Shown here piece after piece: positions 1-64,000 of a stretch of DNA of 64,000 bases. How positions within the stretch are numbered: position 1 is the first letter of the stretch; each line of letters opens with the position of its first letter. Source of the DNA: Abyssibacter profundi (GTDB lineage: Bacteria; Pseudomonadota; Gammaproteobacteria; Nevskiales; OUC007). The stretch is taken from contig NZ_QEQK01000015.1 of assembly GCF_003151135.1 (NCBI RefSeq), positions 136 to 64,135 of the forward strand. Direction: 5' to 3'. Made by a program: the position numbers and the translations under genes. The notes beneath the pieces are model-generated. The model saw only the letters and a list, made by a program, of their open reading frames with translations. It was not told where the DNA came from and did not search any database.

Positions 1-450
1 CCGGTCCAAACGACCCCGGTTCAGACGACACCGGTTCAGACGACACCGGTTCAGACGACACCGGTTCAGACGACACCGGTTCAGACGACACAGGCCCAAA
101 CAGCTCAGGCCCAAACAGCTCAGGCCCAAACAGCTCAGGCCCAAACGGCTCAGGCCCAAACGGCTCCGGTCCAAACGGCTCCGGTCCAAACGGCTCCGGT
201 CCAAACGGCTCCGGTCCAAACGGCCCCGGTCCAAACGACCCCGGTCCAAACGACCCCGGTCCAAACGACCCCGGTCCAAACGACCCCGGTCCAAACGACC
301 CCGGTTCAGACGACCCCGGTTCAGACGACCCCGGTTCAGACGACCCCGGTTCAGACGACCCCGGTTCAGACGACACCGGTTCAGACGACACCGGTTCAGA
401 CGACACCGGTTCAGACGGCTCAGGCTCAAACGGCTCCGGTCCAGGCGGCT
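1..450 (+). repeat. 15-bp in-frame minisatellite in fliK (about 30 units)
   Basis: Thirty consecutive 15-bp units run without gaps from base 1, the last two being degenerate. Unit variants come in blocks: ccggttcagacgaca (units 2-6 and 25-27), caggcccaaacagct (7-9), ccggtccaaacggct (12-14), ccggtccaaacgacc (1 and 16-20), ccggttcagacgacc (21-24). Identical neighbours indicate recent tandem duplication. Every unit is five codons, so gain or loss keeps fliK in frame. The array may continue upstream of the window. Confidence 0.95.
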
Positions 451-1119
451 CCGGCAGCGACGCAGTCCACGCTGATCTTGCCAGCGACGACGCAGCAGGC
501 CCTGTGGGGACAGCCCGTGTCCGCGCGGACGGCGACGTCCATGGCGGTGACGGGGGCAACGGCGGCAGGTCTGCTGCCGAGTGCGTCCCGGGAGCTGTCC
601 GCTGAGACGGGTTGGCCCAGCCTGGCACCGTTGTCTTCCGCGGGGCCGGCGACTCCGGCTGCCGTTACGCCGGTGCCCGGGGCGCTGCCTTCAGCGCCTG
701 TGGTGGCGAACGCCGAGCAACTTGCCATGCAATTGCAGCTGCAACTGCGCGATGGCGTGCAAAAAGCGACGGTCCGCCTGCACCCCGAAGCCTTGGGCGA
801 GCTGCAGGTTTCCGTCGAAACGGCGGAGCAGCAGGTTCGCGTGGTCGTCGCGGCACGTCAGCCGGAAGCGGTGGAGTGGTTGCAGCAGTCGTCCTCCCGC
901 CTGCAGGCGGCGCTGGATGCTGCTGGCTTCTCGGACGTGGACGTGGATGTGCGCCAGGATTCTGGCGGTGAGCAGCCATCCGACTTCCAGCAGACCCTGG
1001 ATCAGGGCTCCCAACAGGGTGCCGCCGACCGCAACGACAAAATGTCGTCACCCAAAGCAGCCGCCGGGCCGTCCAATCGGGGTTCTGACCGACCCGATGG
1101 GCTGGATACCTGGGCCTGA
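1..1119 (+). CDS. fliK: Flagellar hook-length control protein FliK, 5' end missing
   Basis: The frame is open from the first base, so the N-terminus lies outside the window. The visible part begins with about 30 pentapeptide repeats (PVQTT, QAQTA and PVQTA types, bases 1-450), then an Ala/Pro/Thr-rich linker, then the conserved C-terminal hook-control domain (about bases 718-970), recognisable by LHPEALGELQV and a following VRVVVAARQPEAVEWLQ segment. FliK is secreted through the flagellar export gate, measures hook length and switches FlhB substrate specificity through this C-terminal domain. The tail after about base 975 is polar and low in complexity. It lies just upstream of fliL, the usual neighbourhood. 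The domain is convincing; repeat number and full length are not resolvable here. Confidence 0.9.
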   Translation, partial: PVQTTPVQTTPVQTTPVQTTPVQTTPVQTTQAQTAQAQTAQAQTAQAQTAQAQTAPVQTAPVQTAPVQTAPVQTAPVQTTPVQTTPVQTTPVQTTPVQTTPVQTTPVQTTPVQTTPVQTTPVQTTPVQTTPVQTTPVQTAQAQTAPVQAAPAATQSTLILPATTQQALWGQPVSARTATSMAVTGATAAGLLPSASRELSAETGWPSLAPLSSAGPATPAAVTPVPGALPSAPVVANAEQLAMQLQLQLRDGVQKATVRLHPEALGELQVSVETAEQQVRVVVAARQPEAVEWLQQSSSRLQAALDAAGFSDVDVDVRQDSGGEQPSDFQQTLDQGSQQGAADRNDKMSSPKAAAGPSNRGSDRPDGLDTWA

Positions 1120-1251
1120 CGACGGGTTCTTGTCGCGGGGCCTAATTCCGGCCCGTCAACAGCCCGACGCCACCTGATCATCATCGGGTTAATTCAAGTA
1201 AAAACAGCTGTTTAGAAGAATCGATCGAGCCTGGGTCGTCCTTAGAATCCG

Positions 1252-1267
1252 TGGCACATCGCTTGCT
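1252..1267 (+). promoter_or_regulatory. Sigma-54 (RpoN) promoter for fliLMNOPQR
   Basis: TGGCAC-ATCGC-TTGCT matches the -24/-12 consensus TGGCAC-N5-TTGCW at every fixed position. It lies about 40 bp upstream of the fliL start in the 186-bp gap after fliK. Sigma-54 with a FleQ-type activator drives the corresponding class of flagellar genes in Pseudomonas and Vibrio; the activator gene is not in this window. Confidence 0.85.
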
Positions 1268-1305
1268 CCAACCTGGCAGTTCATTCACTCGACCAGGTTT
1301 TGCAG

Positions 1306-1836
1306 ATGTCTCCTGCCACGTTGTCTACCTCCTCGCTGCCGCCTAGCCACGGACTCCAGGGTCTGGGCCATCAGGCCGGCAAAATGCTGTTCATCATTCT
1401 GGTGGCTGTTGTCGTGCTGCTGGCAGCCGGTGGTGGTGCCGCCTGGTTCTTCCTGTCTGGAGGCGATGAGACGGAAGAGGGCGCCGACTCCGAGACGGCC
1501 GAGGAAACGGTTAAGGGTCCGGCGATTTATCACGCCTTCGACCCGGCCTTCGTGGTCAATCTGTCGGATGGCGACAACATGCGCTTCCTGCAGGTGGAAT
1601 TACAGGTGATGACCCGCGACGAGGCCGTGCCGGCCGCGCTGACACAGCACGAGCCGGTGATTCGCAATGACTTGCTGCTGCTGTTCGGTAGCCAGGACTA
1701 CAACGAACTGGAAACCCGCGAAGGCCGGCTGAATCTGCAAACCGCCGCGCTGAATGAAATCGTCCGTGTGCTGGAAGCCGAAGGGGAGCCCAGTGCAGTG
1801 GAAGCCGTCTACTTCACCAGCTTCGTCATGCAATGA
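1306..1836 (+). CDS. fliL: Flagellar basal body-associated protein FliL
   Basis: Single-pass inner-membrane protein that surrounds the stator units and supports motor torque. About 176 residues: a poorly conserved 25-residue head, one transmembrane helix (LFIILVAVVVLLAAGGGAAWFFL), an acidic linker, then the periplasmic FliL domain with YHAFDPAFVVNL and RFLQVELQVMTRD, ending in YFTSFVMQ as usual for the family. ATG 1306 was preferred to the in-frame TTG at 1300; neither has a strong ribosome site. First gene after the sigma-54 promoter, overlapping fliM by ATGA. Confidence 0.9.
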   Translation: MSPATLSTSSLPPSHGLQGLGHQAGKMLFIILVAVVVLLAAGGGAAWFFLSGGDETEEGADSETAEETVKGPAIYHAFDPAFVVNLSDGDNMRFLQVELQVMTRDEAVPAALTQHEPVIRNDLLLLFGSQDYNELETREGRLNLQTAALNEIVRVLEAEGEPSAVEAVYFTSFVMQ

Positions 1837-2813
1837 GCGACGTCCTCTCACAAGATGAGATCGACGCGCTGCTCCACGGCGTCGAAGATGGCGATGTCGA
1901 AACCGGCACGGATGAGGTCGGTGCGGACGGAGCGCGGACCTACGATCTGGCCATGCAGGACCGGATTGTCCGGGGTCGGATGCCGACGCTGGAGATGGTC
2001 AACGAGCGTTTCGCCCGCTATTTCCGCATCAGCCTGTTCAACATGTTGCGGCGCTCGCCGGACATCACGGTGCGCAGCGTGCAGACGGTCAAGTTTTCGG
2101 AGTACCTGCACCAGCTGTTCGTGCCCACCAATCTGAACCTAATCAAGGTCAAGCCGTTGCGTGGCACCGGGCTGATGATCTTCGAACCCAAGCTGGTGTT
2201 CGCGGTGGTCGACAATTTCTTTGGTGGCGACGGACGTTTTCACACCAAGATCGAAGGTCGCGAGTTCACCTCGACCGAGATGCGGGTGATCCAGATCCTG
2301 CTCAACCACGCCTTTGAGGACTGGGTCCAAGCCTGGTCGCCGGTGTTACCTCTGGAATTCGAGTATCTGCAATCCGAGGTCAATCCGGCCTTTGCCAACA
2401 TTGTCAGCCCCAGCGAAATCGTGGTGGTCTGCCGCTTCGAAGTCGACATCGACGGTCAGGGGGGCGAGGCACATCTTACGCTGCCGTACTCGATGGTCGA
2501 GCCGATTCGAGACCTGCTGGATACCGGCATACAAAGTGACCGCGGCGATCGTGACGAACGCTGGACGGCGACGCTGAAACAACAGCTGCTGGGGGCCGAG
2601 GTCGACATCAGCAGCACGCTTTGCGAGGTGCGGATGAGCCTGTCCCGCCTGCTGAAAATGAAGGTGGGTGACGTGATCCCCATCGATATGCCCGACACCG
2701 TCGATTTCTCTGCCGAAGGCGTGCCGCTGTACGACTGCGAGTTCGGCGTGGCCGGCGGTAACCAAGCACTCAAGCTCGTTCGCGCGGTGCGCGACGAGAT
2801 TCAGGTCCATTGA
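1833..2813 (+). CDS. fliM: Flagellar motor switch protein FliM
   Basis: C-ring switch component that receives CheY-P and sets rotation direction. 326 residues, normal for the family. The N-terminal CheY-docking peptide is clear (LSQDEIDALLHG, residues 5-16), followed by the CheC-like middle domain (QDRIVRGRMPTLEMVNERFAR) and the C-terminal SpoA-like domain (about 250-320). The ATG overlaps the fliL stop. The docking peptide resembles two segments in the CheA encoded at 18400. Confidence 0.97.
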   Translation: MSDVLSQDEIDALLHGVEDGDVETGTDEVGADGARTYDLAMQDRIVRGRMPTLEMVNERFARYFRISLFNMLRRSPDITVRSVQTVKFSEYLHQLFVPTNLNLIKVKPLRGTGLMIFEPKLVFAVVDNFFGGDGRFHTKIEGREFTSTEMRVIQILLNHAFEDWVQAWSPVLPLEFEYLQSEVNPAFANIVSPSEIVVVCRFEVDIDGQGGEAHLTLPYSMVEPIRDLLDTGIQSDRGDRDERWTATLKQQLLGAEVDISSTLCEVRMSLSRLLKMKVGDVIPIDMPDTVDFSAEGVPLYDCEFGVAGGNQALKLVRAVRDEIQVH

Positions 2814-2823
2814 GGTTGAACCC

Positions 2824-3186
2824 ATGACGACAGAACAAACACCCGCCAACGACCCCACGCAGGCCGGACCGGAAACCGCACCCGTGCGCGAGCTGCAGGA
2901 CGACGCTGCACCGGCGAATGAATCCGAACTCAACCTCGATTGCATTCTCGACGTGACGGTGACGTTGTCGATGGAAGTCGGACGCACCCGTATGCCCATC
3001 CGCAGCCTGCTGCAGCTCAACCAGGGCTCGGTCGTGGAGCTGGACCGGCTGGCCGGTGAGCCGCTGGACATCTTCGTCAACGGGACGCTGGTGGCCCATG
3101 GTGAGGTCGTGGTGGTCAACGAGAAATTCGGTGTGCGCCTGACCGATGTGGTCAGTCCCGCCGAACGCGTCCGCAAGCTGAGCTAA
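2824..3186 (+). CDS. fliN: Flagellar motor switch protein FliN
   Basis: C-ring protein below FliM, also docking the export ATPase regulator FliH. 120 residues: an acidic, disordered first 40 residues, then the SpoA domain with LDVTVTLSMEVGRTRMPIRSLL, GSVVELDRLAGEPLDIFVNG and the C-terminal VRLTDVVSPAERVRKL. Located 10 bp after fliM, within the same transcription unit. Confidence 0.97.
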   Translation: MTTEQTPANDPTQAGPETAPVRELQDDAAPANESELNLDCILDVTVTLSMEVGRTRMPIRSLLQLNQGSVVELDRLAGEPLDIFVNGTLVAHGEVVVVNEKFGVRLTDVVSPAERVRKLS

Positions 3187-3191
3187 ACCCC

Positions 3192-3656
3192 GTGCAACTG
3201 ACCCTCAACATGGCCACCGCCGCGACGGTGGTGAGTGCAGCCGCGCCAGCAGGGCCGGTCCCGGCGGCGGCGCAGACCACCGTTGAGCCCGCCCGGCCAG
3301 AGATTGGCAGCGCTGTTCCCAAGCCGCAGGTCGGCACGCTGGGCGGCGCCCTGGTGCTGGTTCTGGTGCTGGCCGTCGGCGTGCTGTGGGTGATGCGTCG
3401 GGTCTCCGGCGGCAACCTGCGCCGCGGCGGGCTGTTGCAGGTCCGAGACAGCGTGGCCGTGGGTCAGCGCGAGCGGGTGGTGGTTGTCTCCGCCGGTGGC
3501 CGTGATTATGTGCTGGGCGTGGCGCCCGGTCAGGTTCGGCACCTGGACACGGTCGAGGGCGGCCTGTCCGTCGACACACAAGCCGAGGCCGCTGCCGCGC
3601 CCACCGCACCTTCCTTTATGGCGATCCTCGAGCGATCGCTGGGCCGCGCAAAATGA
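3192..3656 (+). CDS. fliO: Flagellar export assembly protein FliO
   Basis: Small membrane protein that helps assemble the FliPQR export gate. About 154 residues from GTG 3192 (ATG 3210 is an alternative; neither shows a good ribosome site). An Ala/Pro-rich head is followed by one transmembrane helix (GALVLVLVLAVGVLWVMRR) and a cytoplasmic FliO domain with LLQVRDSVAVGQRERVVVVSAGGRDYVLGV. The stop overlaps fliP by ATGA. Identity rests on position plus this domain, since FliO is weakly conserved. Confidence 0.85.
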   Translation: MQLTLNMATAATVVSAAAPAGPVPAAAQTTVEPARPEIGSAVPKPQVGTLGGALVLVLVLAVGVLWVMRRVSGGNLRRGGLLQVRDSVAVGQRERVVVVSAGGRDYVLGVAPGQVRHLDTVEGGLSVDTQAEAAAAPTAPSFMAILERSLGRAK

Positions 3657-4399
3657 ATGGTTTGATTCGAATCCTGCCGCTGGCGGCCCTATGGTTGCTG
3701 CCCATCGGCACCAGCTGGGCAGCCGGATTGCCGGCCATATCGCTGGAAACCACCGAGGACGGTGGCCAGGCCTACAGCCTGTCCATCCAGGTGCTGGCCT
3801 TGATGACGGCGATTACGCTGCTACCGGCCATTCTGCTGTCGATGACCGCGTTTACCCGCATCATCGTGGTGCTGGCACTGCTGCGCCAGGCGCTGGGAAC
3901 CGGTGCCACGCCATCCAACCAGATTCTGCTCGGGCTGGCGCTGTTCATGACCCTGTTTGTCATGGCGCCGGTCGGCAGCGAGATCTACGAATCGGCCGTG
4001 CAGCCGTACTTCGATGAAACCATGGAAGGCGAGCTGGCGCTGGAGCGTGCGGCCGGTCCGATCCGGACCTTCATGCTCGCCAACACCCGTGAGAACCACC
4101 TGGGCATGTTTGCCAGCATGCGGGATGAGAATCTGCCGGAGAATCCGGAAGATGTGGCGTTTTCGGTCCTGGCGGCCGCGTTCATCACCAGCGAACTGAC
4201 CACAGCCTTCCAGATCGGGTTCTTCATTTTCATTCCCTTTGTCGTCATCGACCTGGTGGTGGCCAGCGTGTTGATGTCCATGGGCATGATGATGTTGTCG
4301 CCCATGCTGATCTCGCTGCCGTTCAAGGTCATGCTGTTCGTGTTGGTGGACGGCTGGACGCTGGTGCTGGGCACCCTGGCCGGGAGCTTTGCGATATGA
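3653..4399 (+). CDS. fliP: Flagellar export gate protein FliP
   Basis: Core of the type III export gate in the inner membrane. 248 residues with a cleavable signal (WLLPIGTSWAAG), then the FliP family segments MTAFTRIIVVLALLRQALGT, NQILLGLALFMTLFVM and the C-terminal FQIGFFIFIPFVVIDLVVAS / GMMMLSPMLISLPFK. Overlaps fliO and fliQ by 4 nt on each side, implying translational coupling. Confidence 0.98.
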   Translation: MNGLIRILPLAALWLLPIGTSWAAGLPAISLETTEDGGQAYSLSIQVLALMTAITLLPAILLSMTAFTRIIVVLALLRQALGTGATPSNQILLGLALFMTLFVMAPVGSEIYESAVQPYFDETMEGELALERAAGPIRTFMLANTRENHLGMFASMRDENLPENPEDVAFSVLAAAFITSELTTAFQIGFFIFIPFVVIDLVVASVLMSMGMMMLSPMLISLPFKVMLFVLVDGWTLVLGTLAGSFAI

Positions 4400-4674
4400 C
4401 GCCCGAGATGGTGCTGGCTGAGGGGCAGGATGCGCTGTACCTGACCTTTCTGCTGGCCGCGCCGCTACTGATCACGGCGCTGGTGGTCGGTCTGGCCGTG
4501 GGCATGTTTCAGGCGGCCACGCAGATCAATGAAATGACGCTGAGTTTCATTCCCAAGCTGTTTGCGATGGCGGCAGCACTGGGGCTGACCGGCCCCTGGC
4601 TGTTGGGCATGCTGATGGATTTCACGACCGAGTTGTATACCAGCATTCCGGTGATGCTGGGTTTGATCCAGTGA
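4396..4674 (+). CDS. fliQ: Flagellar export gate protein FliQ
   Basis: 92-residue, two-helix subunit of the FliPQR gate. Diagnostic segment: VGMFQAATQINEMTLSFIPK followed by the second helix and FTTELYTSIP. Start overlaps the fliP stop (ATGA) and the stop overlaps the fliR GTG start (GTGA). Confidence 0.97.
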   Translation: MTPEMVLAEGQDALYLTFLLAAPLLITALVVGLAVGMFQAATQINEMTLSFIPKLFAMAAALGLTGPWLLGMLMDFTTELYTSIPVMLGLIQ

Positions 4675-5456
4675 TTTTCGGCGGGGCGATTCCGGCCGGC
4701 CAAATCGAGCTGTGGGTCGCGTCGTTTTTCTGGCCGTTTCTCCGAATCGGCGCGCTGTTTGCCGTGGCGCCGATTATCGGCACGCGGATTGTCTCGCCGC
4801 GGGTGCGACTCATCGCGGCCATGGCGACGACCCTGGTCATTCTGCCCATGGTGCCGACGCCAGAGCCCCCACCGTTGCTGACCATCCCGTGGCTGGCAGC
4901 GGTGGCCCAGGAACTGCTCATCGGAGCCGGTATGGGCTTTCTGCTGCAACTGGTCTTCGAGGCTATCTCCTTTGGTGGCCAGCTCATCGCTTTGGGCATG
5001 GGCCTGGGCTTTGCGCAGATGACCGACCCGCTGCGCGGCGCTCAAACCCCGGTGCTGGGCCAGTTCTTCAGCATTGTGGCGACGTTGTTATTCCTGACGC
5101 TGGATGGTCATGTGCAGCTGATCATGCTGGCGGCACAAAGCTTTGGCTGGCCGCCCGGCGTGCTGGTGAGCTGGCTACCTGACGCCCATCTGGCACTGGC
5201 CCAGTGGGGCACGGCGATGTTCATCGGCGCCATTCAGGTGGCATTGCCAGCCATGTGCGCGCTGCTGCTGATCAACTTTGCATTCGGTGTCATGAGCCGG
5301 TCGGCCCCGGCACTGAACGTGTTGTCGGTGGGTTTGCCGGCGGCGCTGATCTTCGGGCTGCTGGCCATGTACGTGGCCTTGCCCGCCCTGCAGCAGGTCT
5401 TGGACTACTGGATGGACCAGGCACTGGACTCGATCGGCGCGATCTACACGCGATAG
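4671..5456 (+). CDS. fliR: Flagellar export gate protein FliR
   Basis: Third component of the FliPQR gate. 261 residues with GTG start overlapping fliQ. Family hallmarks: FWPFLRIGALFAVAPIIGTR, ELLIGAGMGFLLQLVFEAISFGGQ-type region and GLGFAQMTDPLRGAQTPVLGQ, with five or six hydrophobic helices. The last flagellar gene before the minus-strand block; flhB, which usually follows directly, is 5.6 kb away. Confidence 0.97.
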   Translation: MIFGGAIPAGQIELWVASFFWPFLRIGALFAVAPIIGTRIVSPRVRLIAAMATTLVILPMVPTPEPPPLLTIPWLAAVAQELLIGAGMGFLLQLVFEAISFGGQLIALGMGLGFAQMTDPLRGAQTPVLGQFFSIVATLLFLTLDGHVQLIMLAAQSFGWPPGVLVSWLPDAHLALAQWGTAMFIGAIQVALPAMCALLLINFAFGVMSRSAPALNVLSVGLPAALIFGLLAMYVALPALQQVLDYWMDQALDSIGAIYTR

Positions 5457-5469
5457 CGGTTAGCGGCGG

Positions 5470-5850
5470 TTAGGGAGTATCTGCAGCGTCTGACGTGCCG
5501 CTGACCAGATGCACGATGTTGCACGGACTGGCGATCCAGTAGCCGTTGAAGTCCGGGGGCAGGGGCTCGACGGCGTCGCAGCGCACCACGCCCGCCTGCG
5601 CCAGCCGCTGCGCTGCGGCAGCGGGGTCGTCGGAGGTGACTTCCAGCCAGATCTCCGCCTGTGTGCAGCCAGGCACGCAATCGATCCATAGCTGTTTGTC
5701 CCCGAACGCAAAGCGCGGCGTCTCGAATTCACCCGCCGGGGTCAGTTCGTCCAGCCCGAGTACATCTCGGTAGAACGCGACCGTGGCCTCGAATTCGTGG
5801 GGCGGGACCTTCATCGCCATGTTGCGGCCGGGTTTAAAGGCAGGTGTCAT
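5470..5850 (-). CDS. VOC (glyoxalase/bleomycin-resistance fold) family protein
   Basis: 126 residues with a single betaalphabetabetabeta vicinal-oxygen-chelate module: EFEATVAFYRDVLGLDEL at the N-terminal half, then FGDKQLWIDCVP, EIWLEVTSDDPAAAAQRL and a final HLVSG strand. Such proteins bind a metal and act on small substrates as dimers, but this one has no clear substrate signature and some metal ligands cannot be assigned. GAGG lies about 9 nt before the ATG. It converges on fliR, only 13 bp apart, with no visible terminator between. Confidence 0.75.
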   Translation of the reverse strand: MTPAFKPGRNMAMKVPPHEFEATVAFYRDVLGLDELTPAGEFETPRFAFGDKQLWIDCVPGCTQAEIWLEVTSDDPAAAAQRLAQAGVVRCDAVEPLPPDFNGYWIASPCNIVHLVSGTSDAADTP

Positions 5851-5880
5851 GGGGCTGGCCTCATCCTGTGATGCGGGTGG

Positions 5881-6804
5881 TCAAACGGCCGTTACGGCAT
5901 ACCCCGCGCGCGGAAAATGCACATGCACTGCGCCAAACTGCGGGGTGTCACGCTGCACAATCACACGGTGTTGGGTGGCCGCGGCGAGTTTGCCAGTCAC
6001 GGGCACCACACCGTAATCCGCCGGCGCGACCTGCACCGTTTGGCCGGGTTCCACCTCGGGCAGGTCACTATGGGCAGGCAACGGACGCGGGGCGGTGTCG
6101 GCCGCGGCAGCAAAGGCCTGGTCTCGATGGATCTCGCTGCGCTCGCCGTGCCCGATCTCGGTGACGGCGCGGTACCAGCGCTGGACACGGGGGCCGGCAT
6201 CCAGGGGGCGGCGGCTGCACAAGACGTGCAGCCACAGCGGATGGTAGACGGCGAAATCCGCCACACCCGGTTGCTCGCCGGTGATCCATGGCGCTGCCTC
6301 CAAGCGGCTCTCGATCGCGGTCAGCATCGATTGCATGATGTGCTGACTCTTGGCCTGGCTCGGGGGGCGGACCGTGCCGCCGCGCATCAGCTTGGCGCGG
6401 TCTCTAACGAAGCGCGCCATGCCCAAGGGGCCGAAGGTCATCAGCATGGTCGTCAGGAGACGCGCCGGGGGCACCGCTGAGATCGCCGCGAAGAACAACT
6501 CGTGTTCGGCCCGGTCCATGAGCGCTGCTGGCTCACCGGTCACCGTGCTGGGGTCCACCGCGGGTTGGTCGGTCAGGCGGGCAACTTCCATCGCGATCAG
6601 ACGCGTATCGCAGAATAAATCGGCCCCCAGCTGCGCCACCGGGATTCGTCGATAGCCGCCCACCAACGGGTCGAGATTCGGTCGGGGTGGCCAGGCGGGC
6701 GAACGCAGCGACTGCCAGTGCATCCGGGTCAGGCCGAACATCAGCCTGATCTTCTCCGCGTAGGGAGAATCGTCGTAGTGATGCAGAATCATGGACGGTG
6801 GCAT
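5881..6804 (-). CDS. Glutathione S-transferase family protein with C-terminal extension
   Basis: Thioredoxin-fold N-domain (HHYDDSPYAEKIRLMFGL and the cis-Pro segment RRIPVAQLG) followed by an all-helical domain carrying APWITGEQPGVADFAVY, the usual N-capping box region. At about 307 residues it is some 80 longer than a typical GST; the tail after PEVEPGQTVQVAP is a beta-rich extension of unknown role. ATG 6804 chosen because AGGAG sits 5 nt upstream; an in-frame TTG lies further out. Conjugation or detoxification is plausible, substrate unknown. Confidence 0.75.
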   Translation of the reverse strand: MPPSMILHHYDDSPYAEKIRLMFGLTRMHWQSLRSPAWPPRPNLDPLVGGYRRIPVAQLGADLFCDTRLIAMEVARLTDQPAVDPSTVTGEPAALMDRAEHELFFAAISAVPPARLLTTMLMTFGPLGMARFVRDRAKLMRGGTVRPPSQAKSQHIMQSMLTAIESRLEAAPWITGEQPGVADFAVYHPLWLHVLCSRRPLDAGPRVQRWYRAVTEIGHGERSEIHRDQAFAAAADTAPRPLPAHSDLPEVEPGQTVQVAPADYGVVPVTGKLAAATQHRVIVQRDTPQFGAVHVHFPRAGYAVTAV

Positions 6805-6828
6805 GCGGTCTCCTGTCAAACAATGTGT

Positions 6829-7587
6829 TCAGGCACTGGCCTCAGAAAGCGTCGCGATGATCGGTTGGCCTTCCGTGACGATGATGGTGTGCTCGTATTG
6901 GGCCGAGCGATTGGCCGGATGCCCAACCAGGGTCCAGCCGTCATCGGCTTCTTCGACAACGGTGCTGCGGGTGGACAAGAACGGTTCGATGGCCAGAACC
7001 TGGCCGCGTTTGAGCCGGCGGCGGTCGCGCCGGTTGAAGTAGCTGACGATCCCGTCGGGTTCCTCGTGGAGGCTGCGGCCAATACCGTGCCCCCCGAGAT
7101 TGCGGATGACCTGAAATCCGTGCGCCCGGGCGGTGGTCTCGATGGCCTTGCCCAGGCCGTTAATGGGAGCGCCGGCTCGGGCCTGCGTCAGCGCCCGGTC
7201 AAGTGCCTGCCGGGTGGCGCTGCAAAGCCGGGTGGCGGTGGTGCTCGCGGGTGGCACGACCATCGTCGCCCCCGTGTCCGCGTAGTAACCCCCGACTTCG
7301 GCGGATACATCCACATTGACCAGGTCGCCGCCCTGGATCACCCGCGCGCCCGGCACCCCGTGGGCGGCTTCTTCGTTCACGCTGATGCAGGTCGCCCCGG
7401 GGAAGTCGTACATCACCCTCGGAGCAGACAGCGCGCCAAAGCCATCCAGCAACTCGGCGCCTAGCTGGTCCAGCTCTGCGGTGGTCATGCCGGGCTCGAT
7501 GGCATCGAGCATGGCGTCGCGGACCCGTGCGACCACGCGCCCGGCCCGGAGAATACCGTCGACGTCGGCTTCGCCTTGTACCGTCAT
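6829..7587 (-). CDS. map: Methionine aminopeptidase, type I
   Basis: Removes the initiator Met from nascent proteins. About 252 residues; pita-bread fold with the metal ligands in order: Asp in VDVSAEVGGYYADTG (two Asp), His in GGHGIG, Glu in AIEPF and Glu in YEHTI. ATG 7587 was chosen because the family alignment begins at about GILRAGRVVARVRDAML; the open frame continues upstream without homology. It overlaps the next gene upstream by TCAT (ATGA on its own strand), implying coupling. Not next to rpsB, so it may be a second map copy. Confidence 0.88.
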   Translation of the reverse strand: MTVQGEADVDGILRAGRVVARVRDAMLDAIEPGMTTAELDQLGAELLDGFGALSAPRVMYDFPGATCISVNEEAAHGVPGARVIQGGDLVNVDVSAEVGGYYADTGATMVVPPASTTATRLCSATRQALDRALTQARAGAPINGLGKAIETTARAHGFQVIRNLGGHGIGRSLHEEPDGIVSYFNRRDRRRLKRGQVLAIEPFLSTRSTVVEEADDGWTLVGHPANRSAQYEHTIIVTEGQPIIATLSEASA

Positions 7588-7949
7588 GCCTGGACCCTGG
7601 CAGGGGTCGGTGCGGGTGCATGCACGCCCAGCAGCAATGCCCGAGGGTCCCCGTGGGCTTTGTAAATGGCGTACAGCAGATAGGGAAAGCTGAACATCCC
7701 GCCCATGACCACGCTTAAAACTCCGAACACATAGGCGCGACCATCTGCGCCTTCCCGCCACACCACCCAGGTCGCCAGCAACAGCAGATGGACGATGAAA
7801 TCAAAGTCGAACTGGGCGCGCCAGCCCAGCGCCATCAGGTCGTGAACGGCGATGGCCGGCCAGAACAGTCCCTGCCACAGGATCGCCGCCATCGTGAAGC
7901 CGTAGATGGCCAGCGTTGAGATGATGAGCAGGCCGCGCAGAGGAGTCAT
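7584..7949 (-). CDS. Small polytopic membrane protein, unknown
   Basis: 121 residues with three or four hydrophobic helices (LLIISTLAIYGFTMAAILWQ, FIVHLLLLATWVVW, AYVFGVLSVVMGGMFSFPYLL). Acidic/aromatic motif WRAQFDFDF before the second helix. Topology vaguely recalls DUF2834 proteins, not enough to assign. ATG 7949 is preceded by a GGAAG-type site. Translationally coupled to map by a 4-nt overlap. The open frame extends far upstream of the ATG but without coding character. Confidence 0.6.
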   Translation of the reverse strand: MTPLRGLLIISTLAIYGFTMAAILWQGLFWPAIAVHDLMALGWRAQFDFDFIVHLLLLATWVVWREGADGRAYVFGVLSVVMGGMFSFPYLLYAIYKAHGDPRALLLGVHAPAPTPARVQA

Positions 7950-7996
7950 GAGGCGTCTTCCTTGAGGATGTCGGTCACTGGGAATGCTGTATTTGG

Positions 7997-8284
7997 TCAG
8001 CTTGCGACGGGTTCGTGGCCCTGTACGCCAAACCGGAAGAGGCCGGCGGTGATCAGCGCTGTGGCGACGACCGACCCCCAGCCAATGAACTGGACAAAGC
8101 CACCCCACTGCGCCCAGGCACCGGTTGCGCCGTAATACAGCAGATACACGCAGGCGCCCTCGTTGCTGACCAGCCCCATCCAGATCGGCCCCATCATTCG
8201 CCGGCCCTCCAGCGACGCGCGCAACCCAAAGTAGTAGCCCACGCAAAGCGCCAGATACGCCCAGCCGAGCATGCGGACAAACAT
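7997..8284 (-). CDS. Small membrane protein, unknown
   Basis: About 95 residues from ATG 8284 (a GTG at 8326 is in frame but has no ribosome site). Hydrophobic segments WAYLALCVGYYFGLR, GACVYLLYYGATGAW and FIGWGSVVATALITAGLF suggest three helices. No family recognised. It lies 47 bp upstream of the other small membrane gene on the same strand, so the two and map may form one unit. Confidence 0.55.
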   Translation of the reverse strand: MFVRMLGWAYLALCVGYYFGLRASLEGRRMMGPIWMGLVSNEGACVYLLYYGATGAWAQWGGFVQFIGWGSVVATALITAGLFRFGVQGHEPVAS

Positions 8285-8426
8285 GTAAGGCTTCGCTATG
8301 GTCGCAGATGCCTTCTGATGCTGCACTGACTTGAGAGGTCGTAGATCCCAGCATCATCGCTTGGTGGGCTCCGCCTCCTAGCTTCCTGAACCGGGCGGAT
8401 CAGGCAGGAAATCCAGCATCTAACGA

Positions 8427-9053
8427 TCATGAGACGACGGATGTGATGAATTGGCGCAGCGTGGCTGCGCCTTTGGGCGTCGCCAGCCACGCAAGCATCG
8501 CGCAGTGGATAAGCACTGTGCACCAGAACACACGTTGAAACCCCGGCTTGGCCGTCTTGTGGCGCAAGTGTTGTTGCGCTAGCAGCGCGCCGGGCCAGCC
8601 CCCGACGAGCGCCAGCCCATGCAGCCTGCGTTCCGGAGTGCGCCAGGCCCGGCGGCGCGCTGCAGCCTGATCAAGGCCATAGGCGACATAAGCCACCACA
8701 CTCGCTACCACGCTCGCCGCCAGTACCCAGAGGGGAAGACGGCCAGTCGCGATGCCCCCGATGAGCCCGGCTGCGTAGAGTGCAATCGCCGTCACCGCAA
8801 CGGGGCCGGTCTTGTTCGTCTGGCGCCTTGGTTGCACGGCCGCGGCGCGCGCACACCGCAGTGATTCTGCGCGTGCGCGGCCTCGGGAGTCTTTTCCTCG
8901 AATAAAGGACACCGCGTCCTGCTCGGCGGGGCGCTGCCCCTTATGAGGCCAGGCACTGATGTGGACGAACAAGCGCTCGCCTCCGGCCGATGGCGTGATG
9001 AATCCATAGCCCTTGGCATCATTCCAATGGGTGATTCGCCCTTGCTCACGCAT
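8427..9053 (-). CDS. Cold-shock domain fused to DUF1294 membrane domain
   Basis: 208 residues. Residues 1-65 form a cold-shock OB domain (GRITHWNDAKGYGFITP, LFVHISAW), a nucleic-acid-binding fold. The second half is a DUF1294 domain of two to four helices with its signature GGWPGALLAQQHLRHKT. This fusion recurs in proteobacteria; its function is not established. AAGGA precedes the ATG at good spacing. Stands alone between unrelated minus-strand genes. Confidence 0.85.
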   Translation of the reverse strand: MREQGRITHWNDAKGYGFITPSAGGERLFVHISAWPHKGQRPAEQDAVSFIRGKDSRGRARAESLRCARAAAVQPRRQTNKTGPVAVTAIALYAAGLIGGIATGRLPLWVLAASVVASVVAYVAYGLDQAAARRRAWRTPERRLHGLALVGGWPGALLAQQHLRHKTAKPGFQRVFWCTVLIHCAMLAWLATPKGAATLRQFITSVVS

Positions 9054-9187
9054 GTTGATCCTTCGTGCTGGTCAAACCCGACTCCAGGCAAGCCGGCTGT
9101 CATCGAAATGGGCCCGTACACGCATTCGATGACGTGGACGGTCGCCCACAAACGCCCAGGCAGTTGGAGCAATACCAGTTTGCAGCG

Positions 9188-9625
9188 TCAGACATCCGCA
9201 GTGTGCGAATCATCCGCCAGGAGTCGTTTGCCCAAACTCACAACAGGGTCAACGCCGTAACCCAGTCGCTCATAAAACGCCAAGGCCGCGTCATTGCCGT
9301 CACGAACCTGCAGATTGATTTTTGGGCAACCGGCTGCCTTGAGTGCTGACTCTGCCGCTTGCATGAGCTGGCGACCTATACCCTGCAAACGCTCAGTGGG
9401 GGAGACCGCCAGATAATTAATCCACCCCCGGTGACCCTCATAGCCCGCCATGACCGTGCCCATCACTCGCTGATCTGCTGCCGCCACCAAGAACATCGCC
9501 GGCTGGACTGCAAGTTTGCGCTGGATATCGAGCTGCGGGTTGTTCCACGGCCGGATGAGGTCACAGGCCTGCCACAGCGCGATGACGGCGGGCTCGTCAC
9601 TGGGTTGGAAGCTTCGGATCAGCAT
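9188..9625 (-). CDS. ypeA: GNAT-family N-acetyltransferase, YpeA type
   Basis: 145 residues, one GNAT domain. N-terminal IRSFQPSDEPAVIALWQAC, central INYLAVSPTERLQGIGRQLM holding the acetyl-CoA loop (Q-G-I-G-R), then GCPKINLQVRDGNDAALAFYERLGY. This matches the YpeA group; the natural substrate is not known. No strong ribosome site upstream of the ATG. Confidence 0.85.
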   Translation of the reverse strand: MLIRSFQPSDEPAVIALWQACDLIRPWNNPQLDIQRKLAVQPAMFLVAAADQRVMGTVMAGYEGHRGWINYLAVSPTERLQGIGRQLMQAAESALKAAGCPKINLQVRDGNDAALAFYERLGYGVDPVVSLGKRLLADDSHTADV

Positions 9626-9726
9626 GCTGTGCAGTCACTCATGAAGAGCCTGGCCAGGCCAGACGGTGGAGGAGCGCCCAGCCAGGTGCTCGGCGCGTGA
9701 TGAGCGGCTCGCACACCCATGCGTGT

Positions 9727-10155
9727 TCAACCGCCCACAAAAATGACCAGCAACAGCACCGTGCCGAGTAATGCTGGAATCAGTGTAATGCGCCCGAGCA
9801 GGCGGCTCTTGGCATACCCACTCAAGCCGATACCGCCGACCAGCAAAAGCACACCGCAGGCAAAGGCCAGCTCGGTGATCCACTTGGTTCGATAAAGCGA
9901 TGATGGCCATTGGGCAAAGTCGAAAGTCAGACCGAGCTGCTGGACGACTATCAACGTATAGGTCGCTCCCAGCGTCGTGACCACCAGCAAGACCACCGAG
10001 GTGGTCAGCGCCCCGATTGCGGTCAAGAACACCCGAGTCCGAGCCTCCACCTGCGTCATCAAAATGCTCAGAAACGTTAGCGAAAAGCCGCCCAGAATCG
10101 ACGAGCTGAATGCAATCTGGCGGTACAGCTCAGCGGCTACTTCAACCGGTGTCAT
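9727..10155 (-). CDS. Four-helix membrane protein, unknown
   Basis: 142 residues with four hydrophobic segments (SSSILGGFSLTFLSILM, FLTAIGALTTSVVLLVVTTL, ITELAFACGVLLLVGGIGL, LIPALLGTVLLLVIFVGG). No catalytic motif. Ribosome site GGAG 7 nt before the ATG. No family recognised; neighbours give no functional hint. Confidence 0.6.
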   Translation of the reverse strand: MTPVEVAAELYRQIAFSSSILGGFSLTFLSILMTQVEARTRVFLTAIGALTTSVVLLVVTTLGATYTLIVVQQLGLTFDFAQWPSSLYRTKWITELAFACGVLLLVGGIGLSGYAKSRLLGRITLIPALLGTVLLLVIFVGG

Positions 10156-10251
10156 CTGCGGTCTCCAAACCGTTGTACGGGGCCGGCCACGGCGGCTGCC
10201 TGCACTGGCCCGTGTGCGTTGACTGCGCCGGCTTCAGTCATGCTGGGGTCG

Positions 10252-10722
10252 TCAGCCACGGCGCGATCCCCGGAGCCACCAGGCCGTGAAGAACCGGCGC
10301 ACCACCGCCCACTGGCTTGCCCAGTAGCCAGCGACCTTGGGCACATCGTCCTGCACATGTTTGACCCGGCGATGGTAGAAGGAATGGAGCGCTGGTTCGG
10401 GCAACTTGACCCCGGCCGGCAGGTTGGCTGTTGGGACAAATGCCAGGCCCAAAAATGGCGCAAGTGGCATCCACGCCACCACGGGATGCTCGCAGTTCGG
10501 GCAGGTGCCCCGACGAACCGCTGGCGGCGGGCGGTGCTTGGCGTACCGGATGTCTGATGCCTGCGGCCGGGCGATCTGCCGTGCAGACAACATCACGAAG
10601 TCTGCATAGTCGGCGTCATAGACCTTCTGGCAGATGCGGCAATGACAGTGGACGCGTAGGACGGGCTCACCCGAGAACGCGATAGTCGTGTGGCCGCAGG
10701 GGCAGGTGCACGCAATCGTCAT
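10252..10722 (-). CDS. GFA (CENP-V type) zinc-binding family protein
   Basis: 156 residues. Zinc-ligand pattern of the GFA fold: CTCPCGH near the N-terminus, CHCRIC about 25 residues on, and CPNC near residue 75. Members were named for glutathione-dependent formaldehyde activation, but most have no proven activity. AAGGAG lies 9 nt before the ATG. First gene of the minus-strand block, divergent from flhB. Confidence 0.8.
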   Translation of the reverse strand: MTIACTCPCGHTTIAFSGEPVLRVHCHCRICQKVYDADYADFVMLSARQIARPQASDIRYAKHRPPPAVRRGTCPNCEHPVVAWMPLAPFLGLAFVPTANLPAGVKLPEPALHSFYHRRVKHVQDDVPKVAGYWASQWAVVRRFFTAWWLRGSRRG

Positions 10723-11055
10723 CCGGGTCAGCTCCTTGTGCAGTGAGGTTGCCTAGCGCGTCGTCGGTGGCATCACGATACCCCAGGCCAACCCCTGGGG
10801 TGTTCTGAACTAAGCTTTCGGGGGTCCGGGCGCCGACCGTGAGACCGGCTGGCTCAGCCGTCACTGCCTGTGGTGTGTGCCGACGCAGATGGCCGCAGAA
10901 ACCCGGGCCGGGTTGGCGCCCCTACAGGCCGACGACGCAACCGTCGGGTTGCCGTCGCCCCAGCGGCCGTCACAGGGCATTCGCCCAGGCCCGCCACTTG
11001 CAGGAGGGGGCTGATTGCGCAGTGCGCAGGTCAGCAACCCCGCAGGCAAACCCCG
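10723..11055. other. 333-bp intergenic region between GFA gene and flhB
   Basis: No gene identified. It must hold the divergent promoters of the GFA gene and of the flhB operon. A 7-bp inverted repeat (CCCCAGG at 10781-10787, CCTGGGG at 10794-10800) is present without a T-tract. The flhB frame stays open leftward to 10870, but that extension is basic, Arg-rich and unlike FlhB. No convincing sigma-54 or sigma-28 site was found. Confidence 0.5.
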
Positions 11056-12162
11056 ATGGCAGAGAACAGCAGTTCCCAGGAGAAGACCGAAAAGGCGACC
11101 CCCAAACGCCTTAGGGACGCGCGCAAGAAGGGGCAGATTGCCCGCTCCAAAGAATTGACGACGCTGGTTGTCGTGGGCTCGGCGGGTATCGGAATCTTGA
11201 CGCTAGGCGGCTGGACAGCCCAGCGCTTTTCGCTGTGGATGCAGGGCTTGCTCAGCCTGGATGCGCAGACGATCCACAGCCGCCCGATGTTCGATTCGCT
11301 GTCTTCCGCCTGGGTGGATGCCCACTGGATCATCGCCCCGTTTTTGGCGATTTGCATGGTGGCCGCCTTTGCTGGGCCGATTCTGCTCGGAGGCTGGTCG
11401 CTGAGCGGCCAGGCGTTAATCCCGGATATGTCGCGCCTCAATCCGATTAAGGGCATCGGCCGGCTGTTCTCGCTGAACGCGCTGATGGAGCTGGGCAAGG
11501 CGCTAGCCAAGACAGCGGTGTTGGGCGGGATCGCGGTGCTCTACCTCAAGGGCGAAACCGACGAGTTATTGGCGCTGGCGGTCCAGCCCGTCAATAACGC
11601 GATAGCCGGCGGCATGCAGTCGGCGATTTTCGTGCTGATCCCGCTGTGCATCGGCCTGTTCCTGATCGCGATGGTGGATGCGCCGTTTCAGGTGTTCAAC
11701 CACGCCAAACAGCTGAAGATGACGCGGCAGGAAGTCCGCGATGAGCTCAAGGAGACGGAAGGCCGGCCAGAGGTCAAAGGCCGCATCCGCGAGCTGCAAC
11801 AGGCCGCCGCGCGGGGCCGGATGATGGAGGCCGTCCCCGAGGCCGATGTCATCGTCACCAACCCCACGCATTTCGCGGTGGCGCTCAAGTACGACAGCGG
11901 TAGCGATCACGCGCCGCGTGTGGTGGCCAAGGGTGTGGACCACATCGCCGCCGTGATCCGCAAGCTGGGCAAGGAGAACCGCGTGCCCATTGTCGAGGCC
12001 CCGCCGCTGGCCCGGGTCTTGTATCGCACGGTTGATCTCGAGTGCGAGATCCCGAGCACGCTCTACCGCGCCGTGGCCCAGGTGCTGACCTACATCCGTC
12101 AGCTGGAGGCCTGGCACTCAGGGCCCATGCCGGAACTGCCTGATCTGGGTGTACGGGACTAA
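11056..12162 (+). CDS. flhB: Flagellar export switch protein FlhB
   Basis: Membrane protein that, with FliK, switches export from hook to filament substrates. 368 residues: the hallmark start EKTEKATPKRLRDARKKGQI, four transmembrane segments, and a cytoplasmic domain with the autocleavage site NPTH (Asn269-Pro270) in VIVTNPTHFAVALKY. The ATG at 11056 is fixed by this family start. It precedes flhA by 3 bp. Normally adjacent to fliR; here separated by the minus-strand block. Confidence 0.97.
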   Translation: MAENSSSQEKTEKATPKRLRDARKKGQIARSKELTTLVVVGSAGIGILTLGGWTAQRFSLWMQGLLSLDAQTIHSRPMFDSLSSAWVDAHWIIAPFLAICMVAAFAGPILLGGWSLSGQALIPDMSRLNPIKGIGRLFSLNALMELGKALAKTAVLGGIAVLYLKGETDELLALAVQPVNNAIAGGMQSAIFVLIPLCIGLFLIAMVDAPFQVFNHAKQLKMTRQEVRDELKETEGRPEVKGRIRELQQAAARGRMMEAVPEADVIVTNPTHFAVALKYDSGSDHAPRVVAKGVDHIAAVIRKLGKENRVPIVEAPPLARVLYRTVDLECEIPSTLYRAVAQVLTYIRQLEAWHSGPMPELPDLGVRD

Positions 12163-12165
12163 CGC

Positions 12166-14256
12166 ATGAGCGAACCAAGCAAATCTCTGGCCTTGCCGCC
12201 CGCCGTGGCGCCGCTGGTGCATGCCGTCAAGAATGGCCTGGCCGTGCCGCTGATGGTCATGATGATGCTGGCGATGATGGTGGTGCCGCTGGCGCCCATT
12301 GCCCTGGACGGCTTGTTTACTTTCAACATCGCCCTGTCCATCTGCATTCTGCTGGCCGTCATCTATGTGATGCGCCCGCTGGACTTCAGCGTGTTCCCGT
12401 CGATTCTGCTGGTGGTCACGCTGTTGCGACTGGCGCTGAACGTGGCCAGTACCCGCGTGGTGCTGCTCAACGGCCACGAAGGGCCCGGTGCGGCCGGCAA
12501 CGTCATCGAGGCCTTTGGCAATTTCGTCATCGGCGGCAATTACGCCGTCGGGATTGTCGTGTTCATCATCCTGACCATCATCAATTTCGTGGTGGTCACC
12601 AAGGGCGCCGAGCGTATTTCCGAAGTCAGCGCCCGCTTCACCTTGGATTCCATGCCCGGCAAGCAGATGGCGATTGATGCCGATCTCAATGCCGGTTTGC
12701 TGACACGAGATGAGGCCGTGGCTCGCCGCGAGGAAGTCCGCGAAGAGGCTGACTTCTACGGCTCCATGGATGGTGCCAGTAAGTTCGTGCGCGGTGATGC
12801 CCTGGCCGGCGTGCTGATCCTGTTGATCAATCTGGTCGGCGGTCTGGGCATCGGCATGATGCAGCATGGCCTGGACCTGTCCACCGCCATGCAGAACTAC
12901 ACGCTGCTGACCATTGGCGATGGGCTGGTAGCCCAGCTGCCCAGCCTGCTGCTGGCCACGGCCGTGGCCATGCTGGTCACGCGCATGTCGCGGTCCGAAT
13001 CCATGGGCAACCAGGTCACGGCGCAGGTGTTCGCCAAGCCACAGACGCTGATCGTTACGGCAACCATCCTGACCATCTGCGGGCTGATCCCCGGCATGCC
13101 CAACCTGGTCTTCCTGACCCTGGGCGCAGCGGCTGGCGGACTGGCCTGGTGGATGCACCAGCGCGCCAAGGCACCCGCGCCCGTCGATGCCGAGCAGCCC
13201 GAGACCGAGGAAGCACCAGAGGACGCCGAGGTCAGCTGGGATGATGTGCGGCCCACCGATGCACTCAGCCTGGAAGTCGGCTATCGGCTCATTCCGCTGG
13301 TGGATATCCGCCAGGGCGGCGAGCTGGTGCGTCGGATTCGTGGCGTTCGCAAAAAATCCACGCACGAGTTGGGTTTTCTGGTCCCCGCCGTGCACATCCG
13401 CGACAACCTGGAGCTGCCACCCAACGGTTATCGGCTATGCGTCAATGGCGTACCGGTGTCGGAAGAATCCGTCCACGCCGACCGGCTCATGGCGCTGAAC
13501 CCGGGCCAGGTGTTCGGTCAGGTCGAGGGCATTAAGGGGCGTGATCCCGCCTTTGGTCTGGAGGCGGTCTGGATCGAGCAGGGCGTGCGCACCGATGCCT
13601 TGTCCAAGGGGTGGACCGTGGTTGATCCCGGCACCGTGGTGGCCACGCACATCGGCCACATCATCCACAGCCGGGCACATGAGCTGCTCGGCCACGACGA
13701 AGTGCAGAACCTGCTGGAGAACCTGTCGGAAAGCTCCCCGCGGCTGGTCGAGGATTTGGTGCCCAAGCTGTTGCCGCTGACCGTCGTGGTCAAGGTGCTG
13801 CAGAACCTGCTGGAGGAGGGCATTGCCGTCCGCTCCTTTAAGCAAATCGCCGAATCCTTGGCGGAGCAGGCCCGTCAGAGTCAGGATCCCGACATCCTCA
13901 CCGCCCATGTTCGGGTCGCGCTCGGCCAGCAAATTGTTCAGCAAATCAATGGTTTGGAGCCTGAGTTGCCGGTTTTGACGCTGGCGCAGCCGCTGGAACA
14001 GCTCCTGCAGGAGTCCATGCAGCAAGACGCCGCCGCCATCGAACCGGGACTCGCCGAACGCATGCATCAGTCAATCGCCGAATGGGTAGAACGCCAGCAG
14101 GGCCAGGGCCAGACGCCCGTGCTGCTGGTACCGCAGGCGATTCGATCATCGCTGGCGCGTTTTCTGCGCTACGCCGCCCCGGGTCTCAACGTGCTGGCCT
14201 ACAACGAAGTGCCGCAAGGCAAGCAGCTCAAGCTGGTTGGCTCGGTGGGCGCCTGA
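12166..14256 (+). CDS. flhA: Flagellar export gate protein FlhA
   Basis: Largest export-gate subunit, forming the nonameric cytoplasmic ring that docks chaperone-substrate complexes. 696 residues: eight transmembrane segments in residues 1-320, with LRLALNVASTRVVLLNGHEG, the FHIPEP-type region ARFTLDSMPGKQMAIDADLN, and a cytoplasmic half containing VDPGTVVATHIGHIIHS and YNEVPQGKQLKLVG. Typical family length. Three bases after flhB. Confidence 0.98.
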   Translation: MSEPSKSLALPPAVAPLVHAVKNGLAVPLMVMMMLAMMVVPLAPIALDGLFTFNIALSICILLAVIYVMRPLDFSVFPSILLVVTLLRLALNVASTRVVLLNGHEGPGAAGNVIEAFGNFVIGGNYAVGIVVFIILTIINFVVVTKGAERISEVSARFTLDSMPGKQMAIDADLNAGLLTRDEAVARREEVREEADFYGSMDGASKFVRGDALAGVLILLINLVGGLGIGMMQHGLDLSTAMQNYTLLTIGDGLVAQLPSLLLATAVAMLVTRMSRSESMGNQVTAQVFAKPQTLIVTATILTICGLIPGMPNLVFLTLGAAAGGLAWWMHQRAKAPAPVDAEQPETEEAPEDAEVSWDDVRPTDALSLEVGYRLIPLVDIRQGGELVRRIRGVRKKSTHELGFLVPAVHIRDNLELPPNGYRLCVNGVPVSEESVHADRLMALNPGQVFGQVEGIKGRDPAFGLEAVWIEQGVRTDALSKGWTVVDPGTVVATHIGHIIHSRAHELLGHDEVQNLLENLSESSPRLVEDLVPKLLPLTVVVKVLQNLLEEGIAVRSFKQIAESLAEQARQSQDPDILTAHVRVALGQQIVQQINGLEPELPVLTLAQPLEQLLQESMQQDAAAIEPGLAERMHQSIAEWVERQQGQGQTPVLLVPQAIRSSLARFLRYAAPGLNVLAYNEVPQGKQLKLVGSVGA

Positions 14257-14293
14257 GGCGCCGCGGCCCGGATAAGTGGGGGTTACTCCTGAT

Positions 14294-15685
14294 ATGAAAA
14301 TCAAGCGATATCTGGCCCGGGACATGCGGGCAGCGTTCCGCATGGTGCGGGAGGAGCAGGGGCCGGATGCGGTCATCCTCTCCAGCCGACGCATCGGCGA
14401 TCAAATCGAAGTGGTTGCGGCGCTCGACTATGACGCCGCACTGGTTCAGCAGGCGTTGCGCCGCGGCGGCGACGACGCGGAGGCGCAGACGGCCGCACCG
14501 GCAGCCGCTACACCGACCGCTGCGGACACGCAGGCAGCACCTGCCGGCAACCCCGCGGGGGCCCTGGATCGCGCAGCGGCCACCGCCTCTGCCAGCCCGG
14601 CGGCCGCTGACTCCGCCCGTCGCCCGGATGTGAACCCGTTTACGCAGGCCGCCGAGTCCTCGCCCTCCGCGGCAGCGGCACAAGAGCCCCGGCTGACCGA
14701 GCAGGCACCCCGCCCAGCCAAGGCCGACATTATCTGGGCGCAGGACCCGCATATCGAACGCCTGGAGCGTGAGCTACTCAGCCTGCGTAACACCATCCAG
14801 AGCGAGATGGGGCAGATTGCCCGGGGCGCGTGGGAGTTTCGCAACCTGGAGCATGCCCACGTGGCCCAGCAGCTTGAGCGCATGGGGTTCGAGCATGCGC
14901 TGACGGCGGCGGCCGTTCGGACGCTGCCGGCCGATGCCGTCCGGCCCACGGCGACCTATTCGGCACTGCGCACCATTGTCAGTCAGATGCAGGCGCTGCC
15001 GGCCGATCTGCTGGATTCGCCCGGCGCCATCGCACTGGTCGGCCCGACCGGGGTAGGCAAGACCACCACGCTGGCCAAGCTGGCGGCTCGCTACGTGGCC
15101 CGTTACGGCACCGAAGGTCTGGCCCTGGTGACCACGGATGATTTCCGCATCGGTGCCCAGGAACAGTTGGCCACCTACGGCCGGTTGCTCGGCGTGCCGG
15201 TGCTGACGGCCTCGGGCGTCGAAGGTCTGCAGCAGGTGCTGGCGCGGTTGGCCAGCAAGCGCATGGTGCTGATCGACACCGCGGGCATGAGTCCTTCGGA
15301 CCAGCAGCTGGCCACGCGCTTGCAGCAGTTCGGCGTGGACGGTGGCCGTGTACGCACGCTGCTGGTGCTTGCTGCGACCACCCAGCCCGAAGACCAGGCG
15401 CGCGCCATTCATGCGTTCCGACCCGCCCGGCCTGTGGGCTGCGTGGTGACAAAGCTGGATGAATCGTCGCGCCACGGCGCGGTGTTGTCGTCCGTGACGC
15501 GGGCGCGCCTGCCGGTGGTGTATGTCGCCGATGGCCAGGCCGTTCCCGAGGACCTGCACCGCGAGCGTCCTGAAAATCTGATCAAGCGGGCCGTTCAGGC
15601 CGCCCGCGCACATTCCACGAAGACACACGATGCACAGACATCGCCAGGCGATTACGACCGGGAGGCCGCCAATGCCGTTGCTTGA
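14294..15685 (+). CDS. flhF: Flagellar placement GTPase FlhF
   Basis: SRP-type GTPase that marks the pole for flagellum assembly. 463 residues: N-terminal MKIKRYLARDMRAAFRMVRE, a low-complexity Ala/Pro linker (about 70-145), N domain, and G domain with P-loop GPTGVGKTTTLAKLAARY, TTDDFRIGAQEQL, LIDTAGM and TKLDE. ATG 14294 is the family start; an in-frame GTG lies 18 nt upstream. Overlaps fleN by 14 nt. Presence with fleN predicts polar flagella. Confidence 0.95.
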   Translation: MKIKRYLARDMRAAFRMVREEQGPDAVILSSRRIGDQIEVVAALDYDAALVQQALRRGGDDAEAQTAAPAAATPTAADTQAAPAGNPAGALDRAAATASASPAAADSARRPDVNPFTQAAESSPSAAAAQEPRLTEQAPRPAKADIIWAQDPHIERLERELLSLRNTIQSEMGQIARGAWEFRNLEHAHVAQQLERMGFEHALTAAAVRTLPADAVRPTATYSALRTIVSQMQALPADLLDSPGAIALVGPTGVGKTTTLAKLAARYVARYGTEGLALVTTDDFRIGAQEQLATYGRLLGVPVLTASGVEGLQQVLARLASKRMVLIDTAGMSPSDQQLATRLQQFGVDGGRVRTLLVLAATTQPEDQARAIHAFRPARPVGCVVTKLDESSRHGAVLSSVTRARLPVVYVADGQAVPEDLHRERPENLIKRAVQAARAHSTKTHDAQTSPGDYDREAANAVA

Positions 15686-16568
15686 TTCCTCAAAAGCCGT
15701 CCAGCGCACACAGGCTGCGGGCCTGGCCACCAAGCCACCCGCCAACGGGCCGCGTGTGTTTGCGGTGGCCAGCGGCAAGGGCGGTGTGGGCAAGAGCACG
15801 ATTGCCGTGAATCTCGGCATGGCCATGCTCGAAGCCCAGCGCCGCACCATGTTGTTGGATGCCGACCTGGGTTTGGCAAACGTGGACGTGCTGCTGGGTC
15901 TGCAGCCTTCGGCCAACCTGTCACACGTGTTGGAAGGCAAGTGCACCCTGGCCGACACGATCATCGAAGGACCCAACGGGCTCAAAATCGTCCCGGCGTC
16001 GTCTGGCCGACGACGGATGTCGGAGCTGACCCGCAGCGAGCATGTGGGCCTGATCGGCGCCTTCAGCGGTTTGACCGACCCCATCGACGTGATGCTTGTC
16101 GATACGGCGGCCGGGCTGTCCAACAGCGTGCAGACCTTTTGCCAGGCCTCGCAGGAGGTACTGGTGGTGGTCTGCAACGACCCCGCGTCGCTGACGGATG
16201 CCTACGCTCTCATCAAGGTGTTGTCGCGTGACTGCGGCATTCCCCGCATGCAACTCATCGCCAATCGGGTCAAAACGCCGGGCGAGGGCCGCGAGGTCTA
16301 CGACAATCTTTGCCGCGTGGCCGACCGGTTCCTCGACGTGACGCTGAACTACCTCGGCCATGTGCCCGAGGACGACAAGATCGTCCGCAGTGCCCGGCAG
16401 CAGCGTCCGGTTCTGGATGCTTACCCCGGTGCGCCTTCGGCCCAGGCGTTCCGGCAGATTGCGGGCAAGCTGCTGGAGATCGCTCCGCAGCGGGGTGCGC
16501 GGGGCCATATCGAGTTCTTTGTGGAGCGTCTGGTCGGCCCCGGAGCTGACATGGCGATGACGGCATGA
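15672..16568 (+). CDS. fleN: Flagellar number regulator FleN (FlhG), MinD-like ATPase
   Basis: Limits flagellar number by counteracting FlhF and the flagellar master activator. 298 residues: deviant Walker A SGKGGVGKST, DADLGLANVDVLLGL, Walker B-like VDTAAGLSNSVQTF, and the MinD-type C-terminal part. GGAGG is 6 nt before ATG 15672, which decides the start over an upstream one. It begins inside the flhF end and overlaps fliA by ATGA. Confidence 0.95.
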   Translation: MPLLDSSKAVQRTQAAGLATKPPANGPRVFAVASGKGGVGKSTIAVNLGMAMLEAQRRTMLLDADLGLANVDVLLGLQPSANLSHVLEGKCTLADTIIEGPNGLKIVPASSGRRRMSELTRSEHVGLIGAFSGLTDPIDVMLVDTAAGLSNSVQTFCQASQEVLVVVCNDPASLTDAYALIKVLSRDCGIPRMQLIANRVKTPGEGREVYDNLCRVADRFLDVTLNYLGHVPEDDKIVRSARQQRPVLDAYPGAPSAQAFRQIAGKLLEIAPQRGARGHIEFFVERLVGPGADMAMTA

Positions 16569-17299
16569 ACGCGGCGGCATCCTACGCAAGCTACGAGCGG
16601 GCCGGGTCGCATGACCTGGTGGGTCAGCACGCCGGGCTGGTTCGCAAGATCGCCCTGCATCTGGCCGCCCGCCTGCCGGACTCCGTGGAACTGGACGACC
16701 TGATCCAGTCCGGGATGATCGGCCTGCTGGAGGCGGCGGCGTCGTTTGATGCCAGCCAGGGTGCCTCCTTCGAAACCTTTGCCGGCATCCGCATCCGCGG
16801 CGCCATGATCGACGAGCTGCGCCGGGGCGATTGGGCGCCGCGGTCGGTGCACCGCAAGATGCGTGATGTCACCCGCGCCGTGCAGGAGATCGAACAGACC
16901 ACCGGGCGCGAAGCCAGCGAGCAGCAGGTCGCAGACCACCTGGGCATTACGCTGGAGGAATACCGCCACATCACCCTGGATGCCTCGCAGTGCCAGCTGT
17001 TAAGCCTGACGCCTGTGGACTCCGAGGACGACGCACACCTGCGCGAGGTGGCCTCGAACGAGGCCCAGCCCACCGAAGTGCTGCAACAGGCTCAATTTCA
17101 GCGCGATCTGGCCGATGCCATTACCAAGCTGCCCGAACGGGAGCAGCTGGTGATGTCGCTGTACTACGACGAGGCCATGAACCTGCGCGAAATCGGCGCC
17201 GTGCTGGGTGTGAGCGAATCGAGGGTTTGCCAGATTCATGGGCAGGCCATGGTGCGCCTGCGGGCACGTCTGGGCGACTGGCTGGATCGGGGCAAGTAA
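16565..17299 (+). CDS. fliA: Flagellar sigma factor FliA (sigma-28)
   Basis: Sigma factor for late flagellar and chemotaxis genes. 244 residues: region 2 ([40 protein letters not shown]), region 3 ([19 protein letters not shown]) and region 4 ([22 protein letters not shown] with [16 protein letters not shown]). Matching sites occur at 20959, 23650 and 33076. Its anti-sigma FlgM is not in the window. Confidence 0.97.
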
Positions 17300-17327
17300 T
17301 ACAGACGGGTTGTGCAGGAGTAGCAAG

Positions 17328-17720
17328 ATGGACACAAACATGAAGGTGCTGGTGGTCGACGACTTTCCGACCATGCGCCGTATCGTCAAGAATCTGATGC
17401 AGGACCTCGGGTTCTCGAATTTCGTCGAGGCCGAGGACGGACAAAGCGCTCTCAACGCCTTGGGTGCCAACGGCAACGGGATCGAGTTCGTGGTCACGGA
17501 CTGGAACATGCCGGGGATGACGGGCATCGAATTGCTCAAGGCGATTCGTGGTAACCCGGCGCTGTCGCGTTTGCCGGTGCTGATGGTGACCGCCGAATCC
17601 ACGCGCGAGCAGATCATTGAGGCCGCCAAGGCCGGAGTGAACGGCTACATCATCAAACCGTTTAACGCCGGGACGCTTAAGGAAAAGCTCGATCGCATCT
17701 TCAACCGGGCCGCAGCGTGA
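17328..17720 (+). CDS. cheY: Chemotaxis response regulator CheY
   Basis: Single receiver domain, 130 residues, that carries the phosphoryl signal from CheA to FliM. Acidic pair in [13 protein letters not shown], phospho-acceptor Asp58 in [10 protein letters not shown], Thr in MVTAEST and Lys in [16 protein letters not shown] upstream and the family start support ATG 17328. The stop overlaps cheZ by GTGA. Confidence 0.96.
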
Positions 17721-18337
17721 CCGGCGCCGCGTCCACCGCGGCGCTTCGCGACGATGTGGCCGCGCTGTCGGCGGCGCTGGATGCCGGTGACCTCACCCAG
17801 TTTCACGAAATCGTCGCCCGGCTCAACGAGGACCGGGCCAACCGCGTGATCAACGGTTTGCAGTGCGTGAGCCGCAACCTGGCCAAGGCTTTGAACCAGC
17901 TGGCGCTGGATGAGCGGCTGGTGCGTTATGCCGGCAGCGACATGCCGGATGCCTGCGAGAGGCTAAGCCACGTGATGCAAATGACCGAGGATGCCGCCAA
18001 CCGCACGCTCGACCTGGTGGAAGCCACGCAGGCCGAACTACCTGGGCTGGCCACCGCTGCCGGCGAAACCGCCGTGGACGGCTTGCGCAAAAACCTGTCC
18101 GCCATTGCCGAAGCCCAGGCCTACCAGGACCTCAGCGGACAGGTGATCCGCCGGGTCATCCAGTTGGTCAAAGGCGTGGAAAACGCGCTGGCAGATCTGC
18201 TAGACCTCGCGGGTCTGGATGTTGCCGGTGCCCAGCCGGAACCGCACATCGCCGGAGGCCCAGCATTGGTTGGCCTGGACAATCACGGATCAACCCAGGC
18301 TCAAGCTGACGACCTGCTGGCCGATCTAGGACTGTAG
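17717..18337 (+). CDS. cheZ: CheY-P phosphatase CheZ
   Basis: Dephosphorylates CheY-P. 206 residues from a GTG overlapping cheY. Long helical hairpin with the catalytic segment [16 protein letters not shown] (the QD-x-x-GQ motif whose Gln enters the CheY active site) and a C-terminal CheY-docking peptide [11 protein letters not shown] after a flexible linker. Its presence with cheY and cheA marks the F6-type flagellar system. Confidence 0.95.
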
Positions 18338-18399
18338 AGGCGCGCGGCGACCCGGTCCGGGTCGTGGCGCCGCATAGCACTGTCGTTAGAGGCCGACCC

Positions 18400-20412
18400 A
18401 TGGATCAAGAACTGCTGGCTGACTTTCTGACCGAGGCGGGCGACATGGTCGATGCCCTCGGCGAGCAGATCGTCGCCTTCGAACAGTCCGACGCCGACCC
18501 CGAGCAGCTCAACGCGCTGTTCCGCGTCTTCCACACGATGAAGGGCAGTGCCGGGTTTCTCGAAATCCAGCCCATGGTGGATCTCTGCCACGCGGCTGAG
18601 GAGCTCATGGGCGCCGTGCGCAAGGGGGCCCTGGACATCAGCCCCGAGATCATCGACGGCATTTCACAAAGCGTCAGCTGGCTGGACCAAGCACTGGCCG
18701 AGTTATCCAATGGCGAGGCGATCACGCCTGCCGATCCGGCACTGATTGCATCGCTGGAAGCTGCCTGCCGCGGGGAGTCTCCGCCCGCACCCGAGCCGCA
18801 GGCCGAGCCCGTTCCCGAGCCAGCGGTGGACGTGGATGCCATTCTCGGTGAGGAAACCGGCGAACCCATTAGCGATGATGATTTCGAGGCCTTGCGAGCC
18901 GCCTTTCACGGCTCGGAGCCGGCTGCGGCCGGTAGCGCCAAGCGCGAAGTGGATGTCGATGCGATTCTCGGTGAAGAGACCGGCGAGCCGATCAGCGATG
19001 ATGACTTCGAGGCCTTGCTTGATGCCTTCCACGGCAACGAGCCCGCAGCACCGCCGGCCGCAGCGCCCGCTGAGCCGTCGACGCCCGCGGCTGCGCCTGT
19101 TGCAGCTGCGCCGCGAGCGGCCGCAGCCCCCGCGGCCAAACCGGCTGATCAAGCGCCAAAGAAGGCGCGGGTGGAGACGTCCATCCGCATCGATACGGAC
19201 CGGCTGGACGCCGTGGTCAATCAGGTCGGCGAACTGGTGCTGGTGCGAAACCGGCTCAAGCGCCTGCGAGAATCCGTTGACGATCCGCTGCTCGACCGCA
19301 CCCTGGGCCACCTGGACCAGGTGACCACCGGCCTGCAAAGCTCGGTGATGCTCATGCGCATGCAGCCGGTGCGCAAGGTGTTCTCCAAAATTCCGAAAAT
19401 CGTCCGCGACCTGTCGCGGACCTTGAACAAGAAGATCGAGGTTGTGCTGGAAGGCGAGGACACCGAACTGGACCGCACGCTGGTCGAGTCGCTGTCCGAG
19501 CCGCTGGTCCATCTGGTGCGCAACGCGGTGGATCACGGTATCGAAATGCCGGCCGAGCGCCTGGCCGCGCGCAAGCCCGAAGTGGGGCGCTTGACGCTGG
19601 CCGCGCAGCAGGTCGGTGACCACATCCACATCGAAATTCGCGACGACGGCGCCGGTATCGATCCGTCCGTGATTCGCGCCAAGGCAATCGAGAAAGGCGT
19701 GATTGATCGCGAATCGGCGGCGCGCCTGGACGGTCAGGAATGCCTGGATCTGATTTTTCAGCCCGGGTTTTCCACCCGTGATGCCGTCTCCGAAGTCTCG
19801 GGGCGCGGTGTGGGCATGGATGTTGTCCGCTCCAAGATTGTCGAACTCAATGGCAGTGTGGAGATCACGTCCGAAGTCGGCGAGGGGTCGGCGTTCCTGA
19901 TCAGACTGCCTCTGACCCTGGCGATTCTGCCGGCGTTGATGGTGACGGTGAGCGGCCGCGAGTTCGCCATACCCGTGACCGCGATTGAGGATGTCTCGCG
20001 TTTCGACAGCACCCGTGTCGAGTGCATGGGCAGTCGCGAGGTCTTGCGCCGCGAGGAAGACGTCATCGCGCTGGTGCGCATGGAACACTGGGTCGGGCGG
20101 CCATCTGCCGCCGATCAGCAGCATTGCGTGATTGTCGATGTGGGCCGCGAACGCCGCGCGCTGCTCGTCGACGATGTACCGGGCCGCGAAGAGATCGTCG
20201 TCAAGCCTTTGGGCAAGATGATGGGCGGATTGGCTGGCATCGCCGGGGCCAGTGTCACCGGCGATGGTGGCATCGCCCTGGTGCTCGATCTGCCCGGTCT
20301 GCTCAAACAGGTTTCACCGGCCTACTCGGCGCCCCGGTCCGCACCGCCACCCATGCCTGCCGCACAGCCGGCAGCCGCCGGCGCGGACGACATGGACCTG
20401 GAGCTGTTCTAG
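18400..20412 (+). CDS. cheA: Chemotaxis histidine kinase CheA, flagellar cluster
   Basis: 670 residues. P1 phosphotransfer domain with phospho-His45 in FRVFHTMKGSAGF; a long linker (about 125-260) with no globular P2 but two near-identical 35-residue segments 41 residues apart; P3 dimerisation helices (RLDAVVNQVGELVLVRNRLK), P4 ATPase with HLVRNAVDHGIE, DDGAGID and GRGVGMDVV, and the P5 CheW-like domain. The protein ends in MDLELF. The start ATG 18400 follows a GAGG-like site. Stop codon interlocks with the convergent acetyltransferase in CTAG. cheB, normally next, is missing. Confidence 0.95.
   Translation: MDQELLADFLTEAGDMVDALGEQIVAFEQSDADPEQLNALFRVFHTMKGSAGFLEIQPMVDLCHAAEELMGAVRKGALDISPEIIDGISQSVSWLDQALAELSNGEAITPADPALIASLEAACRGESPPAPEPQAEPVPEPAVDVDAILGEETGEPISDDDFEALRAAFHGSEPAAAGSAKREVDVDAILGEETGEPISDDDFEALLDAFHGNEPAAPPAAAPAEPSTPAAAPVAAAPRAAAAPAAKPADQAPKKARVETSIRIDTDRLDAVVNQVGELVLVRNRLKRLRESVDDPLLDRTLGHLDQVTTGLQSSVMLMRMQPVRKVFSKIPKIVRDLSRTLNKKIEVVLEGEDTELDRTLVESLSEPLVHLVRNAVDHGIEMPAERLAARKPEVGRLTLAAQQVGDHIHIEIRDDGAGIDPSVIRAKAIEKGVIDRESAARLDGQECLDLIFQPGFSTRDAVSEVSGRGVGMDVVRSKIVELNGSVEITSEVGEGSAFLIRLPLTLAILPALMVTVSGREFAIPVTAIEDVSRFDSTRVECMGSREVLRREEDVIALVRMEHWVGRPSAADQQHCVIVDVGRERRALLVDDVPGREEIVVKPLGKMMGGLAGIAGASVTGDGGIALVLDLPGLLKQVSPAYSAPRSAPPPMPAAQPAAAGADDMDLELF
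18826..19053 (+). repeat. Tandem duplication in the CheA linker (period 123 bp)
   Basis: Two copies, 18826-18930 and 18949-19053, encode VDVDAILGEETGEPISDDD followed by FEAL and AFHG; they differ at only a few residues (RA versus LD before AFHG). Codon differences between copies show that the duplication is not brand new. The core ISDDDFEALLDAFHG aligns with FliM LSQDEIDALLHG. Confidence 0.9.
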
Positions 20413-20897
20413 CCGTCCGCCACAGGCTTCATGGGCAGGGGCTTGACCATGGCGTATCGCGAGATCGCGACGCCGTTTCGATGGACCCGCTCTTCGCGCA
20501 CCACCTCGAACCCGTGGCGGCGGAATACGGGCATGGCAACCCGGCTGGCCGCGGTGGTTAGCCGGGGCTGAGCCTCTGCACGCAGGGCATCTTCCGCTGC
20601 GCGCAGCAAGGTGCCGGCCATACCGCAGCGAACATGGTCGGGGTCGGTGTAGAGCAGATCGATGTGCCCTTTGTGGTCGTAGCTGATGAAGCCTGCAATC
20701 TGGCCTAGGCGCTCTACCACCAGCGTGGTCTGGCCGGTGAGGCGTCGTGACCAGGCCGGGTGGTCCGGGGTCGCCGGCGCCCAGGCCGCAATCGCTTCGG
20801 CGGAGTAGTGGCCGGGTGCCAGGCTCCGCACCGACCGCTGCAGCAGCGACCACAACAGAGGGGATTCGGCTGAGCGTGCGGGTCGGAGCGTAGACAT
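20409..20897 (-). CDS. GNAT-family N-acetyltransferase
   Basis: 162 residues from ATG 20897. Single GNAT domain: helix AESPLLWSLLQRSVRSLAPG, the strand GQIAGFISYDHKGHIDLLYTDP, the acyl-CoA loop CGMAGTLLRAAEDAL, and VFRRHGFEVVREE near the end, resembling YafP/ElaA-like acetyltransferases. Substrate unknown. It runs against the surrounding che/mot genes and occupies the place where cheB stands in related clusters. Its TAG stop shares CTAG with the cheA stop. Confidence 0.75.
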   Translation of the reverse strand: MSTLRPARSAESPLLWSLLQRSVRSLAPGHYSAEAIAAWAPATPDHPAWSRRLTGQTTLVVERLGQIAGFISYDHKGHIDLLYTDPDHVRCGMAGTLLRAAEDALRAEAQPRLTTAASRVAMPVFRRHGFEVVREERVHRNGVAISRYAMVKPLPMKPVADG

Positions 20898-20958
20898 GAT
20901 CTTAAGTGTCTCAGAGCCGGTGCCGTGTGGGAATCGAGCCACAATCGGGGTGGTCGCT

Positions 20959-20985
20959 TCAAGAAATTGACGCCCAAGCCGACAA
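20959..20985 (+). promoter_or_regulatory. Sigma-28 promoter for motC-motD-cheW
   Basis: TCAAGAAA-N11-GCCGACAA. The -35 TCAAG and -10 GCCGA-AA agree with the FliA consensus (TAAAGTTT or TCAAG, spacer 11, GCCGATAA) with one mismatch in the -10. It lies 72 bp upstream of motC in a gap with no other gene. fliA itself is encoded 4 kb upstream. Confidence 0.8.
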
Positions 20986-21057
20986 ACCTCGGGTAGAGGC
21001 GGTTCGTATTCCGCCGCGTCATTCGCCCGAACCCTGACCGGCTTCGAGACCCAACGC

Positions 21058-21795
21058 ATGGACAAACTGAGCATTGCAGGCTTGCTGCTAGCACTGGGCG
21101 CCGTTTTTGGGGGCAGCACCCTCAAGGGCAGTGGCGCCGCTGCGCTGGTCAGCCCGGCGGCGTTTGTCATCGTCATCGTTGGGACTATCGCTGCCATTCT
21201 GGTCCAGACCCCAGGCGACACATTCCGCCGTGCCCTGGGCATGGCGCGTTGGGTGTTCCGACCGCCGAAGCAGGATGTGGATGCCCAGATTCAAACCGTG
21301 GTCCTGTGGGCGCGGCGTGTTCGGCAGCAGGGGCTGCTGGGCCTGGAATCGGTGGTGGGGTCGGTGTCCGATCCCTTTGTGCGTCGCGGGCTGCAAATGC
21401 TGGTCGATGGCGCCGAGCCTGGCCAGATTCGCGCGGCACTCGATGTGGAACTCGACACCCTGGAGGGGCGTGATGTGGCCGCTGCCCGCGTATTCGAAGG
21501 CATGGGGACTTACGCCCCGACCATGGGCATCATCGGCGCGGTGATGGGTCTGATGGCCGTCATGCAAAACCTGAGCGACCCGGACAAGCTGGGGGCGGGC
21601 ATCGCCGCCGCATTCGTCGCCACGGTCTACGGCATCGGGCTGGCCAATCTGCTGTTCCTGCCCATGGCCTCCAAGCTCAAGGCCACGGTGGCGGGGCAGT
21701 CGCGGCACCGTGAGCTGCTCATCGAGGGGCTGGTTGCGATCGCCGATGGCGAACACCCGAGCATGATCGAGTCCCGGTTGCAGGGCTTCAAGTAA
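21058..21795 (+). CDS. motC: Flagellar motor stator protein MotC (MotA-like)
   Basis: 245 residues, the pore-forming, FliG-contacting stator subunit. Four transmembrane helices in the MotA arrangement: LSIAGLLLALGAVFGG and AAFVIVIVGTIAAILVQTPG near the N-terminus, a cytoplasmic loop, then GMGTYAPTMGIIGAVMGLMAVM and AAFVATVYGIGLANLLFLPM. The position downstream of cheA and before motD identifies the MotCD-type stator. Its stop overlaps motD by one base. Confidence 0.93.
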   Translation: MDKLSIAGLLLALGAVFGGSTLKGSGAAALVSPAAFVIVIVGTIAAILVQTPGDTFRRALGMARWVFRPPKQDVDAQIQTVVLWARRVRQQGLLGLESVVGSVSDPFVRRGLQMLVDGAEPGQIRAALDVELDTLEGRDVAAARVFEGMGTYAPTMGIIGAVMGLMAVMQNLSDPDKLGAGIAAAFVATVYGIGLANLLFLPMASKLKATVAGQSRHRELLIEGLVAIADGEHPSMIESRLQGFK

Positions 21796-22706
21796 TGGCG
21801 CGTCGCCGCTCATCGCCGATCGACGAGCACGCCAACACCGAGAGCTGGGCCATCCCCTACGGTGATCTGGTGACGCTGCTACTCGCGTTTTTTGTCGTGA
21901 TGTACGCCACCTCGACCGCGAACGAGGGCAAATACCGCGTGCTGTCCGATGCCCTGAATGCCGCCTTTGCTGGCGCACCGCGAACCATCGACCCCACGTT
22001 AAGCCAGGGCACGCCGATGAAGGCGGGGCAGCATTTGGTGGAGTCGCCGTCGGCATTCGATTCACCCACCTTTGCCCAGTCTGCGGCCGTTCAGCCGGCG
22101 ACGCGTCATCCCGACAGTGCGCCGGGCGTGACCACCTTGGATCTGCTGGAGGAAGCCGTCGTGCGTGATTTGCGCCGCCGGATCTTTTCGGAGCAGGTCT
22201 TCGTCAAGCGAACGGCCAAGGGGTTGGAGGTCGAACTGGATGCGGACCTGCTGTTTGCCAGCGGTGTTGCCGAAATCTCGACGGAGGCGGAGACGTTGAT
22301 CCGCCACCTCGCCGGAATTCTGACGCCTTATCCCAACGGCATCACCGTGGAAGGCCACACGGACAACGAGCCGATCCGCACCCTTCGTTTTCCATCCAAC
22401 TGGGAGTTGTCGGCTGCACGTGCGGTCAGTGTGGTCCGCCTGCTCACCGACAGCGGCATCGGTCCGGCGCGTCTAAGTGTGCAGGGATACGGGGAATTCC
22501 AGCCGATTGCTGACAACAGCAGTGGCGCGGGCCGGGCACGGAATCGGCGCGTGGTGCTGGTGATCGGTGAGACGCCGGGCGCGGCGGGGGGCAGACCCAG
22601 CGCCTCGACCATGGCCAGACGGGGCGGCGACCTGGAAGCCGGCGGCTCCGGTCGGCGCGGTCCGAATCCTGCACCACAGGCCCGAGATTCACGCGAAGGC
22701 GTTTGA
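21795..22706 (+). CDS. motD: Flagellar motor stator protein MotD (MotB-like)
   Basis: 303 residues. N-terminal transmembrane helix carries the proton-carrier Asp (WAIPYGDLVTLLLAFFVVMY); a plug/linker region follows; the OmpA-like peptidoglycan-binding domain includes ITVEGHTDNEPIRT, NWELSAARAVSVVRLL and GYGEFQPIADNSSGAGRARN. The last 45 residues are Gly/Arg-rich and probably disordered. Coupled to motC, with cheW 1 bp downstream. Confidence 0.94.
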   Translation: MARRRSSPIDEHANTESWAIPYGDLVTLLLAFFVVMYATSTANEGKYRVLSDALNAAFAGAPRTIDPTLSQGTPMKAGQHLVESPSAFDSPTFAQSAAVQPATRHPDSAPGVTTLDLLEEAVVRDLRRRIFSEQVFVKRTAKGLEVELDADLLFASGVAEISTEAETLIRHLAGILTPYPNGITVEGHTDNEPIRTLRFPSNWELSAARAVSVVRLLTDSGIGPARLSVQGYGEFQPIADNSSGAGRARNRRVVLVIGETPGAAGGRPSASTMARRGGDLEAGGSGRRGPNPAPQARDSREGV

Positions 22707-22707
22707 G

Positions 22708-23211
22708 ATGTCCAGCCCAGCCCTGATGGAAAAACTGTTCCAGACCGCGGTTGATATCGAGGCCGAGGCCCCGGAACCCACCACGCGCTGGCTGACCTTC
22801 AGCCTGCTCGAGAACCGCTACGCCATCGAGATCGACCAGATTCGGGAGATTCTCAGGCCCTGCGAACCGACACCCGTGCCGGGCGCGCCGAACTGGATGC
22901 TGGGTGTCATTAATCTGCGTGGCGCGATTGTCACCGTGTTGTCGCTGCACACCATGCTCAACAGGCCCGTACCGGAGCCCAGCGAGCAGCAGCGCGTACT
23001 CGTCACCGACATCACGGGTGAGCCGGTGGGGCTCACGGTTGATGCGGTCGGCGATGTGTGGAACGCGCCCGACCGGCTTTTCGAGCCAGCGCCGAAGGTG
23101 GCGGATTCCAAGGAAGCCCTGCCCGTGGCGGGCGTCTTCCAGCGCAAGGACTACCCGTTGATGGTGCTGGACGTCCAGGCGGTCCTGGGCCGCATCGGAG
23201 CCTTGGTCTGA
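22708..23211 (+). CDS. cheW: Chemotaxis coupling protein CheW
   Basis: 167 residues; two SH3-like subdomains linking CheA P5 with receptors. Segments WLTFSLLENRYAIEIDQIRE, MLGVINLRGAIVTVLSL, and PVGLTVDAVGDVWNAP are diagnostic. ATG 22708 matches the family boundary; the frame extends upstream within motD. Positional equivalent of the cheW at the end of Pseudomonas motCD clusters, but the ParA/ParC partner genes seen there are absent. Confidence 0.93.
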   Translation: MSSPALMEKLFQTAVDIEAEAPEPTTRWLTFSLLENRYAIEIDQIREILRPCEPTPVPGAPNWMLGVINLRGAIVTVLSLHTMLNRPVPEPSEQQRVLVTDITGEPVGLTVDAVGDVWNAPDRLFEPAPKVADSKEALPVAGVFQRKDYPLMVLDVQAVLGRIGALV

Positions 23212-23636
23212 TGGCCCCCGAACTGCTCGTCATGGTCGGCGCCAGTGTCATGGGCTGCGGCTGCGTGGCCGGCTTGTGGCTGGTGACGCACCGATTGCAG
23301 CGACTGGCCGAGGCGCAGCAGCAACTGGTCGGTCAGCAGACGGCCGACCGTGCAACCGTTGGAGCACTGGGTCGCGCCATTCAGCAACTGCGGGTGGAGT
23401 GCAATCACATGGCCGCGCAGGCAGCCGGGCGTGATGACCTGCGCGATGCGCTTGCCCAAATCGACCGCGTGGCCGACGCCCAGCGCGCCCTGGAGCGGCG
23501 CTGGGGCCTGGAGCACGCCCGCAGCCTGGCACGCGATGGCATCGCCACCGACCTGCTGGTTAAGGAATACGGCCTCACCCCGGCTGAAGCCCGCCTTATC
23601 GCGCGGTTGGAGCCGAACACGGTGCAGGCACATTAA
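23211..23636 (+). CDS. DUF2802 domain protein at the end of the mot/che operon
   Basis: 141 residues. One N-terminal transmembrane helix (LLVMVGASVMGCGCVAGLWLV), then a helical, probably coiled-coil cytoplasmic part rich in Ala, Gln and Arg, ending in a small conserved block GIATDLLVKEYGLTPAEARLI typical of DUF2802. Found next to cheW in many polar-flagellate gammaproteobacteria; role unknown. Overlaps cheW by TGATG. Confidence 0.8.
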   Translation: MAPELLVMVGASVMGCGCVAGLWLVTHRLQRLAEAQQQLVGQQTADRATVGALGRAIQQLRVECNHMAAQAAGRDDLRDALAQIDRVADAQRALERRWGLEHARSLARDGIATDLLVKEYGLTPAEARLIARLEPNTVQAH

Positions 23637-23649
23637 TGCGCATTCGCGC

Positions 23650-23676
23650 TACAGAACCCTTCGAGTCTGCCGATAA
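23650..23676 (+). promoter_or_regulatory. Sigma-28 promoter for the second chemosensory cluster
   Basis: TACAGAAC-N11-GCCGATAA: a perfect -10 and an 11-bp spacer, with a weaker but recognisable -35. Located 29 bp upstream of the STAS gene that heads the cluster, in the gap after the DUF2802 gene. Confidence 0.75.
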
Positions 23677-23704
23677 GTCAGACAAGACCCCGCGGGAGAA
23701 TGTC

Positions 23705-24013
23705 ATGTCCCATACCGCACTGAAGCTGAACCTGGACGGTGAACTGTCCATTCGCGAAATTTCGACGCTGCATGCACGGCTGATGGATGCCCGTACCAGC
23801 GAGGAGCCCGTGACCCTGGACGGCGAGCATGTTGTTCGCGTTGACACGCCCGGGCTGCAACTGCTCGCCAGCTTTGTCAGCGAGCGCGCCAGTTGTGGCC
23901 GGCAGACGAGCTGGTCTGCCGCCTCAGCGGCGCTGCGGGATGGTGCCCGTCTGCTGGGTCTTGAATCACTGCTCGCCCTTGACTCCCTCCAGACCGACTC
24001 GGAGACCCACTGA
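23705..24013 (+). CDS. STAS-domain protein (anti-anti-sigma fold)
   Basis: 102 residues, a lone STAS domain: LKLNLDGELSIREISTLHARL, VTLDGEHVVRVDTPGLQLLASFV. In SpoIIAA-like proteins the central loop is D-x-S-G with a phosphorylatable Ser; here it reads VDTPGLQ, so Thr would be the acceptor if any. GGGAG precedes ATG 23705. Leads the cheY-cheA-cheW cluster and overlaps cheY by one base. Similar STAS genes accompany che clusters in other gammaproteobacteria; exact role unclear. Confidence 0.8.
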   Translation: MSHTALKLNLDGELSIREISTLHARLMDARTSEEPVTLDGEHVVRVDTPGLQLLASFVSERASCGRQTSWSAASAALRDGARLLGLESLLALDSLQTDSETH

Positions 24014-24375
24014 TGAAAAAGATTCTTGCCGTTGATGACTCGCCCTCCATGCGCCAGATGGTGGCCTACACCCTGCGCGATGCCGGGTTTGACGTGGAAG
24101 AAGCCGAGGATGGCCAGGTCGCGCTGGATAAGGCGAAGTCCAATGCCTACTCGCTGGTGCTGGCCGACGTGAACATGCCGAATATGGACGGCATCACGCT
24201 GGTGCGTCAGCTCCGTGGGCTGGACAGCTACAAGTTCACGCCGTTGCTGATCCTGACCACCGAAGCCGGGGCCGACAAGAAGGCCGAAGGCAAGCAGGCC
24301 GGTGCCACCGGCTGGCTGGTCAAGCCTTTCAATCCCGACCAGCTGATCTCGGTTGTCCAACGCGTTTTGAACTGA
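24013..24375 (+). CDS. cheY: CheY-type response regulator, second cluster
   Basis: 120 residues, one receiver domain. Acidic pair in ILAVDDSPSMRQM, phospho-Asp52 in VLADVNMPNMDG, Thr in ILTTEAG, and Lys in WLVKPFNPDQL. No output domain. Upstream of its likely kinase CheA and coupled to the STAS gene (TGATG). Confidence 0.95.
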   Translation: MKKILAVDDSPSMRQMVAYTLRDAGFDVEEAEDGQVALDKAKSNAYSLVLADVNMPNMDGITLVRQLRGLDSYKFTPLLILTTEAGADKKAEGKQAGATGWLVKPFNPDQLISVVQRVLN

Positions 24376-24407
24376 TCGATCACCCCAACTGACAAGGCGT
24401 AGCGCCC

Positions 24408-26384
24408 ATGAGCATCGACATGCAGCAGTTCCAGCAAACCTTCTTTGAGGAGAGTCTGGAAGGGCTGGATGTCATGGAATCAGGGTTGCTGGAGATGGAC
24501 CCCTCCGCGCTGGACGCGGAGGCCATCAACGCCATCTTCAGGGCGGCGCATTCGATCAAGGGTGGTGCCGGGACCTTCGGGTTCGAGCCCATCAGCCAGT
24601 TCACCCATGTGGTGGAGACGCTGCTGGATGACCTGCGCAGCGGCAGTCGCAAGGCAGACACGGCGTTGGTCGACTTGCTGCTGCGCTCGGTCGACAGTCT
24701 GCGGGCCATGTTCGACGACGCCCAGGCGGGTACGCCAATCGACGTCTCGCGGCATAACGATGTGCAGCGGGAGCTGCTGGCGATTCTGGAACAGGCACCA
24801 GATGACGCAGACCCGTCGGCGAAGATCGATCCGGCGCTTGCCGTCGCGGGTTGGCAAATTGATTTCCGCCCGCATCCCGAGCTGTTCACCACCGGCAATG
24901 ATCCCCTGCATGTGTTCCGCGAACTGGCTGCCATGGGCCCTTTCACGGCGACACCCGACAGCAGCAACCTGCCGGATGTCGAGCACCTGGATGCCACGCT
25001 CTGCCATCTGCACTGGACGCTGGATTTGCAGGCGCCGGTCACAGAAGAGGCCGTGCGCGAAGCCTTTGCGTGGATTGAGGACGAGTGTGACCTCAGCCTC
25101 AAGCCCCAGCATCTGGTGGATGACCCAGAACTCGGCACCTTGCCCAAGCTTGCCGAGACGGACAGCGTCAAAGCCGACAAGCCACGAACGCCCGCGCAGT
25201 CAGCCGCGGCCAGTAGCAGCCTGCGCGTGGGTGTCGACAAGATTGATGCGCTGATCAATCTGGTGGGCGAACTGGTCATTACCCAGTCCATGCTCAAACA
25301 GGCCGGTCACGAGCTCGATCCCGTCCACCACGAACGGCTGATCGCCGGGCTGGATACGCTGGCCCGGAACACGCGTGATCTACAGGACGCCGTGCTATCG
25401 ACTCGCATGGTTGTGATCGAATCGGTGTTCAAGCGGTTTCCGCGTGTGGTGCGTGATGTGGCCGGCCAGCTGGGCAAGCAGGTCGAACTGCACATGGAAG
25501 GCGAGGGGACCGAGCTGGACCGCAGCGTCACCGAGAAGATTGTTGATCCGCTGACACATATCGTCCGCAACAGCATCGATCACGGCATTGAATCACCCGA
25601 GCAGCGCCAGGCCGCGGGCAAGCCGGCCAAGGGCCACATCACGCTCAAGGCTGCCCACGAAGGTGGATTCATCGTCATCGAGGTCATCGATGACGGTGCC
25701 GGCCTGAATCGCCAGCGCATACTCGACAAGGCCCGGGACTCCGGACTCGCTGTCAGCGATGACATGCCCGATTCCGAGGTGTGGCAGCTGCTGTTTGCCC
25801 CCGGCTTTTCAACGGCCGAAACGGTGACAGACCTGTCCGGCCGCGGTGTCGGCATGGACGTGGTCAAGCGCAACATTGTGAGCCTCGGCGGGCAGGTGAC
25901 CCTGTCGTCGCAGACAGGCCGTGGCACGCGGGTCGAGATTCGTCTGCCGCTGACGCTGGCCATTCTCGACGGCATGTTGGTGGGCGTTGGCGACGAAACC
26001 TACGTCGTGCCCTTGAACGTCGTCTGCGAATCGCTGCAACCCGCCGAATCCGATATCAAACGCATCACCGGCCAGGCGGAGATGGTCCGTGTGCGTGATG
26101 CGTATATCCCCATTCTTCGCCTGTCTCAGGCTTTTGGCGTGCAAGACGCGCAGCCATCGCTGACGGACAGCGTGCTGGTCATCGTCGAGAGCGAGGGCCG
26201 GCAGGTGGCCCTGCAAGTCGACCAGCTGCTGGGACATCAGCAAGTGGTCATCAAGAATCTGGAAGAACACTACGGCAGCGTTTTCGGCGTGTCCGGCGCG
26301 ACCATTCTTGGAGATGGCCGGGTCTCACTCATTCTCGACGCCGCCGAGCTTGCAAACACGTTCGATCAGGTCCGCGCGGCTTAG
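24408..26384 (+). CDS. cheA: Chemotaxis histidine kinase CheA, second cluster
   Basis: 658 residues. P1 with phospho-His48 in FRAAHSIKGGAGTFG, a real P2-like region (about 145-235, including WQIDFRPHPELF), P3 (KIDALINLVGELVITQSML), P4 with HIVRNSIDHGIE, DDGAGLN and GRGVGMDVV, and P5. The architecture is full length, in contrast to the first CheA, which lacks a P2 domain. AAGGCG precedes the ATG. Confidence 0.95.
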   Translation: MSIDMQQFQQTFFEESLEGLDVMESGLLEMDPSALDAEAINAIFRAAHSIKGGAGTFGFEPISQFTHVVETLLDDLRSGSRKADTALVDLLLRSVDSLRAMFDDAQAGTPIDVSRHNDVQRELLAILEQAPDDADPSAKIDPALAVAGWQIDFRPHPELFTTGNDPLHVFRELAAMGPFTATPDSSNLPDVEHLDATLCHLHWTLDLQAPVTEEAVREAFAWIEDECDLSLKPQHLVDDPELGTLPKLAETDSVKADKPRTPAQSAAASSSLRVGVDKIDALINLVGELVITQSMLKQAGHELDPVHHERLIAGLDTLARNTRDLQDAVLSTRMVVIESVFKRFPRVVRDVAGQLGKQVELHMEGEGTELDRSVTEKIVDPLTHIVRNSIDHGIESPEQRQAAGKPAKGHITLKAAHEGGFIVIEVIDDGAGLNRQRILDKARDSGLAVSDDMPDSEVWQLLFAPGFSTAETVTDLSGRGVGMDVVKRNIVSLGGQVTLSSQTGRGTRVEIRLPLTLAILDGMLVGVGDETYVVPLNVVCESLQPAESDIKRITGQAEMVRVRDAYIPILRLSQAFGVQDAQPSLTDSVLVIVESEGRQVALQVDQLLGHQQVVIKNLEEHYGSVFGVSGATILGDGRVSLILDAAELANTFDQVRAA

Positions 26385-26438
26385 CCGGGTGGTTGGTACT
26401 CAACAACGACCGGTGAAAATCCGGCAAGGACTCCCCCA

Positions 26439-26978
26439 ATGAGCGACCAGACGGTGATGGATGAGGATGCCCGGGCGCAACCTCATTTATCAGAGCAGGA
26501 GAGCAACGAGCCGACCCAGGAGTTCCTGACATTCAGGCTGGGTGACGAGGAATACGGTGTGGATATTCTGAAAGTTCAGGAAATCCGAGGTTACGACACG
26601 GTGACCAAGATTCCTGATGCGCCTGAATACGTCAAAGGCGTGATCAATCTGCGGGGCACGATCATGCCGGTCGTGGATCTGCGCTTGCGCTTCCGTCTCG
26701 GCGAGCCTCGCTACGACGAGTTCACGGTGATGATCATTCTGCACTTGGAATCACGCAAGGTCGGCATCGTGGTCGACAGCGTGTCCGATGTCTTGAACCT
26801 GCGCGAGTCGCAGATGCTGCCGCCGCCAGAGTTTGGCGGGCATCTCAATGCCAACTCGATCCGAGGGCTGGGGTCGGCCGGCGAGCGACTGGTCATTCTG
26901 ATCGATATCGAACGATTCATGGCCAGCGAAGACATGGCGCTGTCAACGGCAGCGCCAGCAGCTGCCGTCAGCAACTAA
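26439..26978 (+). CDS. cheW: Chemotaxis coupling protein CheW, second cluster
   Basis: 179 residues: a 25-residue acidic head, then the CheW domain (EFLTFRLGDEEYGVDILKVQ, PEYVKGVINLRGTIMPVVDL, VGIVVDSVSDVLNL). The short Ala-rich tail follows IDIERFM. Immediately precedes the receptor gene and shares its transcription unit. Confidence 0.94.
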   Translation: MSDQTVMDEDARAQPHLSEQESNEPTQEFLTFRLGDEEYGVDILKVQEIRGYDTVTKIPDAPEYVKGVINLRGTIMPVVDLRLRFRLGEPRYDEFTVMIILHLESRKVGIVVDSVSDVLNLRESQMLPPPEFGGHLNANSIRGLGSAGERLVILIDIERFMASEDMALSTAAPAAAVSN

Positions 26979-26994
26979 ATAAAAGGGCAAAACA

Positions 26995-29900
26995 ATGGGT
27001 AACAACAGCATTTTGGGTTTGTTTGGCGGTTCACGCGATGCGCAGCGGCAACGTGCGATTACGCAGGGCCAGGTCGCGGCTCTGGATAAGTCCATGGCCG
27101 TGATTCATTTCGACCTGGAGGGGAACATCCTCAAGGCGAATCGCAATTTCTGCGACACGGTGGGCTATGAGTCCAGCGAGATCATCGGCCAGCACCACAG
27201 CATCTTTGTCGAACCCGCGGAGCGCGAGAAGGCCTCATACCGCGATTTCTGGGCAAAACTCGCCCGGGGCGAGTTCGACCGGGCCACGTACAAGCGGGTC
27301 AAGAAGAACGGCGATCCGGTTTGGATCGAAGCGACCTATAACCCGATCTTCGACGAGGCCGGCCAACCGTTCATGGTGGTGAAATACGCCACCGATGTGA
27401 CCGAACGCATGCGCGTCGCCAGCGATCACGAGGGCCAGATCGCGGCCATCGGAAAATCACAGGCAGTCATCCAGTTCGAACTGGATGGCACGATTATTAG
27501 CGCGAACGACAATTTTCTCGCCGCGACCGGGTACACGCGGGACGAGGTCATCGGCAAGCACCACAGCATGTTTGTCACGCCCGAGGATCGCGCGTCCGAC
27601 GCCTATCGTCTGTTCTGGAAGCAGCTGGCACTCGGCGAGTTCGACAAGGGGACCTACAAACGGGTCGCCAAGGATGGCAGCGAAATCTGGATTGAGGCGA
27701 GCTACAACCCGATCTTCGATGCCGCGGGTCGACCCTTCAAGGTCGTCAAATACGCCACAGATGTGACCGAGGCGCGTAATCGGGCAGCCGAAAACGCTGG
27801 ACAGCTGGCAGCCATCCAGAAGTCCCAGGCTGTGATCGAGTTCGATATGGACGGCAACATTCTCTCCGCCAACAGCAACTTTCTGGAGACGGTGGGGTAC
27901 ACGCTGGACGAGATCCAGGGGCGTCACCACAGCGTGTTCGTGGACAAAGACTATGCCGCCTCATACGAGTACCGAGAATTCTGGGCCAAACTGAACCGTG
28001 GCGAGTACGACGCGGGTCAGTACGCGCGTATCGGTAAAGGCGGGCGGCGGATCTGGATCGAGGCGTCCTACAACCCGATCCTAGATGCCGAGGGACGGCC
28101 GATGAAGGTGGTCAAGTACGCCACTGACATCACCGAGAAGATGCAGGCGAATCTGGCCATGGAGCAGGTGGCCAAGCAGACCATGGCCATTACGGCATCA
28201 GAGGATTTGTCGCAGCGCATCGAAGTCGATGCGGCCAGTGGCCTGGTGGGTGAACTCTGCACCTGCATCAACAAGATGCTCGATCACATCCATCGCAATG
28301 CAGAGCGTGAGCAGGTGGCGGCGGCCGATAACCTGCGCATCCGGAATGCGTTGGACAATGTGACCACCAATGTGATGATCGCTGACAACGATCGCCGCAT
28401 CATTTACATGAATGAAGCGGTTCGCAAGATGTTGGTGACCGCGGAAGCGGATATACAGAACGAACTTCCCGAGTTCCGGGTGGAAAACCTCGATGGGCAG
28501 TCCATCGACGCCTTCCACAAGAATCCGGACCACCAGCGCCGCATGCTGGAACGGTTGGAAACGGCCTTTAAGACCGATATCAAGCTGGGCGGACGCACTT
28601 TTGGTTTGATCGCCAGTCCGGTGATCAGCGATGACGGCGAGCGTCTGGGCACGGTTGTGGAGTGGCAGGACCGCACGCAGGAACTGGCGCTGCAAGCCGA
28701 AATCGAGGCCCGGGAAGCGCGAGAGCGTGAGATCGCGGACGAGAACCTGCGCATTCGCAATGCCCTGGACAACGTCTCGGCCAATGTGATGATCGCGGAC
28801 AACGACCGGCGTATCACCTACATCAACCGTTCGCTGTTCAACATGTTTACCGTGGCCGAGGCAGACCTGCGTGAGGATTTGCCCCAGTTTGATGTGCGTA
28901 AGGTCATGGGGACCTGCATCGACGATTTCCACAAGAATCCTGCGCACCAGGAGCGCATGATCTCGCAGCTGCGTGACACCCACCGTGCACAGATCAAGGT
29001 CGGCGGGCGAACCCTGGCGCTAACCGTCAACCCCATTCTTGATGACAAGGGTGAGCGTCGCGGCACCGTGGTCGAATGGCAGGATCGCAAGGCCGAAGTG
29101 GCCGTCGAACAGGAAATCGGTGAAGCCATCGAAGCCGCCAACAACGGTGATTTCGCCAAGCGCATTCAGCTTGACAACAAATCGGGATTCTTCCATCGCA
29201 TTTCGGCAGGGATCAATCAGTTGATGGGCGGGTTCGAATCAGGCTTCGAGTCCATCAACCGCACGCTGGTGGCCATGGCAGATGGCGACTTCACGCAGCG
29301 TATCGACGAGGATTATCGGGGCTCTTGGGCCGAGCTCAGCAATTCGGTGAACACCACAGTGGATCGGCTCACCGATTTGCTCGGGCAGATTCGGAACTCG
29401 TCGGTCGAGATCAATGGGGCCTCCCGCGACATCGCCTCCGGGGCGGATGATTTGTCGGCCCGCACGGAGCAGACGGCAGCCAGCCTCGAGGAAACGGCCT
29501 CGTCGATGGAAGAGCTGACGTCGGCCGTGCGCCAGAATTCGGAGAATGCCGAGCAGGCCAACCAGTTGGCTGTCGGTGCCAGCGAGACCGCCAATCGTGG
29601 CGGCGAGGTCGTGAAGCAGGTGGTCGTCCGCATGGGCGAGATTACCAACAGCTCTCGCGAAATCAGCGAAATTATCAGTGTGATTGAAGGCATCGCGTTC
29701 CAGACCAACATCCTGGCGCTAAACGCGGCTGTGGAAGCGGCCCGCGCCGGTGAGCAGGGTCGCGGCTTCGCGGTTGTGGCGGGCGAGGTGCGGTCTCTGG
29801 CGCAGCGGTCGTCGGCAGCCGCCAAGGAGATCAAGAAGCTGATCTCCAGCTCGGTGGACAACATCAGCAAGGGCAGCGAGATGGTGGATCAGGCCGGCGA

Positions 29901-30315
29901 GACAATGGCCGAGATCGTTAGTGCCGTGAAACGCGTGACCGACATCATGGGCGAGATTACCGCCGCATCGCGTGAGCAGCGGTCGGGTATCGAGCAGGTC
30001 AACGACGCCATCACGCATATGGATCAGGGCACGCAACAGAATGCGGCGCTTGTGGAGGAGTCTGCAGCAGCGGCGAAGTCTCTGACCGACCAGGCTGACG
30101 GGCTGCTGACCGCCATTCGCCGATTCCGTTTCGACGCGGAGGATGCTGTGGCAGAGCCGTTGGTCCGAGGCCCAAAAGCGCCCATCTCGCAGGTCAGTCG
30201 ACCTGAGAAGCCGGCTGCTAACCACTCACAAAAGCCTGCGCCTGCGAAGGTGGCAGTCGCACCGAAAGCACCGCCTGCGGCTGTTGCAGGTGATGAGCAG
30301 TGGGCTGAGTTCTAG
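26995..30315 (+). CDS. Soluble five-PAS chemoreceptor (methyl-accepting)
   Basis: 1106 residues with no transmembrane segment, so cytoplasmic. Three tandem PAS domains of one type (about 29-140, 151-262, 273-383; period 122) each carry HHS-[IMV]-FV and a VVKYATD-[VI]-T end; two further PAS-like domains of another type (about 446-560, 585-700) each begin RIRNALDNV; then a HAMP-like region, and the signalling hairpin with tip EGIAFQTNILALNAAVEAAR. It ends in QWAEF, a W-x-x-F pentapeptide like those binding CheR. Comparable in position to Pseudomonas Aer-2/McpB and in architecture to soluble PAS receptors such as BdlA; oxygen or redox sensing is possible but not shown. Confidence 0.9.
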   Translation: MGNNSILGLFGGSRDAQRQRAITQGQVAALDKSMAVIHFDLEGNILKANRNFCDTVGYESSEIIGQHHSIFVEPAEREKASYRDFWAKLARGEFDRATYKRVKKNGDPVWIEATYNPIFDEAGQPFMVVKYATDVTERMRVASDHEGQIAAIGKSQAVIQFELDGTIISANDNFLAATGYTRDEVIGKHHSMFVTPEDRASDAYRLFWKQLALGEFDKGTYKRVAKDGSEIWIEASYNPIFDAAGRPFKVVKYATDVTEARNRAAENAGQLAAIQKSQAVIEFDMDGNILSANSNFLETVGYTLDEIQGRHHSVFVDKDYAASYEYREFWAKLNRGEYDAGQYARIGKGGRRIWIEASYNPILDAEGRPMKVVKYATDITEKMQANLAMEQVAKQTMAITASEDLSQRIEVDAASGLVGELCTCINKMLDHIHRNAEREQVAAADNLRIRNALDNVTTNVMIADNDRRIIYMNEAVRKMLVTAEADIQNELPEFRVENLDGQSIDAFHKNPDHQRRMLERLETAFKTDIKLGGRTFGLIASPVISDDGERLGTVVEWQDRTQELALQAEIEAREAREREIADENLRIRNALDNVSANVMIADNDRRITYINRSLFNMFTVAEADLREDLPQFDVRKVMGTCIDDFHKNPAHQERMISQLRDTHRAQIKVGGRTLALTVNPILDDKGERRGTVVEWQDRKAEVAVEQEIGEAIEAANNGDFAKRIQLDNKSGFFHRISAGINQLMGGFESGFESINRTLVAMADGDFTQRIDEDYRGSWAELSNSVNTTVDRLTDLLGQIRNSSVEINGASRDIASGADDLSARTEQTAASLEETASSMEELTSAVRQNSENAEQANQLAVGASETANRGGEVVKQVVVRMGEITNSSREISEIISVIEGIAFQTNILALNAAVEAARAGEQGRGFAVVAGEVRSLAQRSSAAAKEIKKLISSSVDNISKGSEMVDQAGETMAEIVSAVKRVTDIMGEITAASREQRSGIEQVNDAITHMDQGTQQNAALVEESAAAAKSLTDQADGLLTAIRRFRFDAEDAVAEPLVRGPKAPISQVSRPEKPAANHSQKPAPAKVAVAPKAPPAAVAGDEQWAEF

Positions 30316-30338
30316 CGGCGACTTCGAGGAGTGGGGCA

Positions 30339-30503
30339 ATGCGTAGTTCTATGGCGACCATGCTGGTTACGCAAAGAAGCATGATCAGCCGCGGCCTGTA
30401 CGTGATCGCTCAGCATGGCTGGCGGTGGTGGGGTGTCCCCTTGGCTCATTTCGGCGCAGGACTGGTGGGCTTGGATGAGCATCAGGGGGGATCGCGACAG
30501 TGA
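30339..30503 (+). CDS. Small 54-residue ORF between receptor and cheR
   Basis: ATG at 30339 with GAGGA 8 nt upstream; 54 codons, TGA at 30501-30503 overlapping the cheR GTG start (GTGA). The product is basic at the start, has a Trp-rich centre (WRWWGVPLAHFGAGLVG) and an Arg/Gln tail; no signal peptide, perhaps weakly amphipathic or membrane-associating. No family recognised. Good ribosome site and overlap with cheR argue for translation; short length and lack of homology argue caution. It could simply be a leader peptide ensuring cheR translation. Confidence 0.5.
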   Translation: MRSSMATMLVTQRSMISRGLYVIAQHGWRWWGVPLAHFGAGLVGLDEHQGGSRQ

Positions 30504-31336
30504 GTGGCGGGGACCGGGACTTTGATCTCACCCGCGCTCATTTCCAGCGTGTTCGTCAGTTGATCGGCGAATACGCTGGAATCTCCCTGGCGGCGTCCAA
30601 GCAGGACATGGTGTACAGCCGCCTAGTCCGTCGTCTCAGGGCCCTCAAGCTCGACAGCTTTGATGACTATTTGCAGATTGTTGTGGCAGACGAGCAGGGT
30701 GAGCGTCAGGCCTTTGTCAATGCGCTGACAACGAATCTGACGGCGTTTTATCGCGAGGCCCATCACTTTGACGTGCTCGATCGAGTGTTGGGCGAATTCG
30801 GGTCTCGCAAAGTTCGGATCTGGTGTAGCGCTGCGTCGACAGGAGAGGAGCCCTACTCCATCGCCATGACGGTCGTGGAGCACTACAACAGCTGGTCTCC
30901 TCCGGTCGAGATCGTGGCCACGGACATCAATACAGAGGTCCTGCGTCAATGCCGTTCGGGCATCTATGGTCTGGACAGAATTGAGGGTATTGACGCTGCC
31001 CGCCGCAAACGTTTTTTTCAGCGGGGTGTGGGTGCGATGGCCGGCAAGGCCCGAATAAAACCGGAGCTACAGCGACTGGTCGACTTCGAGACATTCAACC
31101 TGCTGGGCGATCACTGGTCTCGTTTTAATGGGGTCGACATCATTTTTTGCAGAAATGTCATGATTTATTTTGACAAACCGACACAAGCTTCCTTGTTGAA
31201 ACAATTTCATCGGGTGATGAATGTCAATGGTTGGCTCTTCGTCGGCCATTCCGAGAGTCAGGTCAGAGACGTGCCGGGCTTCGTCGCACAGGGACATACG
31301 GTTTACCGGTCGCAAGCTGTTGGAGTCGCAGCCTGA
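30500..31336 (+). CDS. cheR: Chemoreceptor methyltransferase CheR, second cluster
   Basis: 278 residues, SAM-dependent glutamate methyltransferase. N-terminal helical domain (IGEYAGISLAASKQDMVYSR), then the Rossmann domain: WCSAASTGEEPYSIAM, ATDINTEVLRQC, and CRNVMIYFDK; FVGHSES near the end. GTG start overlaps the small ORF stop and is preceded by a G-rich site. Its likely partner is the receptor at 26995, which ends in a CheR-type pentapeptide. Confidence 0.94.
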   Translation: MSGGDRDFDLTRAHFQRVRQLIGEYAGISLAASKQDMVYSRLVRRLRALKLDSFDDYLQIVVADEQGERQAFVNALTTNLTAFYREAHHFDVLDRVLGEFGSRKVRIWCSAASTGEEPYSIAMTVVEHYNSWSPPVEIVATDINTEVLRQCRSGIYGLDRIEGIDAARRKRFFQRGVGAMAGKARIKPELQRLVDFETFNLLGDHWSRFNGVDIIFCRNVMIYFDKPTQASLLKQFHRVMNVNGWLFVGHSESQVRDVPGFVAQGHTVYRSQAVGVAA

Positions 31337-31977
31337 TGGGATTGCCCGCACTTGAACTCAAGCCGGAGATGCTTGATCGGTGGCAGGCCCCTAACTCGGG
31401 CCAACTAACGCGGTATTTCGATCGGAAGTTCGATGCCGAGGCTATCAAGCTCATGCCGGGCGAGTTTGCCGGAGTTGATGACCCCACCATGCTGGTCACC
31501 ATTCTGGGTTCGTGCGTGGCTGCTTGCCTCTTCGATCCGGAGTCCAAAGTGGGCGGAATGAACCATTTCATGCTCCCAGGCGACATGGCCTCTCGGTCCG
31601 GTTCGGGACGGTACGGCATCCATGCGATGGAGCTGCTGATCAATCGGCTAGTTGGTGTGGGGGCCGTACGCCATCGGCTTCGCGCCAAACTATTCGGCGG
31701 GGCGGCGGTGGTGCGCTCGATGACGCAATCCGATGTGGGTGCGAGCAATATTCAGTTCGTTGAGCAGTATCTCCAGACTGAGGGCATCCCGCTGGTGGCG
31801 TCAGACCTTGGCGGGCCGTGGCCGCGCCGGGTTCATTTTTTTGGACAAACAGGGCAGGTCTTCGTCAAGCGACTTCCGGTGGTTGAGGCCAGTCGAATCG
31901 TCAAGGACGAAAGCCAGCTGTTCCAGCGCCTCGCCCAGAAATCTGAGGAATCCGGTTCCGTGGAGCTGTTCTCGTGA
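31336..31977 (+). CDS. cheD: Receptor glutamine deamidase CheD
   Basis: 213 residues. Deamidates Gln to Glu in receptors. Catalytic Cys in [13 protein letters not shown] and His in GGMNHFMLP are present, with KLFGGAAV downstream. An N-terminal 45-residue extension precedes the fold, and the C-terminus is SGSVELFS. Overlaps cheR by TGATG and cheB by GTGA, so cheR-cheD-cheB should be co-translated. Confidence 0.94.
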
Positions 31978-33017
31978 GCACGCGCGTGCTTGTTGTCGAC
32001 GACTCGGCGCTTGTGCGCGAGGTGCTGACAGAGATGATCAGCCGGGCACCAGATCTGGAGGTGGTGGGGGTCGCACGGGACCCCTATGACGCTCGGGAGA
32101 AGATCAAGGCACTGAATCCCGATGTGTTGACCCTGGACGTGGAAATGCCCCGTATGGATGGGCTGACCTTCCTGGACAATTTGATGCGTCTGCGCCCGAT
32201 GCCGGTGGTGATGGTTTCGTCCCTGACTGAACGAGGGGCCGACATTACCCTGCGAGCCTTGGAACTCGGTGCGATCGATTTCGTCACCAAGCCAGCGGTC
32301 GGGGTGGCCAGCGGTCTCCGAGAGTACACGGATCAACTGCGCGACAAGTTGAGGCAAGCCGCTGGATCCAGGCCGCGGCAGCGCAGCGTGGCGGCCAAAG
32401 CGTCCGAGGTCGTCGTTGCGCGGGCCTACCGAACGACGGACCAGCTGATCTGTGTCGGATCCTCTACCGGGGGTACCGAAGCACTGCGTGTGTTCCTGGA
32501 ACGCATGCCGCCGGATGCGCCGGCTGTCGTGATGACCCAACACATCCCTGCGGCATTTAGTGGCTCGCTCGCAGCTCGCCTGGATGGGGCGTCGCCCATG
32601 CGGGTGTGTGAGGCGCGCGATGGTCAGCCGATCACACCGGGTCACGCTTATCTCGCGCCGGGCGACCGGCATCTGCGGGTGGCGCGCAGCGGCGCCCGTC
32701 TGGTCTGCAGGCTGGATGATGAAGCACCGGTTAGCGGGCATCGACCCAGCGTCGATGTGCTTTTCCGCTCCGTGGCACATGCCTGCGGACGCAACGCGGT
32801 GGGCGTGATGCTCACGGGCATGGGCTCTGACGGGGCCCAGGCCATGCAGGAGCTGCAACAGGCCGGTGCCCGAACGCTTGCACAGGATGAGGCCAGCTGC
32901 GTGGTCTGGGGCATGCCCGGTGCCGCCTACCGGCTGGGTGCTGTGGACAAGCTCGTACCCCTGGATGACATGGCGCAGGCCGCGCTGAACGCCACGCGAC
33001 AGGACGCCATTGCCTGA
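31974..33017 (+). CDS. cheB: Chemotaxis methylesterase CheB, second cluster
   Basis: 347 residues, GTG start. N-terminal receiver domain with phospho-Asp55 ([12 protein letters not shown]), linker, and C-terminal methylesterase with the Ser-His-Asp triad: [23 protein letters not shown] and [12 protein letters not shown]. The only full-length CheB in the window; the flagellar F6-type cluster has none of its own here. Confidence 0.95.
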
Positions 33018-33075
33018 TGCCGGGCGACGTACGAAGCCGTGCTGCAAGCCGCAACATAATCTGCGGATAAATCGT

Positions 33076-33102
33076 TAAAGACCTGCGCCAAGCGGCCGTT
33101 AT
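33076..33102 (+). promoter_or_regulatory. Sigma-28 promoter for the membrane receptor gene
   Basis: TAAAGACC-N11-GCCGTTAT: the -35 TAAAG and -10 GCCG-TAT match with an 11-bp spacer. Located 32 bp upstream of the receptor gene at 33135 in a 117-bp gap after cheB. Confidence 0.75.
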
Positions 33103-33134
33103 ACCAACAGTTCACGGAGTACCGGAGACCTCGA

Positions 33135-34316
33135 ATGCCCACCCCTGATATCAAGATTCTGCTCGCACTGGCCGGCCTCACGGTTGCTCATGTCGTCACC
33201 GCCCTGTCGGGCGCCCCGGCCATGCTGCTCTGGGGGACGACCGCCGGCTTGTTGCTCGTGCTGGGATGGGTCGGCTGGACCATCTGGCAACGCGTGCACT
33301 CAGCTGAGGATCACGAGCAGACGCTGCAGCAGAACAAGGCCTTGCTCGACGAGCTGGGCGTATCGGCCAAGAACGAAATGCTGGAAGTGCGCTCCGAGGT
33401 CGAGCGTGTCAACGGCCTGGTGCGCGAAGCCGTCTCCGAACTGGGCAGCAGCTTCAGTGCAATCAGCCAGACATCTCGGAGCCAGCAGGATGCGGTCAGC
33501 GGCCTGGTTGCTCAAACCTCCGATGACTCCGGGGTCAATGTCCGCGAGTTCGCGGTGCGGGCCGGCACCCTGGTCGAGCAGTTGGTGACCTTGTTGCAGG
33601 AAGAAAGCCAGCGCAGTTCCTCCACGTTGGGTCAGATTGACCAGATGAGCAAGCAGCTGGATGCGATCTTCGAGTTGCTGGAAGACGTCAAGTCCATCGC
33701 CGATCAGACCAACCTGCTGGCGCTGAACGCGGCTATCGAAGCGGCACGCGCTGGTGACGCCGGACGCGGGTTTGCCGTGGTGGCCGAAGAGGTCCGCAGC
33801 CTGTCGGAGCGCTCCACGACCTTCAACGAGCAGATTCGCGGTCTGGCACACGATGCGCGTGACTCCATGACCAAGGTTCGCCAGACCGTCCAGAACATGG
33901 CCTCGCGTGACCTGGAAGCCAGCGCCCAGGCCAAGGTGCAGGCCGATGATCTGGTCACACAGGTGGAGTCCATCGACAACAAACTCTCCAATGGCATCAA
34001 CCGGGTGTCGGATTGCCGGGAGCAGATCGAAATTGCCGTGCAGAAGGCCGTGCGCTCTCTGCAGTTCGAGGACATTGCCACCCAGGCGCTGGGTTCGGTT
34101 GGCGATCACCTGGACCGGCTGGAGCACATCAGCCGCGAGGCGCTGGTGCTGACGGGGTTGCTGCCCAAGTCGGCTGAGGGCGCGTCGGCGGATCGCGTTC
34201 GCGAGCTGCAGCAGTTCAACCAGCGCATCCAGCCCGCCCGGCAGGAGTGGAAGAAGCCACCACACCATCCGGTGACGCAGGAGTCCATGGACGAGGGCAG
34301 CATCGAGCTGTTCTAG
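33135..34316 (+). CDS. Short membrane-anchored methyl-accepting chemotaxis protein
   Basis: 393 residues. Two hydrophobic helices at the N-terminus ([39 protein letters not shown]) with almost no periplasmic loop, so no external ligand domain. The cytoplasmic hairpin carries the conserved tip [20 protein letters not shown] and [18 protein letters not shown]; the distal part departs from normal receptors and contains a FEDIATQ segment. Ends in GSIELF. Ribosome site CGGAG. It has its own sigma-28 promoter and a strong terminator. May sense membrane or cytoplasmic state; unknown. Confidence 0.88.
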
Positions 34317-34342
34317 CCAGGCGCAACCTACCTCAAGCAGAC

Positions 34343-34373
34343 ACGGCGCGGATCTCCGCGCCGTTTGTCGTTT
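34343..34373 (+). terminator. Rho-independent terminator
   Basis: ACGGCGCGG-ATCT-CCGCGCCGT followed by TTGTCGTTT: a 9-bp perfect GC-rich stem with a 4-base loop and a T-rich tail, 26 bp after the receptor stop. Ends the chemosensory transcription unit. Confidence 0.9.
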
Positions 34374-34417
34374 GGGGGCGTGGCATCATGGCGCGCATAT
34401 TTTCAAGGTGTGCGCGG

Positions 34418-34954
34418 ATGTCTGATTCGCTGGACGAGGTGCTTCGGCAATTGCTGGCCGACCGGCGGCAATTGGCGTCGCAGCTGCACGATGACATTGC
34501 CCAGTCACTGACGCTGGCCGTGTTGTCTCTGAAACGACTGGATGCATCGCCGCCTCAGCAAATGGCCCTCAGCGCCCTGGACGAAGCGGCAGACCAGGTC
34601 CGCGATGCCACCGTCCAGCTTCGCCCCAGCCTGTTGGATCAGGTCGGGCTGCTGGCGTCGATCCGCCTGTATGCGGAGTCGCAGTTGGGGCGCAGCATCA
34701 CCACCGACGGCGAACTGGATACCCAGGCGTGGTCACTCGAGGAACGCGGGCGCTGGTACTGGGCCTGCCAGCAGCTACTGCACTTGGTCGACGGCGTTGA
34801 GCATGTCGCGGTCGTGGAAACGACGCCCGCAGCCGCGCTGCGATTCTCGCCCTGGGCGGGAACCGATGCCACCGCGGCCTGGTTGGAGGGCCTGGGATTT
34901 CAGGCGAGCATCGAGGCGCAGGGCCTCACGTTACGCCGCGTGGCAGAGAGCTAG
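34418..34954 (+). CDS. Histidine-kinase-like DHp protein, apparently without ATPase motifs
   Basis: 178 residues from ATG 34418 (AAGGTG site; ATG 34388 is an alternative). Residues 10-80 match a HisKA_3/NarX-type dimerisation domain: RRQLASQLHDDIAQSLTLAV with candidate phospho-His24 and VQLRPSLLDQVGLLASIRLY. The following hundred residues occupy the place of the ATPase domain but show no N-box or Gly boxes. It could be a phosphotransferase like Caulobacter ChpT, a CheZ-like phosphatase, or a kinase remnant. Its stop interlocks with the convergent gene in CTAG. Confidence 0.6.
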   Translation: MSDSLDEVLRQLLADRRQLASQLHDDIAQSLTLAVLSLKRLDASPPQQMALSALDEAADQVRDATVQLRPSLLDQVGLLASIRLYAESQLGRSITTDGELDTQAWSLEERGRWYWACQQLLHLVDGVEHVAVVETTPAAALRFSPWAGTDATAAWLEGLGFQASIEAQGLTLRRVAES

Positions 34955-35205
34955 CCCCTGTTTCTGGCCCGTGTGCGGGCCTGCTCGCGTAGCGCCGGTA
35001 CCAGGATTAGGGCTTCCCACACCAGAAAGCCGGCGCCGACACCGATGACGCTCCACAGCACATCGGGATTGGCCAGCACGGGGTGCAGGGGCTGGTCAGA
35101 GAACAGCGCTTGCAAACCCAGGGCGATCAGGACAGCGCCCGGCATACCGACAATGCCGGCCAGTAGGATACGGCGCTGAACGCGATTGCGGGTCGGATCG
35201 GACAT
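34951..35205 (-). CDS. Small two-helix membrane protein
   Basis: 84 residues from ATG 35205, with AGGA upstream. Hydrophobic helices RILLAGIVGMPGAVLIALGLQ and VLWSVIGVGAGFLVWEALILV flanked by basic ends (Arg-rich C-terminus). No family recognised. The stop TAG shares the palindrome CTAG with the stop of the facing gene. Divergent from the DUF2834 gene. Confidence 0.55.
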   Translation of the reverse strand: MSDPTRNRVQRRILLAGIVGMPGAVLIALGLQALFSDQPLHPVLANPDVLWSVIGVGAGFLVWEALILVPALREQARTRARNRG

Positions 35206-35292
35206 GTCAGGATTCCTGTCAGATGTGTTGCCAGACCGGCTGCGGCGTATCGGCGTAGAGTTTCGATCCAATTCAGTATACGAGTTCCGAGA

Positions 35293-35625
35293 ATGTCCGA
35301 GACCGTGTTTCGCGCGTTGGTGGCCGTCATCGGCCTGGGGTTCGCCCTGCTGTTTGTGATTCTCGTGGTTCCGCCGCTACTGACCAACCCGGATGTTCCG
35401 GGGGCCGCCATGGCCGGCTTCGTCAATCCCTATGCCGCCGGCTACGCCAGCGACGCCATTGCCTGCTGGCTCATCCTCGCGGTTTGGGTGGGGTACGAGG
35501 CGGCGCATCGCGGCGTTCGCCACGGTTGGGTGTGCCTGTTGCTTGGGGTGGTGCCAGGCGTCGCCACCGGGCTGGCGGCCTACCTGTTGTTGCGACACGC
35601 GCAGGCGTCAGCTCGCGACCTGTGA
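35293..35625 (+). CDS. DUF2834-like small membrane protein
   Basis: 110 residues with three helices: an N-terminal anchor (LVAVIGLGFALLFVILVVPPL), ASDAIACWLILAVWVGYEAAHR, and WVCLLLGVVPGVATGLAAYLLLR. The pattern NP-x-AAGYASD and a final YLLLRH fit DUF2834. Function unknown. Only 89 bp before the hybrid kinase; they might be co-transcribed. Confidence 0.55.
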   Translation: MSETVFRALVAVIGLGFALLFVILVVPPLLTNPDVPGAAMAGFVNPYAAGYASDAIACWLILAVWVGYEAAHRGVRHGWVCLLLGVVPGVATGLAAYLLLRHAQASARDL

Positions 35626-35714
35626 TACACACGAACAGCAGGCGCACCCGCTATCCAGGGGATACGTCGTGACAGGTCAAAGCAGGGATGACAGGAGCCA
35701 AGGATGACGCGCGC

Positions 35715-38700
35715 ATGACGCTGCGATCGAAGATGCTGGTGCTGGCAGCCCTGCCGGTGCTGATGAGTGTGGCCGCGGTTGTTGTTGGTCTACGGCCAGT
35801 GCTGGACGCGCATCAACGCGCCAGTGAGGTGCAGCGGTCATTGGCAGGGGTTGAGCTCGTGCGCGCAGTGGGGCGAGCGGCGGCACAACAGCGCAACGCA
35901 GCCATTCTCGCGCTGGGGCGCAATGGTGCGCCTGAAGCCCGCTGGCGGGAGCAGACAAACTCGGCGCTGGATGCCTTGAAGAACTGGCGACAGGAACAGG
36001 GCGATCTCGGTCAGTTGGATGCACCGCTACGACGCTACATCGATGTCTCAACCAGTCGTCTGGCTCAGCGGGCCGGCGTTGATGCAGGGACGGCTCTCGA
36101 GCGCCTAATCAGAAAGTTTGCTCCCGCAACCCAGGGCGCAGCCCAGTGGATGGACCGGGTGGCCATCCAAACCGGGGGTGCCCAGGCTGCAGCAGAATTC
36201 CGCGCAGCAGCCGTGCTGCACCGGATGCACGATGACGCGGGCCTGCTCGCAACCCTGATGGCCTACGCGGATGAGCATGGGCAGGTTGAGCCGGAGACGG
36301 CCATCGCGATGAGCGTTGCGTTTGCCGGACTGGAGCAGCGTGCCGAGCTCTACAACGAGCTCATGGCCAATGTCTCCGCGGCCAGGCAACTGGACGGACT
36401 GGTCGGCCAGCTCCGCGCCCAGGGTTGGTTCGACGCGGTGGAGGATGCACTGGACCAGCAGCAAGTGGCGGCGCTTACGGAACGGCTGCTGCGGTCCATG
36501 GGCTACGGGGGATTCATCCATGCCTTCAAGAACTACGTTCTGCGCGGGGATGTCAGCTACCTTGAGCAGTTAAACGCCAAAGCGGATGCAGCGCAGGCCG
36601 TGCTGGATCGCATCGCCTATGAAGCCGAAGCGGCTGGTATTGATGAGCAGATCATCACCGACCTTCAAACGACACTGACCGCGTATGTCGAACGCATCCC
36701 GTTCGTGACGGCGGCTCTGGCACGGGGCGACACAGCGGCGACGATTGATGCGCAGGTCAAGGTCTCGGATACGGCGGCGCTACAGGCCATCGAGTCGCTG
36801 ACCCGGTGGCAGAGCCCGATGAACCGTATTCGTCAGGCCGAGGCACAGCAGGTACTGGACCGCGAGCTGGACGAGGCGGCGCAGGCGTTGCACCAAACCC
36901 TGCGGCTGCAGGCTGATGCGATCTACCACGCGGCCGATCGTCGCGCGATCTGGACCCTGGCCCTGGGCGGGCTGGTCGTTGTGCTGGTCAGTCTGCTGGC
37001 GTTCTCGTTTTACCGGCGCCTGAGCAGTGGGTTGGCCGGCTTTCTGGATGATCTGCGACATGTGACCGAGACCGGTTCGGTCGAACTGCAGCATCGAGCG
37101 GGGAATGCAGCCACCGATGAAATTGGTGTGCTCGAAGCCCTGGTGCGGCAATACAACCAGCGTGTGGCCAGCCTGGCGGCGGCGCTACAGCGACTGGCCG
37201 ATGGTGATACGTCCCAATTGCCGGAGCCGCTGGGGCCGCAGGATGTGATGGCACAGTCGCTGGTGTCGCTGGGCCAGGCCAGCCGGGCGATCGAGGATCA
37301 CGCCCAGCGCATTGCTGCCGGTGACTACGACACGTCGCTGCTGCCGCGCAGTGAGCGGGACACGCTGTCGCAGGCGGTCAATGCCATGGCCGCCGCGCTT
37401 GCAGATTACCGCAGCACCACGGCGGCTGCGGCTTGGCGTGCTGAAGGCCAGCTGGCAGTCCTGCGCGCCATGCGTCGCCCCCGGTCGGTTGGCGATCTGG
37501 CGGAGGCGGTGGTCCAAAGCCTGCTGCACAGACTGGAGGCGGACATCGGTGCGCTTTATCAGCAGGATGAGCAGGGTGTTGTGCTGCAGGCTCACATTGG
37601 ACTACCCGATGGCATCGACTGGCCTAGCCGGTTCGATGCCGACCATGGCCAGCTGGGTCGGGCGCTCAAGGCCCAGGGGGCGTTCTTGCTCGCAGACCTG
37701 CCGGCTGACTATCTGCCTGTTGCATCGGGTCTGGGCCAGACCTTGGCCAGCACGGTGGCACTGGTGCCCTTGCGTGGCCAGGGCCGCGTGGTGGGGCTGC
37801 TGGAACTGGCCTGGCACCGCCGGGCACCGGAGCAGACCCTGGAGCTGTTGGATAGCGTTTCGGAATCGGTTGCCTTGGCGCTGGATGCCCTGGAAGCCAA
37901 GCAGCGCACCGATCAGCTGCTGGAAGAGACCCGATCCATGGCCACGCGGCTGGAGGAGCAGCAGGAGGAGCTGCGGGTCTCCAATGAAGAACTGGAGGAA
38001 CAAACGCAGGCGCTGCGCCAGTCGGAGGAAGAGCTCAAGCAGCAGCGTGAAGAGCTGCGGACGACCAACGAGGAGCTGGAAGAGAAAAGCGAGGTGCTAT
38101 CCAGGGAACGCACCAAGCTCGAGGCGTCGGCCCGGCAGCTGCAGCAGGCCACGCAGTACAAGTCTGAGTTCCTGGCCAATATGTCGCATGAGCTGCGCAC
38201 CCCGCTGAACAGCATGCTGATTCTGTCCCGGCAACTGGCCGACAACGAGGAGGGCAACCTCACCGCCGAGCAATCGGAGTCGGCCCGGGTGGTCTACGAA
38301 AGCGGCCGCGACCTGCTGAACCTGATCAACGAAATTCTGGATCTGTCCAAGGTCGAGGCCGGGCAGCTGGCCGTTCATGCCGAGCCGTTTATGCTCAAAG
38401 CCGTGCTGAACACGCTGCGGCGCCAGTTTGAACCGATGGCCCAGGCCAAGGGCATTGCATTCCACATCGAATGTGCCGAGGACCTGCCTGAGCAAATCTG
38501 CACGGATGCCCAGCGGCTGCAGCAAATCGTGCGTAATCTCGTGTCGAATGCCATCAAGTTCACGGCTGAAGGCGGCGTGACACTGCGTGTCTCACGACCA
38601 GATGCCGCTTTGCCGCGGCCGGTCGGCCCAGCGGGCGAGCCGTGGGCAACCGAGCAGTTGCTGGCGTTCTCGGTGATTGACACCGGTATCGGTATTGCAC

Positions 38701-40193
38701 CGGCCAAGCTGGACGAGATCTTCAAGCCATTTGTCCAGGCCGATGGTTCGACCAGTCGCCAGTACGGGGGCACGGGCCTAGGGTTGAGCATCTGCCGTGA
38801 GATGGCGGCCTTGCTGGGCGGAACAATGCACGCCAGTAGCGAGTCCGGCCAAGGGAGCGTGTTCTCGGCGGTGCTGCCACAGTGGCTGGAGCCTGCAGCA
38901 GCGGATGCAGACACGCTGGCCACAGACCCGGCCCTATCCGAGGGCGCCGCGGAATCCTCGCCGGCGGACCTGCCGGCGGCGGTTGTGCCGGATGACCGCG
39001 ACGCGCTGACCGGGCCCGGACAGGCCGTGCTCATCATTGAAGATGATCCCGCGTTCGCGGCGATTGTCCGTGATCAGATTCGGGCCCGCGGCCGCCAGGC
39101 ACTGGTGGCGCTGGATGGTGGTAGTGGGCTGGCGTTGGCGCGGGAGTATCGCCCCCAAGGCATTGTGCTGGACCTGCGTCTGCCCGACATGAGCGGGCAG
39201 CAAGTCTTGGCAGTCCTCAAGGAAAGTCTGGAGACACGCCATATTCCGGTGCATATCGTCTCTGCCCAGGATGGCTCGGTCGACGCCTTGCGGATGGGGG
39301 CCATCGGGTTTCTGGCCAAGCCCGTGACCCGTGAGGCGCTGGGCGAAGTCCTCAACCAGATTGAGTCGGCACAAACGGGTCAGCGACGCGTGCTGGTCCT
39401 GGAGGATGATGCCGCAGCCCAGTCCGCCATTCGCAGTCTGCTGGAGAACGATCAGACTCGGATCGAGACCGAATCCAGCGGGGAGCAGGCACTGCGTCGC
39501 CTGGCCTCCGAGACCTTTGATTGCATCGTGCTGGACTTGAAGCTCGACGATATCGACGGCCTGGAATTTCTGAAACGTCTGCGGGCCAGCGAATCGCGCC
39601 AGCATCCGCCGGTGATCATCTACACCGGCCGCGACCTGACCCGGGACGAACACCGGGAACTGACCGCAATGGCCGAGAGTGTGGTGGTCAAGGGGGCGGA
39701 ATCGCCCGAGCGATTGCTGGATGAGGTCACGCTATTTGTCCATGCACTGAATGAACGCTTACCCGCCCAGCAGCGCCAGGTATTGGAGCGTTTGCATGAT
39801 GGTCCCGGGGTGTTCGAGGGCAAGCGTCTGTTGGTGGTCGATGACGACCTGCGCAATACCTTTGCCTTGTCCGGAACCCTCAAGAAGAAGGGGTTCGAGG
39901 TCCATATTGCCGACAACGGGCAGATGGCCTTGGAGAAGCTGGACCAGCTGGGCAGCGTGGACCTGATCCTGATGGACATCATGATGCCGGTGATGGATGG
40001 CTACGAAGCCATGGCCCGTATACGCGCTGACAGCACACAGGCTGATTTGCCGATTATTGCGCTGACGGCCAAGGCCATGCCGGAAGATCGCCGCAAATGC
40101 CTGGAGGCGGGCGCAAGTGACTATCTGGCCAAGCCCATTGATATGGACCGCCTGCTGTCGATGATTCGGCTGTGGTTGGGGCGTGCCGCGTGA
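35715..40193 (+). CDS. Hybrid histidine kinase with three receiver domains
   Basis: About 1492 residues (ATG 35688 is an alternative start). Order: TM1; a large periplasmic helical domain of nitrate-sensor type (AAAQQRNAAILALG, MGYGGFIHAFKNYVLRG); TM2 near 36955-37010; HAMP-like region; GAF domain (about 37440-37900); a Glu-rich coiled coil (about 37920-38150); HisKA with phospho-His about 825 in SEFLANMSHELRTPLNSM; ATPase with NLVSNAIKF, DTGIGI and GGTGLGLSI; then receivers with VLDLRLPDMSG, VLDLKLDDIDG and LMDIMMPVMDG. The last receiver is the most canonical. Coupled to the CheR-like gene by GTGA. Stimulus unknown. Confidence 0.9.
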   Translation: MTLRSKMLVLAALPVLMSVAAVVVGLRPVLDAHQRASEVQRSLAGVELVRAVGRAAAQQRNAAILALGRNGAPEARWREQTNSALDALKNWRQEQGDLGQLDAPLRRYIDVSTSRLAQRAGVDAGTALERLIRKFAPATQGAAQWMDRVAIQTGGAQAAAEFRAAAVLHRMHDDAGLLATLMAYADEHGQVEPETAIAMSVAFAGLEQRAELYNELMANVSAARQLDGLVGQLRAQGWFDAVEDALDQQQVAALTERLLRSMGYGGFIHAFKNYVLRGDVSYLEQLNAKADAAQAVLDRIAYEAEAAGIDEQIITDLQTTLTAYVERIPFVTAALARGDTAATIDAQVKVSDTAALQAIESLTRWQSPMNRIRQAEAQQVLDRELDEAAQALHQTLRLQADAIYHAADRRAIWTLALGGLVVVLVSLLAFSFYRRLSSGLAGFLDDLRHVTETGSVELQHRAGNAATDEIGVLEALVRQYNQRVASLAAALQRLADGDTSQLPEPLGPQDVMAQSLVSLGQASRAIEDHAQRIAAGDYDTSLLPRSERDTLSQAVNAMAAALADYRSTTAAAAWRAEGQLAVLRAMRRPRSVGDLAEAVVQSLLHRLEADIGALYQQDEQGVVLQAHIGLPDGIDWPSRFDADHGQLGRALKAQGAFLLADLPADYLPVASGLGQTLASTVALVPLRGQGRVVGLLELAWHRRAPEQTLELLDSVSESVALALDALEAKQRTDQLLEETRSMATRLEEQQEELRVSNEELEEQTQALRQSEEELKQQREELRTTNEELEEKSEVLSRERTKLEASARQLQQATQYKSEFLANMSHELRTPLNSMLILSRQLADNEEGNLTAEQSESARVVYESGRDLLNLINEILDLSKVEAGQLAVHAEPFMLKAVLNTLRRQFEPMAQAKGIAFHIECAEDLPEQICTDAQRLQQIVRNLVSNAIKFTAEGGVTLRVSRPDAALPRPVGPAGEPWATEQLLAFSVIDTGIGIAPAKLDEIFKPFVQADGSTSRQYGGTGLGLSICREMAALLGGTMHASSESGQGSVFSAVLPQWLEPAAADADTLATDPALSEGAAESSPADLPAAVVPDDRDALTGPGQAVLIIEDDPAFAAIVRDQIRARGRQALVALDGGSGLALAREYRPQGIVLDLRLPDMSGQQVLAVLKESLETRHIPVHIVSAQDGSVDALRMGAIGFLAKPVTREALGEVLNQIESAQTGQRRVLVLEDDAAAQSAIRSLLENDQTRIETESSGEQALRRLASETFDCIVLDLKLDDIDGLEFLKRLRASESRQHPPVIIYTGRDLTRDEHRELTAMAESVVVKGAESPERLLDEVTLFVHALNERLPAQQRQVLERLHDGPGVFEGKRLLVVDDDLRNTFALSGTLKKKGFEVHIADNGQMALEKLDQLGSVDLILMDIMMPVMDGYEAMARIRADSTQADLPIIALTAKAMPEDRRKCLEAGASDYLAKPIDMDRLLSMIRLWLGRAA

Positions 40194-41011
40194 CGGACCC
40201 CGAGATTCTCCGAATCGAGGTCGATCTGGTCATCCAGGCGATGTACGAGCGTTTCGGCCTCGATTTCCGCCAGTATTCGCGCGCTTCACTGGAGCGGCGG
40301 CTACTGGGGCTTGTTGAGCAGCTGGAGCTGGCGCGGGTGAGCGAGCTAATTCCCCGCTTATTGCATGAGCCCGGCTTCGTGGATCGGGCGGTGAACGGGA
40401 TTGCCGTCAATGTCACCGAACCTTTTCGCGATCCCGAATGCTTTGCGGCGATACGCGAGCAGGTCTTTCCGGTGCTGCGAACCTATTCCTACTTCAAGAT
40501 CTGGCACGCCGGTTGTGCATCGGGTGAAGAGGTGTATTCGATGGCCATCCTGCTGAAGGAGGCCGGCTTGCTGGACCGGGCACAGATCTATGCCACCGAC
40601 ATCAATACCGATGCATTGGCCCGCGCCAAGGATGGGATTTACCCGGCCGAGTCGATTGCACGGGGCGAGCGCAATTACCTGGCGGCTGGCGGAACCGGAC
40701 GGCTGGCCGACTACACGGTCCAGCAATATGGCGCCGCTCGCTTTGATGCCTCGCTGCGCGACAACATGGTGTTCTCGCAGCACAACATCGTATCGGACGA
40801 GGTATTCGGCGAAATGGTGTTGGTCATGTGCCGTAATGTGCTGATTTATTTCGAACGCGATTTACAGAATCGTGTGGTTGATTTGTTCCGCCGCAGCCTG
40901 GCTCGCCGCGGCTTTCTCGCCTTGGGCGCGAAGGAAAGCCTACTGCACTTGTCGGCCGGGCAGCGCTTTGAATGTCTGGATCGCGACGCGCGACTGTACC
41001 GTGCCATTTGA
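40190..41011 (+). CDS. CheR-family methyltransferase in the hybrid kinase operon
   Basis: 273 residues from a GTG overlapping the kinase stop. N-terminal helical domain (QAMYERFGLDFRQYSRASLE) and SAM-binding domain with WHAGCASGEEVYSMAI, YATDINTDALARA and LVMCRNVLIYFERD; SLLHLSAGQRFE near the end. Receptor-type O-methyltransferase, yet the operon has no chemoreceptor. Overlaps the methylesterase gene by 11 nt. Confidence 0.9.
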   Translation: MTDPEILRIEVDLVIQAMYERFGLDFRQYSRASLERRLLGLVEQLELARVSELIPRLLHEPGFVDRAVNGIAVNVTEPFRDPECFAAIREQVFPVLRTYSYFKIWHAGCASGEEVYSMAILLKEAGLLDRAQIYATDINTDALARAKDGIYPAESIARGERNYLAAGGTGRLADYTVQQYGAARFDASLRDNMVFSQHNIVSDEVFGEMVLVMCRNVLIYFERDLQNRVVDLFRRSLARRGFLALGAKESLLHLSAGQRFECLDRDARLYRAI

Positions 41012-41576
41012 CGCGGTGGTCATCGGTGGCTCGCACGGCAGCTTCGATTTGTTGCTGGACGTGCTGCCGCGTTGGGCGGCCGTGGAGTTCCCGCCGCTAC
41101 TGATGGCGCTGCATATCCCGCGTGGCAGCACGCCGGATTTTGTCCACCATTTCTCAGAGCGCTGTGGCTGCCGCATGCTGGAAGTGGAAGACAAGCAGCG
41201 CCCGGCGCCGAACACGGTGTACCTGGCACCCGGCGGTTACCATGTACTGGTCGAGCGTGATCGGTCGCTAAGCCTGTCATCCGACGGCCCGGTGAACCAC
41301 GCGCAACCGTCGATCGACGTGTTGTTCGAGTCGGCCGCCATGGTGTTCGGTCATGGCTTGCTGGGCGTGTTGCTGACCGGCGCCAGCGCTGACGGGGCCC
41401 GTGGGTTGGCCCGCATCCAGGCTCTGGGCGGCACCACGGTGGTTCAGTCGCCGGAATCGGCGGTTGCAGCCACCATGCCGGAGGCGGCCCTGGCCTGTTG
41501 CCGTCCGGATCACGTAGTGGCGGCGGGGCGACTGGGTCGGTTTATCGCCGATCTCATCAATCGCGGAATCGACTAA
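41001..41576 (+). CDS. Stand-alone CheB-type methylesterase domain
   Basis: 191 residues from a GTG inside the CheR-like gene end. Only the methylesterase domain, with no receiver: catalytic Ser in VIGGSHGSFDLLLDV, His in MALHIPRGSTPDF and Asp in LTGASADGARGL. Without a receiver its activity must be constitutive or controlled by protein contacts. Pairs with the adjacent methyltransferase. Confidence 0.88.
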   Translation: MPFDAVVIGGSHGSFDLLLDVLPRWAAVEFPPLLMALHIPRGSTPDFVHHFSERCGCRMLEVEDKQRPAPNTVYLAPGGYHVLVERDRSLSLSSDGPVNHAQPSIDVLFESAAMVFGHGLLGVLLTGASADGARGLARIQALGGTTVVQSPESAVAATMPEAALACCRPDHVVAAGRLGRFIADLINRGID

Positions 41577-41589
41577 GGGGAGTCTGTCG

Positions 41590-42918
41590 ATGGAGGGAAG
41601 AAGGCAGGCCGATGTGCCGGCACGTCCGAAGCTGTTGCTGGTCGACGATACGCCAGCCAACCTGCTCGCGTACCGGGCCATACTCGGCAAACTGGGCCTT
41701 GAGCTGCATGAGGCGGAATCAGGCCATGAGGCCTTGTCGCTGGTCCTGCGACACGAGTTTGCAGCCATCCTGATGGATGTGCAGATGCCCGATCTCGATG
41801 GTTACGAAACCGCAGAGCTGATCCGTGAGCATGCTGGCGAAGTGCCCATCCCCGTGATTTTCATTACGGCGGGGGATCGCAGCGAGGCGCGCGAGTTTCG
41901 CGGCTATGACACCGGTGCGATTGACTATCTGTTCAAACCGGTCAACGACAAGCTGTTGATTTCCAAGGTGCGTGTGCTCACCGATTTATGGTTGCATCGG
42001 CGCCGGCTGGCCGAGTCAACGGATATGTTGCGACGGGTCAACGGACAGCTCAGTGGCCTGCTGCGTGGTGCCGCCGAGGGGATCTTCGGGCTGACACGCG
42101 ACGGTGTGATCGACTTCACCAACCCTGCCGCGGCGCGATTGCTCGGGGTGGAGGGTGCCGCACTGCTCGGCCAACCGATATTCACGCTGTTCAACGCGGC
42201 GCTGCGTGAGCGCGTCGGGACGGACTTCATGGCCAGCGACATGCGCCGCATCGCGGTGGAAGAGGGTATTTACCGCAGTACCCAAACCGAGTTCGTGCTG
42301 CCGGGCAAGCCGCCCATCCCAGTGGCCTTCAGCCTGTCGGCCGTCGATTCTGCGCAGCGGCAGACATCGGGGTTTGTCCTGGTCTTCAACGACATCACGG
42401 ATCAGCTCAGCGCGCAGGAAGCCTTGCGTCGCAGCGCAGAGCATGACGAGCTTACCGGCCTGCCCAATCGCCGGATCTTCCAGCGGCACCTGGAACGCTG
42501 CGTCCATGCGGATGATCAGCCAGCCTTCGGCTTGTTGTATCTAGACCTCAACGGCTTCAAGCCGATCAACGATGAGTATGGCCATGATGCCGGCGACAGC
42601 CTGCTCAAGACACTGAGTTGGCGCATGGCGCGCATGCTTCGGGGCGCTGATTCGGTGGCTCGTCTGGGGGGAGACGAGTTCGGCGTTGTGCTTGCCAGTT
42701 GCTCCACCGTTTCGCAGGCGCGGCAAATCGCCGAGCGCCTGCTGGAAGCGATTACGGCGCCCGTGGTCATCGATGGCTTGTCGCTGCAGTGCGGTGCCAG
42801 CATCGGTATTGCCATGTGCCCGGATCACGCAACCGATGCGGACTCACTGGTTCGGGCCGCAGATCAGGCCATGTATGTGGCCAAGCGCGACCCCGGCGTG
42901 TCGATCGCCGTGGCGTAA
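41590..42918 (+). CDS. REC-PAS-GGDEF diguanylate cyclase
   Basis: 442 residues. Receiver domain (LLLVDDTPANL, phospho-Asp in ILMDVQMPDLDGYE, DYLFKPVNDKL), a PAS domain (LLRGAAEGIFGLTRDGVIDF to FVLVFNDITD), then a GGDEF domain with intact active site RLGGDEF (residues 358-364), so cyclic di-GMP synthesis is expected. No EAL domain. GGGGAG lies about 8 nt before the ATG. Last gene of the operon and a probable output of the hybrid kinase. Confidence 0.92.
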   Translation: MEGRRQADVPARPKLLLVDDTPANLLAYRAILGKLGLELHEAESGHEALSLVLRHEFAAILMDVQMPDLDGYETAELIREHAGEVPIPVIFITAGDRSEAREFRGYDTGAIDYLFKPVNDKLLISKVRVLTDLWLHRRRLAESTDMLRRVNGQLSGLLRGAAEGIFGLTRDGVIDFTNPAAARLLGVEGAALLGQPIFTLFNAALRERVGTDFMASDMRRIAVEEGIYRSTQTEFVLPGKPPIPVAFSLSAVDSAQRQTSGFVLVFNDITDQLSAQEALRRSAEHDELTGLPNRRIFQRHLERCVHADDQPAFGLLYLDLNGFKPINDEYGHDAGDSLLKTLSWRMARMLRGADSVARLGGDEFGVVLASCSTVSQARQIAERLLEAITAPVVIDGLSLQCGASIGIAMCPDHATDADSLVRAADQAMYVAKRDPGVSIAVA

Positions 42919-42969
42919 TTCCCTGACCTGTCGGGTGCCGGTGCGTGCTGGCCTTGCAGTCAGGACAAA

Positions 42970-42989
42970 TACTGTATAAAAATACAGTT
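42970..42989 (+). promoter_or_regulatory. LexA-binding SOS box
   Basis: TACTGTATAAAAATACAGTT: CTGT-N8-ACAG with the canonical flanks, near the gammaproteobacterial consensus. It sits 31 bp upstream of the start at 43021 and overlaps a TATAAA that could serve as the -10 element, so LexA would block transcription directly. Confidence 0.85.
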
Positions 42990-43020
42990 ATTGATTTGGT
43001 CCTGTCCGCGAGGTTCCGGC

Positions 43021-43527
43021 ATGTCTTCGATTCGCTCCCGTCGCACCCTGTTTGCAACAACTGTCGCGCTGCTGTTGGCGGCAACGAATCTCGCCGCCCA
43101 ATGGGGTGATCGTGAGCTGGCGCAGGCCGACCGTGATCGAGCCGCCGCAATTCAGGCCGCCGAGGGTTACGTGCAGGCCGCGTTACGCCACGACGATCTG
43201 GCCACGCGCTATGTGGCACCGCAGTTCGGGGGGCGGGTGCCGGCGCAGCTCAGTATGGTCGATACGCTGCGTGTGGCCTGTCACCTCGTCGCAGAAGGGG
43301 ATCGTCGTTACCACCGTTACCTCGAACTGGTTCAGGTGCGCGTTCGTTTGCAGGCGCAGTCGCAGCCGTTGCCCCGTCGTTTGGTTGAAGAGCTGGATTC
43401 GCTGAGGGCCCCGCCCATGCAGCCCCGTCACCTGGTGCGCAGCGCGGAGTTGTTGGCGGCCTGTGACCAGCCGGACACAGCGCTGGTCGCGGGTCTGCGG
43501 CCGCTGGAGCATTCGCCCTCATCCTGA
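43021..43527 (+). CDS. Predicted secreted or membrane-anchored SOS-controlled protein
   Basis: 168 residues with GAGG 7 nt before the ATG. N-terminus SIRSRRTLFATTVALLLAAT is a signal peptide or single anchor, ending NLAAQWG; the rest is a helical, Arg- and Leu-rich domain with no recognised family. Cys residues at two positions in the mature part. The SOS box immediately upstream implies induction by DNA damage. Small membrane-anchored SOS proteins often inhibit cell division, but nothing in the sequence proves that here. Confidence 0.65.
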   Translation: MSSIRSRRTLFATTVALLLAATNLAAQWGDRELAQADRDRAAAIQAAEGYVQAALRHDDLATRYVAPQFGGRVPAQLSMVDTLRVACHLVAEGDRRYHRYLELVQVRVRLQAQSQPLPRRLVEELDSLRAPPMQPRHLVRSAELLAACDQPDTALVAGLRPLEHSPSS

Positions 43528-43640
43528 CCACTGCGTTCGGGTAGGTGCGGTCGGCTTGAACGATCGGTTAGTCTTGCCTCTCCAACAAATCGCCATTGGC
43601 TCGAGTCGATTCGACAGGCGATATTCACAGGGAGGAGAAC

Positions 43641-44042
43641 ATGACTGGACTAATGGCTCTGGCGGGCTTCACCGCCATCACCTTGCTGCTGCCACTGATC
43701 TACGCTGGCTATCGCGTACCGCTGGTTCTTAGCGGCAAGAAAGCAGCGGACCACTGGACACGTGGTCGGCCGGAGGATGATCCGGGCCTGATCATTCGGC
43801 TCAAGCACGCCCATCTGAACTGTATTGAGAATCTGGTTCCGTTTGCCGCTGTGGTTCTGTTGGCGGTGGCTCTGGACCAGCGGGCCGTGATCGATGCGCT
43901 GGCGCCCTGGGTGTTGTACGCGCGTCTGGTACAAATTGCCGTGCATAGCGTGGGTACCAGTTTTCCGTTGGTACTGGCCCGGGCGACGATGTTTATCGCG
44001 CAGGTCCTGCTGATGCTCTACATGCTGTTCAACATCATCTAA
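43641..44042 (+). CDS. MAPEG family membrane protein
   Basis: 133 residues; ATG 43641 with GGGAGGAG upstream. Four transmembrane helices and the family signature RLKHAHLNCIENLVPFAAVV between helices one and two. MAPEG proteins include glutathione transferases and peroxidases; the bacterial members like this one are mostly uncharacterised. Monocistronic by appearance, converging on the kinase gene. Confidence 0.85.
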   Translation: MTGLMALAGFTAITLLLPLIYAGYRVPLVLSGKKAADHWTRGRPEDDPGLIIRLKHAHLNCIENLVPFAAVVLLAVALDQRAVIDALAPWVLYARLVQIAVHSVGTSFPLVLARATMFIAQVLLMLYMLFNII

Positions 44043-44138
44043 GCCCAGTGCTGCGGCGGCTAGCTGAAGCCGCACCGGCTGCAGCCGGTCGTCGCAGCGC
44101 CGTTTGCCGGTGCCGAAGGGACAGGCCGCCCCCGACGG

Positions 44139-46829
44139 TCAGATGGCCGCTTCTGACCGGATGGCCTGAGCCCGCTGATACAGCGCATGCTGGGCACCGA
44201 ACTGCGACTTGAGCGCGCCTGTGGCGGTCTCCATGAGCTGGTGTCCCTGCTCGCGATTGCCGGCAGCGACCAGAGCACGGCCCAGTTCGCAGCGCAGCAG
44301 TTGCACCTGATAGTGCTCAGGGCCGTGCAGCGCCTGCTTGATCTCCAGAGCCTGTTCGAATCGCTGCACGGCATCGGCGTCGCCGCGATAAAGCGCCAGT
44401 CGCGCGCGATAGCTCAGCGCCAAAGACAGGTGCGGCTTACCCGGCTCGCCGGTCTCGAGCAGAATTTCGATGCTGCGGTCCAGCACATCTTCAGCGCGAT
44501 CAAAGTCCCCGTTGACCGCCAGTGCATGTCCGCGAAGCACGCGACAATCCGTGCCGTAGATGTCGTTCTGGGTGCTGGGTGTCATGTCGACCAGGGTCGA
44601 TTCAAGTTCAACCAGCGCATCCTGGTGGCGCCCGTCTTGCAGCAGGACGTAGCCGCGTTGGCAGCCCAGTGCGGTTGTGAGCTTGTCGCCCCGTTCACCG
44701 TATTCATGGGCCATGGGCAGGGCCTGGTCGACGGTGGTCAGTGCCGCATCCAGCTGGCCATTGTCGGTCTGGAGCTTCGATAGATTGAGCATCTGACGGG
44801 CTAGAGCGGCGGATGGGCCATAAAGCGACTGCCGGAGTTCGATGGCGCGCTGCATGCGCTCGGCCGCCGTCACCAGATCACCGCGCTTGCGGGCAATGGC
44901 TCCCCAGTTGCTCAGGGTGTTGAGCGCGTTGACGGTCTGGGTCTTGTCCAGGGCTTCCCAGACGGCCCAGGTTTGCGCGCTGACTCGCTGGGCAGCGTCC
45001 ATGTCGTTGTTGTAGAAATGCGCCACCACCAGGTTGCTCAGCACAATGGCGGTTTCTTCGTGGTTGCGGCCCCAGTGGCGGTCCGCGCGGCGCAGGGCAT
45101 CCTTGATGACGCCCACGGCCGCCTCGGGGTTGTCATCCAGCCGATACAACCGTGACAGCATCGAAGCCGAGTGGATGAGCTGAACTTCATGGCGTGATTC
45201 GTTGGCCAGCCAGTAGTCATGCGCCTGCTGAAAGAGTGCGCGTGCGCCGGCGGTATCGCCTGCTTCAAAGCGAATCTGTGACAGGTCGAATTGGGCCAAT
45301 GCGCGGATGTCCGGGGGAATCTGCGGGGACGGATTGTTGGCGATGCGCTCCAGAACCGGCTCGGCCCGGCCGTAGTCGTCCATGGCGAAAAAGATGGTGC
45401 CGATCATCCGCAGGCCGGCAGCGTGGCTGGCCGGATCGTCATCGAGCTCGGCATCAAGATGCGCCAGCGCATTGTCCAACAGGCCAACGGCGGTGAGCGG
45501 TTCGCCGGTTTCGTTCTGACTGCCGGCGGCGCCCAGTACCCGGGCCATGGCATCCCGCATGCTGGCAACGCGGGCAGCGTCGCGCAGTGCGACATCTCGC
45601 TGGACCGCGGCGCGATGTGCGTAATAGCTGGTCATGCCCAGTGCCGCGATGATCAACGTCAACACCAGTGCCGACGCGGCCACCGCCACACGGTTGCGGC
45701 GGATGAAGCGCCGGGCAACATAGCGACGCGCACCCCGACGGGCCGCAACCGGCCGCAGAGCGAGCATGGCGTCTATATCCTCGCAAAGCGCGAGTACGCT
45801 GGGGTAGCGGGCATCCGGCTCCTTGCGCAGCGCCATGGCGCAGATGGCATCGAGATCATCCGTCAGATTGTGGCCATGCAGGGGGCTGGAGCGATCGATC
45901 AATGAACTGACAACAGGGGGCACGGTGGTCAGCACCCGGTTGATGGCGGCGGGGAGCGGGAGCCCGTCCAGTTGTTGCGGCGGCTGTCCTGCAAGCAGGG
46001 CATAGAGCACCGCCCCCAGCCCATGCACGTCAGTGGCCGTTGTGATCTGACCGCCGGCCAGTTGCTCGGGGGCCGCGTAGTTCGGGGTGTAGAGCGCCTG
46101 TGTCAACTGGCCATTCTTCACGCCCGAATCATCGATCAGCGAGGCGATGCCGAAGTCCAGCAGTTTGGGCGTGCCGTCTGCGCGAACAAGAATGTTGGCC
46201 GGTTTGATATCGCGGTGGATGACCAGACGACGGTGGGCATAGGCGACGGCGTCGCAAATGCACCGGAACAGATCGAGCCGCGCGTGCAGTGCCAGTCCGT
46301 GTTGTTGGCAGTAGTCGAGGAGTGGCAGGCCGTCGACATACTCCATGGCCATATAGGGATGACCCTGGTCGTCGACACCGCCGTCCAGCAGTCGCGCGAT
46401 GTTGGGATGATCCAGGTCTGCCAGGATCTGGCGCTCGCGCTGGAATCGTTGCAGCCGTCCGGGATCACGTGTTGGCAGTCGTTTAACGGCCGCTTGCTGT
46501 CGATATTGCCCGTCGGAGCGGTCCGCCAAATAGACCTCTCCCATGCCGCCCCGCCCCAGCGGGCAGGCCACGGCCCAGACACCAATATGGTCTCCGCGGG
46601 CCAGGGCATAGTCTGCGGTTTCGTCGGGGGTAGCCGTCGAGGCTGAGGCTGCGGGTTGCTGCAGGAACTCGCCGGCATCGCGGTCGGCATCCAGCAAGCG
46701 CTGCACCGCCGTGCGCAGCCTGTCATTCCCCTCGCAGAGCTTATCCAGCATGGCCTGTCGGCGGTTTGGCGCGACATCCATGACCGCATCGAATACCCGT
46801 TCGATCTCGGCCCAATTTGTTTCGTTCAT
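44139..46829 (-). CDS. Membrane Ser/Thr protein kinase with C-terminal TPR repeats
   Basis: 896 residues from ATG 46829 (an upstream in-frame TTG is disfavoured). N-terminal 80-residue helical segment, then a Hanks-type kinase domain: PLGRGGMGEVYLA, catalytic Lys in AAVKRLP, VIHRDIKPANIL, LLDFGIAS, YAAPEQL. One transmembrane helix (AASALVLTLIIAALGMTSYY) follows the kinase domain, and the remaining 480 residues are tetratricopeptide-like helical repeats, presumably periplasmic. Resembles kinases common in Xanthomonadales relatives and Myxococcota. Divergent from aidB with only 74 bp between starts. Confidence 0.9.
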   Translation of the reverse strand: MNETNWAEIERVFDAVMDVAPNRRQAMLDKLCEGNDRLRTAVQRLLDADRDAGEFLQQPAASASTATPDETADYALARGDHIGVWAVACPLGRGGMGEVYLADRSDGQYRQQAAVKRLPTRDPGRLQRFQRERQILADLDHPNIARLLDGGVDDQGHPYMAMEYVDGLPLLDYCQQHGLALHARLDLFRCICDAVAYAHRRLVIHRDIKPANILVRADGTPKLLDFGIASLIDDSGVKNGQLTQALYTPNYAAPEQLAGGQITTATDVHGLGAVLYALLAGQPPQQLDGLPLPAAINRVLTTVPPVVSSLIDRSSPLHGHNLTDDLDAICAMALRKEPDARYPSVLALCEDIDAMLALRPVAARRGARRYVARRFIRRNRVAVAASALVLTLIIAALGMTSYYAHRAAVQRDVALRDAARVASMRDAMARVLGAAGSQNETGEPLTAVGLLDNALAHLDAELDDDPASHAAGLRMIGTIFFAMDDYGRAEPVLERIANNPSPQIPPDIRALAQFDLSQIRFEAGDTAGARALFQQAHDYWLANESRHEVQLIHSASMLSRLYRLDDNPEAAVGVIKDALRRADRHWGRNHEETAIVLSNLVVAHFYNNDMDAAQRVSAQTWAVWEALDKTQTVNALNTLSNWGAIARKRGDLVTAAERMQRAIELRQSLYGPSAALARQMLNLSKLQTDNGQLDAALTTVDQALPMAHEYGERGDKLTTALGCQRGYVLLQDGRHQDALVELESTLVDMTPSTQNDIYGTDCRVLRGHALAVNGDFDRAEDVLDRSIEILLETGEPGKPHLSLALSYRARLALYRGDADAVQRFEQALEIKQALHGPEHYQVQLLRCELGRALVAAGNREQGHQLMETATGALKSQFGAQHALYQRAQAIRSEAAI

Positions 46830-46903
46830 CCCCGTCGCCCGCTGTTGAGCTTGCCCCTTCGACCATGATCCACTGTCGTTCAAAGTTCCTCAAGAAACAT
46901 GCC

Positions 46904-48559
46904 ATGCCGAACGTTCATGATTTGACCCATACGGTGAGCAACCAGCCCCCCGATTTTCTGGGGACCAATCTTTATGCAGGTGACCAGGTGCTACGCCACT
47001 GGATGGATGCACTGGGTGGCAGCTGGGGGCACGAGCGGGCAATGGCCTATGGGGAACTGGCGGGCGGCCGCCTGATGGAACTGGGCTTTCTGGCCAATGC
47101 CAACAAGCCGGTGCTGCGGTCCCACGATCGCTTCGGACATCGGCTTGATCAGGTCGAATTTCATCCGGCCTACCACGAGATTATGGCCACGGCGATCCGT
47201 CATGGCTTGCCCTCATTGCCGTGGTCCCGGCCCGGCGAAGGCGCGCAGGTGGTGCGTGCCGCGCTGACCTACCTACACGGTCAGGCCGAGGCGGGGACCT
47301 GCTGCCCGCTGACCATGACTTATGCCTCGGTCCCCGCGCTGCGCAACCAGCCGGAGGTGGCCGAACAGTGGCTGCCGAAGATCCTGTCCACTGACTACGA
47401 TGGACGATTTCTGCCGTTGGCTGACAAACACGGGGCCACCATTGGCATGGGGATGACCGAAAAGCAGGGTGGCTCTGATGTCCGTGCGAACACCACACGG
47501 GCGACACCTGTCAGCCAGTACGGCCCGGGTCAGGCCTACAGACTGGTCGGCCACAAGTGGTTTTTCTCGGCCCCGATGTGCGATGCATTTCTGGTCTTGG
47601 CACAGAGCGAGCGCGGATTGTCCTGTTTTCTGGTGCCGCGGTTCCAACCCGATGGCACCCAGAACGCGATTCGGATCCAGCGGCTGAAGGACAAGCTGGG
47701 CGATCACGCCAACGCGTCCAGCGAGGTGGAGTTCTTCGAGGCCTGGGCCGTCATGGTGGGCGAGGAGGGTCGCGGTGTGCCCACCATTCTGGAGATGGTC
47801 ATGCATACCCGGCTCGACTGCATGATCGGCTCTGCATCGTTGATGCGCCAGGCCTTGAGCCAGGCCGTACATCACGCCAAGCATCGGCAGGCATTCGGCC
47901 GGCTGCTGTCGGACCAGCCACTGATGCAGAACGTGCTGGCCGATCTGGCTTTGGAGTCGGAAGCGGCGTTGGCGATGACGCTGCGACTGGCCAGCGCCCT
48001 GGATGCTGCGGCCCAGGGTGATACCGAGGAGGCGGCGCTGGCTCGTGTGCTCACCGCCGTGGGCAAGTATTGGATCTGCAAGCGCACGCCGATGATGGTC
48101 AACGAGGCGCAGGAATGCCTCGGGGGGGCGGGCTACGTCGAGGAATCGATCCTGCCGCGCCTGTACCGCCAGGCACCGCTGAATTCGATCTGGGAAGGCT
48201 CTGGCAACATCCAGTGTCTCGACGTACTGCGAGCGCTGTCCCGCGAACCGGACAGCCTGCCCGCGATTACGCGTGAGTTGGGCATTGGTGCAGCCGAACA
48301 TGCGGGGCTTGCTGAACGGGTGGAGCACCTGGGTCAGGCACTGGCTGATCGCGACCAGATCGAAACCCGGGCGCGTGCACTGGTTGAAGAACTCGCTGTT
48401 TGCCTGCAGGCCAGCCTGCTGGTGCGATCAGCGCCGGGGTTTGTGGCCGAAGCGTTCATGGCTGGCCGCTTTGGTGGCGGCCGGGTCTTCGGCACGCTGC
48501 CTGCAGGCCTGGCGTACGAGGCCATCCTCGACCGTGCGCACGTGCCGCTCCAGACATAG
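46904..48559 (+). CDS. aidB: AidB, alkylation-response acyl-CoA dehydrogenase homologue
   Basis: 551 residues. FAD-binding acyl-CoA dehydrogenase fold with the AidB-specific order: HTVSNQPPDFLGTNLYAGD, EAGTCCPLTMTYASVPAL, IGMGMTEKQGGSDVRANTTR, VGHKWFFSAPMCDAFLVLAQ, RLKDKLGDHANASSEVEF and LNSIWEGSGNIQCLDVLR, all close to E. coli AidB. ATG 46904 chosen because the family begins there; upstream ATG 46865 is possible. AidB is thought to protect DNA from alkylation; no Ada box was identified upstream. Confidence 0.93.
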   Translation: MPNVHDLTHTVSNQPPDFLGTNLYAGDQVLRHWMDALGGSWGHERAMAYGELAGGRLMELGFLANANKPVLRSHDRFGHRLDQVEFHPAYHEIMATAIRHGLPSLPWSRPGEGAQVVRAALTYLHGQAEAGTCCPLTMTYASVPALRNQPEVAEQWLPKILSTDYDGRFLPLADKHGATIGMGMTEKQGGSDVRANTTRATPVSQYGPGQAYRLVGHKWFFSAPMCDAFLVLAQSERGLSCFLVPRFQPDGTQNAIRIQRLKDKLGDHANASSEVEFFEAWAVMVGEEGRGVPTILEMVMHTRLDCMIGSASLMRQALSQAVHHAKHRQAFGRLLSDQPLMQNVLADLALESEAALAMTLRLASALDAAAQGDTEEAALARVLTAVGKYWICKRTPMMVNEAQECLGGAGYVEESILPRLYRQAPLNSIWEGSGNIQCLDVLRALSREPDSLPAITRELGIGAAEHAGLAERVEHLGQALADRDQIETRARALVEELAVCLQASLLVRSAPGFVAEAFMAGRFGGGRVFGTLPAGLAYEAILDRAHVPLQT

Positions 48560-48651
48560 GTCTGCGTTGCGCAGCGGGGGGCTCAGGGCGATGTTTGGCT
48601 GCGGGTTCCCCATCGCGCGACTTTGAGCGCAGGCGTGGCGCTAGTGGTCGG

Positions 48652-50487
48652 TCAGGCTCGGCGTAAGGCCTGGATCAGGCTGCGGCCGGGATGCAAGGCG
48701 TTCCAGGTCTCGCGATCCACAGGCAGCGGCGCACCGGTGATGGCGGCAGCGATGATCTCTCCGCAGAGCAGTGCGGCCGTTGCCCCTCGGCTTCCGTGAC
48801 CCCGGTGTAGCCAGCGCTGCTCGACCACCCGTCCGATAGGAAAGCGTGCTCCGGGCCGCCCATGCCGGATGTCTGCGTACTGCGATTGCCACCAGGCGGC
48901 ATCTGGCAGGGGACCGACCTGGGGCATCCGGTCTGGCGTCCCCGCCCGGACGGCGGCCATATGTGTCAGGACGTCGACCGAACCCGGCCACCCGAGCCGT
49001 TCAAGCCAGTTCGTCACATAGGAGGCCGCCTCATCTGCATCTGGCGTGGCCTGTGTTTGACCGCGTTGATGACTACTGCCGACCCAGGCCGTACCTGTTG
49101 ACGGCACACACAATCCGCCGCCAGCCAGCGCCGCTGTCGGCAGGGGCTTGCCGTCGGGTGGCGCCAGCTCACTCATCTGTCCCCGGGCCCTGGAGACAGG
49201 TGCGATCGAATCCCAGTCGGTGACGGCCGCGCCGGTCGCCAGTACGGTCGGCACGCCGGCCAGGCGATCCGGCGCTGGTTGATTCAGGCAGCGGATTCGA
49301 GGATGGTCGAGCCAGGCGGCCGTCCACCGCGTCGGATGCAGCCATCCGGCGTTAGGCAACCACTGACCTGGCGCCTGCAGCGGGGTGCCGACGGCTTGCG
49401 TCAGCTCGGCCGCGTCGAGGACATGGCCGCTGAGGCGACCGCGATGGGCGATGACGCCGACCCCGGTTGGATGCCAGCCGGCGGCCTGTTTCAGGCGGTG
49501 GGCAGCATGGCCGAAAGCGGCGTCATAAAACCGACCACGCAGATTGGCCGCGCGCTCGGGATACGGGCGAACGATTAACGCGGGCAGTCGTGAGGGCGGG
49601 GCCACGTCGGGTTTTGGCCGGTCGTAAACCGTGACATCCAGCCCTCGCTCGGCCAGGGCGCGAGCGGTGGCACTGCCGGCCAGTCCGGCTCCGATGACCA
49701 CGGCATGGTCGGTCGCAGCAGGTTTCGGCCGCTGGAACCACGGTTTAGCGGCGGCATCACCCTGCGCGGGCGCGTCCACTGCTTTCGCCAGGTGGCCATG
49801 CAGCATGTCGCGCTTGCGCCCGAACCCGGGCGCCTTGCACACGTCGTATCCCGCTGCCTGCAGATTGCGTCGTACCCAACCTGCGGCGGTGTAGGTGGCA
49901 AAACTGCCGCCAGAACGCGTGCGTGCCGCGAGTAATCGACACACCGTTTCGGACCACATGTCCGGGTTGCGTGCGGGTGCGAAGCCATCGAGGTACCAGG
50001 CGTCCACCTGGGCATCCAGGGCTTCGAGCATGCGGTCAACATCCCCACACAACACCAGCAGGCGAACACGACCGCTCTCCAGCACGCGTAGGTTGAAGCC
50101 TGGCTGCAACTGCTGGCAGGCGCTGGCAAGGGCATCGGCTGTACGCCCCAGCTGGGGCCACTGGGCCAAGGCGCGACGCATGTCGTCGGCACCCAGCGGA
50201 TGTGATTCCACGCTGATGTAATCGAGGCATGCATCAGGGCGAGCGGTCTGCCGCCAGCGCTCTAGTGTCAGACAGGCGTTGAGGCCGGTGCCGAAGCCCA
50301 GTTCACCAATGGTGAACGCGCGACGGTTCGCCCAGCGCGCAGGCAAGTCGTTGTGTCGCAGGAAGACATAGTTTGACTCGGCGAGTCCGTCGCGATCGAA
50401 GTATCGGTCGCCATAGCGCTTGGAATAGGGGTGACCCTGATCCCATTGCAACCACGACTGCTCGCCGCTCCTGTCGTGCTGATCCAT
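48652..50487 (-). CDS. mnmC: Bifunctional tRNA wobble-uridine modification enzyme MnmC
   Basis: 611 residues. N-terminal SAM methyltransferase (GELGFGTGLNACLTLERW, WYLDGFAPARNPDMWS) makes mnm5U; C-terminal FAD oxidoreductase (VVIGAGLAGSATARALAERG, LPALIVRPYPE, ARGQMSEL) removes the carboxymethyl group of cmnm5U. Both halves look intact and the length is typical. Start near SWLQWDQGHPYSKRYGDRYF, as in the family. Monocistronic. Confidence 0.95.
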   Translation of the reverse strand: MDQHDRSGEQSWLQWDQGHPYSKRYGDRYFDRDGLAESNYVFLRHNDLPARWANRRAFTIGELGFGTGLNACLTLERWRQTARPDACLDYISVESHPLGADDMRRALAQWPQLGRTADALASACQQLQPGFNLRVLESGRVRLLVLCGDVDRMLEALDAQVDAWYLDGFAPARNPDMWSETVCRLLAARTRSGGSFATYTAAGWVRRNLQAAGYDVCKAPGFGRKRDMLHGHLAKAVDAPAQGDAAAKPWFQRPKPAATDHAVVIGAGLAGSATARALAERGLDVTVYDRPKPDVAPPSRLPALIVRPYPERAANLRGRFYDAAFGHAAHRLKQAAGWHPTGVGVIAHRGRLSGHVLDAAELTQAVGTPLQAPGQWLPNAGWLHPTRWTAAWLDHPRIRCLNQPAPDRLAGVPTVLATGAAVTDWDSIAPVSRARGQMSELAPPDGKPLPTAALAGGGLCVPSTGTAWVGSSHQRGQTQATPDADEAASYVTNWLERLGWPGSVDVLTHMAAVRAGTPDRMPQVGPLPDAAWWQSQYADIRHGRPGARFPIGRVVEQRWLHRGHGSRGATAALLCGEIIAAAITGAPLPVDRETWNALHPGRSLIQALRRA

Positions 50488-50688
50488 CGAGATAGTGTGC
50501 GGGATGGCTGACCACCCATCTAATTAGGTAAACTAACGAATGCGTCGGCGCCATGGTGGCCCATACGCAAGTCATGCGGCCAGTGGTCGGGCGCCCGCAC
50601 GGTGGGTGCTAATGACCTTGCCTAGGCCACCCACGCTTTCACGACCCCCGTCCCGCCGCCTCGCATTCGGCTGGCAAGGAGCTCGAAC

Positions 50689-51930
50689 ATGCCCGCAGTC
50701 CAACCTGCCAGCCGTCAACCCATTATGGGCCTGCGTGAGTTCGTCTGTTTTGTGGCGGCCTGTATGGCCATCAATGCGCTGGCCATCGACATCGTGCTGG
50801 CCGCTCTGCCGCAGATGGCATCCGAGCTGGGGGCCAGCGACGAGAATGACCGTCAGGCGGTGATTTCCGCTTACCTGTTCGGGCTGGGCGCCTCGCAGTT
50901 CCTGTACGGACCGCTGAGTGACAGTTTCGGCCGCAAGCCAGTGCTGAGCTTCGGCTTGTTGCTATTCGCCGCCGCCAGCCTGGTCGCCGCCGCATCGACC
51001 AGTTTCGAAATCATGATCGCATCGCGATTCATGCAGGGGTTTGGCGCGGGTGCGCCCCGCGTTGTGGCCATGGCACTGGTGCGTGACCGCTTCGTTGGGG
51101 TCGAGATGGGACGCGTCATGTCGATGGCCATGATGGTCTTCATGATCGTACCGATTCTGGCGCCTTCCATCGGGCAGGGGATCTTATTGATCGCGCCCTG
51201 GCAATGGATGTTCGTCACCTTGTTCATCGCCGGTCTGGCGATAGCGGGCTGGGGGCATTACCGCGTGCGGGAAACGCTCACGACCGCCAACCGGCGTCCC
51301 TTCAACCGGGAGAACCTGTTGCTCGGGTTTGCCGTGGCGCTACGCCATCCGGTGACCCGCGGCTATATGCTGGCGCTGGGGAGCGTGTTCGGGGTGCTGG
51401 TGGTCTTCATCAGCCTGGCGCAGCAAATCTTTCAGGATCGCTACGGCGTGGGCGCCGGGTTCACCTTGCTGTTCGCCATCATCGCGCTGTTTCTTTCGGC
51501 GGCTGCCTTCGCGAATTCACGGTTGCTCCGCCGCTTCGGTCTGGAACGCATGACGCGGGCCGCGTTGTTGGGCCTGATCGCGATTGCGGCGCTCTGGTCG
51601 GTACTGGCCTGGATCGACGTCGTCCCGCTGCCGCTGTACATCCTGCTGCAAGGGCTTTGCCTGTTCTGCTTCGGTTTTTTGGGCGCCAACCTCAATGCCC
51701 TGGCCATGGAACCCATGGGACACCACGCCGGTAGCGCAGCGGCGGTGATCGGGAGTTTCACGACGGTTGCAGGCACCGGCTTGGGCTTTGCCATCGCACA
51801 GCAGTACGACGGCACCCTGGTCGCGCTGGCCCTGGGCAATCTGGTGCTGGCACTGACTGGCCTCGCCATCGTACTGCGTACCCAGCGTCGCGCCAGGCAG
51901 TTATCCGAGATGGTTCCGATGCCTTCGTAG
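50689..51930 (+). CDS. Bcr/CflA-type drug:proton antiporter (MFS)
   Basis: 413 residues, twelve transmembrane helices. MFS motif A GPLSDSFGRKPVL follows helix 2; INALAIDIVLAALPQMASEL in helix 1 and RFMQGFGAGAPRVVAMALVRD in helix 4 are typical of the Bcr/CflA (DHA1) group. AAGGAG lies upstream of the ATG. Substrate unknown. The 201 bp upstream hold no other gene. Confidence 0.9.
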   Translation: MPAVQPASRQPIMGLREFVCFVAACMAINALAIDIVLAALPQMASELGASDENDRQAVISAYLFGLGASQFLYGPLSDSFGRKPVLSFGLLLFAAASLVAAASTSFEIMIASRFMQGFGAGAPRVVAMALVRDRFVGVEMGRVMSMAMMVFMIVPILAPSIGQGILLIAPWQWMFVTLFIAGLAIAGWGHYRVRETLTTANRRPFNRENLLLGFAVALRHPVTRGYMLALGSVFGVLVVFISLAQQIFQDRYGVGAGFTLLFAIIALFLSAAAFANSRLLRRFGLERMTRAALLGLIAIAALWSVLAWIDVVPLPLYILLQGLCLFCFGFLGANLNALAMEPMGHHAGSAAAVIGSFTTVAGTGLGFAIAQQYDGTLVALALGNLVLALTGLAIVLRTQRRARQLSEMVPMPS

Positions 51931-51947
51931 GCGCTTGGCAGAAACAG

Positions 51948-51973
51948 AACAGGCCGCACGGTGGCGGCCTGTT
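51948..51973 (+). terminator. Probable terminator after the MFS gene
   Basis: AACAGGCCGC-ACGGTG-GCGGCCTGTT: 10-bp perfect stem, 6-base loop, only a short T-containing tail. It lies 18 bp past the MFS stop and could act for both this gene and the tmRNA approaching from the other strand. Confidence 0.65.
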
Positions 51974-52022
51974 GTTGAGCTAAGGGCGAGGGCAGGGAAA
52001 GAGTGCCCTGAGAAGCCCCAAA

Positions 52023-52038
52023 CAAGCATAAATGCTTG
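52023..52038 (-). terminator. Possible tmRNA terminator hairpin
   Basis: CAAGCAT-2nt-ATGCTTG lies 8 bp beyond the tmRNA CCA end, with a short T run following on the minus strand. AT-rich and weak, so only a candidate. Confidence 0.35.
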
Positions 52039-52045
52039 ATTTTAT

Positions 52046-52408
52046 TGGTGGAGGCGGCGGGAATCGAACCCGCGTCCGAAAGCCCTCTGCCTTTCGATCT
52101 ACATGCTTAGCCTAGCCTTTGATTGTCGGCGACTGTTACCCGGCAGGCGAGGGAAGACAGCCGCTTAGACTCACGAAGTTTTAACCGTTGGACCAGAGAC
52201 CTATCCGCGGGCGAGCTTGTGTAATTTGACGCCCGATACCCAGCCCACAAGCAGACCAGGTCGGACGCTCACTGCGGTTTTTTACGCAGCGAGGGCGTAG
52301 TTGTCGTCGTTCGCAACTAAGCTTGATTGCAAGTCTGTTTTACGAGGGGGACTGCACCTCGGCATGCACGTCAGGTTTCGCGACTCCCGTCGAATCCAAG
52401 TCGCCCCC
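52046..52408 (-). ncRNA. ssrA: Transfer-messenger RNA (tmRNA)
   Basis: One-piece tmRNA of 363 nt. The 5' end GGGGGCGACTTGG pairs over 7 bp with the 3' CGCCTCC preceding the encoded CCA; the T arm GGGTTCGATTCCCGC precedes the 3' end. The tag reading frame is at 52282-52314. Rescues stalled ribosomes together with SmpB, whose gene lies immediately upstream on the same strand. The 3' end is a common integration site, but no integrase or repeat of it is visible here. Confidence 0.97.
52282..52314 (-). other. tmRNA tag-peptide reading frame
   Basis: Resume codon GCG followed by codons giving A-N-D-D-N-Y-A-L-A-A and TAA. The same tag occurs in Pseudomonas and related gammaproteobacteria; the LAA end directs ClpXP degradation. 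Confidence 0.95.
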
Positions 52409-52479
52409 GATGAACGCGATAGTGTCGCATAAATGGACCGGCAGTTGGCCAAGAAGTTCAGGCCGGTGACGACAGCGCC

Positions 52480-52965
52480 CTAGGCTTTTTCGCCGTGACG
52501 CAGGATGCGTGCTTTCTGGCGATCCCATTCGCGGCTCTTGATGTCCGAGCGCTTGTCATGCTGCTTCTTGCCCTTGGCGAGACCGATTTCCAGTTTGGCC
52601 CGCCCGCGCGTCCAGTGCAGGTCCAGGGGGATCAAGGTATAGCCCTGGCGCTCGGTGGAGCCGATGAGTCGGCTCAGTTCGCGGCGATGCAGCAGCAGTT
52701 TGCGCGTGCGGTCGGGCTTGGCGACGACATGCGTCGATGCGGACTGCAGCGGATTGATATGCGCGCCCAGCAGCCAAGCTTCGCCGTTCTTGAGGTACAC
52801 ATAGGCTTCAGCGACCTGGGCCCGGCCCTCGCGCAATGCCTTCACTTCCCAGCCATTGAGAACGATGCCGGCCTCGAAACGGTCCTCGATGTGGTAGTCG
52901 TGCCGTGCGCGTCGGTTTACGGCGATCTGGCGATCACCCAATTTTGATTTGCTCTTCTTGCTCAC
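52480..52965 (-). CDS. smpB: SsrA-binding protein SmpB
   Basis: 161 residues. OB-fold RNA-binding protein that delivers tmRNA to stalled ribosomes. Conserved segments: [35 protein letters not shown], and the basic C-terminal tail [20 protein letters not shown] that enters the mRNA channel. Located 71 bp upstream of ssrA on the same strand. The usual divergent ratA gene is not found; an NSS transporter is there instead. Confidence 0.97.
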
Positions 52966-53110
52966 GGCTCGGATTATACGTGCCCGTTGCGTTCAGGCGC
53001 GCGCTGCGAAGGTTCGGTCGGGGAGGGTCGGCCTCGCAGCGGCGGCCGATCGGTAGTTCGAAATCATATTGGGCGGCCCGTTTAGGCTGCGTGCGAGAAG
53101 GGGGGTGCAG

Positions 53111-54496
53111 ATGCCGCTAAGGTCATCGCCTTACGGCTATTGGAGTTCGCCAGGTCGGTTTGTGCTGGCCGCGCTGGGTATCGTTGTCGGTCTGGGAAAC
53201 CTATGGCGGCTGCCCAGCTTGGTCGCAGAGTACGGCGGCTCGGCGTATCTGGTCATCTACATCGTCAGCCTGTGCGCCATGGCGGCCCCGTTGCTGCTCA
53301 ATGAGTGGGTGCTGGGGCGCTGGATGCGCTCCAACATGGTCTGGGGGCTTCGGCATCTTTCGCGCGAGGGGCATGTCGGTCGTGGCTGGCAGCTGTTGGG
53401 GTGGTCTGCGCTGATCGCCGCAGCCCTGGTGTTGTCGTACTACGCTGTCATTGCAGGTTGGACCCTGGCTTATGCGATTCGCGCCGGGGCCGGCACGTTC
53501 TCGGCCATTGATGCGGAGGCGGCCCGACAGCAGTTTCTGGCGCTGGCCGGTGATCCGGAGCGTAGCCTGGCCTGGCACACGATCTTCATGGTGTTCGTGA
53601 CCTTGGTGGTTGCGCACGGTCCCAAGTTCGGCTTGCAGCGTTCCACGACCCTGCTGGTGCCCGTGGCGTTTGTATTGGCGATCGGTTTGTTGCTCTACGC
53701 CGCCGGCACCGGGTATCTGGGCGAGGCGGCCGGACTGTTGCTCGGGTTTCGTCCAATGGAACTGGGTTTGACCGGCGTGCTGTCGGCCATTTCGCAGTCG
53801 TTTTACACCTTGAGCCTGGGTGCCGGTGTGATGCTGGCTTACGGCGTCTTCCTGCCCGACAACACGCCTCTGCTGCGCAGTGCTGCAGCCGTCTTGATCG
53901 GAGATTTGCTGTTCATGCTTGTTGGCGGCACGGCGTTGTTCGCCGTGGTGCTGGCGACGGGAGAGGCGCCCCGTTCGGGTGTGCCCTTGCTGTTCCAGCA
54001 AGTGCCTCAGGCGTTTGGCGCACAAGGGGCCATGCCCACATTGGCGCTTTACGTGATGCTGGCGTTGTTGACGCTGACGTCGGCAGTGGGACTGCTGGAA
54101 CCCATTGTGCTGCGCATGATGGAGCGCTTCGGCTTGTCGCGTGTTTTCTCGGCCACCGCCAGCGGGATGCTGATCTGGCTATTCGGCCTGCTGACCATTC
54201 TGTCCTTCAACGTGCTGGCCGAATTGGCCCCAGGCGGCCGGACGCTGGCCGAATGGCTGCTGGATCTGACTGGGCGGCTGCTGGTGCCGCTGACGACCTT
54301 GGGGCTTTGTGTCTACGTCGGCCGCTTGTTGCCGCGCACCCTGGTCGCCGAGTTGTGGGGGACCGAGCCGTCGAATCGCGTGTTTCAGGCCTGGTATTGG
54401 ATGATGCGCTACCCCGCTCGGATCGGCATCATCATCGTCCTGATCGACGCGCTGGGGGTGGGCCAGCGACTGGTACAACTATGGGCAGAACCATGA
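53111..54496 (+). CDS. Sodium:neurotransmitter symporter (NSS/SNF) family transporter
   Basis: 461 residues from ATG 53111, preceded by a G-rich site; an in-frame TTG at 53069 is less likely. LeuT-fold transporter: helix 1 has GIVVGLGNLWRLPSLVAEYG, the unwound substrate/Na+ site, and helix 6 has SFYTLSLGAGVMLAYG. About eleven or twelve helices. Substrate probably an amino acid, not determinable. Coupled to rnfH by ATGA. Confidence 0.9.
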   Translation: MPLRSSPYGYWSSPGRFVLAALGIVVGLGNLWRLPSLVAEYGGSAYLVIYIVSLCAMAAPLLLNEWVLGRWMRSNMVWGLRHLSREGHVGRGWQLLGWSALIAAALVLSYYAVIAGWTLAYAIRAGAGTFSAIDAEAARQQFLALAGDPERSLAWHTIFMVFVTLVVAHGPKFGLQRSTTLLVPVAFVLAIGLLLYAAGTGYLGEAAGLLLGFRPMELGLTGVLSAISQSFYTLSLGAGVMLAYGVFLPDNTPLLRSAAAVLIGDLLFMLVGGTALFAVVLATGEAPRSGVPLLFQQVPQAFGAQGAMPTLALYVMLALLTLTSAVGLLEPIVLRMMERFGLSRVFSATASGMLIWLFGLLTILSFNVLAELAPGGRTLAEWLLDLTGRLLVPLTTLGLCVYVGRLLPRTLVAELWGTEPSNRVFQAWYWMMRYPARIGIIIVLIDALGVGQRLVQLWAEP

Positions 54497-54792
54497 GTGG
54501 AGCAGACTTGCTGGCGATCGAAGTCGCCTATGCGTTACCGGATCGTCAGTCCCTGTTGCGGCTCGACGTGCCGGCTGGCACGACCGTTGAACAGGCCGTG
54601 CAGCGGTCCGGCCTGCTGGAGCAGTACCCGGACATCGATCTGGCGGCGGCTGCGGTCGGGATTTTCGGCAAACAGGTGCCGGCCACGACCGAGGTCAAGA
54701 GTGGAGACCGGGTCGAGGTGTATCGCCCACTGATCGCCGATCCCAAGGCGGCCCGTCGGAAACGGGCGGCCAAGGCCAAGGCGCAGGGCTGA
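54493..54792 (+). CDS. rnfH: RnfH family (UPF0125) ubiquitin-like protein
   Basis: 99 residues: beta-grasp fold with IEVAYALPDRQSLLRLDVP, GTTVEQAVQRSGLL, VGIFGKQVP and DRVEVYRPLIADPKAARRKR, the last being the family hallmark. ATG 54493 overlaps the transporter stop; an earlier in-frame ATG at 54481 is possible. In many gammaproteobacteria it sits in the ratA-rnfH toxin-antitoxin-like pair beside smpB and bamE; here ratA is missing. Confidence 0.92.
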   Translation: MSGADLLAIEVAYALPDRQSLLRLDVPAGTTVEQAVQRSGLLEQYPDIDLAAAAVGIFGKQVPATTEVKSGDRVEVYRPLIADPKAARRKRAAKAKAQG

Positions 54793-54811
54793 GCCGCCCG
54801 CCAGCTCGGGT

Positions 54812-55168
54812 TTACCGCGTCGGCGGCGGGTCAACCGGCTGTGATTGCTCGCGGTCGGTTTCGTTGCTGGCGCCGATGATCTCGGACACCACACCGTTCT
54901 CGAAGACAATGGTGATGTTGCGCCGCAGCTCTTTGTCGCGTGGGCTCAGGTAGTAGGAGACATAGTCCCAGCGCACGGTCTCCCGCAACTCGCTCTTGAC
55001 CAGCGCGGAGCCCATTAGGAACTCCACCTGCTCTGGCGTCATGCCAACCTCAACCTGATCGACCTGCTCCTGCTCGATCACGTTGCCCTGGTTGACGGGG
55101 AGCTTGTAAACGAGGTTGCAGCCGGTGGTGAAAGCCAGCACGCCGGCGAGTGCGACCAATCGAATCAT
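54812..55168 (-). CDS. bamE: Outer membrane assembly lipoprotein BamE
   Basis: 118 residues. Lipoprotein signal MIRLVALAGVLAFTTGC with the lipobox Cys, then the BamE fold: YKLPVNQGNVIEQEQVDQVE, VGMTPEQVEFLMGSALV, WDYVSYYLSPRD and ITIVFENGVVSEI. Part of the BAM complex at the outer membrane. ATG 55168 is the signal-peptide start; upstream codons are not homologous. Divergent from fur. Confidence 0.94.
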   Translation of the reverse strand: MIRLVALAGVLAFTTGCNLVYKLPVNQGNVIEQEQVDQVEVGMTPEQVEFLMGSALVKSELRETVRWDYVSYYLSPRDKELRRNITIVFENGVVSEIIGASNETDREQSQPVDPPPTR

Positions 55169-55244
55169 GGTGGTGCAGGTGGGTCGGTTGAAGGACGTGC
55201 GATAATACACGCTTGGCAAAACCCGTTGGCGGAGTATCGAAGCT

Positions 55245-55664
55245 GTGGAATCTCAAGACCTGCGAAAACTCGGACTCAAAGTCACGCTCCCGCGGCTGAA
55301 GATTCTGGAGATCCTGGAATCCGCCGATGAGCGTCACATGACGGCCGAAGACGTCTATAAGCAACTGCTGGAGCTGGGCGAGGAAATCGGTTTGGCGACG
55401 GTTTATCGCGTGCTGACGCAGTTCGAGTCTGCGGGCATCGTTACCCGCCACAACTTCGATGGTGGCCAAAGTGTGTTCGAGCTGGACGATGGTCCGCATC
55501 ACGACCACATGGTGTGCATGAAGACCGGTCAGGTCGTCGAGTTTGTCGACGATGTCATTGAACAGCGGCAGCGAGAGATTGCCGCCGAGCATGGCTGGAA
55601 GATGACCGATCACAGCTTGGTGATCTATGGCCTGAGCCCCGAGGCGCAGGCAGAGAACGACTAA
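55245..55664 (+). CDS. fur: Ferric uptake regulator Fur
   Basis: 139 residues from a GTG. Winged-helix DNA-binding domain (LRKLGLKVTLPRLKILEILE, GLATVYRVLTQFESAGIV) and dimerisation/metal domain with HHDHMVCMKTGQVVEF. Only the first Cys of the E. coli C-x-x-C pair is present, as in Pseudomonas Fur, so the structural zinc site differs. Diverges from bamE over a 76-bp gap. Confidence 0.96.
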   Translation: MESQDLRKLGLKVTLPRLKILEILESADERHMTAEDVYKQLLELGEEIGLATVYRVLTQFESAGIVTRHNFDGGQSVFELDDGPHHDHMVCMKTGQVVEFVDDVIEQRQREIAAEHGWKMTDHSLVIYGLSPEAQAEND

Positions 55665-55691
55665 GGTCGCCGGCAGTGGCCTGGCTTGGCG

Positions 55692-57377
55692 TCAGGCCGT
55701 GGCTTCGCCCAAGCCGAGCATCTCGCGGGCGTGGGCTCGTGTGCGCTCGGTGACCTCAACGCCACCGAGCATGCGGGCAATTTCTTCGACGCGGCGATCC
55801 TCCTGCAGTTGTTCAACCCGGGTTCGGGTCGCCTGGTCGCTGCTTTGTTTGCTGACGTGATACTGCTGATGCCCCTGCGCGGCCACCTGCGGCAGGTGGG
55901 TCACGCAGAGCACCTGATGTCGCTCTGACAACTCCGCCAGGCGTCGGCCGACGATTTCTGCAACGGCGCCGCCGATGCCGGCGTCCACCTCATCGAAGAT
56001 CATGGTCGGCGCTGCGTCGTCGCCCAGCACCACGAGCTGAATGGCCAGCGCCAAGCGGGAGAGCTCGCCCCCGGAGGCGACGCGAGCCAGTGGCCGCGCG
56101 CTTTGACCGGGATTGGCGGCAATTTCAAACGTGACGCGATCCATCCCGTGCGGGCCAACCTGCTCGGGGTCTGGACGGATACTGATGCGAACCTGCGCGT
56201 CAGGCATGCCGAGGCTGCGCACATTGTCGGTCACGGCCTGCTGCATCCGCATGGCAGCGTCTGAGCGCGCGCGTGTGAGTTGCTGGGCGGCCTCTCGATA
56301 CGCCGCAAGGGCGGCCTCGATCTCCTGCTGCAGTCGCTCCGTGTGCTCGCCGGCGTGGATGGCCTGATCCAGCCGATGGCGCAGGCTTTGAATCAACTCG
56401 GGCAGGGTGTCGGGCTGGCAGTCATGTTTGCGGGCCAAGCGGTGCAGCTCGGTTAATCGATCATCTACGATTTGCAGCCGCTCGGGATCCAGTTCCATGC
56501 GGTCTAGCTGGCGCGTAACCAGACGCGCAGCATCCTCCAGCTGGATGGTCGCGGAATCCACAAGTTCGCGCGCCTCGGAAAAGGCACTGTCGACAGCCTC
56601 CAGGTCGGACAGCACGTCCCGGGCCTTGCCGCTGCGCTCAATGGCGGCGCCGTCGTCGGACTCGACGAGCAGGCCGATGACGGCCGCTGCATCCCGCATG
56701 AGCTGCTCCGCATTGGCCAACCGCCGCTGCTCCTGGTCGAGCTGTTCGAATTCACCCGGTTCAGGCGCGATGGCGTCCAGTTCCTGGAGCTGGAATTGCA
56801 GCAATTCGATTTCTGCCTCGGTCGGCTTGCCTGCCGATTGTGCCTCGCCCAGTGCGTCGCGCAGCCGTTTGAGATCGGCCGCCCGTGTCGCCACGGTTGT
56901 CAGGACCTGGTCGTGGCGTCCGAATGCGTCCAGCAACTGACGCTGCTGGGTGGGGTCGAGCAGGCGCTGGCTGTCGTGCTGGCCATGGACATCGACCAGC
57001 CGTTCGCCCAGCGCCCTGAGGCTGCGGATATTCGCCTGCGAACCGTTGATAAAAGCACGCGAGCCGCCGTCCGCCATGACCACGCGGCGGATCAGGCAGC
57101 ACCCGGGGTCGTCGGGGTCGTCCAGCGCCTGATCACGCAGCCAGGCACCTGCGGGCGAATCCACACCCACGTCGAAAGCCGCGTCGACCTGCGCGCGCGG
57201 TTGGCCGGTGCGGACAGCGTCTGAGTCAGCGCGGTGACCCAGTACGAGGCCGATGGCGTCGATCAGAATGGACTTGCCCGCACCGGTTTCGCCGGTGAGG
57301 ACGTTGAAGCCGTCTCCGAAATCCAGATTGAGATCGGTAATCACGGCGAGATTCTGGATAGAAAGCTGGCGCAACAT
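55692..57377 (-). CDS. recN: DNA repair protein RecN
   Basis: 561 residues, SMC-like ATPase for double-strand-break repair. Walker A TGETGAGKSILIDAIGLVLG near the N-terminus, two coiled-coil arms, signature ASGGELSRLALAIQL, and Walker B TMIFDEVDAGIGG near residue 465. Start overlaps the nadK stop (TGATG), so it is translated from nadK mRNA. No SOS box was found ahead of either gene. Confidence 0.96.
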   Translation of the reverse strand: MLRQLSIQNLAVITDLNLDFGDGFNVLTGETGAGKSILIDAIGLVLGHRADSDAVRTGQPRAQVDAAFDVGVDSPAGAWLRDQALDDPDDPGCCLIRRVVMADGGSRAFINGSQANIRSLRALGERLVDVHGQHDSQRLLDPTQQRQLLDAFGRHDQVLTTVATRAADLKRLRDALGEAQSAGKPTEAEIELLQFQLQELDAIAPEPGEFEQLDQEQRRLANAEQLMRDAAAVIGLLVESDDGAAIERSGKARDVLSDLEAVDSAFSEARELVDSATIQLEDAARLVTRQLDRMELDPERLQIVDDRLTELHRLARKHDCQPDTLPELIQSLRHRLDQAIHAGEHTERLQQEIEAALAAYREAAQQLTRARSDAAMRMQQAVTDNVRSLGMPDAQVRISIRPDPEQVGPHGMDRVTFEIAANPGQSARPLARVASGGELSRLALAIQLVVLGDDAAPTMIFDEVDAGIGGAVAEIVGRRLAELSERHQVLCVTHLPQVAAQGHQQYHVSKQSSDQATRTRVEQLQEDRRVEEIARMLGGVEVTERTRAHAREMLGLGEATA

Positions 57378-58243
57378 CAGGCTTGCCCGCGTCCCCAGTG
57401 CAGCTTGCTGCGAAGAATGTGGAAGTAGTCGTAGCCCGGCGGGTGGATGAGCGTCAGGCGCTTGTCCGAGGCCCGGATGCGGATGCGGTCACCACCGGCC
57501 AGTGGATGGCTGACCTGGCCGTCCCAGGTCACCAGCGCCTCGGTATTGTCGCCGTGAACCACGACTTCGAGTTCGCTGTTGGCGTTGATGACCAGTGGCC
57601 GGTCCGACAGCGTATGCGGGCAGATGGGAACCAAGGTCAGCGCATCAATCCCGGTGTGAACAATCGGGCCTCCACTGGACAACGCGTAGGCCGTGGAGCC
57701 GGTCGGCGTGGAAATGACGATGCCGTCAGCCCGGTGCCGGGTCACGAATTCGCCATTGATACGCGTATCGAATTCCAACAGTCGCGCAAACGCGCGGTTC
57801 CTCACCACCACATCGTTGAGCGCCAGAAACCGCTTGATGGGGTCACCCTGGACATCCGGATGCCCCTCGATCATCAGCCGATCCTCACGAATACCCTGAC
57901 CATCAAGGATTTCGTCGAGGCGTGCGCTCATGTCATCTGGTGAGACGTCGACCATGAATCCGAGCCGGCCGCGGTTGACGCCGACAATCGGAACGTCGTG
58001 CGGTGCCATGTAGCGGCCTGCATCCAGCAGCGTGCCATCACCGCCGACCACGATGCACAGATCGCACTGCGGCCCCATCTCGGCGCGACTGATCGGCGCG
58101 GCAGGGGTCACCGGTGCAGCAATGGCATCTGGAAGAATGCTCAACCCGCGGTTCAGGAGGTAACGCGCCAGCCGCTCAACCGTCGTCAGCACCGCGGCAT
58201 CGTCCCGTTTAGCAACAATGCCGACATGACGGAATTCGGTCAC
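57377..58243 (-). CDS. nadK: NAD kinase
   Basis: 288 residues; phosphorylates NAD to NADP. Motifs: VVGGDGTLLDAGRYM, GRLGFMVDV, LALNDVVVRN, and TPTGSTAYALSSGGPIVH. Typical length. Divergent from hrcA across a 73-bp gap; recN overlaps its stop. Confidence 0.97.
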   Translation of the reverse strand: MTEFRHVGIVAKRDDAAVLTTVERLARYLLNRGLSILPDAIAAPVTPAAPISRAEMGPQCDLCIVVGGDGTLLDAGRYMAPHDVPIVGVNRGRLGFMVDVSPDDMSARLDEILDGQGIREDRLMIEGHPDVQGDPIKRFLALNDVVVRNRAFARLLEFDTRINGEFVTRHRADGIVISTPTGSTAYALSSGGPIVHTGIDALTLVPICPHTLSDRPLVINANSELEVVVHGDNTEALVTWDGQVSHPLAGGDRIRIRASDKRLTLIHPPGYDYFHILRSKLHWGRGQA

Positions 58244-58316
58244 GGCCTGCTCCCTCGTTGACAGCGCGTCATGCGCATGGCTTTCTCTTTCTCAAGCATG
58301 GAGTCGTGATTTCCCC

Positions 58317-59375
58317 GTGGGCCCCGAGTCTCGCATCGAAACCGATTTGCCGTCATTGAATGCACGCCAAGCGACGTTACTCAAGACGCTGGTCGAGCAG
58401 TTTATCGCGGACGGTCGTCCTGTCGGCTCCTCAACGCTGCTGGCCAGAAGCGGGCTGGGCGTTAGCGCCGCGACCGTGCGCAGCATCATGGTGGATTTGG
58501 CCGAGCAGGGCTACGTGTCCGCCCCGCATGCCTCCTCCGGGCGCGTGCCGACTGCATTGGGTTACCGCTTTTTCGTCGACAGCTTGCTCGAGCCGGAGCA
58601 ATTGGCGGCACCAACTGCGCGGGAGCTTCGGGCCAAGCTGCGCGCCGCGGATAGTCATCACGAGCAGCTGACTAGCGACGCCTCGGCCATGTTGGCCGAT
58701 CTAACGCGGATGGCAGGCATCGTGTCGGTGCCGCGCAGCGATTTGCGCCTGCTGCGGCAAATCGAGTTCCTACCCTTGTCCGGCCGGCGTGTGCTGGTCG
58801 TGCTGGTGGTGGATCGGGACGAGGTGCAGAACCGCGTGGTGCAGCTACAGCGCGCATACTCCCGGGACGCGCTGGAGCGCGCCGCTGCCTTTATTAATCG
58901 CTGTGCGGCGGGCCGACATCTGTTCGAGGTGGCCGAGTTGCTCCGCCGTGAGGTCGAGGCCGCGCGTGCCGCCGTGGGTGCGGAACTGGCGACGATGATG
59001 CAACAGGCCGTCAGTCCTTCAGCCGGCCGGGAGAATGACGGCTTGGTGATCGCCGGCGAGCCCAATTTGTTGGCGTTCTCCGAGATCGGAAGTCGTGAAC
59101 GACTGGGTGCATTGCTCCATGCGCTGGATCGTAAGCAGGAAATCGCTGCCTTGTTCCGCAAGTGCCTGGATGCCGACGGGGTGCAAATTTTTATCGGCAA
59201 GGAATCGGGTGTGGCCGTGCTGGACGAGTGCAGTGTCGTCACCGCGCCGTATCACGTCGATGGAGAGGTGGCCGGCGTCCTTGGCGTGATCGGGCCGACC
59301 CGCATGGCGTATCAGCGGATCGTGCCGTTGGTAGGGCTGACGGCGCAGATGTTCGGTTCCGGCTTGAAAACCTGA
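58317..59375 (+). CDS. hrcA: Heat-inducible transcription repressor HrcA
   Basis: 352 residues from a GTG. N-terminal winged helix ([56 protein letters not shown]) and a C-terminal regulatory domain. HrcA normally binds CIRCE (TTAGCACTC-N9-GAGTGCTAA) upstream of chaperone genes; no CIRCE was seen in this window, so its target may be elsewhere, for example groESL. First gene of the hrcA-grpE-dnaK-dnaJ cluster. Confidence 0.95.
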
Positions 59376-59390
59376 ACAGCGCCCCCACCA
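59363..59390 (+). promoter_or_regulatory. Sigma-32 promoter for grpE
   Basis: CTTGAAA (59363-59369), 13-bp spacer, CCCCACCA (59383-59390), close to the CTTGAAA / CCCCAT-N-T heat-shock consensus; two -10 positions differ. It overlaps the last codons of hrcA, 60 bp before the grpE start. Confidence 0.6.
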
Positions 59391-59449
59391 AGCGAGCCGT
59401 GCGACGGGAGTGTCGCGCATCACCGCCTTTTCGAAACACGGATCGCAGC

Positions 59450-60037
59450 ATGACGCCAGAAGACCAGAAGCCGGAGGACGTCAACTCCGAAGCCCAGGCC
59501 GCGGAGGCCGAGACCCCAGAACAAAGCGAGCCTGCAGCCGCTGATGCACCGGAAGAGGGTGTGACGCAGGCGGCCCTGGACGCCGCTGAGGCGAAGGCCA
59601 AGGAGCACTGGGAAGCCTATCTGCGTGCCAGCGCCGAGCTGGAAAATGTGCGTCGCCGCGCCGAGCGGGACGTGGCCAATGCCCACAAGTTCGGGCTGGA
59701 AAAGTTCGCCAGCGAACTGCTGGGTGTGCGGGACTCGCTGGAGCTTGGGCTGGCGTCGGCGCAGGCGGAAAGCGCCACGGTCGAGACCGTGCGTGAAGGC
59801 GTGGAGCTGACGCTCAAGCAGTTGGCCAGTGTCATGGACAAGTTTGGCATCAAGCAGGTCGACCCGACCGGTCTGCCCTTCAATCCGGAGCAGCATGAAG
59901 CTGTGGCCATGGTCGAGGCCGATGCCGACCCCAATACCGTGGTCAACGTCATGCAGCGCGGCTATTTGCTGAACGATCGCCTGTTGCGGGCTGCGATGGT
60001 CACGGTCGCGAAGCCGCAACCCAAGTCTGACGACTGA
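59450..60037 (+). CDS. grpE: Nucleotide exchange factor GrpE
   Basis: 195 residues. Releases ADP from DnaK. Acidic disordered head, long paired helix ([40 protein letters not shown]), and beta-domain with [20 protein letters not shown] and [20 protein letters not shown] 59450 fits the family length. Confidence 0.96.
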
Positions 60038-60043
60038 TCCCGT

Positions 60044-60072
60044 CTTGAATTTTGGCCGGCTTCCCCCATTTA
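60044..60072 (+). promoter_or_regulatory. Sigma-32 heat-shock promoter for dnaK
   Basis: CTTGAAT (60044-60050), 13-bp spacer, CCCCATTTA (60064-60072): nearly exact match to the sigma-32 consensus. Two GCCGGC half-sites (60055-60060 and 60073-60078) flank the -10 region, an inverted repeat that might bind a regulator or fold. Lies 65 bp before dnaK. Confidence 0.85.
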
Positions 60073-60137
60073 GCCGGCAGTAGCAAGAACTCTTTTCTGT
60101 TTAGCAACCTGATTTAACCGATTTTTTGGAGCACACC

Positions 60138-62060
<1,923 letters not shown>

Positions 62061-62076
62061 TTCAATCGCGCCTCGA

Positions 62077-62121
62077 GGAGCGAGCGGACGGGCGACACGC
62101 CGGCCCGCTCGCTCCTTTTTT
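62077..62121 (+). terminator. Terminator between dnaK and dnaJ
   Basis: Stem GGAGCGAGCGG (62077-62087) pairs perfectly with CCGCTCGCTCC (62105-62115), followed by six T (62116-62121). Strong rho-independent signal only 29 bp before dnaJ, so dnaJ is expected to receive partial read-through or to have a weak promoter of its own. Confidence 0.9.
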
Positions 62122-62149
62122 ATTGCACTAACGGGATCGCCCGAGAGCC

Positions 62150-63256
62150 ATGAGCAAACGTGACTACTACGAGGTGTTGGGCGTCAGTCGTGATGCCGGT
62201 GCCGATGAACTGAAGAAGGCCTATCGTCGGCTGGCCATGAAGAATCATCCCGACCGGAATCCGGGGGATGAGGAAGCCGAGAGCCGCTTCAAGGAGGCCT
62301 CCGAAGCCTACGAAGTGCTGTCCGACGACCAGAAACGGGCGGCCTATGATCGCTACGGGCATGACGGCGTGGCCGGTGCTGCGGGTGGTGGCTTTGGCGG
62401 CGGCGCCGGTTTTGGCGACATCTTCGGCGACGTTTTCTCCGATATTTTCGGCGGTGGTGGTGCACGCGCAGCACGCGGTGCCGATCTGCGCTATGACCTG
62501 CCCATCGATCTGGAAGACGCGGTCAATGGCGTCGAGAAGGCGATCCACATCCCGACCTGGGATGACTGCGAGACCTGCGATGGGTCCGGCGCCAAGCCGG
62601 GCACCAAGCCAAAGACCTGTCCCTCCTGCCAGGGCGCCGGGCAGATTCGTATGCAGCAGGGCTTTTTCTCGGTACAGCAGACCTGCCCGACCTGCCGCGG
62701 ACGGGGCGAGGTTATTGCCGATGCCTGTCGTGATTGTTCAGGGCGCGGCCGGGTTGAAGGTGAGAAGACGCTCTCGGTCAAGATTCCGCCGGGCGTGGAT
62801 ACCGGCGATCGCATCCGCCTGACGGGCGAGGGTGAAGCCGGCGAGCGCGGAGCGCCTCCAGGTGATCTCTACGTGCAGATCAACGTGCGGGCGCATGATG
62901 TCTTCGAGCGCGACGGCAATGATCTACGCTGCGCCGTGCCACTGTCTTTTGTCACCGCCGCCTTGGGTGGGGAGATCGAAGTGCCGACGCTCAAGGGCCG
63001 CGCCACGCTCAAGATTCCCGAGGGCACCCAGTCTGGCAAGACGTTCCGCCTCCGCGGTAAGGGGGCACCCAGCGTCCGCGGTGCCGGCGTCGGCGATCTG
63101 CTGTGCACGGTGCGCATCGAAACCCCCGTGAATCTTTCATCGAAGCAGAAGGCCTTGTTGGCCGAGTTCGGCGACACGGTGGGTGAGAAGCACAGCCCCG
63201 AAGAACAATCCTGGCTGGCGAAGGCCAAGCGTTTTTTCGAGGAGCGGGTTAAGTAG
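62150..63256 (+). CDS. dnaJ: Hsp40 co-chaperone DnaJ
   Basis: 368 residues. J domain ([20 protein letters not shown] with HPD in NHPDRNPGD), Gly/Phe-rich linker, four zinc-finger repeats ([36 protein letters not shown]), C-terminal substrate domains. Stimulates DnaK ATPase. Full length. Confidence 0.98.
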
Positions 63257-63350
63257 GCAGCACTGACAGGCCTCTGCATCCAAGAGGGCGCCGCTGATCT
63301 CAGCAGAGTCGTGGCCGCTCGGCCGGGGGCGACTGGATACGTCTTCCTGA

Positions 63351-63818
63351 TTAACCGGCTGCAGATCGCCGGGACTTGCGACGCAGCCACCAGCCCACGA
63401 GCTGTGAGACCACTGCGGCGACGAGAAACGCCGGAAAGGCCATGACCAGCGTGAGTCGGAAGACGCTGGCCTGCGTAATCTGCATACCTTCAATGCGCTG
63501 TTGCCACCAGGCCAAGCCGCCCGCGATGCGCTGCCGAATCATGCTTTGGCCCGGGCTGACCTCAACGCAATGAAACGCGTCCAGACAGCCGCTGGCATCG
63601 GTCGACAAGCTTAGCGAGACGGGCGAACCGTCTACCTGGTCCCATTGCAGTACAGCCGCGCCGCCACCCGTGGCAATCACGACCGGCATGGTTGGCGGGT
63701 AGTGCGCAGGTGACAGCGTTTGGAAGCTGGACGCGGCGAATCCCAGCAGGCAGCCGGCAAAGACCACGGCCAGTACCAGCAGGCGAATCAGCAGTCGAAC
63801 CAGGGCAGAATCAAGCAT
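63351..63818 (-). CDS. Two-helix membrane protein, unknown
   Basis: 155 residues from ATG 63818 (an in-frame TTG lies further upstream). Helix 1 LLIRLLVLAVVFAGCLLGFA, an extracytoplasmic domain of about 85 residues with two Cys close together (GCLDAFHCVEV, a possible disulfide), helix 2 LTLVMAFPAFLVAAVVSQLV, and a short basic cytoplasmic end. No family recognised. Divergent from dapB. Confidence 0.6.
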   Translation of the reverse strand: MLDSALVRLLIRLLVLAVVFAGCLLGFAASSFQTLSPAHYPPTMPVVIATGGGAAVLQWDQVDGSPVSLSLSTDASGCLDAFHCVEVSPGQSMIRQRIAGGLAWWQQRIEGMQITQASVFRLTLVMAFPAFLVAAVVSQLVGWWLRRKSRRSAAG

Positions 63819-63903
63819 GAGTAACGGTGGCCGGGCGGGCAGGGCTTGCACCGGCTCCGGCTGGACGGATAATCAGCCGCCATTCTCATCGCAAGGCGCA
63901 TGA

Positions 63904-64000
63904 ATGTCGACGAAGATTTGCGTGCTCGGGGCCGGCGGCCGTATGGGGCAATCGGTCATCCGAGCGCTGTTCGAGCAATCCGCTCTGGTTCTTTCCGCTG
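63904..64000 (+). CDS. dapB: Dihydrodipicolinate reductase DapB, N-terminal fragment
   Basis: Cut by the window end after 32 codons. The start KICVLGAGGRMGQSVIRALF contains the nucleotide-binding G-A-G-G-R-M-G motif of DapB, the NAD(P)H-dependent reductase of lysine and peptidoglycan precursor synthesis. dnaJ-dapB neighbourhood is common in gammaproteobacteria. Confidence 0.85.
   Translation, partial: MSTKICVLGAGGRMGQSVIRALFEQSALVLSA

Follow-up and report, generated by a model that had tools for sequence, protein, structure and literature searches.

The P2 domain of CheA is the textbook docking site for CheY, which raises the question of how CheY would be held by CheA1, a kinase encoded within the 64,000-nucleotide stretch of Abyssibacter profundi DNA analysed here (the window). 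The CheA1 frame is open from a GTG at position 18364 through 20412, and the P1 domain starts at an ATG at 18400. Pfam identified the complete set of CheA histidine kinase domains (Hpt, H-kinase_dim, HATPase_c, and CheW); no match to P2 or CheY-binding was found in CheA1 or in 34 members with motif-bearing linkers (A1). A sequence-only reading had proposed that two FliM-like peptides in the linker between P1 and P3 recruit CheY in place of P2. The features relevant to this proposal are listed in Table 1.

Table 1. Chemotaxis features of the window, numbered from its first nucleotide
Feature	Coordinates	Strand	Evidence	Remarks
FliM	1833–2813	+		Starts MSDVLSQDEIDALLHG; CheY-P-binding peptide LSQDEIDALLHG at 1845–1880
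CheY1, presumed partner of CheA1	17328–17720	+	Pfam	FliM-binding face I95, A99, V103, Y106, K119 (E. coli numbering)
CheZ	17717–18337	+	Pfam for CheZ	C-terminal CheY-binding peptide at 18290–18334
CheA1	18400–20412	+	Pfam scan, AlphaFold2	P1/Hpt, linker, P3, P4, P5; without P2
Repeat copy 1, VDVDAILGEETGEPISDDDFEALRAAFHG	18826–18912	+		Arg replaces second Leu
FliM/CheZ-like peptide, copy 1, ISDDDFEALRAAFHG	18868–18912	+	AlphaFold2	Predicted helix, residues 159–170
Repeat copy 2, VDVDAILGEETGEPISDDDFEALLDAFHG	18949–19035	+
FliM/CheZ-like peptide, copy 2, ISDDDFEALLDAFHG	18991–19035	+	AlphaFold2	Predicted helix, residues 200–210
CheY2	24013–24375	+	Pfam	Adjoins CheA2; K95, K99, W106, not a FliM-type face
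CheA2	24408–26384	+		P2 domain at about 24840–25124; without repeats

Both linker copies described in that reading are present, in tandem between P1 and P3, at a spacing of 123 nt (41 aa) and as a DNA repeat of 112 nt with 79% identity. Both fit VDVDAILGEETGEPISDDDFEAL(R/L)(A/D)AFHG, and only three amino-acid positions distinguish them (R/L, A/D, and S/N), none of which precedes the second Leu. Across the 34 codons compared, 15.5 of 20 changes were synonymous and 4.5 nonsynonymous (dN/dS 0.036); because most differences are synonymous, the repeat has been kept by selection on the protein. The EALL pattern said to be shared by the copies holds for copy 2, whereas copy 1 reads EALR. Since this Arg sits where 99% of relatives' copies have Leu, copy 1 is possibly weak, and it is doubtful that CheA1 of this genome docks CheY "twice over". 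The copy 2 peptide is the best candidate for a CheY-docking site in CheA1; it is probably the working site here, with copy 1 a weak one.

Based on an AlphaFold2 model of CheA1 residues 1–317, P1 forms a confident bundle in agreement with CheA P1 structures, and confidence is low across most of the linker, where short helices are predicted on both motifs. PDB sequence searches with the repeat returned chance-level matches only. Each repeat opens with VDVDAILGE (18826–18852 and 18949–18975), a segment that is loosely FliM-like (compare DEIDALLHG) and receives a tiny helix from AlphaFold2 in each copy; it was not seen in the relatives' linkers examined.

FliM of the same genome begins with a matching peptide, as had been claimed, and CheZ ends in a related acidic-Leu peptide that matches the C-terminal half of the CheA motif. 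Side by side, the peptides read LSQDEIDALLHG in FliM, typically GQDDVDDLLSSLGF in CheZ, and ISDDDFEALLDAFHG in CheA1, for which the typical CheA form is ITDDEFEALLDQLHG. The CheA motif thus resembles the FliM peptide in its N-terminal half joined to the CheZ C-terminal peptide, to which its C-terminal half is closer than it is to FliM; CheA1 follows this peptide pattern position by position, with copy 1 deviating at the second Leu. With the N-terminal CheY-P-binding peptide of FliM, known from E. coli CheY complexes (such as PDB 1F4V and 1U8T) and as the FliM chain in 4IGA, the motif has in common the pattern [IL][ST][QD]DE[IF][DE]ALL and a short helix. It differs in that the CheA copies form repeats inside a kinase linker, carry Phe for Ile, and have an extra LDxLHG tail. 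With the CheZ peptide it shares the acidic pattern [QD]D[DE][VF][DE]xLLxxL, including a Leu three residues past LL, and flexible attachment; however, the CheZ peptide lies at the chain end with LGF, whereas in CheA each copy is internal and closes with LHG.

A loose CheY-peptide pattern, run against all window ORFs of at least 80 aa, matched in three places: copy 2, FliM, and one minus-strand frame. When 77,179 window peptides were scored with a matrix derived from the N-termini of 28 FliM proteins of the order, the top rank went to FliM itself and the third to copy 2. A matrix built from the CheA profile was set aside in favour of the FliM-derived one, since it is dominated by the CheA Phe and so ranked FliM only 7th of 75,376 window peptides. 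Pfam SHOCT also matched 26 of the 34 motif linkers at E values up to 0.01 (best 2.8e-8). These matches count against a specific resemblance, as part of the likeness is that of a generic N-capped acidic helix. The likeness is real yet not unique taken alone, and the comparative evidence therefore carries the case.

For this comparison, 214 CheA loci were grouped according to which of three CheAs from this genome they matched best over P3–P4, giving a CheA1-like class a (152 loci) and two P2-type classes, b (40) and c (22). The strict motif ([IV][ST][DE][DE]EFEALLDxLHG-like) occurred in 1–4 linker copies in 139 of 152 class-a loci, a frequency that is not a population estimate because class a was sampled largely by similarity to the query. 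It occurred in none of the 40 class-b loci and in 3 of 22 class-c loci, all three being false positives at the start of P3, and in 0 of 3040 shuffled linkers. The association of motif with class is strong (Fisher p about 1e-36), although the sequences are related and hence non-independent. Class a also holds variants outside the strict pattern (DAEFEALLD in L149, DQEFEQLLD in L193, and DVDLDALLD in L035), and its clear non-carriers are distant or fragmentary. When whole open frames were scored with the FliM matrix, the best match fell in the linker in 143 of 152 class-a CheAs and usually elsewhere in the P2-type classes. Across five genera, identity was 84–98% in the motif versus 44–57% in the spacers, and class-a linkers are otherwise unconserved. 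Most Gammaproteobacteria sampled thus have a CheA without a folded P2 and with 1–4 FliM-like peptide copies instead, so the putative dock is widespread in that class and not special to this genome; CheA1 itself was not found in two genomes of the same genus.

The second CheA of the window had been said to keep a P2-like region and to lack the copies, and this agrees with our analysis: AlphaFold2 modelled with confidence a ferredoxin-like domain in CheA2 where P2 is expected. Foldseek placed no CheA P2 among the best 50 matches listed for CheA2, and VIA-align 2 aligned it to the P2 of 1u0s (Z 7.2, rmsd 2.6, 73 aligned) in a tie with unrelated ferredoxin-like folds. Because these structure matches are non-specific, the P2 assignment rests mainly on profile comparison. 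In hhalign, class-b and class-c linkers share a P2 domain (99.9%, 137 columns), and Pfam CheY-binding matched five class-b members (best E 1e-22); in contrast, the 34 motif linkers aligned with P2-type linkers over P3 only. P2 (Pfam PF09078 and P2; PDB 1U0S and 2LP4) thus occupies the same position between P1 and P3 as the CheA1 linker, for which a docking role would be the counterpart, but it is a folded ferredoxin-like domain, whereas the linker has short helices only and no profile similarity to P2.

In their section on P2, Berry, Andrianova and Zhulin 2023 (PMC10542144) report that more than half of CheAs lack this domain and describe their P1–P3 region as unstructured; CheA1 resembles these proteins in its extended, unstructured P1–P3 region. 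That section names no motif, whereas here one large P2-less group carries a conserved one. According to the same survey, E. coli CheA without P2 still functions, slowly, so a CheY dock is not obligatory.

The presumed partner, CheY1, fits the pattern. In CheYs encoded beside class-a CheAs, Q94, I95, V103, Y106, and K119 were found in 99 of 99 and A99 in 98 of 99, whereas those beside class-b and class-c CheAs had K95, A103, and W106 in 33 of 33, and mostly K99. The alpha4-beta5-alpha5 binding face is therefore present in CheY1 and in nearly all 99 linked CheYs. We regard this face as permissive and not as independent evidence for docking by CheA, because it is expected anyway in any CheY that binds FliM. 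Of the eight CheY-F6 residues reported at the CheA interface (K22, R26, D27, D37, G62, R92, Q94, and V103; PMC7184735), CheY1 carries six (Q26 and E37 differ) in a residue-by-residue comparison.

Taken together, near-universal occurrence in relatives, lack of overlap with P2, conservation confined to the motif, and a FliM-face CheY support well the proposed mimicry of FliM in place of P2. We consider it likely that a linear-motif CheY dock replaces P2 in the F6-like CheA class, using the face common to FliM, CheZ, and P2. The P1–P3 linker of CheA1 would be a disordered tether bearing short helical peptides, and we infer that these bind CheY1 on alpha4-beta5-alpha5, where FliM and the CheZ C-terminus also bind, as does P2 in E. 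coli. Such docking would raise the local concentration of CheY beside phospho-P1 and affect phosphotransfer; it may also favour the active conformation of CheY. All three traits (the motif, the missing P2, and the CheY type) follow one CheA lineage, and their co-occurrence may represent few independent events.

The FliM and CheZ peptides bind CheY-P preferentially, and the FliM peptide binds CheY more weakly than E. coli P2 does. Both properties bear on the proposal. Unphosphorylated CheY is what a dock on the kinase should hold, contrary to the preference of the FliM peptide, and this counts against substrate docking; because that peptide is weak and prefers CheY-P, a useful dock perhaps needs several copies as well as the longer LLDxLHG tail. 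Our guess is that Phe and the longer tail may change the phospho-preference. For comparison, the affinity of E. coli P2 for CheY is about 0.5 micromolar (PMC5705603). The motifs could instead bind mainly the product, CheY-P, whether to act as a sink or brake, to keep a local pool, or to return CheY-P to the array for CheZ. Their resemblance to both CheY-P-binding peptides is consistent with this, as is the co-purification of CheZ as well as CheY with Pseudomonas putida CheA (PMC11978298). However, the conserved Phe sets the CheA motif apart from FliM and CheZ, and the motif is found where P2 is missing, suggesting that it stands in for a substrate dock; we judge product binding unlikely. In favour of docking, the same study, which treated P. 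putida CheA as a five-domain, E. coli-like protein, reported both CheY and CheZ in its pull-downs and phosphotransfer from it to CheY (PMC11978298). The P. putida CheA was not among the loci examined here; the Pseudomonas and Stutzerimonas loci that were have three motifs each.

Two further readings would give the motifs a partner other than CheY. They could be the localization and inheritance domain (LID) of CheA, a segment that recognises the ParP AIF domain and anchors arrays at the cell pole via ParC. In Vibrio CheA the LID is located between P2 and P3 (PMC7534058), and loci L245 and L246, from Vibrio-like genomes with two large contigs, carry the repeats plus an extra GPSxEELDAATKP segment. 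This segment is absent from CheA1, however, and LIDs have been reported solely in CheAs with ParC/ParP (PMC5706961). The ten CheW-domain matches in this genome are four CheAs, a CheV, and five proteins of 196–215 aa, of which the two in the window are plain CheW-like and the shorter four were judged by length; none of the five is ParP-sized, since a ParP with AIF residue W305 must exceed 305 aa. Because no ParP-like protein was found among these matches, we reject a ParP-binding LID as the main explanation, and its probability is low. Where a LID is present, it is perhaps the GPSxEELDAATKP segment, given its absence here; in L245 and L246 the segment is conserved and follows a third repeat, which makes it a candidate for the LID proper. 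Least probable of all, in our estimation, is a generic amphipathic helix that contacts P1 or P4 within CheA, CheB, or another polar protein. AlphaFold2 confidence is moderate around copy 1 (block means about 73–85), SHOCT resembles the motif, and FliM has nothing at the corresponding place to match the conserved HG that follows LLDxL; all of this would suit such a helix, but the position-by-position match to both CheY-binding peptides and the non-overlap with P2 would not.

The peptide dock has implications beyond this locus. We lean, by a modest degree, toward the broader proposal that CheAs of the F6-like flagellar class in Gammaproteobacteria dock CheY with 1–4 FliM/CheZ-like motifs and not with P2, and that E. 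coli-type systems swapped to P2 on taking over CheY, which would explain the differences at CheY positions 92, 94, and 103. Three CheY changes at these positions, on the P2-facing surface, are reported for the F6 to F7 switch (PMC7184735); if P2 took the place of a peptide dock, this would offer a reason for the altered CheY interface. If the motifs are docks, a large P2-less group, including Pseudomonas-type bacteria, uses a tunable peptide dock of variable copy number. The CheA dock would then share its CheY surface with the motor and the phosphatase, and competition among kinase, motor, and phosphatase for one face of CheY would be directly testable. No description of the CheA linker motif was found in open-access full text; subscription literature lay largely outside this search, and an earlier description is possible.

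Family f6 of the same order may contain a natural swap. Seven of its genomes (G008, G014, G019, G027, G029, G031, and G037) have FliM and an E. coli-like CheY (N94/A103); no motif CheA was detected in the family's genomes, and the one CheA of the family that was examined (L183) lacks the motif and groups with the P2 type. This suggests replacement of the whole chemotaxis system. The swap fits the idea of a peptide dock, but it is weak evidence because it looks like such a wholesale replacement.

Within the window itself, the two pathways would be insulated, with CheA1 peptides serving CheY1 (Y106) and the P2 of CheA2 serving CheY2 (W106). CheA2 and CheY2 (24013–26384) constitute a second system, in which the kinase has P2 and the CheY is of the W106 type, and two further CheA-like proteins are encoded on other contigs. 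The CheA2 cluster is followed by a gene for a large MCP-like protein (26995–30315) with several repeated PAS-like segments (KYATDVTE repeats).

Follow-up and report, generated by a model that had tools for sequence, protein, structure and literature searches.

A gene for a 168-residue protein of the marine bacterium Abyssibacter profundi is very probably regulated by LexA, and its product, here called P0001, is very probably exported. The role that we place first for P0001, as a real possibility although short of an even one, is that of a LexA-controlled periplasmic effector that delays septation. The gene lies within a window of 64,000 nucleotides (contig NZ_QEQK01000015.1, positions 136 to 64,135), which is the whole stretch of DNA that was analysed. 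An ATG at 43021 opens a frame that ends at 43527 and encodes 168 residues, the length given in the original prediction. The features on which the argument rests, with their positions in the window, are these:

42954 to 42959, plus strand: candidate -35 element (TTGCAG), of which TTGC, 12 bases upstream of the box, is invariant in the three Abyssibacter genomes
42970 to 42989, plus strand: predicted LexA operator TACTGTATAAAAATACAGTT, from its matrix score, a zero control count and conservation in three species
42977 to 42982, plus strand: candidate -10 element inside the operator, placed by a 17-base spacer from the invariant TTGCnn
43010 to 43013, plus strand: candidate ribosome-binding site GAGG, 7 bases upstream of the ATG
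43021 to 43527, plus strand: gene for P0001, a predicted exported helical protein of 168 residues, from the open frame, its orthologues and dN/dS
43021 to 43098, plus strand: putative signal peptide, residues 1-26 (MSSIRSRRTLFATTVALLLAATNLAA), judged by eye and from conservation
43246 to 43470, plus strand: most conserved region, residues 76-150, from invariant columns, dN/dS and a pLDDT mostly of 83-96
43641 to 44042, plus strand: gene for a MAPEG-family membrane protein, the conserved next gene (Pfam PF01124, 49.6 bits)

The operator carries CTGT at 42972-42975 and ACAG at 42984-42987, and the ATG follows it 31 bases downstream. We scored it with a matrix built on ten boxes taken from the same order but from other genes and genomes, TACTGTATAAAAATACAGTT itself being left out. 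It reached 33.9 bits. Under the same matrix, the runner-up in the window scored 8.3 bits, and 3.7 Mb of first-order random sequence yielded 19.1 bits at best. Our statements on boxes across the genome come from pattern searches; when the core was given an A/T-rich spacer (CTGTWWWWWWNNACAG), these returned four forward sites and none for the reversed-pattern control. Thus the near-consensus LexA site of the original prediction was borne out, and TACTGTATAAAAATACAGTT is, as judged from its sequence, a strong LexA operator.

The same site was found in the two congeners that have an orthologue of P0001, Abyssibacter sp. SW_4_13 (G002, locus L020) and an uncultured Salinisphaerales assembly of the same genus (G001, locus L021). 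Both carry TACTGTATATAAATACAGTT at the position of the window's box, so that a check for an SOS box before the orthologues, which had been set beforehand, was passed by both. Across the three species, 19 of the 20 box columns are invariant, against 18 of the 70 other intergenic columns (Fisher p 1.9e-8). As is typical of LexA regulons of the gamma- and beta-proteobacterial type, a CTGT-N8-ACAG operator lies over a candidate promoter, lexA and recA are preceded by the same motif in this genome, and the operator is kept before the orthologues.

The promoter itself is drawn with more reserve. An overlap of the operator with the -10 element, as originally proposed, is plausible from TTGCnn and the spacer, the candidate -10 reading TAAAAA in the window and TATAAA in both orthologues; it received no support, however, from a generic promoter scan, which found nothing at the operator region. 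TTGCAG is a weak match to the -35 consensus. Given the empty scan, we regard the -35 as weak, and the promoter stays a candidate.

Four genes of the genome have strong sites, namely lexA (TGCTGTATTTTTAGACAGTT), imuA (identified 2 bits below the NCBIfam cut-off), a PA0069-type radical SAM gene and the gene for P0001. The recA box (TACTGACGGAATAAACAGTA) is weaker, with one mismatch, and overlaps the recA start. Because this set is very small even with recA added, the gene for P0001 would be one of the few main SOS outputs. It lies on contig 15, whereas lexA has NUDIX and GAF-like genes as its neighbours on contig 7. The further claim that no SOS gene is its neighbour is right as far as genes with a box are concerned: recN, which in E. 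coli belongs to the classical SOS genes, is located 12 kb downstream (55692-57377, minus strand) and has no LexA box by the matrix. A recN without a LexA box has been reported for alpha- and beta-proteobacteria (PMC3323433).

Other boxes were noted as well. The LexA box of the PA0069-family radical SAM gene (L011, 437-1495, minus strand; L054) lies 6 bases before the start, and the core box AACTGTATAAATAAACAG also occurs beside an apparent homologue of this gene in Abyssibacter sp. SW_4_13 (L055). The boxed gene brings to mind splB, for which SOS regulation is reported in alpha- and beta-proteobacteria (PMC3323433), a candidate likeness; a search for literature on Abyssibacter or on a link between PA0069 and LexA returned nothing useful. 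In the same congener, a LexA-like box TACTGTACTTTAAAACAGTT (L060, contig 108, locus 1499-1518) lies 86 bases before an MBL-fold gene that matches the anti-phage 6A-MBL system (NF058524, 390 bits), so that this Abyssibacter may have an anti-phage system with an SOS box. In the sister genus (G003), a strong box AACTGTATTAATATACAGTC (L062, contig 197, locus 1499-1518) precedes the gene for a small exported Arg/Asp-rich protein that differs from P0001 and has no Pfam match; it is a second predicted SOS-boxed periplasmic protein in the family.

P0001 begins with a basic segment (SSIRSRR) followed by a hydrophobic core with a modest hydrophobic peak, its one N-terminal hydrophobic stretch. Leu-Ala-Ala, invariant in all three sequences, comes next, followed by a residue that varies and by Trp-Gly, which does not. 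The whole looks like a Sec-type signal in which LAA would be the site for signal peptidase I; by eye and from its conservation this suggests cleavage, and export with cleavage is likelier for P0001 than anchoring. Of the two alternatives first offered, an N-terminal anchor or a signal peptide, the signal peptide is thus the likelier, and "secreted" fits the protein better than "membrane". The predicted mature protein has 142 residues and a calculated pI of 7.1. AlphaFold, run with the three sequences, gave confident all-helical models in two runs, one of the precursor (mean pLDDT 80, pTM 0.66) and one of the mature form (mean pLDDT 84, pTM 0.74). The conserved region of residues 76-150 contains the motifs GDxRYHRYLELVQ and PPMQPRHLVRS together with Cys87 and Cys148, both of which are invariant in the three orthologues.

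The family appears undescribed, in agreement with the original prediction of an unknown family, as P0001 found no match in sequence or fold databases. Searches of Pfam, NCBIfam and PHROGs returned nothing beyond noise, and a sequence search of the PDB gave no real match; a pyruvate kinase (E 0.06) covered a single helical stretch and was judged a chance hit. Foldseek and VIA, used with the full and the mature models, gave no E below 0.65 and no Z above 4.8 among the matches listed, and the best Z of 4.8 belonged to unrelated helical pieces. Since these are non-matches on helical bundles, they say nothing about function. Neither P0001 nor its orthologues matched the SulA profiles PF03846, TIGR00623 and NF007892, and no LysM domain was found in P0001 with Pfam. 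Nor was a SulA found above the cut-off anywhere in the genus; the significant weak SulA matches turned out to be ImuA itself.

Among the genomes searched, the gene is present solely in the three Abyssibacter species; the orthologues of the two congeners show 54-59% identity. Outside the genus, searches of 40 relatives, of 85 genomes from the order and 274 from the class, and of about 85,000 genome species as well as viral contigs, plasmids and phages found no homologue. Matches with E from 1e-4 to 1e-2 (L004, L022-L024, L068-L069) were short and were rejected, and on reading L004 proved to be antisense to a 461-residue gene of another kind. The dN/dS values of the three pairs, 0.35, 0.27 and 0.17, indicate that the gene is under purifying selection in all three species. 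The constraint is strongest in residues 76-150, where the values fall to 0.17, 0.16 and 0.09.

The gene also keeps its place. In all three Abyssibacter genomes a response regulator-GGDEF gene, the box, the gene for P0001, the MAPEG gene and, on the other strand, a kinase-TPR gene follow one another in this order. The gap between the genes for P0001 and MAPEG measures 113-158 bases and holds no convincing terminator, and MAPEG is a possible second gene of the same unit. Of the two MAPEG genes in the sister genus (G003), neither has a P0001 gene as neighbour, and a close relative of the response regulator was not found there. The kinase gene (44139-46883, minus strand) encodes a Ser/Thr kinase with a TPR-rich C-terminal half, is convergent with MAPEG and is placed alike in the three genomes. 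Farther along the window, a tmRNA gene (52046-52408, minus strand) adjoins an smpB-like gene (52480-52965, minus strand).

We propose that LexA represses the gene by occupying the -10 region, and that upon DNA damage active RecA would lead LexA to cleave itself, turning the gene on together with recA, imuA and lexA. This course of repression and derepression is suggested by the site, by its conservation and by its being shared with lexA, recA and imuA. Given its signal peptide, P0001 would be exported through Sec, lose its first 26 residues and become a soluble helical protein of the periplasm, about 142 residues long, in which a disulfide from Cys87 to Cys148 probably holds the structure. Its conserved C-terminal half may bind a partner in the envelope machinery. 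This partner would most likely belong to the machinery of septal wall synthesis, with the effect that division is delayed until the chromosome has been repaired; such a septal partner, and hence the delay, is put forward tentatively.

Division delay is ranked first because no recognisable SulA was found in the genus and because the SOS division inhibitors of groups other than SulA target the synthesis of the wall, in the membrane or on its far side. Against it speaks that the known inhibitors keep an anchor, whereas P0001 looks cleaved, and that P0001 has no LysM, no lexA neighbour and no sequence or fold match pointing to the divisome. Moreover, SulA-like proteins evolve fast, and one could have been missed. 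Nearly as likely as division delay is a periplasmic protein, again under LexA, that protects or stabilises the envelope under genotoxic stress, either like a chaperone or by binding the wall or outer membrane, and leaves division unaffected. Small periplasmic proteins that are all-helical and of similar length often serve as chaperones under envelope stress, such a role suits a protein that retains no anchor, and the small basic protein of the sister genus (L062), likewise exported and strongly boxed, suggests that envelope proteins are a recurring SOS output. Yet the Pfam profile of CpxP/Spy (LTXXQ) matched none of the three orthologues at E up to 10, no chaperone family and no fold was matched by P0001, and the CpxP/Spy fold was absent among the Foldseek and VIA matches listed. 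As for the boldest form of the division-delay reading, in which P0001 would represent a novel family of SOS effectors, soluble in the periplasm and free of any membrane anchor, that stop or reshape septal wall synthesis from the outer side of the inner membrane in a gamma-proteobacterium without SulA, we consider it rather unlikely.

The remaining explanations carry little weight. SOS control combined with an export signal could also mark a protein that is released from the cell, for instance an antagonistic or lysis-linked one after the principle of colicin operons. This is improbable, the neighbours being a response regulator, MAPEG and a kinase with no immunity, lysis or release gene among them, the chromosomal place being strictly conserved, and no relatives occurring in phages, plasmids or viral contigs. 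Less probable still is that the box mainly serves MAPEG and the small protein is a passenger: MAPEG does follow in three of three genomes with no convincing terminator between, but it is P0001 that stands directly behind the box and is itself under purifying selection, and the MAPEG genes of the sister genus do without it. Finally, CTGT-N8-ACAG taken without its spacer occurs about as often as expected by chance (32 sites in the genome against 33 for the reversed-pattern control; in the window 2 sites where 0.65 would be expected, p ~0.12, not significant alone), as would suit a chance palindrome before a gene that damage does not regulate. The score of the full motif far above the null, the zero control and the conservation in three species make this highly improbable.

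LexA control and export of P0001 imply that the damage response of Abyssibacter probably acts in part outside the cytoplasm, in a way not yet described. SOS regulons have only a small core in common, and many of their outputs are specific to a lineage and of unknown role. In Abyssibacter, a predicted signal peptide puts one of these outputs outside the cytoplasm; its gene is under selection and has one of the strongest LexA sites of the genome. In a genus where no SulA was found, this gene makes it possible to probe how DNA damage is coupled to the envelope or to division.

As a possible agent of division delay under LexA, P0001 would resemble SulA, but SulA is cytoplasmic and binds FtsZ, whereas P0001 has a predicted signal peptide and no sequence match to SulA. 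Another comparison is with YneA, ChiZ, DivS, SosA and SidA, with which it would share being SOS-linked, lineage-specific, unrelated to SulA and at least in part extracytoplasmic or membrane-bound (PMC6851548, PMC4211646, PMC13396833). SosA and further inhibitors of this kind, none of them SulA-like, work on wall synthesis (PMC6851548); SidA and DidA act on FtsW/I/N (PMC4211646), and YneA acts on FtsW, which it needs its anchor to find (PMC13396833). All of the five keep a membrane segment, whereas the signal of P0001 is likely cleaved. Several of them have LysM or lie beside lexA, and P0001 with its 168 residues does neither; LysM (YneA, ChiZ) and a lexA neighbour mark most of the Gram-positive inhibitors.

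Regarded as a regulon member, the gene is best compared with hypA and hypB, lineage-specific hypothetical genes of the LexA regulon of beta-proteobacteria (PMC3323433). Like them, it combines a class-typical LexA motif with a gene of unknown function confined to one group; it differs in belonging to another lineage and in encoding what is, as far as database searches show, another protein, predicted to be exported. By these sequence features the gene for P0001 is a lineage-specific member of the LexA regulon, of a kind that is known.
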